43,154 nucleotides of DNA from Candidatus Polarisedimenticolia bacterium (GCA_035764505.1 DASTZC010000060.1:1-43154); one strand, 5' to 3'; positions 1-43,154 are shown, counted from the stretch's first letter. Numbers and translations are program-made. The notes: generated by a model not told the origin, from the letters alone.

Positions 1-815
1 GGTTGGGGTGATCGTCCGGATCCCGGCTGCCGGCGCCGTAGCCCACCTTCTCGAGGCGCAGCGGCGGGATCGGTCCGAACTCTTCGGCCAGCGTTGCCAC
101 CAGCGCCGCGCCGGTCGGCGTGACCAGCTCTCCTTCGAAAGGGCCGCCGAAAAGCGGCTTGCCTTTCAGGATCTCGACCGTCGCGGGCGCCGGCACCGGG
201 AAGATGCCGTGCTCGCAGCGGATGATTCCGGAGCCGGCGGGCAGCGGCGAGGCGATCACGCGATCCACCTGGAGCTCGTGCAGGCAGAGGCAGGCCCCCA
301 CGATGTCGACGATGGCGTCCACCGCTCCCACCTCGTGCAGATGAACCGCCTCGGGCTCGATGCGGTGCACCCGGGCCTCCGCTTCCACCAGCGTCTCGAA
401 AACCCGCAGCGCCTGCGACCGGACCGTCGGAGGCAATCCGCCGGCCGCCACGATGCGGCGGATTTCCCGCCAGCCGCGATGCGGGGTATGCGGGTGAGAG
501 TGGCCGTGGTCGTGCCGGGGCAAAGGAGCGCGGGCCCGGTGGCGCCCGCGGCGCGGGATGGAACGACGCGGCGAATCGTCGATCTTCACCTGGACCTGCG
601 TGCCCCCCAGCCCGCCGCGCAGCACGCGCCGCGACGACAGGGAGTAGCCGCCCAGCGGCAGCTTCGCAAGGCTCCGCTTCAGCGTCGCCAGGCTCACGCC
701 CAGGTCGACGGAGAGACCCAGGAACATGTCGCCCGAGATACCGGAGAAACAGTCGAGGTAGAGGACCCGGCGGGCCGCGCCCGGCAGCCCGTAGGCCGAA
801 GCTCTCCGCTTCATC
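1..815 (-). CDS. larC: LarC, nickel-pincer cofactor nickel-insertion protein (3' end cut by window edge)
   Basis: LarC inserts nickel into the pyridinium pincer cofactor used by lactate racemase-like enzymes. The reading frame is open from the ATG at 815 to the window edge, giving about 271 residues of an expected 400 or so. Visible family features are the N-terminal DCFSGISGDMFLG block, a His-rich stretch (HDHGHSHPHTPH) in the usual variable loop, the HLHEVGAVDAIVDI block, and the later TPTGAALVATL and GYGAGSRD blocks. The start is supported by an AAAGGA about 10 nt upstream. The C-terminal half is outside the window, so I cannot tell whether it is split by the programmed frameshift known in some LarC genes. 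No larB, larE or racemase gene is visible nearby. Confidence 0.93.
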
Positions 816-926
816 TCAGGAGCGTCCTTTCATTGGAATGTCGAAGTGCCGGGGTCAGGATGCTATCGGCGGGTGGGAGGACTGTCAAATGGGACGCGGC
901 GCCGGGGATGTCACGGGGGCGCCCCT

Positions 927-1796
927 TCAGAAGCTCACCCGCGCCTGGAAGGAGCCGGGGCCGATCGAGAAGCTGACCGGCGGAGGCTCGCGTCGCGCCC
1001 TCTCGTGCGAGTCGGAGAGAATCTGCCCCACGCTGAAGCCGGTCACCAGGCCCAGGAAGACTTCCGGCGCCCAGTGCTCGTCGGCATCCAGCCTTTGATA
1101 GCCGGTCAGGAACGCCCCGGCGTACAGCGCGCTGGCCCCACCCACCTTCCAGAACCTCGCGGCGGCCGAGTCGTCGGAATGCACCACCAGGTACTGGCGG
1201 CTGAGGATCGGGACGACGGAGGCGGCCAGGGCGGCATGGCCGGAAACGCCGTGACCGCGGCGAGAGAAATAATCGATCTCCTCGCCGTCGAAGGGGCGCT
1301 GCGTGGAAAGCACCGATTGGCCGATGCCGGTGAGCAGCGCGGTGTGACCGGCCGATTCGAGGAGCAGGACCGCGGTCTCCTTCTCGCGCGCATTCCGGGT
1401 CGCGAAAGATGCCCCGTAAGCCAGCAGCGCCAGAGTCGGCGCGAAGCCTTCATGTCCCATGACGCTGATCCGGTCGAGGAACTCGGAAGTCTGCGGGTCG
1501 CTGCGCTCCTGGACCCAGCGGCGGATCTCCTCGCGGTACAGGTAGAGCAGACCCACCGTCCCGGCCGTGAGGGCCACCTTGGTGACGCCGACGCGATCCA
1601 GGTGCGCGGGCCGTGTCCAGAGGTAACGGGCGTCGCTGCCCACCTGGCGCCAGCCATGGGGATGGGGCTCGCCGATCTGATCCATGGGCGGCGCGGGGAC
1701 AACGGATTCCACGCCTTGGGGCTCCGAGGCCGCGGCCAGAGGCGCCGCCCCGAGCAGGAAGACCGTTGCCACGACCCTTCGAAAAAAGCCGCTCAT
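927..1796 (-). CDS. PAP2-family phosphatase-like envelope protein
   Basis: A 289-residue protein with an N-terminal signal sequence (residues about 5-23), then the three-part PAP2 (type 2 phosphatidic acid phosphatase) signature in order: STQRPF, VSGHAALAA, and R-x5-H within YQRLDADEHWAPE. Two positions differ from the classical motifs: the lysine expected seven residues before RP is Gln, and the Asp after the last His is Glu. The core Arg-Pro, Ser-Gly-His and Arg/His are kept. PAP2 enzymes dephosphorylate lipid phosphates on the periplasmic side. Its ATG overlaps the stop of the upstream ABM-fold gene (ATGA), so it is probably translated as the last member of the peptide-modification operon. 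Activity is uncertain because of the substitutions. Confidence 0.8.
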   Translation of the reverse strand: MSGFFRRVVATVFLLGAAPLAAASEPQGVESVVPAPPMDQIGEPHPHGWRQVGSDARYLWTRPAHLDRVGVTKVALTAGTVGLLYLYREEIRRWVQERSDPQTSEFLDRISVMGHEGFAPTLALLAYGASFATRNAREKETAVLLLESAGHTALLTGIGQSVLSTQRPFDGEEIDYFSRRGHGVSGHAALAASVVPILSRQYLVVHSDDSAAARFWKVGGASALYAGAFLTGYQRLDADEHWAPEVFLGLVTGFSVGQILSDSHERARREPPPVSFSIGPGSFQARVSF

Positions 1797-2098
1797 TCCA
1801 CTTCCTCGAAGCAGCCGAGGGGCGATTCCCGCAGGGTCAGGCTCGAGCAGCGCGCATCGAGATCACGATACTCGGATAGGTGTCGCCGCAGAAAATCCTC
1901 GTAGACATCCCGGTCTTGCCAGCGATCCAAGGTCAGGTAACGCGACGAATCCCGGGTTTCGCGCAGGAGCCGGGTGCCGAGGAACGAGGGGCTGCTGGCA
2001 AACAGCTTTGCCCAGACGCCCTGCGGTCCATAGAGCGCTTCGAACTCTGACCGCGTCGCGGCATGCACCACGAATTCCCAGACGATCACGTAGGCCAC
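1793..2098 (-). CDS. ABM-superfamily small protein (antibiotic biosynthesis monooxygenase-like fold)
   Basis: About 101 residues starting from GTG at 2098, with an AGGTG ribosome site just upstream. A longer open frame to 2338 lies inside the upstream gene and is not needed. The protein begins AYVIVWEFVV and continues through YGPQGVWAKLF, YLTLDRWQ and EYRDLDARC to a C-terminal GCFEEVE. This is the pattern of the dimeric alpha/beta-barrel ABM family that trims or oxidises small molecules or simply binds them. The catalytic role cannot be assigned. It starts 8 nt after the stop of the S26/nucleotidyltransferase gene and overlaps the PAP2 gene by 4 nt, so it sits inside the operon. Confidence 0.8.
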   Translation of the reverse strand: MAYVIVWEFVVHAATRSEFEALYGPQGVWAKLFASSPSFLGTRLLRETRDSSRYLTLDRWQDRDVYEDFLRRHLSEYRDLDARCSSLTLRESPLGCFEEVE

Positions 2099-2106
2099 GA
2101 CACACC

Positions 2107-3639
2107 TCAGAGCGGAGCGACCGCTTTGCAGAGCCGGCGTGCGGCCTTGGCCCAGCCGTCGCGCCGAACCGGCGACCATCCGGTGAGCTGACGCGCCAGA
2201 AAACGGATGCGCGTCTCGGCGAGCGGTGCAGGCAGCATCTCCAATTGGAGGTGCCGCAGAAACTCGGGCGGCACAGAGGCGCCGAAGGCCAGGACCGCCA
2301 GACGGAGCCCCACGCAGAGAGAGGGCCCGGCGCCACATTCACGCGCCATGCGCTCGAGCTTACCCCAGTCCCAGGGCGGGGTATCGTCATCGACCAGCAG
2401 GGCGATTTCCAAAACATCGCGCAGGCAGCCGAGGTAGCGGTGCAGCCTGAGGTGCAGGCAGAGATGCAGCAGCCGGTCCTCGCGGCAGGGAACCCTCAAC
2501 TCTCCACCCGCGAAGCGCACCGTCTCGCCGCGGCTCCGGAAGGCATCCGTCAGCGGCTTTTCCAGGACCCGCTCCGGCACGACCTCGCGATGCAGCTCGA
2601 TTACCAGGCCCGAGCCGGGATCCATCTGTGGGGCGCCATGATGGTGGCGAGGCGATTCGGGCCGCGGCTCCTGGAAGCATGGCACGAAGCCGAGCGTCTC
2701 GAGCGCGGCCCGCGCATCGGTCTCGCGCTCGGAGGGGACGAGGAGATCGACGTCGCGCATCTCCCGCAGCGCGTCTTCCTGGTAGAGCGTCAGGCTTTGC
2801 GCGAAGCCCTTCAGCGCCATCGGCTCGACGCCGATGCCGCGCAAAGCTTGTACCACAGCCTCCAGCTTCGGCCGCCACCGGAGCTGATGGAAGGCGACGG
2901 TGGCCTTGCGGCGCTCCAGCCAGGCGCCCGCGGCCTGGCCGTGCAGGCCGCGCTGCGCCACCCATCGCAAGAGCAGCAAGTCCATGCCGAGCGCTTCGGC
3001 AGCCCGCAGGCCCGAGTCGATGAGATCCCCCGCGGGCGCCATCCCGGTTCGACATTGCGCAATCAGGCGGGCCAGAGGCGGGCGGTAGGCATCCACCTGC
3101 CAGTCCTCCAGCCCGGCGCGCAGATTCTCCAAAGCGTCGGCGATCCCGAAAGCACCGCGCAGCGCGCGGCGGTGCAGGGCCATGGTCCAGCGGCCCACCC
3201 GGTTCGGAGAGGCTCCCGCGGCGCGCGTTACCCAGCGGGTCTGCGCCGCCGCCCATTTCCCGACCCACTCCCAGCAGGGCCCGGCGATAAAGCGGGCACC
3301 ATGCGGAGCCGACAGCGCCACCACGATTCCCATCACGTCGGTCGGATCGATCGGCGGGTCGGCCTGCGATGAAGCGTCCCCCTGGGTAATCCAGCGGCGG
3401 GAGCCGGTATCGCCGATCTCGCTTCCGATGATCCGGTGGGTGACCAGGCCGCCTGGCTGCAGGATGACCACGACGTCGCCGAGCCTTGGTGCCTGCGACC
3501 CATGCGAGACGACGAGTCCGGTGGCATGCTCGGTGAGCGGCATCATGCTGCCGCCCGAAAAAGCCATCTGGCTGCGTCGCCACGAGCCTCTCCATAGACG
3601 GTAGAGCTCGAGCCCCATGCGATCCGGCTGCGTCGCCAT
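2107..3639 (-). CDS. Fusion protein: Sec11-type S26 peptidase domain + nucleotidyltransferase (NTP_transf_5-like)
   Basis: 510 residues from the ATG at 3639, whose A is also the last base of the kinase stop (TGATG). Residues 1-110 form an S24/S26-type peptidase of the ER/archaeal kind: Ser31 in GGSMMPL, His68 in THRI, Asp88 in TQGD and Asp94 six residues later. These match the Ser/His/Asp/Asp layout of Sec11-type signal peptidases. Unlike those enzymes, no membrane segment precedes the serine. The C-terminal part (about 200-510) resembles the nucleotidyltransferase family found beside lasso-peptide kinases: ALKGFAQSLTLY followed by REMRDVDLLVPSE, with the DxD metal-binding pair. Likely roles are leader removal and nucleotidyl or sugar-phosphate decoration of a peptide; both are inferred. 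Confidence 0.82.
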   Translation of the reverse strand: MATQPDRMGLELYRLWRGSWRRSQMAFSGGSMMPLTEHATGLVVSHGSQAPRLGDVVVILQPGGLVTHRIIGSEIGDTGSRRWITQGDASSQADPPIDPTDVMGIVVALSAPHGARFIAGPCWEWVGKWAAAQTRWVTRAAGASPNRVGRWTMALHRRALRGAFGIADALENLRAGLEDWQVDAYRPPLARLIAQCRTGMAPAGDLIDSGLRAAEALGMDLLLLRWVAQRGLHGQAAGAWLERRKATVAFHQLRWRPKLEAVVQALRGIGVEPMALKGFAQSLTLYQEDALREMRDVDLLVPSERETDARAALETLGFVPCFQEPRPESPRHHHGAPQMDPGSGLVIELHREVVPERVLEKPLTDAFRSRGETVRFAGGELRVPCREDRLLHLCLHLRLHRYLGCLRDVLEIALLVDDDTPPWDWGKLERMARECGAGPSLCVGLRLAVLAFGASVPPEFLRHLQLEMLPAPLAETRIRFLARQLTGWSPVRRDGWAKAARRLCKAVAPL

Positions 3640-4778
3640 CAAGCTCTTGCCCCACCATGATGCAGGATGTCGAGTGCCGCTTCGGCACGCTCGGGAGGCG
3701 TGCCACCGCTCAGACGCACGAAGCGCGCATGGCCGAGCAGGCGCGCCGCCGTCACCAGGAGCAGGCCGGGCGACATCTTGCCGCGGCCCAGGGCAGAGCT
3801 TTGCGGGCGCCGATTGTGCAGGTCCGAAAGCATCTCCACCAGCGCATCGCCCGCGGGAACCGGATGCATCGCCAGCCGCCGGCGAAAGGCTCCGGCGCGG
3901 CTGCGCACGCGTTCCATCGAATAGACACGCGCACGGTGTTGGCTGAACCAGTCCTGCAGCCGCGCGGCGAGCAGCCTTCCTTCGGGGAGCGTGACACGCA
4001 GATGCGCGCGCCCCGGCGTGGACGGGCGCAAAGGGCGCACCCGGGCGCCGGAAAGCCTCCGGAGCAGCGACGGGCGGCAGGCTTCGTCGAGAACCAGATC
4101 GTAGGTCTGGGCGGTCCCGGAACGGGGGCCCAGGAGAAGCACCGCGGCGGGAGGCGACGGACCTCCCACTCTCATTCCCGGGACCGCCGCGGGATCCAGC
4201 AAGTGTTTGCCCCACTCGCGGACCTTGGAGACGCGGAGCAGGTCGCGCGCCCAGGGAGAATCGGAGACGATCGCGACGCTGCGCGGGAACGGATGCACCG
4301 CTCCATCGCGGACACCGATCGGGGCGTAGTCGTCCGAGAGAAAACCGCAGCCGCGCCGGGCGAGCTCCATCACGAGCGACGTCTTGCCGAATCCCGGCGG
4401 GCCGCAAATCAACAGCGCGCGGCCCTCGCTCGAGACGACCCCCGCGTGGAAGATCAGGTAGCCGCGCAGGGCGTCGATGAGGGCTTCGGTCAACAGCGAC
4501 AGGCCGTGGCTCGCGGGGGCCGAGCGCGGCAGCGGGAAGCGCCTTGTCGCGATGGTGATGGAAGGACGCGGGGCGTGCAGCCTCAGGACGATGCGCCGCT
4601 GGGCGCGCAGGGCACCCGGCGCGAGAAAGTGCCGGTACTGGAAGCGCAGCAATCCGGCGACGGAGAGGTCGTCCGTGAGGATGCGCACGGAGCTGCCGAG
4701 CAGTTGCAGGCGAAGGCTAGAAAACGAGCTGTTTCGAGCGCAGCGCGCGGAGTGCGCCAAGGACGTCGCTTCGGACAT
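3639..4778 (-). CDS. HPr kinase-related P-loop kinase
   Basis: Resembles the HprK-related kinases that phosphorylate Ser or Thr in peptide precursors rather than in HPr. Visible features are a Walker A motif GPPGFGKTS around residues 125-133 (from the start used here), preceded by LIFHAGVVSSEGRALLI, and then GFLSDDYAPI, the HprK-like Asp-Asp segment. The N-terminal strand LRLQLLGSSVRIL also fits the family. The start is uncertain. The ATG at 4778 overlaps the PqqD-like gene by 62 nt; a GTG at 4688 is possible but would remove the first strand, and the frame is open to 4850. The stop shares a base with the next gene's ATG. The neighbours (peptide, PqqD-like chaperone, nucleotidyltransferase) support a peptide substrate. 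Confidence 0.82.
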   Translation of the reverse strand: MSEATSLAHSARCARNSSFSSLRLQLLGSSVRILTDDLSVAGLLRFQYRHFLAPGALRAQRRIVLRLHAPRPSITIATRRFPLPRSAPASHGLSLLTEALIDALRGYLIFHAGVVSSEGRALLICGPPGFGKTSLVMELARRGCGFLSDDYAPIGVRDGAVHPFPRSVAIVSDSPWARDLLRVSKVREWGKHLLDPAAVPGMRVGGPSPPAAVLLLGPRSGTAQTYDLVLDEACRPSLLRRLSGARVRPLRPSTPGRAHLRVTLPEGRLLAARLQDWFSQHRARVYSMERVRSRAGAFRRRLAMHPVPAGDALVEMLSDLHNRRPQSSALGRGKMSPGLLLVTAARLLGHARFVRLSGGTPPERAEAALDILHHGGARA

Positions 4779-4998
4779 CGCGATCCCCGGGGACCTTGAA
4801 CTCGGCTCGCAGGTCGCGCTCGATCGAGTCGAGATCGTGGCTTCCGTCACACAGGCTGTAGATGTGCGCGGCCGATTCGTTCAGGAGGTGCACGGCTCCC
4901 TCGCGCGCATCATAGACCATCAGGTCGCCTCCGATGGACTGCTCCTCGAGGCCATCGCGGCGGCGGGGCTGAACCGTGCTGGTGGGAGTGGAAATCAT
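4717..4998 (-). CDS. PqqD-like RiPP recognition element protein
   Basis: 93 residues with the winged-helix PqqD fold pattern: VYDAREGAVHLLNESAAHIYSLCDGSHDLDSI and a C-terminal helix VLGALRALRSKQLVF. Stand-alone PqqD-like proteins bind leader peptides and present them to modifying enzymes. The conserved LN.(S/T)A..I..LCDG core is intact. The gene lies 106 nt downstream of the candidate precursor peptide gene, separated by a terminator hairpin, and overlaps the 5' end of the kinase frame. In the TIGRFAM literature a PqqD-family chaperone paired with an HprK-related kinase is called an HPr-rel-A system; I assign it to that group by resemblance only. Confidence 0.85.
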   Translation of the reverse strand: MISTPTSTVQPRRRDGLEEQSIGGDLMVYDAREGAVHLLNESAAHIYSLCDGSHDLDSIERDLRAEFKVPGDRDVRSDVLGALRALRSKQLVF

Positions 4999-5040
4999 TG
5001 CGCTCTGGAACGCGTATCCGCGCGAAGAGAACCCCGATAA

Positions 5041-5074
5041 TAAAGAAAGGGCAGCTCGCGGTCACGAGCTGCCC
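5041..5074 (-). terminator. Intra-operon rho-independent terminator/attenuator after the peptide gene
   Basis: Perfect 10-bp inverted repeat GGGCAGCTCG / CGAGCTGCCC (5049-5058 and 5065-5074) with a 6-nt loop. On the minus strand it is followed directly by TTTCTTTA. It lies 30 nt after the stop of the 65-residue peptide gene and before the PqqD-like gene. This arrangement lets precursor mRNA outnumber enzyme mRNA, as in many RiPP operons. Confidence 0.85.
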
Positions 5075-5104
5075 TCGATTCATCGGGACCGTCGATCCGT
5101 AAGA

Positions 5105-5302
5105 TCAGTCCTTGCCAGCAATACCTCTGCCACGCCCACCCTTCGAGTTCGATCCTCCTGACGAGCCGGTCGGATCGGCACCCGGAGCCGTATCCAGGGT
5201 GGGGGCTGCGTACGACGTGGTGGATCCCATTCTTTCCATGATTTCCGATTCGGTGTAGCTGGTGATGGAGGGAGCTTCGTAAGGACGTCGATTGCTGGCC
5301 AT
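5105..5302 (-). CDS. Candidate RiPP-type precursor peptide, 65 residues
   Basis: Small gene with a good ribosome site (AGGAG 8 nt before the ATG), its own upstream promoter candidate and a downstream terminator. The N-terminal half contains YEAPSI at residues 8-13, then SYTESEIMERMG. The YxxPxI/L pattern is the leader element bound by PqqD-like RREs in lasso and related peptides. After the MGS step the C-terminal 38 residues are rich in Ser, Thr, Gly and Ala, contain no Cys, and end in a basic Gly-rich stretch GGRGRGIAGKD. With a kinase and nucleotidyltransferase downstream, Ser/Thr phosphorylation and further decoration are plausible. I do not recognise the core, and the cleavage site is unknown. 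Confidence 0.78.
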   Translation of the reverse strand: MASNRRPYEAPSITSYTESEIMERMGSTTSYAAPTLDTAPGADPTGSSGGSNSKGGRGRGIAGKD

Positions 5303-5379
5303 CTCATCCGCTCCTGTCTTGCCGCCGGGTCGTGAAGACCGCTTGGAATAAGTGCTTTTGCCGTCCGTCGATACGCAAA

Positions 5380-5407
5380 GCTATCCCGAGTGCGGAGAGG
5401 ATGTCAA
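5380..5407 (-). promoter_or_regulatory. Candidate sigma-70 promoter of the peptide operon
   Basis: Minus-strand TTGACA (5407-5402), 16-nt spacer, then GATAGC (5385-5380). The -35 is perfect and the -10 weak. Predicted start is near 5372, about 70 nt before the peptide ATG. Confidence 0.5.
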
Positions 5408-5444
5408 GAGGCCTGGTCCATCTTATTGCCGGGACTGCTCCGGC

Positions 5445-5945
5445 TCAATGAATGGTCGCACCCTCGTCATCCTCGGCCAAGTCGCTGTTTTCCAGCGTTT
5501 TGTGAATGAATTCGGCCTGCTCGAACTCCCGGGTGGCTTCCTGGACCCGTCCCATTTTCAAATAAATGCGGCCCAGATTGAGATAGGGAAAGTGGCGCGG
5601 CTCGTAGCGACGCGCGAGCTTGGCTTTTTCCAGCCAGGGAATGGCCTCCTCGATCTGCCCGAGGTGAACGAGGTAGGAGCCGATGTCGTTGTAGGGGTTG
5701 CCGAACTCCGGGTCCACCTCGATGGCGGTCTTGCATTCGGCGATCGCTTCGTCGTAGCGGCCCAGGAAGGAATAGGTCCAACCCAGGAAGGTATGAGCCT
5801 CGGCGGTGGGATGAGCGTCGATGGAGGCCCGGTACAGCTGGATTGCCGCCTGGTAGTCGCCCTGCATCTGGCGCTCGTAGGCGTTCCTGAGGAGATGGGC
5901 GGCGCGCTGCTCGGCGTGCATGGTCTTTTCGTCGGTTCTTTCCAT
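5445..5945 (-). CDS. Tetratricopeptide repeat protein
   Basis: 166 residues from the ATG at 5945, chosen because GGAGG lies 5 nt upstream; a further ATG at 5966 lacks such a site. About four TPR units are visible, for example AYERQMQGDYQAAIQLYRAS, AHTFLGWTYSFLGRYDEAI, NDIGSYLVHLGQIEEAIP and LNLGRIYLKMGRVQEATREF. There is no signal peptide, so it is probably a cytoplasmic scaffold. The last residues are acidic (AEDDEGATIH). It is co-directional with the peptide locus, 143 nt upstream of the peptide ATG, and that gap contains the peptide promoter candidate. A weak hairpin (5428-5444) follows the stop. A functional link to the peptide system is not shown. Confidence 0.85.
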   Translation of the reverse strand: MERTDEKTMHAEQRAAHLLRNAYERQMQGDYQAAIQLYRASIDAHPTAEAHTFLGWTYSFLGRYDEAIAECKTAIEVDPEFGNPYNDIGSYLVHLGQIEEAIPWLEKAKLARRYEPRHFPYLNLGRIYLKMGRVQEATREFEQAEFIHKTLENSDLAEDDEGATIH

Positions 5946-5985
5946 GCGCTTCCTCCCAGGCTTCAAAACCTGGAACGGATGGTCC

Positions 5986-6321
5986 TTATTTCCCTCTGCG
6001 GGCGGGAGGGCGGCGCAACGTCTCGAGCAGAACGACGGCCATCCAGGCCAGGGCGGCCAGCCCGCCCAGGGTCAGGTCATGGCCCGCCTGGGCGTAGGAG
6101 ACTTCCCGCAGGTAGGCCGCGAATCCGCCCAGGGCTCCCAAGACCGCCAGCATCCGCAGAACCTGGGTGGAATCCAGCGGCGGCTCGCGACGCAGCGCCG
6201 CCGTGATTCTTCTCGCCAGGGCCGCCAGCCCTCCCGTCAGGAGGAGCAGGCTGAGCCCCACGCCGGCGTCGTGCAGCCAATCGGTGCCCAGCCCGAGCAA
6301 GTCGCGAAGCGCGTGCAGCAA
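5986..6321 (-). CDS. Small integral membrane protein of unknown function
   Basis: 111 residues with three hydrophobic segments: about 21-37 (VGLSLLLLTGGLAALA), 56-72 (LRMLAVLGALGGFAAYL) and 84-101 (LTLGGLAALAWMAVVLLE). The frame begins with TTG at 6321, 15 nt after the stop of the permease gene, with GGGGA just upstream. A non-ATG start is the only one that fits this gap well. I do not recognise the family. It is probably co-transcribed with the permease, perhaps as an accessory membrane protein. Confidence 0.6.
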   Translation of the reverse strand: MLHALRDLLGLGTDWLHDAGVGLSLLLLTGGLAALARRITAALRREPPLDSTQVLRMLAVLGALGGFAAYLREVSYAQAGHDLTLGGLAALAWMAVVLLETLRRPPARRGK

Positions 6322-6336
6322 GTTCCCCGCGGCCGA

Positions 6337-8157
<1,821 letters not shown>

Positions 8158-8272
8158 CGGTTTGCGCGGCTCCCGGGAAGCAGGGCACAGGGAGAAGCCG
8201 CGGCAGTGTACGGAGACGGCCCCGGCAGTGTCAACCGCAAATCAGACGAGACCGTTGGCACGCGACCCTGGG

Positions 8273-8440
8273 CCTGGTCGACGGGTCGCGTGGCGAGGGC
8301 GGGCTCCGGCTTCGGGGCGCTTGCCGCCGGGAGGGCCCTCGGGCTCACAGAACGAGGCCGCCGAGGCGGAAGGGAAGCCTAGACCTGGTTGACCGGCCGG
8401 GTGGCGAGTGCCGGCTCCGGGGCGCCCGCGGCCGGCAGAT
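8273..8440. repeat. Imperfect direct duplication of the 3' end of the MFS gene
   Basis: Bases from about 8384 to 8437, which encode the last residues of the MFS protein (EPALATRPVNQV), recur imperfectly from about 8273 to 8330, beyond its stop. On the minus strand the second copy would read EPALATRPVDQA. The first 40 bases of the two copies align with only a few differences. It lies in the 221-nt gap between the MFS and permease genes, where I see no other feature. Confidence 0.6.
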
Positions 8441-9677
8441 CCCTCAGCCGGATCATCACCCACAGCACAAGCCCGGCGTAAGTCAGGGCCGCCGCGACGA
8501 AGGGCGCCCTGAGATGAATCGCCACCAGAATGCCGCTGGCCAGCGGGCCGACCGCTCCACCCAGGAGCGACGCGCTGCTCAGGATGCCGTAGAGCGAGGC
8601 GCGGCGATGCGGCGGGATGAGCGGACCGGCCGCCGCGAAGCCCAGGGTCAGGGCGCCTCCGGCCAGGATCCCTGCCAGGACCCGCAGAACCAGGAACTGC
8701 GTCGGTGTCCTGCAGAGCACCATCAGGGCGGTCAGCAGCGCCGAGCCCGAGAGGACGCCCACCAGGATGCCCGCGGGGCGGCGCCGCGCCGCCACGTGAC
8801 CCAGGACATAGGCCGAGGCCGCGGCGGCGAGCGCGTAGCTGGTGACGATGAGGCCGGAGCTGGTGGCCACGCGCACCGAATCGTCCCCCACCATCGACTG
8901 CACGACGAGCGGGATCACCGTGGGGAAGCAGCGGTCCACGAGGTTAACCAGGAACAGGAAAGGGATGAGCGGCAGGAAGCCGGGAAGGGAGCGGACGAGC
9001 TTCCAGCGGCTTCCCCTCGAGTCGGCGCCGCTCAGGCTCCCGGGAGCGGGATGGGCCGTGGCGGCGGAATCCCGGTAGAGGATCAGAATCAGAATGAGGG
9101 CGAAGGCGCAGCAGGCCGAGGTGACCAGGAAAGCGTTGCGGATTCCCACCAGGGCGTAGAGCAGCCCTCCTGCAAAGGGACCTGCCGCGGTGCTCAGGAT
9201 CTGAGTTGCCTGCAGCGTCCCGATGGCGCGGCCGATGCGCTCGTGCGGACAGCCCTGGGTCACCAGCGCCGCCGACATGGCGGAAAAACCGGAAAAGATC
9301 CCCAGCACGATGCGCAGGATCAGGACCTGCGTGACGTTCTCGGCAAAGTACATCAGGGCCCAGATGACCGTCATCGTGATGAGAACGCGCCCCACCATCA
9401 GCTTCATGCCGGTGCGCTCGGCGATCCTGCCCCAGAACGGGCCGAGCAGCGCCGCCAGCAGGGGCGGCGCGCTCAGGAGCAATCCGGACCAGAAGGCGAT
9501 GCGCTCCACTCCCACCACCCCGAGCTCGGCGACGTACAGCGGCAGGAAGGGCATCACCAGCGTGAAGCCGAAAAAGACCAGGCCCGCGGCGATGTTCACG
9601 GCAGCTTGATTGCGGCGCCACCCTTCGGCGGGAAGCGCGAGGGCGGCCCGCAGCGAAGGCAGGGGAGGACGGCTCAA
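8379..9677 (-). CDS. Major facilitator superfamily exporter (DHA1-like)
   Basis: 432 residues with 12 predicted membrane helices and the MFS loop motif in GPFWGRIAERTGMKLMVGR after helix 2. Further family features are ALVTQGCPHERIGRAIGTLQA and GPFAGGLLY, the latter resembling antiporter motif C of helix 5. This pattern suits drug or metabolite efflux driven by protons; the substrate is unknown. The frame starts at TTG 9677 with GAGGG about 6 nt upstream, and no better ATG or GTG precedes the first helix. The tail (PEPALATRPVNQV) is duplicated downstream. The gene is divergent from the asparaginase gene. Confidence 0.9.
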   Translation of the reverse strand: MSRPPLPSLRAALALPAEGWRRNQAAVNIAAGLVFFGFTLVMPFLPLYVAELGVVGVERIAFWSGLLLSAPPLLAALLGPFWGRIAERTGMKLMVGRVLITMTVIWALMYFAENVTQVLILRIVLGIFSGFSAMSAALVTQGCPHERIGRAIGTLQATQILSTAAGPFAGGLLYALVGIRNAFLVTSACCAFALILILILYRDSAATAHPAPGSLSGADSRGSRWKLVRSLPGFLPLIPFLFLVNLVDRCFPTVIPLVVQSMVGDDSVRVATSSGLIVTSYALAAAASAYVLGHVAARRRPAGILVGVLSGSALLTALMVLCRTPTQFLVLRVLAGILAGGALTLGFAAAGPLIPPHRRASLYGILSSASLLGGAVGPLASGILVAIHLRAPFVAAALTYAGLVLWVMIRLRDLPAAGAPEPALATRPVNQV

Positions 9678-9716
9678 GAAGGTCCCTCGGGTCGGAGGAG
9701 CGTCGGAGAACGCGTC

Positions 9717-9722
9717 ATTATA
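9717..9722 (-). promoter_or_regulatory. Candidate -10 element upstream of the MFS gene
   Basis: Minus-strand TATAAT followed by GACGC, about 40 nt upstream of the MFS start. I see no convincing -35 element at 16-18 nt. The same TATAATGACGC string occurs upstream of trxA. Confidence 0.4.
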
Positions 9723-9785
9723 GACGGCGCTTGTGCGGGGTGGGGCACCCGGCTAGAATCCCGGCCGGCCGGAACAGGAGATCCC

Positions 9786-10817
9786 ATGGCGGCGATCGAG
9801 TTCGGACACCAGCCCCTGGTCAAAGTGACACGCGGCGAGGCGATCGAGTCGGTGCACTACGGCGCGCTCGCCGTGGTCGATTGCCGGGGCGAGGTGCTGG
9901 CGCGCGTGGGAAGCCCCGAATCGACCGCCTTCCTGCGATCCGCCGCCAAGCCGTTCCAGGCGCTCCCGCTCCTGACTTCCGGGGCGGTCGATCGTTTCCG
10001 CATCACGGCTCGGGAGCTCGCGGTGATCGTCGCGTCGCACAACGGCGAGAAGCCGCACCTCGACGCGGTTCTTTCCATTCTCAAGAAGACCGGCTGCAAG
10101 CCGGGCCAGCTGCAGTGCGGCGCGCACATGCCGTTCTACCGTCCCGCGGCCGCCGCGCTGGCGAGCAAGGGGCGCTCTCCTTCGGTCCTGCACAACAACT
10201 GCTCCGGCAAGCATGCGGGAATGCTGGCGCTCGCCCGGCACTGGGGGATTCCCGCGCGAGACTACCTGAATCCGGACCATCCGGTGCAATCGACCATCCG
10301 GAAAGTCCTCGCGACCTATACCGGAGTTTCGGAAGGCGCCATTCTCGGAGGGGTGGACGGCTGCTCCGCGCCGACTTTTGCACTCTCCCTGAGGGAAGCG
10401 GCGCTGGCCTATGCCCGGCTGCTGGATCCGCGCTTTGGGACGGCCGAGGAGCGCGCCGCGGCCGGCCGGGTGGTCGCCGCCATGCGCGCCTATCCGGGGA
10501 TGGTGGGCGGCACGGGCCGGCTCGACACGGCCCTGATGCGGGCGATCGGCGGGGTCTTCATCTCGAAGATCGGCGCCGAGGGCTTCTACGGCATGGCTTA
10601 CCGTGACGGCGGGAAGGGGATCGGCATCGCCCTCAAGATTGCCGACGGCGATGGCGACAGGGCGCGTACCAGCGTGGCCGTGGAGATGCTTGCGCAGCTC
10701 GGGCTGCTGGAGGCGGGCGCTGTAGCGAAAGTCTTGAAATCCCAGAGACTTCCAGATGTCCGCAATGTCCGGGGACGGGTGGTCGGCAAGGTTGGCGCGC
10801 TGTTCGACCTGCGCTGA
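9786..10817 (+). CDS. L-asparaginase, thermolabile AnsA/asparaginase II type (PF06089 family)
   Basis: 343 residues; hydrolyses asparagine to aspartate and ammonia in the cytoplasm. This family is unrelated to E. coli AnsA/B. The signatures are RSAAKPFQA (Ser52 and Lys55 form the SxxK pair), NNCSGKHAGMLA (Cys and Lys of the metal/substrate site) and GVDGCSAPTF with the second conserved Cys. All match the Rhizobium etli inducible asparaginase family. The ATG at 9786 has AGGAG 5 nt upstream. The longer open frame starting at 8514 is antisense to the MFS gene and is not part of the protein. It stands alone between the MFS gene and the trxA operon. Confidence 0.93.
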   Translation: MAAIEFGHQPLVKVTRGEAIESVHYGALAVVDCRGEVLARVGSPESTAFLRSAAKPFQALPLLTSGAVDRFRITARELAVIVASHNGEKPHLDAVLSILKKTGCKPGQLQCGAHMPFYRPAAAALASKGRSPSVLHNNCSGKHAGMLALARHWGIPARDYLNPDHPVQSTIRKVLATYTGVSEGAILGGVDGCSAPTFALSLREAALAYARLLDPRFGTAEERAAAGRVVAAMRAYPGMVGGTGRLDTALMRAIGGVFISKIGAEGFYGMAYRDGGKGIGIALKIADGDGDRARTSVAVEMLAQLGLLEAGAVAKVLKSQRLPDVRNVRGRVVGKVGALFDLR

Positions 10818-10887
10818 AGGCAGCCCGCAGACTGGTTCGGAGCGGGCGGCGACAGCCGGATAATTGGCGCTCGGCCCAAAACCTGCG

Positions 10888-10896
10888 TGCTATAAT
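10888..10896 (+). promoter_or_regulatory. Extended -10 promoter for the trxA-ccdA-tlpA operon
   Basis: TGC directly before TATAAT (10891-10896) gives an extended -10 element. There is no good -35 at 17 nt, which extended -10 promoters can tolerate. A start near 10903 leaves a leader of about 75 nt before trxA. Confidence 0.6.
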
Positions 10897-10977
10897 GACG
10901 CCCGCCTCACGCCCCCGTGCCCCCGACTTTATTGGAACGGGCGGCCCCACCAGAATTGCCCGCGACGAGGGTAAGCC

Positions 10978-11304
10978 ATGGGAACCAAGATTCTGGATGT
11001 TCAGGACGGCAACTTCGACCGGGAAGTGCTTCAATCCCACGTTCCGGTGATGCTCGATTTTTCTGCCGAGTGGTGCGGCCCCTGCCAGAAAATGGTCCCG
11101 ATCTTCGAGGAGATTGCCGCCGAGTTCGAGGGGCGGGCGAAGGTCGCCACCATCGACGTCGGCCTTGCCCAGGAGACCGCCGTGCGCCTGGGAGTGATGT
11201 CGGTCCCGACGGTGATTTTCTTCAAGGACGGGCGGGTCCAGGAGACCCTCGTCGGTCCGTCGCAGAAAAGCGCTCTGGTCTCCCGCCTGCAGCGGCTTCT
11301 CTGA
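10978..11304 (+). CDS. trxA: Thioredoxin
   Basis: 108 residues, the canonical thioredoxin length, with the active site WCGPC at residues 32-36 and the cis-proline segment VMSVPTVIFF. It has no signal peptide, so it is the cytoplasmic electron donor. The next gene, 13 nt downstream, encodes a CcdA-type membrane relay, and the one after that an exported thioredoxin-fold protein. Together they would carry electrons from cytoplasmic thioredoxin across the membrane to a periplasmic thiol protein. The upstream extended -10 promoter probably serves all three genes. Confidence 0.97.
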   Translation: MGTKILDVQDGNFDREVLQSHVPVMLDFSAEWCGPCQKMVPIFEEIAAEFEGRAKVATIDVGLAQETAVRLGVMSVPTVIFFKDGRVQETLVGPSQKSALVSRLQRLL

Positions 11305-11317
11305 GTTTCCCCGCTTG

Positions 11318-12052
11318 ATGCAATCCTTCCAGGATCTCCTGAACGGCTGGAACGCACAGCTCAAGGTCCTGCTGGAATCGCGCCTCGACTCCTTCTCGCC
11401 GCTCGCCTATCTCATCGTCTTCGCGGCGGGGGTCCTGACATCGTTCACCCCGTGTGTCTATCCGATGATCCCGGTAACGGTGACCTACATCGGGGGCTCC
11501 CAGGCCGGCTCGAAGAAGCGCGCGGCGACGCGCACCGTCGTCTACGTCCTGGGGATCGCGATCGTCTATGCGGCGCTCGGGGCGTTTGCCGCGCTGACCG
11601 GACGCTTCTTCGGACAAATCTCAACCAACCCATGGGTCTACTTCGTGGTGGGGAACATCATCCTCCTGTTCGGGCTGTCGATGCTGGATGCCATCGTGAT
11701 TCCGGTGCCCGGGATCCTGGCGCGCGGCGGCAAGCGGGGAGACGGCTACCTCGGAGCCATGGTGATGGGGATGGCCTCGGGGTTCGTGGCCGCTCCCTGC
11801 ACGGCGCCCGTTTTGGGCACCGTGTTGATCTACGTCGGATCGCGCGGTAACGTGCCCTATGGGGCATCGCTGCTGTTCGCCTTCGCGCTCGGCCTCGGGT
11901 TCCTCCTCCTGCTGCTGGGGATCTTCGCCGGCGCGCTCACCTCGCTTCCCAGGGCGGGGGCCTGGATGGTGACGGTCAAGAAAGTCTTCGGCTTCGGCAT
12001 GATTCTGGTTGGCGAGTATTTCCTCGTCCGGATGGGAAGGTTGATGCCATGA
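11318..12052 (+). CDS. CcdA/DsbD-type membrane thiol-disulfide transporter
   Basis: 244 residues with six or more membrane helices. The two redox cysteines lie in conserved Pro-rich motifs: Cys46 in TPCVYPMIP and Cys161 in AAPCTAPVL. This is the DsbD beta-domain/CcdA family, which moves electrons from thioredoxin through the membrane. The ATG at 11318 is preferred; the codon before it (TTG) also opens the frame. There are no periplasmic domains as in full DsbD, and the following exported protein probably supplies that function. The stop overlaps the next gene's ATG (ATGA). Confidence 0.93.
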   Translation: MQSFQDLLNGWNAQLKVLLESRLDSFSPLAYLIVFAAGVLTSFTPCVYPMIPVTVTYIGGSQAGSKKRAATRTVVYVLGIAIVYAALGAFAALTGRFFGQISTNPWVYFVVGNIILLFGLSMLDAIVIPVPGILARGGKRGDGYLGAMVMGMASGFVAAPCTAPVLGTVLIYVGSRGNVPYGASLLFAFALGLGFLLLLLGIFAGALTSLPRAGAWMVTVKKVFGFGMILVGEYFLVRMGRLMP

Positions 12053-12564
12053 GACGTTGGCTCCTCTCCGCTGCCTGCTTGGCGGTATTCCTTGCCTTTC
12101 CCGGCGCCGCGCCCGCCTCGGATGAATCCCTGATCGGCAAGCTGGCGCCTCCTTTCACGCTCACCGATCTCTCGGGAAAGAAGATTGCCCTGCAGAGCTA
12201 TCGCGGGAAGTCGGTCGTGCAGATCGTCGGCTGGGCCGCCTGGTGCCACGGGTGCCGCCTGGAGATCCCGCGGCTGAAGGAGGTTTACCAGAAGTATCAC
12301 GGCTCCGGATTCGAGATACTGGCCCTCACCGGCCCCTACGGCCAGGACCTGGAGAAGGTGAAGAGCTTCGCCCGGGAGTTCTCCCTGCCCTATCCCGTGC
12401 TGTTCGACAGCGGGACCAAGGTCCTCGAGCTGTATCGCATCAATTCCGTTCCGACCAACCTGATCCTGGACCTGGATGGCCGCGTGGTCTACGAAGGGGC
12501 CCAGCTGCCCGAGGACTATGAGCGGCGGATCGAGAAGCTCCTTTCCCCGCGCCGCAGCGGCTGA
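12049..12564 (+). CDS. Exported TlpA/ResA-like thioredoxin-fold protein
   Basis: 171 residues with a signal peptide (MRRWLLSAACLAVFLAF, probable cleavage after APA near residue 23) and an AhpC-TSA/Redoxin-like domain: APPFTLTDLSGKKIAL, active site WCHGC at 65-69, and cis-proline segment NSVPTNLILD. It probably acts in the periplasm as the thiol reductase fed by the overlapping CcdA-like gene, for example in cytochrome c assembly or repair of oxidised secreted proteins. The CHGC dipeptide is unlike the CxPC of most ResA and TlpA proteins and should alter its redox potential. Confidence 0.9.
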   Translation: MRRWLLSAACLAVFLAFPGAAPASDESLIGKLAPPFTLTDLSGKKIALQSYRGKSVVQIVGWAAWCHGCRLEIPRLKEVYQKYHGSGFEILALTGPYGQDLEKVKSFAREFSLPYPVLFDSGTKVLELYRINSVPTNLILDLDGRVVYEGAQLPEDYERRIEKLLSPRRSG

Positions 12565-12568
12565 GGCC

Positions 12569-12584
12569 GGCGCCGGCCGGCGCC
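12569..12584. repeat. 16-bp perfect palindrome in the gap before hflX
   Basis: GGCGCCGGCCGGCGCC lies 5 nt after the tlpA-like stop. It can fold into a GC-only hairpin that could slow transcription, but no T-tract follows. Its function is uncertain. Confidence 0.5.
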
Positions 12585-12606
12585 TTACCGCGGAGCGCCC
12601 GCATCG

Positions 12607-13890
12607 ATGAACGTCCAGCCTGAGTTCCGACTCGGCACTTCCCGCCAGCGGGTAATCCTCGCCGGCGTCCGCGGCCCGCGCCAGACCCCCGACGAGATCC
12701 AGGAACACCTCGAGGAGCTCTCCCGCCTGACCGAGACGGCGGGCGGAACGGTGAGCGGCGTCTTCGTGCAGGAGCGCCAGCGGCGGGATCCGGCGCGCGT
12801 GCTCGGCCGGGGAAAGATCGAGGAGATGGCGCGCGCGGTCGAGTCGCTGCGCGCCGGGCTGGTCATCTTCGACGAGGACCTGTCGCCGGCCCAGGCGCGC
12901 AATCTGGAGCGCGATCTCGGCGTGCCGGTCCTGGATCGCGCCGGTCTCATCCTGGACATCTTCGCGCTGCGGGCGCGCAGCCGCGAAGCCCGCGTCCAGG
13001 TGGAGCTGGCGCAGCTGCGCTACCTGCTGCCGCGACTGACGCGGCGCTGGACCCACCTGGAGCGCCAGGCGGGCGGCATCGGTGTTCGGGGTGTGGGAGA
13101 GACCCAGCTGGAGACCGACCGCCGCCTGATCCAGAAGCGCATCGCCCATCTCGAGTCGAAGCTCGGACGCATCGAGCAGGAGCGCGGCCAGCGCCGCAAG
13201 CGCCGCAGCGAAGCGCCGCAGGTCGCGCTCGTCGGCTACACCAACGCCGGCAAGTCGACGCTGCTGAACCGGCTTACGGGCGCCGGAGCTTTCGTCGAGG
13301 ACCGCCTGTTCGCCACGCTCGACCCGCTCGTGCGGCAGGGGAGCGACGGCTTCTCCCGTTTCCTGTTCATCGATACGGTCGGGTTCATCCGCAAGCTACC
13401 GCCGCAGCTGGTGGCCTCTTTCCGCAGCACCCTGGAGGAGGCGCGCGAGGCGGACGTGCTGCTGCACGTGGTCGACGCGAGCGATGCCTCGCTCGAGGAT
13501 CACATGAAGACGACGCGGCAGATCCTCGCGGAGATGAAGCTGGACGACAAGCCCGTCATCACCGTCTTCAACAAGGCCGATCGCCTCGCGGCGGAGAGCG
13601 ACCGGTTGGCGCTGCTGCGGATTGAGCCGTCGGCGGTGCTGGTGTCGGCGGTCGAGGGCCGAGGGATGGAGGTTCTGCGCCGGGTGCTGGAGGAGGCGGC
13701 GGCTGAGGAGACGGTGATGGGGCAGGCGGCCGTGGATCCGGCGGCCGGATCGGCCATCGCGCGCATCCACGCCATCGCCGACGTGCTGGGGAGCGCCATG
13801 GTCGATGGGAAGCTGGTCATCCGCTACCGGGCACGGCGCAAGGATGCCGCGTCGCTGGGGCGGCTCATCCAAGAGGCGGGAGGGAGCTGA
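12607..13890 (+). CDS. hflX: GTPase HflX
   Basis: 427 residues, the usual HflX size. The N-terminal HflX domain contains GRGKIEEMARAVES and LSPAQARNLERDL, then the conserved RAQVELAQL-like segment (ARVQVELAQLRYLLPRL) and GIGVRGVGETQLETDRR. The G domain follows: G1 GYTNAGKSTLLNRL, G2/G3 region LFATLDPL and DTVGFIRKLP, and G4 NKAD. HflX binds 50S subunits and can split stalled ribosomes under stress. The stop and the ddl ATG share one base (TGATG), so the two are coupled. Confidence 0.97.
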   Translation: MNVQPEFRLGTSRQRVILAGVRGPRQTPDEIQEHLEELSRLTETAGGTVSGVFVQERQRRDPARVLGRGKIEEMARAVESLRAGLVIFDEDLSPAQARNLERDLGVPVLDRAGLILDIFALRARSREARVQVELAQLRYLLPRLTRRWTHLERQAGGIGVRGVGETQLETDRRLIQKRIAHLESKLGRIEQERGQRRKRRSEAPQVALVGYTNAGKSTLLNRLTGAGAFVEDRLFATLDPLVRQGSDGFSRFLFIDTVGFIRKLPPQLVASFRSTLEEAREADVLLHVVDASDASLEDHMKTTRQILAEMKLDDKPVITVFNKADRLAAESDRLALLRIEPSAVLVSAVEGRGMEVLRRVLEEAAAEETVMGQAAVDPAAGSAIARIHAIADVLGSAMVDGKLVIRYRARRKDAASLGRLIQEAGGS

Positions 13891-15020
13891 TGGCGGGCGC
13901 CAGATTGAAGGTGGGCGTGATCTTCGGGGGACGCTCGGTGGAACACGAAGTCTCCATCGTGTCGGCCCGCTCCATCGCGAAGAACCTGGACGCGGCGAAG
14001 TACGAGGTGGTGCCGATCGGCATCTCACGGGAAGGGCGCTGGTTCACTTCCTCCGATGGGGAGAGGCTTTTTCGGGAGGGATCGCAGGCTTCCGACCGGA
14101 TTCCCTGCACGCTGCCGCCGGATCCCGCCGTGCACGGCATCCTGGTGCTGCGTCCCGGGTCGGTGCCGGAGGCGATTTCGCTCGACGTGGTGTTCCCGAT
14201 CGTCCACGGAGGCCAGGGAGAGGACGGTACGCTCCAGGGGCTGTTGGAGATGGCGGATCTTCCGTACGTCGGCTCGGGTGTGCTCGGCTCGTCGATGGGG
14301 ATGGACAAGGACGTGATGAAGCGGGTGTTCCACGAGGCGGGGCTGCCGATCGTGCGCAGCCGCACCTTGCTGCGCGCCGCCTACGAGGAGGATCGTGCCG
14401 CCGTCCTGCGGTCGCTGCCCGGCGATTTGGGCTATCCCTGCTTCGTGAAGCCCGCGAATACGGGCTCCAGTGTCGGCATCAGCAAGGTGAAGAGCTCCGG
14501 GGATCTGGGACGCGCCCTCGATCAGGCGTTCCGCTACGATCGCAAGATTGTCGTGGAGCAGGGGCTGGAGGCGCGGGAGATCGAGTGCAGCGTGCTGGGC
14601 AATGACGCGCCGGTCGCCTCGGTGGCCGGCGAGATCGTCCCGTCGCGGGAGTTCTACGACTACGAGGCGAAGTACATCGACGAGGGGTCGCAGCTGCTGA
14701 TTCCGGCCCCGATCTCCCCGCAGGCCGCGGAGGAGGTGCGCCGCATGGCGCTGGCCGCCTTCCGGGCGCTCGATCTCTGCGGCATGGCGCGCGTCGATTT
14801 CTTTCTGGAGAAGCGCTCCGGAGGGCGCCTGGTCCTCAATGAAGTCAATACGCTGCCGGGCTTTACCTCCATCAGCATGTACCCCAAGCTGTGGGAGGCG
14901 AGCGGAGTTCCCTATCCCGAGCTGCTGGGCCGGCTGCTCGACCTTGCGCTGGAGCGCCAGGACGACAAGCGGCGCTCTTCCAGCGACTTCCGTCCCGGCT
15001 CGGGGCGACAGGATCCTTGA
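13890..15020 (+). CDS. ddl: D-alanine--D-alanine ligase
   Basis: 376 residues; makes the D-Ala-D-Ala dipeptide for peptidoglycan. Visible blocks of the ATP-grasp family are FGGRSVEHEVSIVSA at the N-terminus, PIVHGGQGEDGTLQGLLE, PYVGSGVLGSSMGMDK, CFVKPANTGSSVGISK, AREIECSVLG, and NEVNTLPGFTSISMYPKLWEASG. The length and the Glu/Ser/Lys pattern fit the longer Ddl class. It is co-transcribed with hflX by the overlapping start. The last 20 or so residues (DDKRRSSSDF) are a variable tail. Confidence 0.97.
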   Translation: MAGARLKVGVIFGGRSVEHEVSIVSARSIAKNLDAAKYEVVPIGISREGRWFTSSDGERLFREGSQASDRIPCTLPPDPAVHGILVLRPGSVPEAISLDVVFPIVHGGQGEDGTLQGLLEMADLPYVGSGVLGSSMGMDKDVMKRVFHEAGLPIVRSRTLLRAAYEEDRAAVLRSLPGDLGYPCFVKPANTGSSVGISKVKSSGDLGRALDQAFRYDRKIVVEQGLEAREIECSVLGNDAPVASVAGEIVPSREFYDYEAKYIDEGSQLLIPAPISPQAAEEVRRMALAAFRALDLCGMARVDFFLEKRSGGRLVLNEVNTLPGFTSISMYPKLWEASGVPYPELLGRLLDLALERQDDKRRSSSDFRPGSGRQDP

Positions 15021-15045
15021 CAAGGAGGGGAGGGCGCATTATCGT
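15017..15045 (+). promoter_or_regulatory. Candidate promoter of the HNH gene
   Basis: TTGACA (15017-15022), 17-nt spacer, TATCGT (15040-15045). The -35 overlaps the ddl stop codon. The predicted start near 15052 leaves about 30 nt before the ATG at 15083. Confidence 0.6.
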
Positions 15046-15082
15046 AACCGGTGTTTATGAGTGAGGCTGCACGGCCTTCGAT

Positions 15083-15670
15083 ATGACCGACACCGGCGTT
15101 CTCGTCCTCAACCGACTGTTCCAGGCCATCCAGATCACCTCAGTCCGCCGGGCCTTCTGCCTGCTCTACAAGGGAGAAGTTCGGGCGGTGGCGCCCGATT
15201 ACACCACCTACGACTGGGAGGATTGGAAGGACATCCCGCCGCAGGGCAACGACGAGTTCATCGCCACTCCGGGTTTCCGGGTGCGCATTCCGCGCGTCGT
15301 CCTCCTGCTGCACTTCGACAGGCTCCCGCGGCACGACGTCCGCTTCACCCGCAAGAACATCTTCTTCCGCGATCGTAACCGCTGCCAGTACTGCGGCCAC
15401 CGCTTTTCGACCAGCGATCTGAACCTGGATCACGTCACTCCTCTGTCGCGCGGCGGCAAGTCGACCTGGGACAACGTGGTCTGCTGCTGCGTCCGCTGCA
15501 ACAGCCGCAAAGGCGGCATGCTGCCGCACGAGGCAGGGATGCACCTGGTGAAGCTGCCGGTGAAGCCGCGCTGGCACCCGTTCGTCAAACTCACCTTCAG
15601 CCACTCCCGCTACGAGTCCTGGAAGAACTTCCTGGACGTTGCCTACTGGAATACAGAGCTCATCGATTAG
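15083..15670 (+). CDS. HNH endonuclease-family protein
   Basis: 195 residues. The HNH core lies between residues 100 and 145: zinc Cys101 and Cys104 (CQYC), Asp116-His117 in LNLDHVTPLSRGG, Asn131, and Cys136 and Cys139 ahead of NSRKGG. The N-terminal 90 residues (NRLFQAIQITSVRRAFCLLYK) are typical of the chromosomal HNH proteins common in Acidobacteriota, Cyanobacteria and Myxococcota. The substrate of this branch is not known, and it is not an obvious restriction enzyme or phage nuclease. It has its own promoter candidate and is followed by a strong hairpin, so it is probably monocistronic. Confidence 0.9.
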   Translation: MTDTGVLVLNRLFQAIQITSVRRAFCLLYKGEVRAVAPDYTTYDWEDWKDIPPQGNDEFIATPGFRVRIPRVVLLLHFDRLPRHDVRFTRKNIFFRDRNRCQYCGHRFSTSDLNLDHVTPLSRGGKSTWDNVVCCCVRCNSRKGGMLPHEAGMHLVKLPVKPRWHPFVKLTFSHSRYESWKNFLDVAYWNTELID

Positions 15671-15697
15671 TCGCCAACCAGAAATAACTGCCCTTAC

Positions 15698-15727
15698 AGC
15701 CGACCGGCCGGAAGACGGCCGGCGGCT
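15698..15727 (+). terminator. Strong hairpin after the HNH gene
   Basis: 12-bp stem with one bulged A: AGCCG(a)CCGGCCG pairs with CGGCCGGCGGCT around a GAAGA loop. It lies 28 nt after the HNH stop. No T-run follows, so termination may be inefficient or rho-assisted. Confidence 0.55.
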
Positions 15728-15889
15728 GAACGGCATCGCGGCACTCGACGTGCCTTGCGATCCGGGCGGCACGGCGCCCTCTTTGCCAACTCGGTTTCTG
15801 ATGCGACACCCCGGAGGCCTGATTTCCCTCGCCGCGGGCGGATTGCCGAGGCTGGCGGGGTCCTTCCAAGTGTGGTATTTTCCGGCATC

Positions 15890-16600
15890 ATGAATCGGGC
15901 TTACGGCGGCGGCGCTTCGATGGGTATCGGAGGCGCGATCACGCCGGCGGTCAAGGGCCTGATCATCGCCAACTCAGCGGTCTTCCTCTTCGAGTTCATC
16001 CTCCACAGCCTGGGCCTGGACGGTGTCTTCGTGCGCCTTTTTGCGCTGCAGCCCGACATGGTCTACGGGAGGCTGCACGTCTGGCAGCTAGCCACCTACC
16101 TGTTCCTGCACGGCGATCTGATGCACCTGCTCATGAACATGTTCATGCTCTGGATGTTCGGCGCCGAGATGGAGAGGTTGTGGGGCTCCTCCCGCTTCCT
16201 GAAGTACTACTTCCTGACCGGCGTGGGCGCGGGAATCGTGACCTGCTTCTTCTCACAGAGCAGCCGGACCATCGGTGCCTCGGGGGCCATCTTCGGTGTG
16301 ATGCTTGCCTACGGCATGACCTTCCCGAACCGCGAGATACTCTTCTGGCTCATCTTCCCGATGAAGGCCAAGCACTTCGTCTTCCTGATGGGGGGCATCG
16401 AGCTGCTGGCATCGGCCAGCTGGGTCTCCGACGGCATCGGCCATTTCGCGCACCTGGGAGGGATGCTGTTCGGCTACGTCTATCTCAAGAAGGCGTGGCG
16501 GCTGCGGGACTGGCTGGCGGAGGTGCGGTGGAAGGCACGGCGCCGGCGGTTCCAGGTCTTCGACGGCGACGAAGAGCGAAAAAAATACCCCTACCACTAA
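15890..16600 (+). CDS. Rhomboid-family intramembrane serine protease
   Basis: 236 residues, six predicted membrane helices. The catalytic serine is Ser131 in GASGAIFG and the histidine His188 in HFAHLGGMLFGY. The L1-loop segment WQLATYLFLHGDLMHLLMNM and the HLLMNM oxyanion histidine are also present. Rhomboids cleave transmembrane substrates within the inner membrane. The ATG at 15890 lacks a clear ribosome site; a later ATG at 15920 would remove only the Gly-rich N-terminus (NRAYGGGAS). The C-terminal cytoplasmic tail is basic. Its stop lies in the terminator hairpin used by the convergent minus-strand operon. Confidence 0.94.
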   Translation: MNRAYGGGASMGIGGAITPAVKGLIIANSAVFLFEFILHSLGLDGVFVRLFALQPDMVYGRLHVWQLATYLFLHGDLMHLLMNMFMLWMFGAEMERLWGSSRFLKYYFLTGVGAGIVTCFFSQSSRTIGASGAIFGVMLAYGMTFPNREILFWLIFPMKAKHFVFLMGGIELLASASWVSDGIGHFAHLGGMLFGYVYLKKAWRLRDWLAEVRWKARRRRFQVFDGDEERKKYPYH

Positions 16601-16615
16601 AGGTGATAGGGGTAT
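16579..16615 (-). terminator. Rho-independent terminator of the XRE-TPR-exported protein operon
   Basis: Minus-strand stem ATACCCCTA-T-CAC / GTG-G-TAGGGGTAT (16615-16603 with 16597-16585) around a 5-nt loop, followed by seven T (16585-16579). One mismatch interrupts the stem. The hairpin also overlaps the rhomboid stop codon on the other strand, where no T-run follows. Confidence 0.85.
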
Positions 16616-16636
16616 CGGATTCCTAAGCTCAGTCCT

Positions 16637-17518
16637 TCAGTTGCAGTGCTGCTCCAGGATGGTCTGGAGGAGCAGGGCCACGTAATCGTCCGATGCCCCT
16701 TCCGGCACCACCGACCGGAAGTTCTGCACCACCGATCCGTGATGCAGGATCCCCAGCCACAGAGCGCGATTCTTGGCGACTCCGGCGACCGCGTTGCCGC
16801 AGGCCGGCGAGGCAATCATCACGGAGTTGGTGTTGTTGCTGGCTCCGGGAGGAACGTTCGGAACATCTCCTCCGCCATCCGGGGTGACGTCGGGACCAAA
16901 ATGGTTGTTGCGGCCCCCGCCCCGGATCGGAGCGTCAAGCGTCGGCACGTGAGTCGCCTTCAGGATTTCGGCCGGGGCCTTCCGCACCAGCTCGCGGAAC
17001 AGGTCGCGCGGGCTCGATTCCAGGTTGCCGGTCAGCGGGTCGAAAGTCGCCAGCATGGCGGAGCCGTTGCGTCCCAATTCGGTCCAGACGATGTAGCCGG
17101 TGCCGAAGGCGTCGACGCCGGCCTCCGGGCGCACATGGTGCCGCGGCGAGCTGGTGAGGTACTCGACGGGGGACCACTGCTGATTCTCGAACTTGGAAAA
17201 GGCAATTTGATCGAACGTGCCGTTCCGGCGGGACCAGATCAGCACGGGCCCCGGGCTTCCCGGGACCAGCATGAGGAACGGGTCGTGGTCCGCCTGGTGA
17301 TCCTGCGTCGGGGCAATGAGCGAAGTCTGTGTGCCGGACTCGTTCGTGAGCGTCAGCTCCAGGGCGGTGGAGTCTTCCGAGGTTCCCCCCGGTGCCTCCA
17401 CCACGTCCACGGAGTAGCTCGTCCCGTCGACGTCAACCACCATTACGGTCGCCCCGATGCTGGAGACGAAGAGGAGCGCGGCCGCCGCAACGAAACCCCA
17501 ACGAGCTATCGTTCTCAT
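16637..17518 (-). CDS. Exported protein of unknown function
   Basis: 293 residues beginning with a clear signal peptide (RWGFVAAAALLFVSSIGATV). The mature part is beta-rich: VDVDGTSYSVDVVEAPGGTS, then DHDPFLMLVPGSPGPVLIWSRR and GTGYIVWTELGRNGSAMLA, which look like two propeller or sialidase-like strands. A Gly/Asn/Asp-rich linker (GGGRNNHFGPDVTPDGGGD) follows, then a C-terminal helix ending in LEQHCN. Two Cys (ACGN and the penultimate Cys) could form a disulfide. I do not recognise the family. It is the last gene of a tight operon, 8 nt after the TPR gene, and ends at a strong terminator. Confidence 0.8.
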   Translation of the reverse strand: MRTIARWGFVAAAALLFVSSIGATVMVVDVDGTSYSVDVVEAPGGTSEDSTALELTLTNESGTQTSLIAPTQDHQADHDPFLMLVPGSPGPVLIWSRRNGTFDQIAFSKFENQQWSPVEYLTSSPRHHVRPEAGVDAFGTGYIVWTELGRNGSAMLATFDPLTGNLESSPRDLFRELVRKAPAEILKATHVPTLDAPIRGGGRNNHFGPDVTPDGGGDVPNVPPGASNNTNSVMIASPACGNAVAGVAKNRALWLGILHHGSVVQNFRSVVPEGASDDYVALLLQTILEQHCN

Positions 17519-17526
17519 CGTCGCAC

Positions 17527-18435
17527 CTAACTCGGGTTCTTGAAGTTGAGAATCTTGCTGACGTCGAAGGTCTTCAGGAAGTCCTTCAGGAAGTCCAGTC
17601 CCGGATAGAATTCCTGTAGCTTTCCGAAGTAGAAATCCGATTCCTTCTCATTCCCCTGGAGGAAGTGGATCTCGCCGAGAAGGTAGTAGCACGTCTTGAT
17701 GATGTCGGTGTATTGCTTGCGCAGAGCCATCCCCAGGGCCCGCCGCCCGTACATCTCCGCCTTGCGCAGCGAGCGCAGCTGCATGTAGGCGAAGCTGAGG
17801 TCCTGGAAGCACTCGGTGATGCAGCGCTGGTTGCGGCGCGGGCGCGCCAGGCCGAGGGCTTCGTGGATGTGCAGGATGCCCTCGCGGTGCTCTCCCACGA
17901 GGATGAGGCAGTAGCCCAGGTTGTCCAGGTAGTGCTCGGTGGGCCAGCGCTCCGCCAGTCCCGCCTCGCGCGCGATGCGCAGCGCCTCTCGGTACTCCGC
18001 AATCGCTTCCCGGAAATAGCTCTGCATGAGGTAGAGATTCGCCAGCCGGTTCCTGGCGATCGCCTTCCAGTGGGGCTCGAGGAACGCGCTTTCCGCCAGC
18101 GCCTTGCGGCAGTAGAAGAAGGCGCGATGAATCCTTCCCTGCTTGGAAAGGCTGCTCGCCAGGTTGGCGGAAGCGATGAACAGGATCTGGGGATCGGTGC
18201 AGCGCAGGAGAATCTCGCGCAGTCCCTGCTCTGCGGCCCGGAAGTCGCCGAGACAAAGATGCACCGTGCTCTGGTTGCAGATGGAGCGATCGATTTCCTT
18301 CTGGTCCGGGCCCGATTCCGCGAGACGCTTGGCGAGGTCGAACATGTCCATCGCGGTCTTGAAATTGCCGCGACGCACCTCCTCGTACGCCTCCTTGGTG
18401 AGCTGGTCGTAGCTATCCTTCCATGCTCTATCCAT
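17527..18435 (-). CDS. TPR-repeat cytoplasmic protein
   Basis: 302 residues made almost entirely of helical repeats: AYEEVRRGNFKTAMDMFDLA, STVHLCLGDFRAAEQGLREI, NLASSLSKQGRIHRAFFYC, RLANLYLMQSYFREAIAEY, NLGYCLILVGEHREGILHI, LSFAYMQLRSLRKAEMYG and YLLGEIHFLQGNEKESDFY. There is no signal peptide or membrane segment. The 34-42 residue repeat architecture resembles the sensor domains of RRNPP-type regulators, here on a separate polypeptide 6 nt downstream of an XRE repressor. A role as partner or sensor for that regulator is inference. The ATG at 18435 is used. Confidence 0.87.
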   Translation of the reverse strand: MDRAWKDSYDQLTKEAYEEVRRGNFKTAMDMFDLAKRLAESGPDQKEIDRSICNQSTVHLCLGDFRAAEQGLREILLRCTDPQILFIASANLASSLSKQGRIHRAFFYCRKALAESAFLEPHWKAIARNRLANLYLMQSYFREAIAEYREALRIAREAGLAERWPTEHYLDNLGYCLILVGEHREGILHIHEALGLARPRRNQRCITECFQDLSFAYMQLRSLRKAEMYGRRALGMALRKQYTDIIKTCYYLLGEIHFLQGNEKESDFYFGKLQEFYPGLDFLKDFLKTFDVSKILNFKNPS

Positions 18436-18441
18436 ACCGAC

Positions 18442-18852
18442 CTACTCTTTCTTGTGGTCCCGCTCTTGGCGGAAACCCGTGGGCAAATCCAGGTCGGGGG
18501 CGCCTCCGCCCTCCTCGAAGCGCTTGAAACGCATGAAATCCCAGACCTCCCGCTGGGCCTCGGCGTCCAGTTTCTGGAACTCCCGAAGGAAATCGACGTC
18601 CTTGTCGGAAATACTGGGCGGGGCTTCCTCGTGGAAGAATTCCGCGATGTTGATCTGGAAAATGGACAGAATCTTGAAGAGGCTTTCGAGACTGACTTTG
18701 TACTCTCCGTTCTCCATGCGGCAGAGATCGGACTGCTGGATCCCGATGCTGGCCGCGAGCTCCGCTTGAGTCAGGTTCCGATCTTTGCGCAGAGTCCGGA
18801 TGCGATCACCTACCAGGAGAGGCTGCCGGTACTTCGCTCGGCTGGATCCCAC
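18442..18852 (-). CDS. XRE-family helix-turn-helix transcriptional regulator
   Basis: 136 residues if started at GTG 18852, which has AAGGA 8 nt upstream; the frame also opens at TTG 18876 without a ribosome site. The HTH occupies about residues 16-70: GDRIRTLRKDRNLTQAELAASIGIQQSDLCRMENGEYKV, followed by LESLFKILSIFQINIAEFF. The C-terminal part is helical and acidic (SDKDVDFLREFQKLDAEAQREVWDFMRF), a likely dimerisation or ligand region. It heads a three-gene operon and is divergent from the sigma factor gene. An inverted repeat around the sigma promoter is a candidate operator. Confidence 0.92.
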   Translation of the reverse strand: MGSSRAKYRQPLLVGDRIRTLRKDRNLTQAELAASIGIQQSDLCRMENGEYKVSLESLFKILSIFQINIAEFFHEEAPPSISDKDVDFLREFQKLDAEAQREVWDFMRFKRFEEGGGAPDLDLPTGFRQERDHKKE

Positions 18853-18923
18853 GACCGCTGTCCTTTTCGGAGCCAAATCCCGATAAAAGCCTTGGTTGAT
18901 GCGGCTTACGGCAAATGCTGCTA

Positions 18924-18965
18924 TCGCAAAATTTCCTTGACACGAATTGTTGCGAAACTTATAAT
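18924..18965 (+). promoter_or_regulatory. Perfect consensus sigma-70 promoter with flanking inverted repeat
   Basis: TTGACA at 18937-18942, exactly 17 nt, then TATAAT at 18960-18965: both hexamers and the spacing are consensus. An inverted repeat TCGCAA (18924-18929) / TTGCGA (18950-18955) brackets the -35 and enters the spacer, so a bound regulator would block polymerase. It points toward the sigma factor gene. Confidence 0.85.
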
Positions 18966-19296
18966 CACGTCGTCAGCTCACAACGAAGCTCGTCCAAAAC
19001 GCCAAATTTCTGATTCTCGAGGCGCTCGACGCTTGGCAACCAGAGCACGGGGAAGGTCCATTGAGATTCCGGAGCCGCCACCGATTTGCATGGAGGGTAA
19101 CCCGGTTTTTCATGTCAAAACCCTGTTGGTCGTCGGTTTTCGCTGAGCGTCAGGAGCAGGACGAAGCATCAGAAATTTGACGTAAGTTTAGGCCCATGAG
19201 GGGCCATTGTCAAGGGCGAAATATTTGCGGGCCGTCAGCCTGAGCAGCCGGTTCCACCCTTCGTCACCCGACGGAGGCCCTGAGTTGAGGTAGTGG
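18966..19296 (+). other. Long untranslated leader of the sigma factor gene
   Basis: About 325 nt from the predicted start (near 18972) to the sigma ATG. It contains a two-part stem at 19177-19213: outer TTGAC/GTCAA and inner GGCCC/GGGCC with an ATGAG loop. A short frame of 18 codons (19090-19146) has no ribosome site. With the promoter just upstream, the 420-nt gap between the XRE and sigma genes holds no other gene that I can support. Confidence 0.5.
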
Positions 19297-20199
19297 ATGG
19301 AATCCAGGCCCCAGGAGCGTAGCAGTTCGGTATCGAAGTATCTCTCCGACATCGGTGAGTTCCCCCTCCTGACTCGCGAGGAAGAGCAGCAGTTGGCCGC
19401 CGCGCTGCAGGACGGCAACGGGGCCCTCAACGAGCTGGTGGAATCGAACCTCTCCTTCGTCGTCAAGATCGCCTCCGAGTACCGCAATTTGGGCCTGCCG
19501 TTCGAAGATCTGCTCAACGAAGGGAATATCGGCCTGATCGAGGCGGCGCACCACTTCGACCACAACCGAGGCACCAAGTTCATCACCTATGCCATCTGGT
19601 GGATCCGCAAGTCGATCCTCCGGGCCCTGTCGCAGCATTCCAACCTCGTCCGCATCCCCAACTACCAGCTCAAGAAAGTCAAGAACGTGCGGGCCACCGA
19701 GCGTGCGCTGGTCCGGGAGCTGGGCCGCAAGCCCGACCGTGAGGAGATCTCCCGCGAGCTGCAGAGCACGATCGCCAAGATCGACGAGATCCTGCAGATC
19801 AAGCTGCGCGAGCTGTCGCTCGACGACAAGATCGGCCGCGACAAAGACACTCCCATCTCCGACTACCTGGTCGACGAGGGCTCCACGAACCCCGAAGAGG
19901 AGCTCCTCAAGGAGGAGAGTGAAGTCCTGATCCGCCTGGCGCTGAAGGACCTGAACGAGCAGGAGAAGACGGTCATCGTCGACCGCTTCGGCCTGGAAGG
20001 CGGACGCACCTTCACCCTGAAGGAGATCGGCGAGCGCATGGGGATCAGCCGCGAGCGGGTGCGACAGATCGAGGCGCAGGCCAAGAAGCGGCTGCGCAAG
20101 CTCATCACGCACAACCGCGCGCTGGCCCGCAGCAAGACGCGGGAGCGGGTCGAGGTCATCGCCAGGATCGAAACTTCGAGGCTGCGGCTGTCGCACTGA
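19297..20199 (+). CDS. RpoD/RpoS-type sigma-70 factor (group 1/2-like)
   Basis: 300 residues. Region 1.2 (YLSDIGEFPLLTREEEQQLA), region 2 (LVESNLSFVVKIASEYRNLGLPFEDLLNEGNIGLIEA, then GTKFITYAIWWIRKSILRAL), region 3 and region 4.2 (FTLKEIGERMGISRERVRQIEAQAKKRLR) are all present. Region 1.1 and the long non-conserved insert of housekeeping RpoD are absent. The size suggests an alternative group 2 factor, like RpoS or the small SigA-type factors of Acidobacteriota. The ATG at 19297 follows TTGAGG. It is transcribed from a consensus promoter through a long leader and ends at a strong terminator, so it is monocistronic. Confidence 0.95.
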   Translation: MESRPQERSSSVSKYLSDIGEFPLLTREEEQQLAAALQDGNGALNELVESNLSFVVKIASEYRNLGLPFEDLLNEGNIGLIEAAHHFDHNRGTKFITYAIWWIRKSILRALSQHSNLVRIPNYQLKKVKNVRATERALVRELGRKPDREEISRELQSTIAKIDEILQIKLRELSLDDKIGRDKDTPISDYLVDEGSTNPEEELLKEESEVLIRLALKDLNEQEKTVIVDRFGLEGGRTFTLKEIGERMGISRERVRQIEAQAKKRLRKLITHNRALARSKTRERVEVIARIETSRLRLSH

Positions 20200-20225
20200 T
20201 TCCGGCGCAGCCGATTTCCGTATCC

Positions 20226-20274
20226 GGGGCCGCAAGGCCCCTTTTTTTTGCCCGCAAGGCCCCTTTTTGGGGCC
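20226..20274 (+). terminator. Terminator of the sigma gene, with a second partial copy
   Basis: GGGGCC-GCAA-GGCCCC (20226-20241) followed by eight T (20242-20249) is a textbook rho-independent terminator. The string GCAAGGCCCCTTTTT then repeats at 20254-20268. That second GGCCCC could also pair with GGGGCC at 20269-20274, so alternative hairpins are possible. Confidence 0.92.
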
Positions 20275-20381
20275 CGCCGCCGCTCGCTCCGTCCGCAGGG
20301 CCGCCCATGGCGGCGACGGGTCGATGTGCTATTCTTTCCCGCACTCCGCGGCCGTCCCCGTGGATTCCTGAGAGGCAGGCC

Positions 20382-20660
20382 ATGAGACTCACGCGCGATC
20401 AGGTCGAAACGGTCACCCAGCGGCTCGTCCATGCCCTCATGAAGGAGGGGACAATCTCCACGGAGGAGCCGGGGGGCATCATCGATCTCCTCTCACGGGT
20501 CTTCACCGAGGACCTGGCCGTGGAGGACCGCCTCAACCTGGAGGTGCGCGAGATCATGGAGAAGTACACCGAGGAGATTTCGCGCGGCGACATCAACTAC
20601 CAGGAGATGTTCCGCAAGATCAAGACCAAGCTGGCGCGCGAGCGCCACATCATCCTGTAG
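20382..20660 (+). CDS. DUF507-family protein (first of two)
   Basis: 92 residues from the ATG at 20382, preceded by a weak purine-rich GAGAGGCAGG. It matches the DUF507 pattern: MRLTRDQVETVTQRLVHAL, DLAVEDRLNLEVREIM, and a C-terminal basic segment EMFRKIKTKLARERHIIL. The family is found in Acidobacteriota, Deltaproteobacteria-related groups and Aquificae, and its function is not established. The protein is helical, charged and cytoplasmic. The next gene, 5 nt downstream, is a paralogue. Confidence 0.88.
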   Translation: MRLTRDQVETVTQRLVHALMKEGTISTEEPGGIIDLLSRVFTEDLAVEDRLNLEVREIMEKYTEEISRGDINYQEMFRKIKTKLARERHIIL

Positions 20661-20665
20661 GTCCC

Positions 20666-20950
20666 ATGAAGCTCAGCCACGAGAAGATCGTCCACCTTTC
20701 CCACCTGATGCTGGACGCCCTGCTGGAAGACGACAGGGTCGACTACCATGGGGACGAGAACGAGGTGCGCCAGCGCATCGTCACGCTCCTCAAGACGGAG
20801 CTGGAGCAGGAGGACGCGATGGAGGATGCGGCCCGCCGCAAGATCGAGTCCCAGAAGCGGGGCATCCCCGAGGGAAGCCCCGAATGGGACCTCCTCTTCC
20901 GCAAGTATTACGAGGAAGAGCTGAGCAAGGTGAAGCGGCTGAAGGAGTAG
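20666..20950 (+). CDS. DUF507-family protein (second of two)
   Basis: 94 residues: MKLSHEKIVHLSHLMLDALLEDDRV, then VRQRIVTLLKTELEQEDAMEDAARRKIESQ, and a C-terminal helix RKYYEEELSKVKRLKE. It shares the overall plan of its upstream neighbour but has diverged strongly, and here the central region holds the conserved basic turn (SQKRGIPEGS). Pairing as a hetero-oligomer is possible. The 5-nt gap to the first copy and 7-nt gap to selB indicate one operon. Function is unknown. Confidence 0.88.
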   Translation: MKLSHEKIVHLSHLMLDALLEDDRVDYHGDENEVRQRIVTLLKTELEQEDAMEDAARRKIESQKRGIPEGSPEWDLLFRKYYEEELSKVKRLKE

Positions 20951-20957
20951 GCCGGCC

Positions 20958-22883
20958 GTGGACGCGCCCCGCCGCCTCGTCATCGGAACCGCCGGCCACA
21001 TCGACCACGGCAAGTCCCTCCTGGTCCGCGCCCTCACCGGCATCGATCCCGATCGACTCAAGGAAGAGAAGGAGCGCGGCATCACCATTGATCTGGGCTT
21101 CGCCTCGCTGGCGCTGCCCGGCGGCGCGCAGGCCGGTTTCGTGGACGTCCCCGGCCACGAGCGCTTCGTGCGCAACATGCTGGCCGGCGTGGGCGGAATC
21201 GACCTGGTTCTCCTGGTGATCGCCGCCGACGAGTCGATCAAGCCGCAGACGCGCGAGCACTTCCAGATCTGCCGGCTGCTCGGCATCCCGCGAGGAGTCA
21301 TCGTCCTCACCAAATCCGATCTGGTCGATACCGACATCCTGGAGATCGTTCGCCTCGAGGTGCGGGAGTTCGTCGCCGGCTCCTTCCTGGAGCAGGCTCC
21401 AATCCTGGCTGTTTCCGCCAAAACCGGCGCCGGTCTCGACGAGCTGAAGCAGGCGCTCGCCGCGGAGGCGGGCTCGGTCCCGGGGCGCCCCTTGGGGCGC
21501 GTCTTCCGGCTCCCGGTGGACCGCTCCTTCTCGATCCGTGGCTTTGGCACCGTCGTCACCGGGACGCTGATATCAGGAAGCGTGACGACAGGGGAGGAGA
21601 TCGAAGTGCTTCCAACGCGCCAGCGCGCCAAGGTCCGAGGGTTGGAGGTCTTCGGCGAGGCACGGCGCGAAGCCTCGGCGGGCCAGCGCACCGCCGTCAA
21701 CCTTCAAGGTCTGGAAGCCGCCGCGGTGCTGAGGGGAAACCTGCTGGCGCCGCGCGACGTCCTGCGGCCATCGCGCCTGCTGGACGTGAAGGTGGAGGCC
21801 CTCTCTAGCGAGGCGGGCATCGAAGACCAGATGCCGGTCCGCTTCCACCATCTCTCTTTCGAGACCCTGGGAAGGATCCGCCTGGCGGGGATAGAGCGCC
21901 TGGAGCCCGGGGAGTCAGGCTTCGCCCAGATCCGCCTCTCCCGCCCGGCGGTTGCTATTCCGGGAGATCGCTTCATCCTGCGCCGTCCTTCCCCGGCGGC
22001 GACGCTCGGCGGCGGGGTGATTCTCGACAACCTGCCCCGCAAGCTGCGTGCCCCGGAAGCCGCCACCCTGGCCCGCCGGCTGCAGAGCCTGGAGAGTCCC
22101 GACGGAGGAATCCGGCTGAAAGAGCTGGTCCGTGGCGGGGGGAAACAGGGGATGGATCTCACCGAGCTGCGCGCCCGCACCGGATGGTCGGCCGAGTTCC
22201 TCCTCGAGTCCCTCGCCGGTCCGTTGAAATCCGGGGAAATCATCCGCGTCTCTTCCGAGCCACCCCGCTTCCTGGCCGCCGACCTTCACGACGAGCTCCT
22301 TGGAGAGATTGTCGGTGCCCTGGAAGCCTTTCACCGGGAGCACCCGCTGCAGGTCGGCCTTCCCAAGGAAGAAATCCGCTCCCGCTTCTTCCGGCGCGCT
22401 CCGGGGGAGCTGTTCCGGGCGCTGCTGGAAGAAGGAGCGCGCCGCGGGCGCCTGCGCGTGGATCGGGACTTGGTGGCGGCCGCCAGCCACAAGGTGACCC
22501 TCAAGGAGGCGGAAGTGTCGGCTTCAGAGCGGATTGAGGAGAGCTTTCGAAATGCCGGATTGAATCCTCCCGACCCGGCCCAGGTCGTGGCCGATCTGGC
22601 GCTGAGCCGCGAGACGGCGGAGAACCTTTTCTTTCTACTGGTCAAACAGGGAAAGCTGGTGCGCGTGCAGGAAGGACGGATCTTCCACGCCGCGGCGCTG
22701 GAAGCCCTCAAGGCGAGGGTTTGGGAGCACGGCAAGACGTCCGATCTCCTGGACATCGCGACCTTCAAGGATCTTTCGGGGACCACCCGCAAGAACGCCA
22801 TCCCGCTTCTCGAATACCTGGATACGGTGAGAGTTACGCGCCGCGACGGCGATCGCCGGCGCATCCTGCCTCCCGTTCGCTGA
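20958..22883 (+). CDS. selB: Selenocysteine-specific elongation factor SelB
   Basis: 641 residues from GTG 20958, with GGAG about 11 nt upstream. The EF-Tu-like GTPase domain has G1 GTAGHIDHGKS (residues 10-20), ERGITIDLGFA, G3 DVPGHERFVRNML and G4 TKSDLVD. Domains II-III include the FRLPVDRSFSIRGFGTVVTGTL block specific to SelB/IF2-like factors. The C-terminal 250 residues contain the winged helices that bind SECIS RNA (LVKQGKLVRVQEGRIFHAAALEAL, then FKDLSGTTRKNAIPLLEYLD). SelB delivers Sec-tRNA to in-frame UGA. No selA, selD, selC tRNA or obvious selenoprotein gene is present in the window. Confidence 0.97.
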   Translation: MDAPRRLVIGTAGHIDHGKSLLVRALTGIDPDRLKEEKERGITIDLGFASLALPGGAQAGFVDVPGHERFVRNMLAGVGGIDLVLLVIAADESIKPQTREHFQICRLLGIPRGVIVLTKSDLVDTDILEIVRLEVREFVAGSFLEQAPILAVSAKTGAGLDELKQALAAEAGSVPGRPLGRVFRLPVDRSFSIRGFGTVVTGTLISGSVTTGEEIEVLPTRQRAKVRGLEVFGEARREASAGQRTAVNLQGLEAAAVLRGNLLAPRDVLRPSRLLDVKVEALSSEAGIEDQMPVRFHHLSFETLGRIRLAGIERLEPGESGFAQIRLSRPAVAIPGDRFILRRPSPAATLGGGVILDNLPRKLRAPEAATLARRLQSLESPDGGIRLKELVRGGGKQGMDLTELRARTGWSAEFLLESLAGPLKSGEIIRVSSEPPRFLAADLHDELLGEIVGALEAFHREHPLQVGLPKEEIRSRFFRRAPGELFRALLEEGARRGRLRVDRDLVAAASHKVTLKEAEVSASERIEESFRNAGLNPPDPAQVVADLALSRETAENLFFLLVKQGKLVRVQEGRIFHAAALEALKARVWEHGKTSDLLDIATFKDLSGTTRKNAIPLLEYLDTVRVTRRDGDRRRILPPVR

Positions 22884-22899
22884 GCCGCGTTCCTCCGGT

Positions 22900-22928
22900 T
22901 TGACAGTCGATGGTCGCGTTCCTAGACT
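22900..22928 (+). promoter_or_regulatory. Promoter of tatA
   Basis: TTGACA (22900-22905), 17-nt spacer, TAGACT (22923-22928). The predicted start lies near 22935, just before the ATG at 22946. It rules out the in-frame ATG at 22910, which is inside the promoter. Confidence 0.65.
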
Positions 22929-22945
22929 GGCCTCGGAGACTGCTC

Positions 22946-23119
22946 ATGGGATCGTTCGGTATCGGCGAAATCCTTCTCATCGCTCTCATCTTCCTGTTGC
23001 TGTTCGGTGCCGGCCGGCTTCCCGCGCTGGCCGGCAGCCTCGGGGTCGCCGTGCGCAAGTTTCGGGACGCGGCCAGAGAAGGTCGCGATGACGACCTCTC
23101 CGGGGGAGGAGGCATCTGA
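22946..23119 (+). CDS. tatA: TatA/E-family twin-arginine translocase subunit
   Basis: 57 residues, in the usual TatA/E range. A short N-terminal membrane helix GEILLIALIFLLLF is followed by the FG hinge (FGAGRLP) and an amphipathic helix LPALAGSLGVAVRKFRDAA, ending in a charged tail. TatA forms the pore for export of folded proteins. The ATG at 22946 has GGAG 8 nt upstream and follows a matching promoter. No tatC or tatB is visible. The stop overlaps a possible CTG start of the ChaN-like gene. Confidence 0.9.
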   Translation: MGSFGIGEILLIALIFLLLFGAGRLPALAGSLGVAVRKFRDAAREGRDDDLSGGGGI

Positions 23120-23151
23120 CCCGCCGCGATTCCGCCGCCCTGCGTGAAGAG

Positions 23152-24804
23152 GTGGCCTTTCAGCGCCAGGTCGTCGCCCGGTTGAAGCGGGAGATCTTCG
23201 GAGTCGACCCCAACTCGGCGCGCAAGTACATCCAGGAATTCCACCAGGACTTCGAGCAGTTCCGCGAGATCAGCTCCTATGACGACCTGCTGCGAGCCTG
23301 TGTCCACAGCGACATCGTCTTCATCGGCGATTACCACGCGCTTCCTTCCTGCCAGGCGTTCGAGGCGCGCCTGCTGAGTGAGATCGCTTCCCGCGGCCGC
23401 ACCATCCTCTGCCTGGAGATGATCTACGGCCGGCAGCAGCGCATTCTCGACCGCTTCATGTCGGGCGAGATCTCCGAGGACGAGTTCCTGCGCCGCATCC
23501 GCTACGACCTGGAATGGGGCTACGACTGGCAGGGTTTCCGGCCCCTGTTCCAGGCGGCGCGCGACGGCTCGGTGCCGGTGTACGGCATCGACTGCGAGCC
23601 GCGCAGCGGCTTCCGTCACATCCGCAAGCGCGATGCCTACGCTGCCGCCCGCATCGCCACGGTGGCGGAGAAGAACCCGGGCGCGCGCCTCCTGGTCATC
23701 GTCGGAGAATCCCACCTCGGCCGCAAGCACCTCCCAGGAAGGGTGCGCCACGCCCTGCGCCGGCGCCACAGGACCGCCTCGATGCTGACCGTCGTGCAGA
23801 ACCTCGAGAACCTCTACTGGCAGCTGGCCGAGCAGGGACAGCCCGGGCGCGACGTCGTGCAGGTGGCGGACGACGCCTACTGCGTCTTCAACGCCAGCCC
23901 GCTCGAGAAATACGAGTCGTACCGCCAGGTGCTGGACCGCTGGAAAGGGGAGCAGGAGGACGACTCCGATGTCGACCTGACCCCTACCGTCTACAACATC
24001 ATCGACACGATTCTGGATTTCCTGCGCATCGACAAGTACACCCACTGCCTGAGAAAGGACTCAGGCCGCTGCAGCGAGTACCTGGTGGACGCCTATCCCG
24101 AGGTCTACGGCACCCTCGAGGAGGCGGTCTTCCGCAAGATTCTGCGCTCCGCCCACCTCGGCTCGGACGAGAGCGAGGCGATCCTGGCGCACGTCCAGAA
24201 GAAAGGCTCCTGCTTTGTGCCGAGGCTGAACGCCATCTTCCTCGGCCAGTTCGATCTGGCGCACGGCGGCGAGGAAGCGGCCCACTTCGTCAACCTGGCC
24301 CTCAAGCGTGAGCTGTACGAGGAGGCCCCCGCGCGGCTGCCGGCCCACGATCTCTTCTACGGTCGTGTCGTGGAGGAGGCGCTCGCGTTCTTCGGGTCGA
24401 AGCTGATTGTCCCCGGCCGGAACCACTTCTTCGAGACCGAGTTCTACCAGTACTATCGCAAGGATCCCGAGGTGGTTGAAGCCAAGACCCCTTACAGCTA
24501 CGAGGAGTTCCGCGAGATCATCGACTTCATCCTGCTGCACAAGAAATTCGAGACGCGCTACGGGGAGTACGAAGAGGTGCCGGGGGAGCTCTTGCGCGGC
24601 ATCCGCTCCGGGCCGAAACGCAGCAACGTGCTGGTGCACGAGCTGGGGTATTTCCTGGGTCAGCAGATCTACGACGGCTACCATGCCGGCGCCATCACCC
24701 GCAAGGAGATCTCCGACCTGTTCCGCAAGAAGATGGTGGAGAGCGGGAGCGCCCTGCGCACCTACCTCGATCTCGTGGAGAAACTCTCCGGAGTGCCCGC
24801 CTGA
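23152..24804 (+). CDS. ChaN-like (Tiki superfamily) protein with a long C-terminal extension
   Basis: 550 residues from GTG 23152. Residues about 45-215 match the ChaN/haem-binding-uptake (Tiki) pattern: DIVFIGDYHALPSCQAFEARLL, ILCLEMIYGRQQRILDRF, and ARLLVIVGESHLGRKHLP, with the conserved GDxH, LEM and GExH segments. There is no signal peptide or lipobox, unlike ChaN lipoproteins, so it is probably cytoplasmic. The C-terminal 300 residues are unfamiliar and helical, with LVHELGYFLGQQIYDGYHAG near the end. An in-frame CTG at 23116, just after GGAGGAGG and overlapping the tatA stop, would add 12 residues and may be the true start. Function is unknown. Confidence 0.82.
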   Translation: MAFQRQVVARLKREIFGVDPNSARKYIQEFHQDFEQFREISSYDDLLRACVHSDIVFIGDYHALPSCQAFEARLLSEIASRGRTILCLEMIYGRQQRILDRFMSGEISEDEFLRRIRYDLEWGYDWQGFRPLFQAARDGSVPVYGIDCEPRSGFRHIRKRDAYAAARIATVAEKNPGARLLVIVGESHLGRKHLPGRVRHALRRRHRTASMLTVVQNLENLYWQLAEQGQPGRDVVQVADDAYCVFNASPLEKYESYRQVLDRWKGEQEDDSDVDLTPTVYNIIDTILDFLRIDKYTHCLRKDSGRCSEYLVDAYPEVYGTLEEAVFRKILRSAHLGSDESEAILAHVQKKGSCFVPRLNAIFLGQFDLAHGGEEAAHFVNLALKRELYEEAPARLPAHDLFYGRVVEEALAFFGSKLIVPGRNHFFETEFYQYYRKDPEVVEAKTPYSYEEFREIIDFILLHKKFETRYGEYEEVPGELLRGIRSGPKRSNVLVHELGYFLGQQIYDGYHAGAITRKEISDLFRKKMVESGSALRTYLDLVEKLSGVPA

Positions 24805-24866
24805 AGCGGCATTGCTTGCGCCGGCATGCCGCGCGGGGATAGACTTGGCGCCAATCGGGGGGATGG

Positions 24867-25097
24867 ATGCCTGTCCAGGCTTTCGTTCTGGTCAAGGTCA
24901 AGTCCGGCACGTCCGAGCAGGTGGAAGACGCTCTGTCCGATCTTCCGGGCGTCAAGCTGTCGCACTCGGTGATGGGTCCCTACGATGTCGTGGTCTATGT
25001 CGAGGGAACCAACATCAACAGTCTGCGCGACATGATCATGAAGAAGATCCAGTCGATTCCCGCCGTCCGCCATACGACGACGCTTCTGGTGATATGA
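24867..25097 (+). CDS. Stand-alone Lrp/AsnC ligand-binding (RAM) domain protein
   Basis: 76 residues: AFVLVKVKSGTSEQVEDALSD, then VMGPYDVVVYVEGTNINSLRDMI and IQSIPAVRHTTTLLVI. This is the ligand-binding half of Lrp/AsnC regulators without the helix-turn-helix. Such stand-alone domains oligomerise and bind amino acids, but their partners are often unknown. The ATG at 24867 follows a G-rich ribosome site. The gene sits 62 nt after the ChaN-like gene. Confidence 0.92.
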   Translation: MPVQAFVLVKVKSGTSEQVEDALSDLPGVKLSHSVMGPYDVVVYVEGTNINSLRDMIMKKIQSIPAVRHTTTLLVI

Positions 25098-25124
25098 GCC
25101 CCCGGTAGGGGCAACAAGGTGGCC

Positions 25125-25427
25125 ATGAGCTCTGCGGATTTTCTAGTCGATCCTGTCGCTCCCGGACTCTACCAGCTCGACGAAGAGACCCTCGTTTCCG
25201 TGCGCACCACCCGGTCGGCCCAGGATCCCTGCCGGTACCGCGTGGTGGCGCTCGCCGCCCTGCGGAACTCTCACCGGGTGGTCCTGCACGCCGCCGTGAC
25301 GGTCGGGTACGGGGCGGACCGTGAGAACGCCCTGCAGGCCTGCCTGGCCAAGGTGCGGGAGAGCCTCGACAAGAAGCCCTTCCTGCCCGTCCCGCGCGCG
25401 GGCCGTCGACCGGAAGCTTCTCTCTGA
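25125..25427 (+). CDS. Small conserved-looking protein of unknown function
   Basis: 100 residues from the ATG at 25125, which has AAGGTGG as ribosome site (a GTG at 25119 is the alternative). The sequence alternates predicted strands and helices: GLYQLDEETLVSVRTTRS, RYRVVALAAL, HRVVLHAAVTVGYGADRENALQACLAKVRESL. No signal peptide or membrane segment is visible. I do not recognise it. It follows the Lrp/AsnC ligand-domain gene by 27 nt and may be co-transcribed. Confidence 0.7.
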   Translation: MSSADFLVDPVAPGLYQLDEETLVSVRTTRSAQDPCRYRVVALAALRNSHRVVLHAAVTVGYGADRENALQACLAKVRESLDKKPFLPVPRAGRRPEASL

Positions 25428-25443
25428 TCGGCCCCGGTAGTCT

Positions 25444-25487
25444 GGTGCCAAATGGCACCGAAATACCCCTCCGGCCGGGGCTTCTTT
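25444..25487 (+). promoter_or_regulatory. Paired hairpins upstream of the subtilisin gene
   Basis: A perfect inverted repeat GGTGCC-AAAT-GGCACC (25444-25459) is followed by CCCC-TCCGGCC-GGGG (25466-25480) and a pyrimidine tract CTTCTTT. The second could terminate the upstream operon; the first resembles an operator. Neither assignment is firm. Confidence 0.45.
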
Positions 25488-25516
25488 CAGGTTGCAAATT
25501 CTTGATTTGACGGTAT

Positions 25517-28500
25517 ATGAAGCGGATGCCCTTCTTCCAGAGGAAGGAACGCCCACGTGTGGGCTTTTTGCGTTTGGCGGCCGGCGCGGCACTGTGCCTG
25601 GCCTCGGCTCTCTCCTTTGAAACCACCCGTGCCGCTGCTGTGCAGGACCCGCCGCTGCGCTTCGGGCTCGTTTCCAACGCTCCCCAGCCGGGTCGGGCTC
25701 GCCTGTCGCTCCAGGACAGCGTCGCCAGGCTCCGCCACGATTACGGCCCCTTCAGCCTGGTCCAGCTCACCTGGGAGCAGGAGTCGGCCCTGCGCGCCGC
25801 CGGTTACGAAATCGACATCCTGGAAGGCGCCGACCGGATTGGCATCGGTCCGTACAGCTTCTCGCTGCCGGCCGGCCCCGGGAATCTTCCAGCCGATCTG
25901 ACCTGGAAGGAGAGCCGTGGCGCCCGGGCGGAAGCCTTCCTGGTCCGTCTCATCGGGCCGCCGGCACCGGATTGGCAGTCCCGCCTGAAAGTGGCGGGCG
26001 CTGAAGTCCTCACGCCCATCCCGTCGTTCAGCTACCTGGCGCTGGTTCCGTCCGAGAGGCGGGCCGCGATTGCCGCGCTCCCTTTCGTGGAGTGGGTCGG
26101 TCCCTACCATCCCGCTTTCAAGCTCTCCTCCGATCTTGCCCGGCGCCACCGGGACGCGGCGCTGCGCGAAACGCCGGAAAGGCTGAATGTCCTCATCTAC
26201 AAATCGATGGACGTGGAAGGCGCGGTGAACCGCATCCGCGGCATGCACGGCGACATCCTCAACCGCTCCCCCTTCGACTTCTACGATCTGGTCACGGTGG
26301 TGCTGCCGGAGAGCCTCGTTCCCGATCTGGCCCGCATGCCCGAAGTCTACGCCGTGGAGGAAGCCCCCGAGCCGCGGCTGGAAGATGAATCCTCCACGCA
26401 GATCCTGGCGGGGCAGTTGAACAACGGCGTGCCTTTCCGTCCCGCGGTGGGCGAGGATTCCTACACTGACTGGCTGGCGGCGCGCGGGCTGGACGGCTCC
26501 GGGGTGACCATCGGCTACGTCGACAACGGCGTCATGAACTTCGATCCGACGAATCACACGACCGGCAGGGTAAACGAGAATCTCCTCTGCGGCACGACCG
26601 GCTCGGAAGGGCACGGCCAGTTCGGGGCGGCCACCGCGGGCGGCAGCTGCGCGCACCCGGGCGAAGCCGGAACCGGCTTCCGCTACGGTCTGGGAGTCGC
26701 CCCGGCGGTGAACTTCATCAACATCCCGTATCTGAAGACCAGCGGCGCCTGCAACCATGACGACGCGACGCGCGCCCGCGATACCCTCAACAACACGGGA
26801 CCCAACGGCGCGCACGGCACGATCCAGAACAACTCCTGGGGCGCCGGGGGATACAGCTCCGATCTGAACATCGTCGAGGATGTTTCCTACACCAGCTACG
26901 AGAGGACCTTCGACATCCTGGCGCGCGACGGTGACTCGACTACTGCCGGGAACCAGCCGCTGATCACCTGCTTTTCCGCGGGGAACGAAGGCAATACGAC
27001 CCCGAACGGCGGGACTGATAATCCCGCCACTCTGACCCGACCGCATGCCGCCAAGAACATCCTGACCACCGGCTCCAGCTCGGTCTATCGTCCCGGGTCG
27101 GGCGCGACGAACACGGAGGATCGCAGTTTCTTCAGCAGCCAGGGGCCGACTTTCGACGGCCGCATCAAGCCCGATTTCATGGCGCCCGGAGGGGCGGCGC
27201 AGAACTTCTCCGCGATCGCTTCCGCCTCGGTGAACGGCTTCGGCAGTGGCTTGGCCGATGGGCTCCACAGCTTGTCTGCCGGAACTTCCTTCGCCACGCC
27301 CCAGACCGCCGGCGGTGCGGCGCTTCTGGTCGAATGGTGGCAAGGGTTAGCGTCCGCCGTTCCGAGCCCGGCGATGGTGAAGGCTTTGCTCCTGAACAGT
27401 GCGCGCGACCTGTCGGGAGGCAACACGCCGGCCGCCATTCCCAACCGCCAGGAGGGGTGGGGACGCTGGAACCTGGGAAACATCCTGGAGCCGGGATCAC
27501 CCACCATCGTCTCGGCGCCGCCGCTTTTCCGCAAGACGAGCGGGCTGCCGGCCGTCTACCTCGACCAGGGTGTCGTCCTTGGGGCGACCGGCGACGTCTA
27601 CCAGCTGATGCTGGCGCCGGCGGATCTGTCGAAGCCCCTGAAGGCGACACTGGTCTGGACCGACGCCCCCGGCGCGGTGAGCTCCTGCCCGTCGCTGGTC
27701 AACAACCTCGACCTCGAGCTGCTGCAAAATGGCAAGGACCTGTTCCGCGGCAACGCCATGACCTTCGGGGCCAGCGTGGCGGGTGCTCCCGCCGACGCGA
27801 TCAACAACGTCGAGCAGATCATCCAGATGGCACCCTCGGGCGTCTACACCCTGACGGTGCGCGGCACGGCGATTGCCGGCGACGGAATCCCGGGAAATGC
27901 CGACACCACGGATCAGGATTTCGCGTTGGTCGTCACCAACGCCACCGTCTACAGCGGTCCGATCCTGGCGGCGGGAGCCATGACGAAATCCGACGCCTGC
28001 GGCGGGATTGGGGCAGGGAGCAACGGCGTGATCGATCCGGGAGAGACGGTGACCTTCTCGTTTCCCCTGGTGAACTCGGGCGGCGCCGCGGCGACCGGCA
28101 TCACCGCTACGCTGGGACCATCGACGCCCGACGTGACCGTCCTCGATGGGAGTATCGCCTACCCGAACATCGCCGCGGGCGCCTCCGCCGGACCCAACGC
28201 GGGGGACACCCTGTCAATCGCTCTCTCCGACGCCCTTCCCTGCGGGTCCGACATCGATCTCACGCTGACCGTCACCACGGCCCAGGGGAGCTTCCAGGTC
28301 CCGGTGCATTTCGACGCGGGCGCGGTGACCCTGACCACGCAGAATATCGCCGGCAGCACCGGCCAGGTCACCGACGATCCGGCAAGTCCCAGCAACTTCA
28401 CCGCGCCTGGAGCGGTCGCCGGAATCCTCGACAGCGTCTCGGTCGATCTCAACATTTCCAGCGTGGATGAGTCGTTCCTGTTCGAGAACTACGACGTTGC

Positions 28501-29128
28501 GCTCATCGCCCCTTCGACCACCGGCGTCACGCTCCACTCGAATCCGTTGCCTTGCCAGGCAATGAGCACCAGCTATCCGGCTTCCCGCCTGCCGCAATCG
28601 GGCACGCTCGATATCTTCAAGGGGCAGAACCCGGCGGGGACCTGGACGCTACGGGTGACCGACAAGAACAACTTCGTGACCGCGACTGGCGGGCATCGAC
28701 CCGGTTCGCTGGGAACGGTCAATTCCTGGATGGTGCACCTGACGCGCGCCACGCCGCCGGCCTGCACGACCTGCTCGACTACCGTGCCTCCGCCCGAGGT
28801 CAGCGCCCCCGAGTCGAGCCTGCCGCTGATGCTCACCTACAACTTCGGCACCGGGGAGATCAGCTTCAGCTGGGAGAACCTCGGCATACAAGCCGACAGC
28901 TACCGCCTCCTGCAGGGCTTCATCTCCAGCCTGGCCAATACCGGAGTGACCTCGTCGAACACCGCCCCCGTCCTGTGCGGACTGACCGGCACGAACGCCA
29001 CGCTCGTCCCGGGCGCCGGCGCCTACTTCTACCTGGTGGCCGCGCAGAAAGGGACGACGGTCGGCTCCCTGGGCGAAGCGACCGATCAGCTCACCTACCC
29101 CCGCACCGCCAGCCTGGCCTGCCCTTAG
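25517..29128 (+). CDS. Secreted subtilisin-like serine protease (S8) with C-terminal P-domain
   Basis: 1203 residues. A signal peptide (FLRLAAGAALCLASALS) leads into a long propeptide-like region to about residue 290. The S8 triad is Asp336 (GYVDNGV), His366 (EGHGQFGAA) and Ser591 (GTSFATPQTAGG), with the oxyanion Asn in CFSAGNEGN. A large insert with NNSWGAGGY lies between His and Ser. A CARDB-like stretch (about 830-935) precedes a proprotein-convertase P-domain (about 938-1077: DSVSVDLNISSVDESF, GTWTLRVTDK, WMVHL), then a beta-rich tail. The ATG at 25517 has no ribosome site; GTG 25559 downstream of AGGAAGG would still encode the signal peptide. Probably an extracellular peptidase. Confidence 0.93.
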   Translation: MKRMPFFQRKERPRVGFLRLAAGAALCLASALSFETTRAAAVQDPPLRFGLVSNAPQPGRARLSLQDSVARLRHDYGPFSLVQLTWEQESALRAAGYEIDILEGADRIGIGPYSFSLPAGPGNLPADLTWKESRGARAEAFLVRLIGPPAPDWQSRLKVAGAEVLTPIPSFSYLALVPSERRAAIAALPFVEWVGPYHPAFKLSSDLARRHRDAALRETPERLNVLIYKSMDVEGAVNRIRGMHGDILNRSPFDFYDLVTVVLPESLVPDLARMPEVYAVEEAPEPRLEDESSTQILAGQLNNGVPFRPAVGEDSYTDWLAARGLDGSGVTIGYVDNGVMNFDPTNHTTGRVNENLLCGTTGSEGHGQFGAATAGGSCAHPGEAGTGFRYGLGVAPAVNFINIPYLKTSGACNHDDATRARDTLNNTGPNGAHGTIQNNSWGAGGYSSDLNIVEDVSYTSYERTFDILARDGDSTTAGNQPLITCFSAGNEGNTTPNGGTDNPATLTRPHAAKNILTTGSSSVYRPGSGATNTEDRSFFSSQGPTFDGRIKPDFMAPGGAAQNFSAIASASVNGFGSGLADGLHSLSAGTSFATPQTAGGAALLVEWWQGLASAVPSPAMVKALLLNSARDLSGGNTPAAIPNRQEGWGRWNLGNILEPGSPTIVSAPPLFRKTSGLPAVYLDQGVVLGATGDVYQLMLAPADLSKPLKATLVWTDAPGAVSSCPSLVNNLDLELLQNGKDLFRGNAMTFGASVAGAPADAINNVEQIIQMAPSGVYTLTVRGTAIAGDGIPGNADTTDQDFALVVTNATVYSGPILAAGAMTKSDACGGIGAGSNGVIDPGETVTFSFPLVNSGGAAATGITATLGPSTPDVTVLDGSIAYPNIAAGASAGPNAGDTLSIALSDALPCGSDIDLTLTVTTAQGSFQVPVHFDAGAVTLTTQNIAGSTGQVTDDPASPSNFTAPGAVAGILDSVSVDLNISSVDESFLFENYDVALIAPSTTGVTLHSNPLPCQAMSTSYPASRLPQSGTLDIFKGQNPAGTWTLRVTDKNNFVTATGGHRPGSLGTVNSWMVHLTRATPPACTTCSTTVPPPEVSAPESSLPLMLTYNFGTGEISFSWENLGIQADSYRLLQGFISSLANTGVTSSNTAPVLCGLTGTNATLVPGAGAYFYLVAAQKGTTVGSLGEATDQLTYPRTASLACP
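25551..25569 (+). terminator. Terminator-like hairpin inside the 5' end of the subtilisin gene
   Basis: GCCCAC-GT-GTGGGC followed by five T (25565-25569), 34 nt into the reading frame. It has the form of a rho-independent terminator or attenuator. If the true start is GTG 25559 it would overlap the start codon itself. Confidence 0.5.
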
Positions 29129-29254
29129 CAAAGGAAGTCACATCGCGCGCCCCCGCGCCGACACCGAGCGCGAGCCGGCTCGAGCCGGAGCGGCGGTTTT
29201 CGGGTCAACTCGAGGGCTGGGTTGATGGTACGGACAGCGGCAGGGTAAAAGCCT

Positions 29255-29290
29255 GGCGTCCGGGACCCGAGGGACCGAGTCCCGGACGCC
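29255..29290. terminator. Hairpin between convergent protease genes
   Basis: A perfect 12-bp stem, GGCGTCCGGGAC with GTCCCGGACGCC, and a 12-nt loop. On the minus strand it is followed by AGGCTTTT. It lies in the 174-nt gap between the S8 gene (+) and S1 gene (-) and can serve both. Confidence 0.75.
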
Positions 29291-29302
29291 CCTCTCTGAT
29301 TG

Positions 29303-30787
29303 CTAAGGAGCGAGGATGGGCTGAACCGTCGCGAAGTAGAAGGCGAAAGCGCCGTCTACCGTGGCGTTGGCTCCGCCCGGGCCGCTGCTGCAGGTGCTGC
29401 TGGGGCTGCTACCGCAGGTGCCGCTGAGCTGTCCCACCACCTGGTTGGAGGTGTTGGTGATGGGCGAGCCGCTGCTGCCTCCGTCGATCCCGCCCAGGGT
29501 GTCGCGGCTGTAGATGCGCTCGCCGCGCGGCCATCCGGAGCAGGTCGGAGCGCCGGTGTCGACGCTGTGCTCGGAGTAGACCTGCGTGCCGAACTGCGGA
29601 TTGCTGACCCGGCGCATGGCTGTGCCGTTGCTGTTGGCCACCGGGGCGGAGGTCCAGCCCAGGTAAACCGAGCCTGAAGGCGGGGCTTGAGCTGAGCTCA
29701 GACGAAGCAGAGTGAAATCCCCCTTCCGATTGGTGGCAGCAATCGACGAGCCCGACGACTGGTAAGGCCAGCCGTTGTTGCTCGGGCAGGTGCCGTTGCA
29801 GGTGTTGGTGCGGAAGCGCCAGTAGAAGTTGACGTTCGCCGCGGTGTTGTTCTTGCTGAGACAGTGGTTCGCCGTCAGGAAGAAACTGTCGGATGAGGGA
29901 TTCGAGTCGTTGAGCAGGCCGCCCGTACAGGTGTAGATGAAGGCGCCCTGGATCCACTCCATCTTGGCGATGGCGTCCTTGATGCCGTTGGCGTTGGCGT
30001 AGCAGTTCGCGTCCACGATGCAGGTGGCGTTGCCGCAGATTCCCGGAGGAGGAGGAGCGTCCGGTGTCGGGATGATCTGGCCGGCGCCCTTGCGGGTGAT
30101 GAACCCGGCCTCGGTTGCCTTGAAAGCCACGGCGGCAAGGTCGGCGGCGGTTACAGGAGCTGACAGGCGGACCTGCAGGACACCTTCCGTGCCGAACACC
30201 GTCGACGTCCAGAACTCACCCGTGCCGTTGGGCCCGGAACTCTTATAAGGTCCATAGGCCTGTCCGTCCAGAGCGTAGAAGTACATCTCCGCATTGCGGG
30301 GCAGCGACATTCCCTCCACATGCACGCGGATCGCTCCGGCTTCTTCGGAGCGAATCGCGACCGCCCAGGTGAACCCGCCGTCAGCGGTGGGCGTGGCGGG
30401 GGCGCTGGGACCCTGGCGAGGCTGGTTGTCCTGTCCGCGGGAGAGGCCCGAAACCTCGACTCCAGGAGTCAGGGGCTTCACGACACCGATCTTGAGGGGC
30501 GTGTCCTTGCCGTTATCCACGAGACCGATCTCTTCGGCGGGAATCTGAATCTTGATCGCGGATTCGAGGGCGGACGGAGGCAGCTCGCCTGAGAGCCGGC
30601 GAGTCAGATCCGCCTGCATCGCACGGGCATCATCCTGTGTCGGCCCCTCGGTGGACACGGCCGAGGGCAACTCAGGATAGGCACGCCCGTTTCCGGCGGA
30701 GGAAGGCACCGCCGAAATGGCGATCACGACCGCCAAGGCAGCAATCACCAGAAACGCAATCTTCCACGTTTTGGATGGGCTCTTCAT
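29303..30787 (-). CDS. Secreted trypsin-fold (S1) serine protease, lysyl-endopeptidase-like
   Basis: 494 residues with a signal peptide (KIAFLVIAALAVVIAISAV) and a long propeptide to about residue 250. The triad is His308 (TANHC), Asp357 (KGDFTLLRL) and Ser439 (DGGSSGSPI). The Cys-rich segment GNATCIVDANC and the spacing of Cys pairs resemble the Achromobacter lysyl-endopeptidase group rather than animal trypsin. The propeptide region contains a beta domain (GGFTWAVAIRSEEAGAIRVHVEGM), as in other proteases of this type. The ATG at 30787 follows GGGAGTG. A promoter lies about 140 nt upstream. It faces another secreted protease gene. Confidence 0.93.
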   Translation of the reverse strand: MKSPSKTWKIAFLVIAALAVVIAISAVPSSAGNGRAYPELPSAVSTEGPTQDDARAMQADLTRRLSGELPPSALESAIKIQIPAEEIGLVDNGKDTPLKIGVVKPLTPGVEVSGLSRGQDNQPRQGPSAPATPTADGGFTWAVAIRSEEAGAIRVHVEGMSLPRNAEMYFYALDGQAYGPYKSSGPNGTGEFWTSTVFGTEGVLQVRLSAPVTAADLAAVAFKATEAGFITRKGAGQIIPTPDAPPPPGICGNATCIVDANCYANANGIKDAIAKMEWIQGAFIYTCTGGLLNDSNPSSDSFFLTANHCLSKNNTAANVNFYWRFRTNTCNGTCPSNNGWPYQSSGSSIAATNRKGDFTLLRLSSAQAPPSGSVYLGWTSAPVANSNGTAMRRVSNPQFGTQVYSEHSVDTGAPTCSGWPRGERIYSRDTLGGIDGGSSGSPITNTSNQVVGQLSGTCGSSPSSTCSSGPGGANATVDGAFAFYFATVQPILAP

Positions 30788-31120
30788 TTAACCGCACTCC
30801 CATGGAATGAGTTATCTCAACAACGTTTCCCGGGACCCCTCCGGCTGCGGTGTCCACCTCCTTTCCCGTGCCGGCAGTCCGGCCGCTGGAGGGATTCTTG
30901 ATGTGTGAGATTCGAGTCGAGCGTGCCTCTATTACGCCCATCCATCCGGAGCGTCAAGGCAAAACACCAGGTGCGGCACCCGAAATGCCGGCTCAGCATT
31001 CCAATCGCGAACCAGTCTTGGCGAAATGGCATAAAGGTGGGGCCGGCTCGAAACTTCTTCCGGCTTGATTCGTTCTAGAAGCCTGGGGGAAGGAGCGGCT
31101 CGCCTACCAGGGAGAATCCG
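30788..31120. other. Divergent intergenic region, S1 protease / PD40 propeller
   Basis: 333 nt. It holds the S1 protease promoter (30929-30957) and about 135 nt of leader. That leader contains, on the minus strand, a near-perfect AAGGAGGTG with no ATG in the usual window. On the plus side I find only a ribosome site (GGGAGA) before the ATG at 31121 and no clear promoter hexamers. Confidence 0.6.
30929..30957 (-). promoter_or_regulatory. Promoter of the S1 protease gene
   Basis: Minus-strand TTGACG (30957-30952), 17-nt spacer, TAATAG (30934-30929). The predicted start near 30922 gives a leader of about 135 nt. Confidence 0.6.
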
Positions 31121-32029
31121 ATGCGGGGAATCGGCAAGGCTGTAACGGGCATGGGTCTGCTCGCGGTCACGGCGTCGGGACTGGCGCTGGCCAGCGTCGG
31201 CGCGTCGCCAGCGGCTCCGGCTTTCAAGGAGCCGCAGAAGCTCCTCTGGAAGGACGGCGTGAAGAACGCCTATCCGCGCTGGTCGAAGGATGGCAAGCGC
31301 ATCCTCTACCAGTCGAACCGGACGGGGAAGTGGCAGATCTACGTGATGAACGCCGACCTTTCCAATGAAATCCAGATTACGAAAGACGAGGCCAACAACA
31401 ACTTCCCCGATTGGTCGCCGGACAACTCCCAAATCGCTTTCGTTTCGGACCGGGGCGGCAACGAGGATGTCTACGTGATGCGCTCCGATGGCAGCGGCGC
31501 CAGGAACCTGTCGAACGCCGCGGGCGATGACATCCATCCCTACTGGGCGCCGGATGGGAAAAAGATCCTGTTCAACTCGGGCCGTGACGGAGGCCACCTG
31601 CAGATCTACGAGATCAATTCCGATGGGTCGGGCCTGCGGCGGCTTGCCACCTCGCCCGATGAAGACACCTGCGCGCGCGTCTCGCCGAAAGGCGACCGGA
31701 TCCTCTACCTGGCCAATCTCGCGGCCGGCGTCGACGACGTCATGATGCGCGACCGCGACGGCTCCAACCCTCGCAACGTCACCAACGATGGGCCCATGGA
31801 CGGATGGCCGACCTGGACCCCGGACGGCCGCATCGTCTTCTCCTCACGGCGCAACGGTCCCTTCGCGCTGTTCATGATGGATGCGGACGGCTCGCATGCC
31901 CGCCAGCTCACCGATCCCAAGCCCCCCTTCCTTGACGCCCGGGCCAGCGTTTCGCGCGACGGCACGAAAATCGTCTTCAACCGCGAAAGCGGGGAGACCA
32001 TCGGCATCTACGTCGTGAGTCTGAAGTAG
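31121..32029 (+). CDS. Exported PD40/TolB-like six-bladed beta-propeller protein
   Basis: 302 residues. A signal peptide (GKAVTGMGLLAVTASGLALASVG) is followed by six PD40 blades, each with a W/V-(S/T)-x-DG-(K/R)-I core and a YVM-x-x-DGS-like exit: YPRWSKDGKRILYQSNR, DWSPDNSQIAFVSDRGG, YWAPDGKKILFNSGRDG, RVSPKGDRILYLANLA, TWTPDGRIVFSSRRNG and SVSRDGTKIVFNRESG. These are the TolB-type propeller repeats. No TolB N-terminal domain and no pal/tol genes are present, so it is a secreted or periplasmic propeller of unknown ligand rather than TolB itself. Confidence 0.9.
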   Translation: MRGIGKAVTGMGLLAVTASGLALASVGASPAAPAFKEPQKLLWKDGVKNAYPRWSKDGKRILYQSNRTGKWQIYVMNADLSNEIQITKDEANNNFPDWSPDNSQIAFVSDRGGNEDVYVMRSDGSGARNLSNAAGDDIHPYWAPDGKKILFNSGRDGGHLQIYEINSDGSGLRRLATSPDEDTCARVSPKGDRILYLANLAAGVDDVMMRDRDGSNPRNVTNDGPMDGWPTWTPDGRIVFSSRRNGPFALFMMDADGSHARQLTDPKPPFLDARASVSRDGTKIVFNRESGETIGIYVVSLK

Positions 32030-32049
32030 ACGGGATACCCGCGCTGAAA

Positions 32050-32063
32050 TCACGCCAGCGTGA
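32050..32063. terminator. Short hairpin between convergent genes
   Basis: TCACGC-CA-GCGTGA in the 61-nt gap between the PD40 gene and the GGDEF-EAL gene. The stem is 6 bp and there is no T-run, so it is only a weak terminator candidate. Confidence 0.3.
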
Positions 32064-32090
32064 CAATCCGGCGAAGCATTGGATCTATGG

Positions 32091-34247
32091 CTAGCGGCCG
32101 CCGCCGGAGGCGCGCTCGCGGCGGTCCATGATGCTGGGCTTGAAGGAGGGGAGGATTACCTTCCTTACGTCCTCCGGTGAGATCGGCTCCGAGAAGAAAT
32201 TCCCCTGCCCGAGAGGGCAGCGCAGGGTGCGCAGCTCGCGCAGCTGTCTCTCGTTCTCGATCCCCTCCGCAATGACGTCGTGATCCAGGGCCGCTCCCAG
32301 GCCGACGATGCTGGCGACGATTTTCCGCGCCTTCTCGCTGGCGTTCATCTTCGCGACGAACAGCTTGTCCATCTTGAGCACGTCCACCGGCAGACTCTGC
32401 AGCACCGACAGCGACGAATAGCCCGTCCCGAAATCGTCGATGGCGACCCGGAAGCCGCGCCGCCTCAAGCGCGTCAGGATGCTGGTGACCTCCTTGGGGT
32501 GCTCGATCAGCTGGTTCTCGGTAATCTCAAGGTGCAGCAGCGACGGATCCAGCGAGGATTCCTGTATCGCCCTGGAGATCAATTCCTCCAGCCCCGGGTG
32601 GTAGATCTGCCGTAACGACAGGTTGACCGTCACGAACAGCCCGTCCCATTTCGGGTCGCTGTCCTGCCAGGCACGCAGATTCCGGCAAGCCTCTTTCAGG
32701 ACCCAGGCCCCCAGGGGGAGGATGATGCCGGTCTCCTCGGCCAGCGGGATGAAGCGCTGCGGCGGAATCAGTCCCCGCTCCGGGTGATGCCAGCGCAGCA
32801 GCGCCTCGAACCCCCGCAGGTGCTCCGTCCCCAGCTCCACGATCGGCTGGAAGACGACGCGGAACTGCCCCTGGGCCTGCGCCATCTGCAGATCGTTTTC
32901 CAGCCGGAACTGCTCCTGCGCGGTGGCCATCATCTTCTCATCGAAGATCTCGCACTTGCCGCGGCCGTGGGATTTGGCAAGGTACATCGCCGTGTCCGCG
33001 TCGCGCAGCAGGTCCTCGGGGCGCCGGTAGCCCGCCGGCCCCAGCACCACCCCGGTGCTCAGCGTGACCTGCAGCTCGCGGCCGTTCGATGCCAGCGGCG
33101 TACGCACGGCGTCTTCCAGGCGCCGCACCACGCGCATCGCGTCGTGCAGCGAGCGGATGTCGTCGAGCAGCACCGTGAACTCGTCGCCTCCGATGCGCGA
33201 CACGGTCCATTCGGCCGAGGCGCGCGTAAAGCCTTCCTCGGTCTCATGAATCTCCCGCCGCAGCTCGTCGGAGACTTCCTGCAGCACCGCCCGGAAGCGC
33301 TCAGCCACCTGGACCAGGACCGCGTCGCCCGTCTGGTGTCCCAGCGAGTCGTTGATGTTCTTGAATTGGTCGACGTCGAGGAAGATGACTGCCAGGCTCT
33401 CGCGCCGTCCGCGCTTGGCGGCGCGCTGGAAGGCGCGGGTCAGGCGGTCGAGGAAGAGGCTGCGGTTGGGGAGCGACGTCAAGGGGTCGTGCACCGCCAG
33501 GTGGATGAGCTGCTCCTCCATCCTCTTGCGCTCGTCCACGTCGGCCTGCGAGCCCGCCAGGCGGTGCGGCCGGCCGGCGCCGGGATGCCGCACGGCCATG
33601 CCGCGGGCCATCATCCAGCGGTACGACCCGTCGGCATGCCTCATGCGGTACTCCGCCACCAGGTGGCCCTGGGTCCCGGCGAGGTGGCTGGCGATCCGCG
33701 CCTCCAATCCGGCGCGGTCCTCCGGATGAACCCGGCCGAGCCAATCCTCGGGGCTTTCGCCGACCGTCCTTTCCGACAGGCCGAGCGTCTGCAGCCAGCG
33801 CGCCGAATAGTGGATTCGGTTGTGCTCGAGGTCCCAGTCCCACAGTCCGTCATTGGAGCCACGCGCCGCCAGGGCGTAGCGCTCCTCGCTCAGGCGCAGC
33901 GACTCGGTGCGGTGCCCCACCAGGTCTTCGAGATGGCTCGAGTGGTAGCGCAGCCGATCCTGCAGGGCCCCTGCGATGGCGCCGACCAGGGCCAGAATCA
34001 ATGCGAAGCCGTCGGTGAAGTAGTGGACCGGCGTGACCTCGTGCAGGCCGCGGATTACCGCCAGGCTGAGGGTGGAAGGATAGTCGTGATAGAGGGCGTG
34101 GTAATCGACCAGGTAACCGACCCAGGTCAGCATCAGGCCGATCCCGAAGCCCAGCAGGCCGTATTGGAGCTTTCGGGTGCGGGCGATGGAAGTCAGGAAG
34201 GCGAACCGGGAGCGGGCGTCGGATGCGGAGGCTTCAGGCTGCGTCAT
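32091..34247 (-). CDS. Membrane-bound PAS-GGDEF-EAL cyclic-di-GMP enzyme
   Basis: 718 residues from the ATG at 34247, with GGAGAGG upstream. Two N-terminal membrane helices (about 28-46 and 75-95) anchor it. A PAS/PAC domain follows (about 119-240: ALAARGSNDGLWDWDLEHNRIHYS, YRWMMARGM). The GGDEF domain has the intact RIGGDEF site near residue 350, and the EAL domain has FEALLRWHHP near 482 and the complete loop DDFGTGYSSL. Both active sites look functional, so it could make and degrade cyclic di-GMP. Its start lies inside the end of the upstream gene (14-nt overlap). Together they suggest regulation by an envelope sensor. Confidence 0.95.
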   Translation of the reverse strand: MTQPEASASDARSRFAFLTSIARTRKLQYGLLGFGIGLMLTWVGYLVDYHALYHDYPSTLSLAVIRGLHEVTPVHYFTDGFALILALVGAIAGALQDRLRYHSSHLEDLVGHRTESLRLSEERYALAARGSNDGLWDWDLEHNRIHYSARWLQTLGLSERTVGESPEDWLGRVHPEDRAGLEARIASHLAGTQGHLVAEYRMRHADGSYRWMMARGMAVRHPGAGRPHRLAGSQADVDERKRMEEQLIHLAVHDPLTSLPNRSLFLDRLTRAFQRAAKRGRRESLAVIFLDVDQFKNINDSLGHQTGDAVLVQVAERFRAVLQEVSDELRREIHETEEGFTRASAEWTVSRIGGDEFTVLLDDIRSLHDAMRVVRRLEDAVRTPLASNGRELQVTLSTGVVLGPAGYRRPEDLLRDADTAMYLAKSHGRGKCEIFDEKMMATAQEQFRLENDLQMAQAQGQFRVVFQPIVELGTEHLRGFEALLRWHHPERGLIPPQRFIPLAEETGIILPLGAWVLKEACRNLRAWQDSDPKWDGLFVTVNLSLRQIYHPGLEELISRAIQESSLDPSLLHLEITENQLIEHPKEVTSILTRLRRRGFRVAIDDFGTGYSSLSVLQSLPVDVLKMDKLFVAKMNASEKARKIVASIVGLGAALDHDVIAEGIENERQLRELRTLRCPLGQGNFFSEPISPEDVRKVILPSFKPSIMDRRERASGGGR

Positions 34248-35406
34248 GGTGCCTCTCCGTCGCCTCGGGCGCTCCCGTCGGACGCGCGCCACCCCGGGCG
34301 CTGACGAGGCGCATCGCCTTTAACGCCCGCCCGCGTACGAACGCCAGCCAGCATGTCAGCGCCGCGATCATGACCAGGAGCGCCAGCAGCAGGTTCCCAA
34401 GGGCGCCCAGCAGCGGCGTCGGCCGGCCGGGCCCTTTGTGGACGGGAGTCTTCTCGATGGACTTCTCGAGAGTGGCCAGCCGGATCTTCTGGTCCTTGCC
34501 GATTCCGGCATCGACCAGCGCCCGGTTGATCCGGCGGTAGCGCTCCACATCCGCCAGCCATGCGTCCCGCTCGACCGTGGTCTGCGACCCGCGCTCGAAG
34601 GCCGCCTCGATCCGGCGCTCCAGGAAGCGCGCGAAGCTCTCTCCGACCTCCGCCGTCCGGGCATCGCGCCCGATCACCTTGCCGTTGCCGTCCTCGGCCA
34701 CGATGACGGCCAGCGCCCGCTGCAGCGCCGACTCGTCCTCGCGCGACTTGCGCAGATTGCCGCTCAACGCGTCGCGCTCCGCCATTACCTTCAGCAGTTC
34801 CACCTTGAGCTGCCGGAAGCGGACCAGCACCGTCTCCGTCTCGGCGTCGCCCGAAAGCACCCCGAGCACCTCGCTGCCCGAAGCGTCCGAGGCCTTCTTG
34901 AGCAGATCGGTCTGCAGCAGCTGCTCGGTGCGCGCGTAGCTGGCCGTCTGCGTGATGCAAGCCCTGTCTTCCGAATCCTTGAGGCCGGCCTCCACGATCC
35001 CGTCGCGCTCGCCGCGCAGCTTCTGGATGGTGGTCGTCGCCCATTGGGTGTACTGGTCGATGGTCGGGAAATCCTTCGCGGGTCGCGGGAGCTGCAGATC
35101 CTGCAGCGCCCGATCGCTGAAGTCGTCGAGGTCGGCGGCCACCTTTTGCAGGCGCTCGAGGCGTGTCGAAAACGAAGGGATCAGTTCTTTCGCGAAGGCC
35201 CCGTCGGGGTCCCATTTGGGGTTGCGCGAGATGAGAGACCGAAGCTTCGCCAGGCTGGCGGACGCCTCCGCCAGGTCTCCTTTGCGCATCTGGCCCTTGG
35301 CCTGCGCATAGAGCTGGTGCGGGTCGGTCTCCATCTCGCCGGCGTGAATCAGCGATCCGGCGATGAGGGCGAGGACGAGGAAGCGGAAGGTGCTACGGAC
35401 AGTCAT
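34234..35406 (-). CDS. Exported helical protein with C-terminal membrane anchor
   Basis: 390 residues from the ATG at 35406. A signal peptide (FRFLVLALIAGSLIHAG) precedes a long, charged, mostly helical region with coiled-coil-like stretches (LITRLERLQKVAADLDDFS-like heptads around 80-110 and VLVRFRQLKVELLKVMAER around 195-215). A single membrane helix lies near the C-terminus (LLGALGNLLLALLVMIAALTCWLAF), followed by a basic cytoplasmic tail. The periplasmic helical body plus cytoplasmic tail could signal to the PAS-GGDEF-EAL protein encoded next. I do not recognise the family. Confidence 0.82.
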   Translation of the reverse strand: MTVRSTFRFLVLALIAGSLIHAGEMETDPHQLYAQAKGQMRKGDLAEASASLAKLRSLISRNPKWDPDGAFAKELIPSFSTRLERLQKVAADLDDFSDRALQDLQLPRPAKDFPTIDQYTQWATTTIQKLRGERDGIVEAGLKDSEDRACITQTASYARTEQLLQTDLLKKASDASGSEVLGVLSGDAETETVLVRFRQLKVELLKVMAERDALSGNLRKSREDESALQRALAVIVAEDGNGKVIGRDARTAEVGESFARFLERRIEAAFERGSQTTVERDAWLADVERYRRINRALVDAGIGKDQKIRLATLEKSIEKTPVHKGPGRPTPLLGALGNLLLALLVMIAALTCWLAFVRGRALKAMRLVSARGGARPTGAPEATERHHDAA

Positions 35407-35902
35407 GGGCCAGCGTCCCCCGGGCCGTGAGGAAGACGGGTTCTGCCTCGGCCCGATCGATCCGGAGGCAGGAGGAGCCCGCGGAGCCGTAGCGGGAGAG
35501 ACGGACGTTGCGCAGGGCCGGCCGGGTCTGGCCCTTCGAGATGGGCACCGCGCGATACTGCGCCATGGTGCTGCCCGGCCGGGGGGTGATCTCCCAGATG
35601 GCATGGAAGCCATCGGCGACCAGGTAGAGCCTGCCGTAATGAATCATTCCCTGGACCGTTGCGGGCCTCTTGGCCAGGGGAATTCCCTCGGCTTGCAGGA
35701 TTGGGGAGATGTCGACCCGGCCGGTCAGCGGCGGCTGCTCCGCCAGCTGAATGGTGCCATCCTTCCCGACGTGCAGCTGCATCCGCAGACTATGCTGCTC
35801 GAGAGTCAGAGTGGCTCTCTGAATCGGCTTGACGCAGGCGGACGCCGCGGCCAGTGCCAGGAGCAGGGAGCCGATCTGCACGCTCCGGCGGCATGAGATC
35901 AC
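35393..35902 (-). CDS. Probable lipoprotein of unknown function
   Basis: 169 residues if started at GTG 35902, which has AAAGG about 12 nt upstream. This start gives a short lipoprotein signal SLLLALAAASAC with the lipobox Cys at residue 23. An upstream ATG at 36013 would place a long unusual N-terminus before it. The mature part is beta-rich (VDISPILQAEGIPLA, GMIHYGRLYLVADGFHAIWEITPRPG) and ends with a Cys pair (SSCLRI, HDCP). It overlaps the next gene by 14 nt, so it is the first gene of a lipoprotein, helical protein and cyclic-di-GMP enzyme operon. Not recognised. Confidence 0.75.
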   Translation of the reverse strand: MISCRRSVQIGSLLLALAAASACVKPIQRATLTLEQHSLRMQLHVGKDGTIQLAEQPPLTGRVDISPILQAEGIPLAKRPATVQGMIHYGRLYLVADGFHAIWEITPRPGSTMAQYRAVPISKGQTRPALRNVRLSRYGSAGSSCLRIDRAEAEPVFLTARGTLAHDCP

Positions 35903-36294
35903 GAATGGAGCCTTTCCCGGGACAAGAAACGTTTCGAGTAACGAGCCGGCGACCAGGCTCGAAAACCGCACAAGGCACACTGGCAAATATAGGCGGCCGG
36001 CGAGTGGGATCAACCGGAGGAAGTTGTTGCAGGAAAGGGGTATTGGAGCCGTCAGAGCACGGGCGGGACAGCTTTACACGACAAGCATTCGAGACAACAT
36101 TTTGACATCAGTAGAACAACGTAGACCGCGGGTCGGCGCGACGCCTGCAGCGGCGGAAATTGCAGGACCTGTCCGCGCGCCTCTCGGCCCTCCCGGACGG
36201 TTCCGCGGCCACGATCTGTATCTCCGGCAAGAGGGATGGAACCCTCTTTCAGGCCTGCACGACGGCCGTGGTGAGGAACAAGGGAACGCGGTAA
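35903..36294. other. Intergenic region upstream of the lipoprotein operon
   Basis: 392 nt. It carries the operon promoter at 35986-36013. A plus-strand TTGACA at 36103-36108 has no fitting -10 element. I see no gene, RNA or clear terminator for the M16 gene in the rest. Confidence 0.6.
35986..36013 (-). promoter_or_regulatory. Promoter of the lipoprotein/cyclic-di-GMP operon
   Basis: Minus-strand TTGATC (36013-36008), 16-nt spacer, TATATT (35991-35986). The predicted start is near 35979, about 77 nt before the GTG. Confidence 0.55.
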
Positions 36295-39117
36295 TCAGGG
36301 TTTGCCGCTCTGCTTGGCCTTTGCGAAGTCGCCGGAAATCACCGTCGAGATCTTCGCCGGGTCGATGAACTTCTTCATCGCCGCCAGGATCTCGGCGCTC
36401 GTCAGTGCCTGCACCTTCTTCTCCACCGTCTCGTCCCAGGCCATCGTCCGGCCGATGTATTCGTTGCCGGCGAGCGTGCTCGCCAGCTGGCGATCATTTG
36501 CCCGGGATACTGTCTGCTCTTGCAGCCATCCCTTCTTCGCCTCGGCGATCTCCTCGGGTGTGAAGCCCTTGTCAAGGATCTTTGCGATCTCCTCGTTGTA
36601 CCCCGTCATGAGGCGCTCGGCATTCTGCGGCGCGTAAATTGCACTGGAGCCGAAATAGGCGTCCCGGTCCAAGGGGCTTGCATAGAAGTACGAGCCGGCG
36701 CCGTAGGAGATCCCATCTTTCTGGCGAAGACGCTCGGCGAGCCTCGAATTGAGGAACCCGCCGCCGGTCATGAAGTCTCCGAGGACCATGGCAGGAAATT
36801 CAGGGGCATCGTCGCGCATGTCGATCCGGAGTCCCGCCACAAACTCGGCACTCTCCTTGTCGGGAGCCTCGATCGACTCGTGAATCGCCGGACGATCCTG
36901 ATAGACGCCGACGAGACGAGCGTAAGGCTGGGCGTTCTTCCAGCCCGAGAACAGCTCGGTGAGGAGCGCCTTGATCTCGTCGGGGTCGAAATCCCCGACG
37001 ACGGCGATCTGGGCGGATGAGGCACCGTAGAACTCCGCATGAAACTTTTTCACCTCGTCGAGCTTGACCGCCTGGGCCGCCTCGATCGACTCCTCCGGGC
37101 TCTGCTCGTACCTCGGGTCTTGCTTCGGCCAGGGGTTCAGATGCTTCTGGAGCCTGGTGGAGGCTTTCTGCCCCGGATCGCTCTTGGAAGCCTCGAGCTG
37201 TACGAGCCTCTCCTGGCGAAGAAGCTCCAGCTCCGAAGCAGGGAAGGATGGCTCGCGCAGGATCTCGGCCATCAGCCGCAGTGCGGCCGGAAGATTGTCT
37301 CGTGAGACTTCCACCCCCCCGTAAGCCCCGGCGGCATAACCGTAGGCGAAAACCTGTGCCTTGAGACGGGCGGTCTCGTCCTTGATCTGCTGGCGCGTAT
37401 GCTTCGTTGTGCCGCGCATCAGCATGGCCCCCGCGAAGCTTGCTGCCGTCGCGCGTCCTTGCAGGCTCTTCTCATCACCAAGGTTCATGTTCATTACCAC
37501 CTGAACGGTGGCGCCGCGGGTTTTCTTGGGCAGCATGACGAGCTTGATCCCGGGTGGAAGGGTCGCGCGAATCAGCCGTGCCTCGATCGCCGCGGGCGAA
37601 GAATCGAACGCCTCACCCAGCGCCAGCGCTTCTCCACCCTTGTAGCTCCGCACCAGCTCTCCTACGTCGGGCGCCGCGGGGATGTCGGCTCTCTGCGAAG
37701 CGTTGGTGGGCATGTAGAGACCGACCGTGCGGTTCTCGGGCGTCAGGTAGGCCTTGGCGACACGCGCCACGTCGTCGGGAGAGACCGCCTTGATGCGGTC
37801 GCGGTTGAGGAACATCAGCCTCCAATCCCCCTGGGCCGCCCACTCGGAGAGCCGGATGGCCACGAACTCGGAGTCACGAAGGGTTGACTCCCAGTTCTTG
37901 AGCCAGTTGTCGCGTGCGCGATCGACCTCTTCCGCCGTCGGCGCGTTGGTCGCTGCTTCTTCGGTCACGCGGACGAGGAGGTCTCGGGCTTCTTCGAGCG
38001 AGCTCTCGGTCCGGACCGTTGCGCCGACCAGGAGCATTCCCGGGTCGTGGAGAGCTTGCGCGCGGCCGAACACCGACGCGGCTTTCTTGGTCTCGACCAG
38101 GGCCTTGTAAAGCCGACCGGAAGGCGCGTCGGTGAGGATGAATCTCAGAAGGGATATTGCCGCGAAATCGGGATGAGGGCCGGCAGGAATGTGATAGGCG
38201 GCCGCGGCCATCTGCGAGTCTCCGACGCGGCGCAGCGTCACGCTCCTGGGGCCATCCTGGGCCGGCTCGACCGTATAAGTCGCGGGAAGGGTCCGGGACG
38301 GCTTCGGGATCTTCCCGAACTTCCTGGCGATCTTCGCGAGCGTCCCGGCCTCGTCGATCTTCCCGGCGACGACCAGGACGGCATTGTCGGGCTGGTACCA
38401 GGTCTTGTAGAAGGCCCGGAGCCTCTCGATGGGAACCCGCTCGATGTCCACCCGCGAGCCGATCGTCGACTTGCCATAGTTGTGCCAGAGATACGCGGCC
38501 GACATGACTCGTTCCATGAGGACGCCCTGGGGGTAGTTCTCGCCTATTTCGAATTCGTTGCGCACGACCGAGAACTCGGAGTCCAGGTCTTTCTTCGCCA
38601 TGTTGGAGTTGACCATGCGGTCGGATTCCAGGTCGAGCGCCCAGTCCAGAGCTTCCGCGGTAGCCGTGACGGTCTCGAAGTAGTTCGTCCGGTCGTAATC
38701 CGTCGTTCCGTTGGAGCGAGAGCCGTGGGCCGTCAGCTCCTGAGGAATGTCCTTGTGATTCGGCGTCCCCTTGAAGACCATGTGCTCGAGAAGGTGCGCC
38801 ATTCCCGTCTCGCCATACCCCTCGTGCCGCGATCCGACCAGGTAGGTGATGTTCACCGTGGTCGTCTGCTTCGACGGATCGGGGAACAGCAGGATCCGGA
38901 GCCCGTTGGCGAGACGGTACTCGGTGATCCCTTCCACGGAGGCCACCTTTTGGACACCCCCGGGAAGCGGCGCAGTCGACGAGGAGGGAGCGGGGGATGA
39001 TTTGGCTGAGGCAGGCGCCGCTGCCCGCGCGGCGCCGGGAGGCGGCGCAGGTGCAGCCAAAAGGACGGCCGACACCGACACGAGGAGGAGAGTGGCAAGC
39101 AACCAACGCCTTCGCAT
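36295..39117 (-). CDS. Exported double-domain M16 zinc metallopeptidase
   Basis: 940 residues with a signal peptide (RRRWLLATLLLVSVSAVLLA) and a Pro/Ala linker. The N-terminal M16 half has the inverted zinc site HLLEH (His108, Glu111, His112) and Glu188 in VVRNEFE, with Glu181 seven residues before. The C-terminal half lacks the HxxEH site but has GGGFLNSRLAERLRQKDGISYGAG, the R-Y-like substrate-binding region seen in two-domain processing peptidases. Such proteins degrade or process peptides in the periplasm. The ATG at 39117 is used. It is divergent from the winged-helix/TPR regulator with a 263-nt gap. Confidence 0.95.
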   Translation of the reverse strand: MRRRWLLATLLLVSVSAVLLAAPAPPPGAARAAAPASAKSSPAPSSSTAPLPGGVQKVASVEGITEYRLANGLRILLFPDPSKQTTTVNITYLVGSRHEGYGETGMAHLLEHMVFKGTPNHKDIPQELTAHGSRSNGTTDYDRTNYFETVTATAEALDWALDLESDRMVNSNMAKKDLDSEFSVVRNEFEIGENYPQGVLMERVMSAAYLWHNYGKSTIGSRVDIERVPIERLRAFYKTWYQPDNAVLVVAGKIDEAGTLAKIARKFGKIPKPSRTLPATYTVEPAQDGPRSVTLRRVGDSQMAAAAYHIPAGPHPDFAAISLLRFILTDAPSGRLYKALVETKKAASVFGRAQALHDPGMLLVGATVRTESSLEEARDLLVRVTEEAATNAPTAEEVDRARDNWLKNWESTLRDSEFVAIRLSEWAAQGDWRLMFLNRDRIKAVSPDDVARVAKAYLTPENRTVGLYMPTNASQRADIPAAPDVGELVRSYKGGEALALGEAFDSSPAAIEARLIRATLPPGIKLVMLPKKTRGATVQVVMNMNLGDEKSLQGRATAASFAGAMLMRGTTKHTRQQIKDETARLKAQVFAYGYAAGAYGGVEVSRDNLPAALRLMAEILREPSFPASELELLRQERLVQLEASKSDPGQKASTRLQKHLNPWPKQDPRYEQSPEESIEAAQAVKLDEVKKFHAEFYGASSAQIAVVGDFDPDEIKALLTELFSGWKNAQPYARLVGVYQDRPAIHESIEAPDKESAEFVAGLRIDMRDDAPEFPAMVLGDFMTGGGFLNSRLAERLRQKDGISYGAGSYFYASPLDRDAYFGSSAIYAPQNAERLMTGYNEEIAKILDKGFTPEEIAEAKKGWLQEQTVSRANDRQLASTLAGNEYIGRTMAWDETVEKKVQALTSAEILAAMKKFIDPAKISTVISGDFAKAKQSGKP

Positions 39118-39380
39118 GGGGACCTCCCGCGCGATTCTGATGTATGGCCTCGCGCCGGCCTCGCGGAAATTCCAGGAAAGGTGGCCTATCGGAGTTTCGA
39201 TTCGCCAAATCTAGCACGGTCCGGGGACAGAAGGTCCCTGCTTTTTCCCCTGCGACGCTGGTGCAGCAGAATCCGGGGGCTGACGGGCGGATTCGCTGGC
39301 GGGGCGGGAGTTTCAGCGTAACTTTCCGACGACCCGGCCGCTAAAAAAACCCTGGAGGGCGTCGCGAGGCGCCTGAGCCC

Positions 39381-41279
39381 ATGAATTGCGGTACTTGCAG
39401 AAGGGTGCGCTTCGGGGACTTCGAGCTGGACCTCGAGGCGAAAAGCCTGAAGAACGGCCATGGCCTGGTGCATCTCAATGCCCAGCCGGCCCGCCTGCTG
39501 GCCCTGCTCGTGTCCCGCGCCGGCGACCTTGTTACCCGCGAGGAAATCCAGGCCGAGCTGTGGGGCGAGCAGACCTTCGTCGACTTCGAGCAGGGAATCA
39601 ACCACTGCATCCGGCAGATCCGGACCGCCCTGGGAGACGACGCCGACTCGCCCCGGTTCATCAAGACCGTCCCGCGGCAGGGCTACTGCTTCCTCGCCAC
39701 GCTCGAGCCGGTCGATCCGCCGCAAGTTTCCCACGAGCTTCCGGCCATTCCGCCGGCACGGCACGAGGCACCAGCCTCCAGGCCGCGACGGCGCGCCTAC
39801 TGGCTCGCCGCATCGATCCTTGCCGGTGTCTTTCTGATTTCGGTGAGTGCCCGGCAGCTCGCCTCCCGCACCATTCCGCGGCTGGGCAAGCCGACCCTGG
39901 CCGTACTGCCTTTCAAGGATGTCGGGCCCGCGCCGCACGATGGTTTTCCTGAGGATGCCCTCACCGAAGATCTGATCACCGAGCTGGGGCGCCGTTACTC
40001 CGGGGGTCTTGGCGTGATCGCCCGAACCTCCGCCATGACCTACCGGGGTCAAAGCCCGAGCCGCGAGGAGGTTCGCAAGACGCTCGGCGCGGATTACCTC
40101 CTGGAGGGAACGGTCCGGCAATCCGGAGACGTCATCCGCGTCACGGCGCGGCTCAAGAGAACTTACGATGGCATGCAGCTCTGGGCCGGACGCTACGATC
40201 GGACGCTGCCCGAGCTCCTGAAGCTTCGCCACCGTCTCGGCGAGAGCATCGCGCAGGCTCTCGCACTACGCCTGCTTCCGCGGCAAGCCGAGCCTCTTCA
40301 GGCCGCCTCCACCTCCAGCCATGCCTACGAAGCTCATCTACGTGGACGGGCGGCCCTCGCCGCCCCCTTGCCGGACTCCCAGGTCCGGGCGGAGACCGCA
40401 TTCCAGGAATCGATCCGGGCGGACTCTGCCTTCGCGCCGGCCTACTTCGGGATGGCTCAGGCCGCCCTGAGACGCCCCCGGCCGCGCCGGGAGGTCGTTC
40501 CGCAGGCGAAAGAGTGGCTCTCCAAAGCCCTTGCTCTGGATGATTCCGATCCTCAAGCCCATCTTCTTCTCGCGAACCTCCTTTTCTATTTCGATCTGAA
40601 GCCGGAGGAGGCGCGCCGCGAGTTCGAGAGGGCGCTCGAGATCCAACCCGATTTCGCCGAAGCGCACCATGCCTTCGCGGCCTACTTCTCCATTCATGGG
40701 CGGCACGACGAGGCCCTGGCGCAGGTGCACAAGGCGCTCGAGCTGGATCCGATCTCGCCGATGGTGAACTCGGATGTCGGGTGGTATTCCTATTTCGCCC
40801 GCCGCTATCCTGAGGCCACCGAGGCTGCCCGCCATGCCCTCCGCATCAGCCCCGGCGACTACTGGGCCTCCCGCTGCGTCGTCGTCTCCGAGAGCCAGCT
40901 CGGGCGCCTCGATTCCGCCGCGGCCCAGGCGCTGGTCGAGATGCGGCTGCGGGGCGTCGGCGAGATGCGCCTGCGCCAGCTCGAGCCGCTCACGCCGCGC
41001 GAGACGCTCGACGCCTTCTGGAAATGGGAGCTGCAGCGGGCGGAAGGGGAGCGCAGGAACATGCCGCCGGCGGCGAGCGACCGGGCGCTCGCCTATCTGG
41101 CGCTTGGCGAGCGCGACAAGGCGATGACCGAGCTCGAAGCCGCCTTCGAGCAGCGCTCCGGATGGATTCTGCCCTTCCTCCCCGTCGACCCCCGCTTCGA
41201 CCCCCTTCGGAGCGACCCCTCTTTCCGCAACCTCATGGCAAAGATGAGCTTCCTTTCGGATCCCTCCGCGAGTCGATAG
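39381..41279 (+). CDS. Membrane-anchored winged-helix regulator with TolB-like and TPR domains (CadC-like)
   Basis: 632 residues. An OmpR/CadC-type winged-helix domain occupies about 8-105 (RFGDFELDLEAKSL, LALLVSRAGDLVTREEIQAELW, HCIRQIRTALGDD, FIKTVPRQGYCFLA). A membrane helix lies around 138-158 (WLAASILAGVFLISVSA). The outside part begins with the TolB-like domain (TLAVLPFKDVGPAPHDGFPEDALTEDL, LGADYLLEGTVRQSGD) and ends in TPR repeats (about 340-560: HLLLANLLFYFDLKPEEARREFE, AHHAFAAYFSIHGRHDEALAQ). This one-component transmembrane architecture is abundant in Acidobacteriota. Target and signal are unknown; the divergent peptidase gene or the next FG-GAP gene are candidates. Confidence 0.93.
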   Translation: MNCGTCRRVRFGDFELDLEAKSLKNGHGLVHLNAQPARLLALLVSRAGDLVTREEIQAELWGEQTFVDFEQGINHCIRQIRTALGDDADSPRFIKTVPRQGYCFLATLEPVDPPQVSHELPAIPPARHEAPASRPRRRAYWLAASILAGVFLISVSARQLASRTIPRLGKPTLAVLPFKDVGPAPHDGFPEDALTEDLITELGRRYSGGLGVIARTSAMTYRGQSPSREEVRKTLGADYLLEGTVRQSGDVIRVTARLKRTYDGMQLWAGRYDRTLPELLKLRHRLGESIAQALALRLLPRQAEPLQAASTSSHAYEAHLRGRAALAAPLPDSQVRAETAFQESIRADSAFAPAYFGMAQAALRRPRPRREVVPQAKEWLSKALALDDSDPQAHLLLANLLFYFDLKPEEARREFERALEIQPDFAEAHHAFAAYFSIHGRHDEALAQVHKALELDPISPMVNSDVGWYSYFARRYPEATEAARHALRISPGDYWASRCVVVSESQLGRLDSAAAQALVEMRLRGVGEMRLRQLEPLTPRETLDAFWKWELQRAEGERRNMPPAASDRALAYLALGERDKAMTELEAAFEQRSGWILPFLPVDPRFDPLRSDPSFRNLMAKMSFLSDPSASR

Positions 41280-41401
41280 CGCCTCCCGGGCTTATCATCT
41301 CCATCCCATCCTCGTCTCATCTCCCTTTCATGGTGTATCAGCCTCGCTCTTCGTACCTTCCGCACGTCGTTCCCCCCAAACCCTTTCTCGAGGAGGTTGG
41401 C

Positions 41402-42697
41402 ATGTTGCGATGTGCGTTACGAGCGGTACCGTCCCTCTGCCTGGCCGGCGGTCTCGCGGCACTTTCGGCGGAGCTGGCCCCCGTCCATGCCCAGTTCGTG
41501 GAGCCTGATGTGAGTGTGGTCTACACCCTGCACGCGGAAGCGGCGGGGAACCAGTTCGGCTTCGTCGGCGCGGTCATCGGCGACCTGAACGGCGACGGCG
41601 CCTCGGAGATTCTGATCGGCGCGCCACGGAACGCCGCCGGTGGAAACCTGGCCGGACGGGCCTATGTCTATTCCGGAAGGGATGGCGCCCTGCTGAATAC
41701 GATCACGGGCGGTCCTTTCCAGCGCCTCGGGTTCGGCGTGGCCGGAGTGGGGGACATCAACGGGGATGGAGTGCCCGATTACGCAGTGAGCGGTCCGGGC
41801 ACGCCCGGCGGTCCGGTACCCCAGATCGGCCGGCTCCTGGTCCTCTCCGGCAGCGACCACACGGTGATCTTCGACATTCGCCGCGGCGGCCACCTCTCTT
41901 TCTTCGGCTATGACATCAATGCCGCGGGTGACGTGAACGGCGACGGCACTCCCGACATCATCGCCGGGGCTCCCTTCTCCTCCGTGACCGGCCAGTTCAC
42001 CGGTCGGGTGCATCTCATCTCCGGCCGTGACGGCTCGGCCCTCTGGACGCAGGACGGCCAGGCGATCCAGACGCAGCTCGGCTCGGCGGTCTCCGGCGTG
42101 GGCGATCTGGATGGCGACGGCCTGGTGGACGTGGCGGTCGGTGGCAGGGGCTCGGGTCCGAAAAATGCCGGCGAGGCGTTCGTCTTGCGCGGCACCACCG
42201 GCGCCTACCTGCGAACCCTGAAGCCCGCCGCCACGGCGGTCGATTTCGGCAACTTCTTCGTGCACAACGCCGGCGACGTCGACCGCGACGGAGTGCTGGA
42301 CATCCTGGTGGCCGATTTCGCCGATGACCGCCTCGGTCCCAACACCGGGCGTGCTTATGTCTTCTCCGGCGCCAACCAGGACAAGCTCAGAGTTTTCAAT
42401 GGCGAGAATGCCGGCGATGGATTCGGGATCGGGCGGGCCTGCGGCGATCTCAATGGCGACGGCGCAGCCGATTTCATCCTGGCCGGCTACACCAGCAGCG
42501 CCGGCGCGCCGACGGGAGGCAAGGTCTATCTCTACTCGGGCAAGACCGGCATGACCCTGCGCACCATGACCGGCAACGTATCAGGCGCCACCCTGGGCTT
42601 CGACGCGCTCCCGGTAGGGGACATCAATGGCGATGGCGCCATCGATTTCCTGATCACCGGCAGCGACATCGCCCATGTCGTGGCCGGCAAGCCCTGA
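41402..42697 (+). CDS. Secreted seven-bladed FG-GAP (integrin-alpha-like) propeller protein
   Basis: 431 residues from the ATG at 41402, which has GAGGAGG upstream; the frame is open further upstream but overlaps the regulator gene. A signal peptide (PSLCLAGGLAALSAELAPVHA) is followed by seven FG-GAP blades, each with a calcium-binding DxxGDG-like loop: GDLNGDGASEI, GDINGDGVPDY, GDVNGDGTPDI, GDLDGDGLVDV, GDVDRDGVLDI, GDLNGDGAADF and GDINGDGAIDF. Seven blades complete one propeller. Each blade is preceded by a GRAYVYSG- or GKVYLYSG-like strand. Likely a cell-surface or secreted adhesion or binding protein. No sorting signal is seen at the C-terminus. Confidence 0.92.
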   Translation: MLRCALRAVPSLCLAGGLAALSAELAPVHAQFVEPDVSVVYTLHAEAAGNQFGFVGAVIGDLNGDGASEILIGAPRNAAGGNLAGRAYVYSGRDGALLNTITGGPFQRLGFGVAGVGDINGDGVPDYAVSGPGTPGGPVPQIGRLLVLSGSDHTVIFDIRRGGHLSFFGYDINAAGDVNGDGTPDIIAGAPFSSVTGQFTGRVHLISGRDGSALWTQDGQAIQTQLGSAVSGVGDLDGDGLVDVAVGGRGSGPKNAGEAFVLRGTTGAYLRTLKPAATAVDFGNFFVHNAGDVDRDGVLDILVADFADDRLGPNTGRAYVFSGANQDKLRVFNGENAGDGFGIGRACGDLNGDGAADFILAGYTSSAGAPTGGKVYLYSGKTGMTLRTMTGNVSGATLGFDALPVGDINGDGAIDFLITGSDIAHVVAGKP

Positions 42698-42708
42698 ATC
42701 AGGATGCG

Positions 42709-42741
42709 GGTCGGGCCAGGGGAGAGTCCTCTGGTCCGACC
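42709..42741 (+). terminator. Strong hairpin terminating the FG-GAP gene
   Basis: 15-bp stem with G-T wobbles (42709-42723 with 42727-42741) around a GAG loop, 11 nt after the stop. A pyrimidine-rich stretch (CCTTCTC) follows a few bases later on the plus strand. It lies between convergent genes. Confidence 0.75.
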
Positions 42742-42749
42742 TGGCCTTC

Positions 42750-43154
42750 TCAGGACGTTGAGGTGGGTTTCCTTCGGTGGGGCCGCTTCCCGACGCTTGC
42801 TGCTCCAGCGGGTGTGCCGAGATCGACGTCAATCTCAATCCGGGTCGCCCCGGTGGCGACGCTGATACGGACACGGGAGCGACCATTGCTCGAGCGGGCG
42901 TGAAGCTGCTCGAGGGCATCCGCGAGCAGGCGACGCGCAATCTGCTCCGGGTCTCCGGTCGGACGCGGAACGGATTCCTGGATCGAATCAAGCACAGTGC
43001 GGGTGAGCTCCCGCGGGGCCTCGAGAATGGCCTCGGGAGTGACGATGGCCAGCTCGGCTTGGGTATAGCCAGGATCCCAGTGGGTATTCTCAGGAACCTG
43101 GCTGTGCCCATAGTGGCCGCCTCTCGAAGTCCAATTCGAGGCATCGCGGTTGTG
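42750..43154 (-). CDS. 3' end of an N-acetylmuramoyl-L-alanine amidase (Amidase_2-like) gene
   Basis: The frame enters from the window edge at 43154 and runs 134 codons to a stop at 42750. An internal ATG at 42995 is not the start. The first residues read GHYGHSQVPENTHWDPGY, the C-terminal zinc-site signature (H..DPG) of the Amidase_2/PGRP family that cleaves peptidoglycan stem peptides. About 95 residues follow the signature. They include a helical stretch (PEQIARRLLADALEQLH), a beta hairpin (RVRISVATGATRIEIDVDL) and a basic tail (KRPHRRKPTSTS) of unknown role. The N-terminal catalytic half is outside the window. Confidence 0.75.
   Translation of the reverse strand, partial: HNRDASNWTSRGGHYGHSQVPENTHWDPGYTQAELAIVTPEAILEAPRELTRTVLDSIQESVPRPTGDPEQIARRLLADALEQLHARSSNGRSRVRISVATGATRIEIDVDLGTPAGAASVGKRPHRRKPTSTS

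Follow-up and report, generated by a model that had tools for sequence, protein, structure and literature searches.

The window, by which we mean the whole 43,154-nt stretch at its full length, carries four consecutive genes on its minus strand that we refer to as the cassette. They encode a precursor peptide of 65 amino acids (5105 to 5302), a discrete PqqD-like RRE of 93 amino acids (4717 to 4998), an HprK-like peptide kinase (3639 to 4850), and a 510-amino acid protein joining an S26 (Sec11/SipW-type) peptidase to an NTP_transf_5 nucleotidyltransferase (2107 to 3639). The start of the kinase is uncertain, with GTG at 4850 and ATG at 4778 as candidates. Next on the same strand is a gene for an ABM-domain protein (1793 to 2101; PF03992, 25 bits). 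The genes are tightly packed: the PqqD frame overlaps the kinase frame, the kinase stop and the fusion start share an ATGA at 3639, the ABM gene starts 5 nt past the fusion stop, and a PAP2 gene overlaps the ABM stop in another ATGA at 1796-1793. All five open reading frames named in a preliminary description of this DNA were found as claimed. The bounds that it gave for the locus, 1793 to 5302, were less fortunate, as the ABM and PAP2 genes form an ancestral pair that runs past the proposed end.

A possible promoter upstream of the peptide gene was recognized by eye at 5378 to 5407 on the minus strand, with TTGACA (5407-5402) separated by 18 nt from a weak -10 element, TAGCTT (5383-5378). A sequence scan missed this candidate; regional G+C content is 0.58-0.73. 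Between the peptide and PqqD genes lies a terminator-like hairpin (5047 to 5076, minus strand) of 13 pairs with a loop of 4 and a T-rich tail, in a region with a predicted fold of -37 kcal/mol over 75 nt (z = -4.27). This hairpin is probably an attenuator. Partial termination between precursor and enzyme genes is usual in RiPP operons. The earlier proposal of one promoter common to all genes is therefore doubtful and oversimplified, given that the hairpin separates the peptide from the PqqD gene.

The cassette interrupts an older gene order

In a genome of the same genus (G001) and another of the same family (G003), genes for a permease, a hypothetical protein, a TPR protein, ABM, PAP2 and LarC are contiguous and the cassette is missing. 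The gap between the TPR and ABM genes is 230 bp in the former and about 25 bp in the latter. DNA similarity of the window to both genomes reaches as far as the stop codon of TPR, at 5445, and restarts at the ABM start (about 2100), such that the segment from 2101 to 5445 is missing from both relatives. These comparisons indicate that about 3.3 kb carrying the peptide, RRE, kinase and fusion genes was inserted, or else was lost twice. Because TPR is followed directly by ABM in two relatives, we regard the four genes as the inserted unit, and they appear to move as one block. By the same synteny, the ABM gene is an old neighbor of TPR that predates the cassette, which removes it from the set of components in which it had been included and led us to reject it as a tailoring enzyme. 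No terminal or flanking repeats were found around the insertion, and transposon ends were rejected on this basis. A cassette remnant within the 230-bp gap of G001 was also rejected, as the gap has no similarity to the cassette.

The enzymes retain their catalytic residues

The PqqD-like protein exceeded the TIGR04353 cut-off of 35 with a score of 41 bits, and it scored 40.9 bits to PF05402. In the kinase, residues H135, G150, G153, G155, K156, T157, D173 and D174 are all present at the exact spacing of the residues studied in the lasso-peptide kinase BsfK (PMC10368454), and its catalytic complement is complete. Its structural model matched ATP-PEPCK and HprK/P, as expected of the HprK/PEPCK fold.

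The fusion protein is a single open frame. Its S26 domain (residues 7-117; 3289 to 3621, minus strand) had no direct Pfam or NCBIfam match, and its identity thus rests on relatives and fold. The only other full-length fusion, in G018, is 35% identical and matched the archaeal signal peptidase I model TIGR02228 at 1.1e-7, while stand-alone S26 relatives matched the same model at about 1e-6. The structural model of the window fusion had a mean pLDDT of 74.6, with values of 80-90 over the greater part of the S26 core (residues 40-110) and above 90 in parts of the transferase. Its first part matched human SPC-C/Sec11, UmuD', SipA and SpsB, and its second part matched ANT(2''), LnuA, MenT1 and TM1012; a PDB sequence search with the fusion profile gave no useful match. 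S31 (GGSMMP), H68 (THRI), D88 (TQGD) and D94 occupy Sec11-like positions, with H-to-Asp spacings of 20 and 26 that we take to be those of yeast Sec11, and the domain has no N-terminal membrane helix. The NTP_transf_5 domain (2281 to 2973, minus strand; PF14907, E = 2e-37) contains LKG (276), RDVDLLV (D296, D298) and IELHRE (347), and its catalytic DxD is intact. The earlier reading of a Sec11-type protease joined to a nucleotidyltransferase is therefore upheld. In some lasso clusters of Firmicutes, it is the leader peptidase B2 that is joined to the nucleotidyltransferase (PMC8498205), so fusions of a transferase to a protease arose with two unrelated proteases.

The peptide belongs to a genuine family

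The window peptide carries the leader motif YEAPSI (Y8, P11, I13) and has a C-terminal half rich in Ser, Thr and Gly. Searches with this single sequence were noisy below about E = 0.001, so we built the family from neighbors of PqqD genes instead. Small ORFs adjoining PqqD genes in the same class share the pattern Y-x-A-P-x-I-x-T-[YF]...E-[FIL]-[LM]-x-x-[LIM]-G-P-A-Q. A leave-one-out profile of ten PqqD-adjacent peptides, excluding that of the window, found the window peptide among 388 window ORFs at E = 5.9e-10, with the next ORF at 0.82. The window peptide is therefore a member of a genuine family.

Among 396 genomes from the phylum, 30 had matches to the full profile, the weakest few of these matches being doubtful. 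Family peptides adjoin PqqD in G013, G020, G023, G027, G029, G033, G035, G037, G039, G040 and G097, and adjoin an HprK-like kinase at G033:C191, G055:C171, G079 and G324, with weaker cases in G064 and G129. The remainder have no enzyme gene nearby. Where relatives have the conserved GPAQ segment, the window peptide has GSTTS, and comparison by eye revealed no phosphorylatable Ser common to the kinase-linked peptides at this position. Like the window peptide, the YxxP...LGPAQ peptides of exopolysaccharide loci in the same class (G013, G023, G033, G037 and G040) have a homologous leader and an adjacent PqqD gene. Unlike it, they keep GPAQ in place of GSTT and are without a directly adjacent kinase, S26 or NTP5 gene.

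The full S26/NTP5 fusion was found only in the window genome and G018 among the 396 genomes, and contig profile searches with the fusion alone or with an alignment of the two fusions returned no relatives. At G018:C28 the gene order is PqqD, kinase, C25 peptidase and fusion, and that genome's YxxP...GPAQ peptide lies on another contig (C47). In two genomes, G079 and G064, genes for a family peptide, PqqD, a kinase and a separate S26 protein are interspersed with three ferritin-like genes, the one of these that was tested being DUF455; the locus in G064 additionally has NTP_transf_5. The idea that a YxxP peptide always accompanies the enzymes holds in part: such peptides occur beside the kinase in several other loci, yet none is adjacent to the G018:C28 fusion.

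Comparison with linear polyphosphorylated peptides

Judging from gene content, the closest known system is the LPP (linear polyphosphorylated peptide) family of RiPPs, which Popov et al. (2026; PMC13381572) described for the Paenibacillus alginolyticus lpp cluster. We found no literature on LPPs beyond this 2026 paper. The LPP gene set comprises a YxxP precursor, a discrete RRE, an HprK-like kinase, a SipW-like peptidase, an NTP transferase and an MsbA-like exporter (PMC13381572). According to the same study, the peptidase has S29/H68/D93 and needs the RRE for activity, the leader ends 15 residues past Tyr and is followed by Ser3, and multiple phosphorylation was shown on core Ser3. Activity of the NTP transferase LppN was undetectable even in that model system, and LPPs, like their clade of RREs, were stated to be restricted to Bacillota (PMC13381572).

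The cassette contains a counterpart of every LPP enzyme: a small precursor with an N-terminal YxxP RRE-binding motif, a discrete PqqD-like RRE, an HprK-like kinase supported by catalytic residues and fold, an archaeal/SipW-type signal-peptidase-like leader peptidase with Ser, His and Asp in place and an SPC-C match, and an NTP transferase, although here it is fused to the peptidase. LppS and LppN are separate proteins in the LPP system, whereas their window counterparts are one. The cassette further differs in lacking an MsbA-like exporter, none being found inside the insertion or adjoining it, and in not lying within a capsule locus. Its host also lies outside Bacillota and is diderm, as the genome encodes LptD, implying an outer membrane. 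The leader does not follow the extended LPP consensus YxxPxVLxHQxIxFETxxS. It lacks HQxIxFETxxS and agrees only at the Y, P and hydrophobic V-11 and F-3 positions, although its spacing (Y-x2-P-x-I and a hydrophobic residue 13 past Tyr) is that of LPP Y-16, P-13, V-11 and F-3.

Alternative explanations

Some of the same enzymes occur in other systems. The lasso-peptide clusters for Bsf and paeninodin/pseudomycoidin (PMC10368454, PMC8498205) have in common with the cassette an RRE (B1), an HprK-like kinase and a nucleotidyltransferase, the last sometimes joined to a protease in a parallel to the S26 fusion. The cassette could accordingly be the decayed, non-functional remains of such a cluster after loss of the cyclase and B2. 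We consider this most improbable. Lasso clusters use the cysteine protease B2 and a macrolactam cyclase, whereas the cassette uses an S26 serine protease, which is no lasso enzyme, and the in-frame fusion recurs in G018. Nor is there damage to the frames or catalytic residues. The absence of lasso machinery, which the preliminary description had maintained, is supported: B2 (PF13471) had no match in the whole window genome, which is rated 100% complete, and no asparagine-synthetase-like macrolactam cyclase is present in the cassette. At the level of domain matches, PF00733 occurs eight times elsewhere in this genome, on other contigs.

The previously suggested association with HPr-rel-A systems (TIGR04352/TIGR04353) would instead have the PqqD_rel_X, HprK_rel_A and nucleotidyltransferase proteins act on another target. 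The PqqD-like protein does score above the cut-off for that system's peptide chaperone, and a genuine HPr-rel-A locus (L080 in G021) likewise places PqqD, kinase and NTP_transf_5 together. However, the window kinase reached 52 bits to TIGR04352, far below the cut-off of 200, while the G021 kinase, our positive control, reached 280. The small protein beside the G021 genes is also of another type (RRALIKGGLVAVPAMITL, no YxxP), and the examined stretch of that locus contains no S26 domain. Because of the control and the differing small neighbor, we ruled out HPr-rel-A membership for the window kinase, and a system of this kind is quite unlikely to explain the cassette. It is also unlikely that the cassette matures or secretes a larger protein, with the peptide in a regulatory or carrier role. 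This possibility is raised by C25 (gingipain-family) peptidases, which adjoin PqqD/kinase/S26 genes in G018, in G129, at two loci of G055 and at another locus in the genome that contains the window, and by the G018 fusion operon having a C25 gene and no adjacent peptide. The window cassette has no C25 gene. Moreover, a YxxP peptide accompanies the C25 peptidase at G055:C171 and in G129, which shows that this peptidase may serve as an extra processing enzyme.

Proposed function and significance

Weighing this evidence, we think it likely that the four genes at 5302-2107 form an LPP-like RiPP cassette working as follows. The PqqD-like protein would bind the YEAPSI leader and present the peptide to the HprK-like kinase, which would phosphorylate a Ser or Thr. 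By spacing, the likeliest site is S27 (or T28, T29 or S30), right after the leader. S27 is the first candidate because the LPP leader-length count ends at E23 in the window peptide, making S27 the fourth residue beyond. The choice is a guess, since GPAQ is altered to GSTTS and the kinase-linked relatives share no Ser. The S26 half would then remove the leader in the cytoplasm through its Ser-His-Asp site, and the nucleotidyltransferase half may equip the phosphorylated peptide with a nucleotide or a sugar-phosphate type of group. For want of a cyclase, the product would be linear, and the hairpin after the peptide gene may allow an excess of precursor over enzymes. Leader binding, both modifications, the cleavage site, the function of the product and its export are all inferred. 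The original picture of a linear peptide that is modified and cleaved thus fits the LPP-like architecture, with phosphorylation and nucleotidylation as predicted steps, and loses its ABM and HPr-rel-A elements.

More tentatively, and with somewhat less than even confidence, the cassette may represent an LPP-like lineage in a Gram-negative-type phylum, in which one enzyme is responsible both for cleaving the phosphorylated peptide and for decorating it. The class-wide YxxP...GPAQ family would then include some peptides that are probably modified in trans by distant RRE/kinase loci, often located by exopolysaccharide genes or C25 peptidases.

The kind of system is known from LPPs, while the peptidase-nucleotidyltransferase fusion and a host outside Bacillota are new. 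A fused protease and nucleotidyltransferase in another phylum suggests that a single peptide is the substrate of both steps. The clean empty sites in genomes of the same genus and family also delimit the minimal gene set, and so compact a four-gene system is suited to testing the reaction of the LPP NTP transferase. Beyond this locus, our results indicate a large unstudied set of YxxP...GPAQ peptides.

Other genes of the window

The ABM gene and that for a PAP2-superfamily protein, whose start resembles a signal peptide, overlap by ATGA, and the pair (927-2101, minus strand) stays together in G001 and G003, which are genomes of the same genus and family, respectively. Elsewhere in the window, a frame at 20958-22883 (plus strand), read by eye, looks like the selenocysteine elongation factor SelB, and this resemblance suggests selenoprotein use.

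Related loci in the phylum

PqqD, HprK and S26 genes were repeatedly adjoined by C25 (gingipain-family) peptidases, both in other genomes of the phylum (stretches L041, G018:C28; L083, G055:C236; L209, G055:C171; L210, G129:C1) and in the window's own genome (L042, G000:C262). The last of these (L042:3991-11999) is that genome's second locus with an HprK-like kinase and PqqD, and it also encodes a radical SAM/SPASM protein. At L209 and L210, the C25 peptidase was accompanied by a YxxP peptide with two cysteines and a PqqD-radical-SAM-SPASM protein, with L210 additionally having an S26 gene and an ABC transporter. Such C25/YxxP/radical-SAM loci look like a separate, radical-SAM-based peptide system.

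Three ferritin-like proteins in a row, one of them DUF455 (E = 8.8e-28), are encoded amid the genes for a YxxP peptide, PqqD, a kinase and an S26 protein at L089 (G064:C138) and L090 (G079:C16), possibly an oxidative RiPP variant. In many genomes of the class, exopolysaccharide export genes, called Wza/Wzc-like by eye, are adjoined by PqqD and a YxxP...LGPAQGYGG...RLFPGLR peptide without any kinase (L085, L093, L095, L098, L099 and others).

The genuine HPr-rel-A kinase locus of G021 (C1, L080:6478-9165) encodes a small protein with RRALIKGGLVAVPAMITL. A tail resembling that of this protein occurs in G053 fused to a PqqD domain (L084:7639-8304). The G021 protein may be the HPr-rel-A system's unrecognised substrate.
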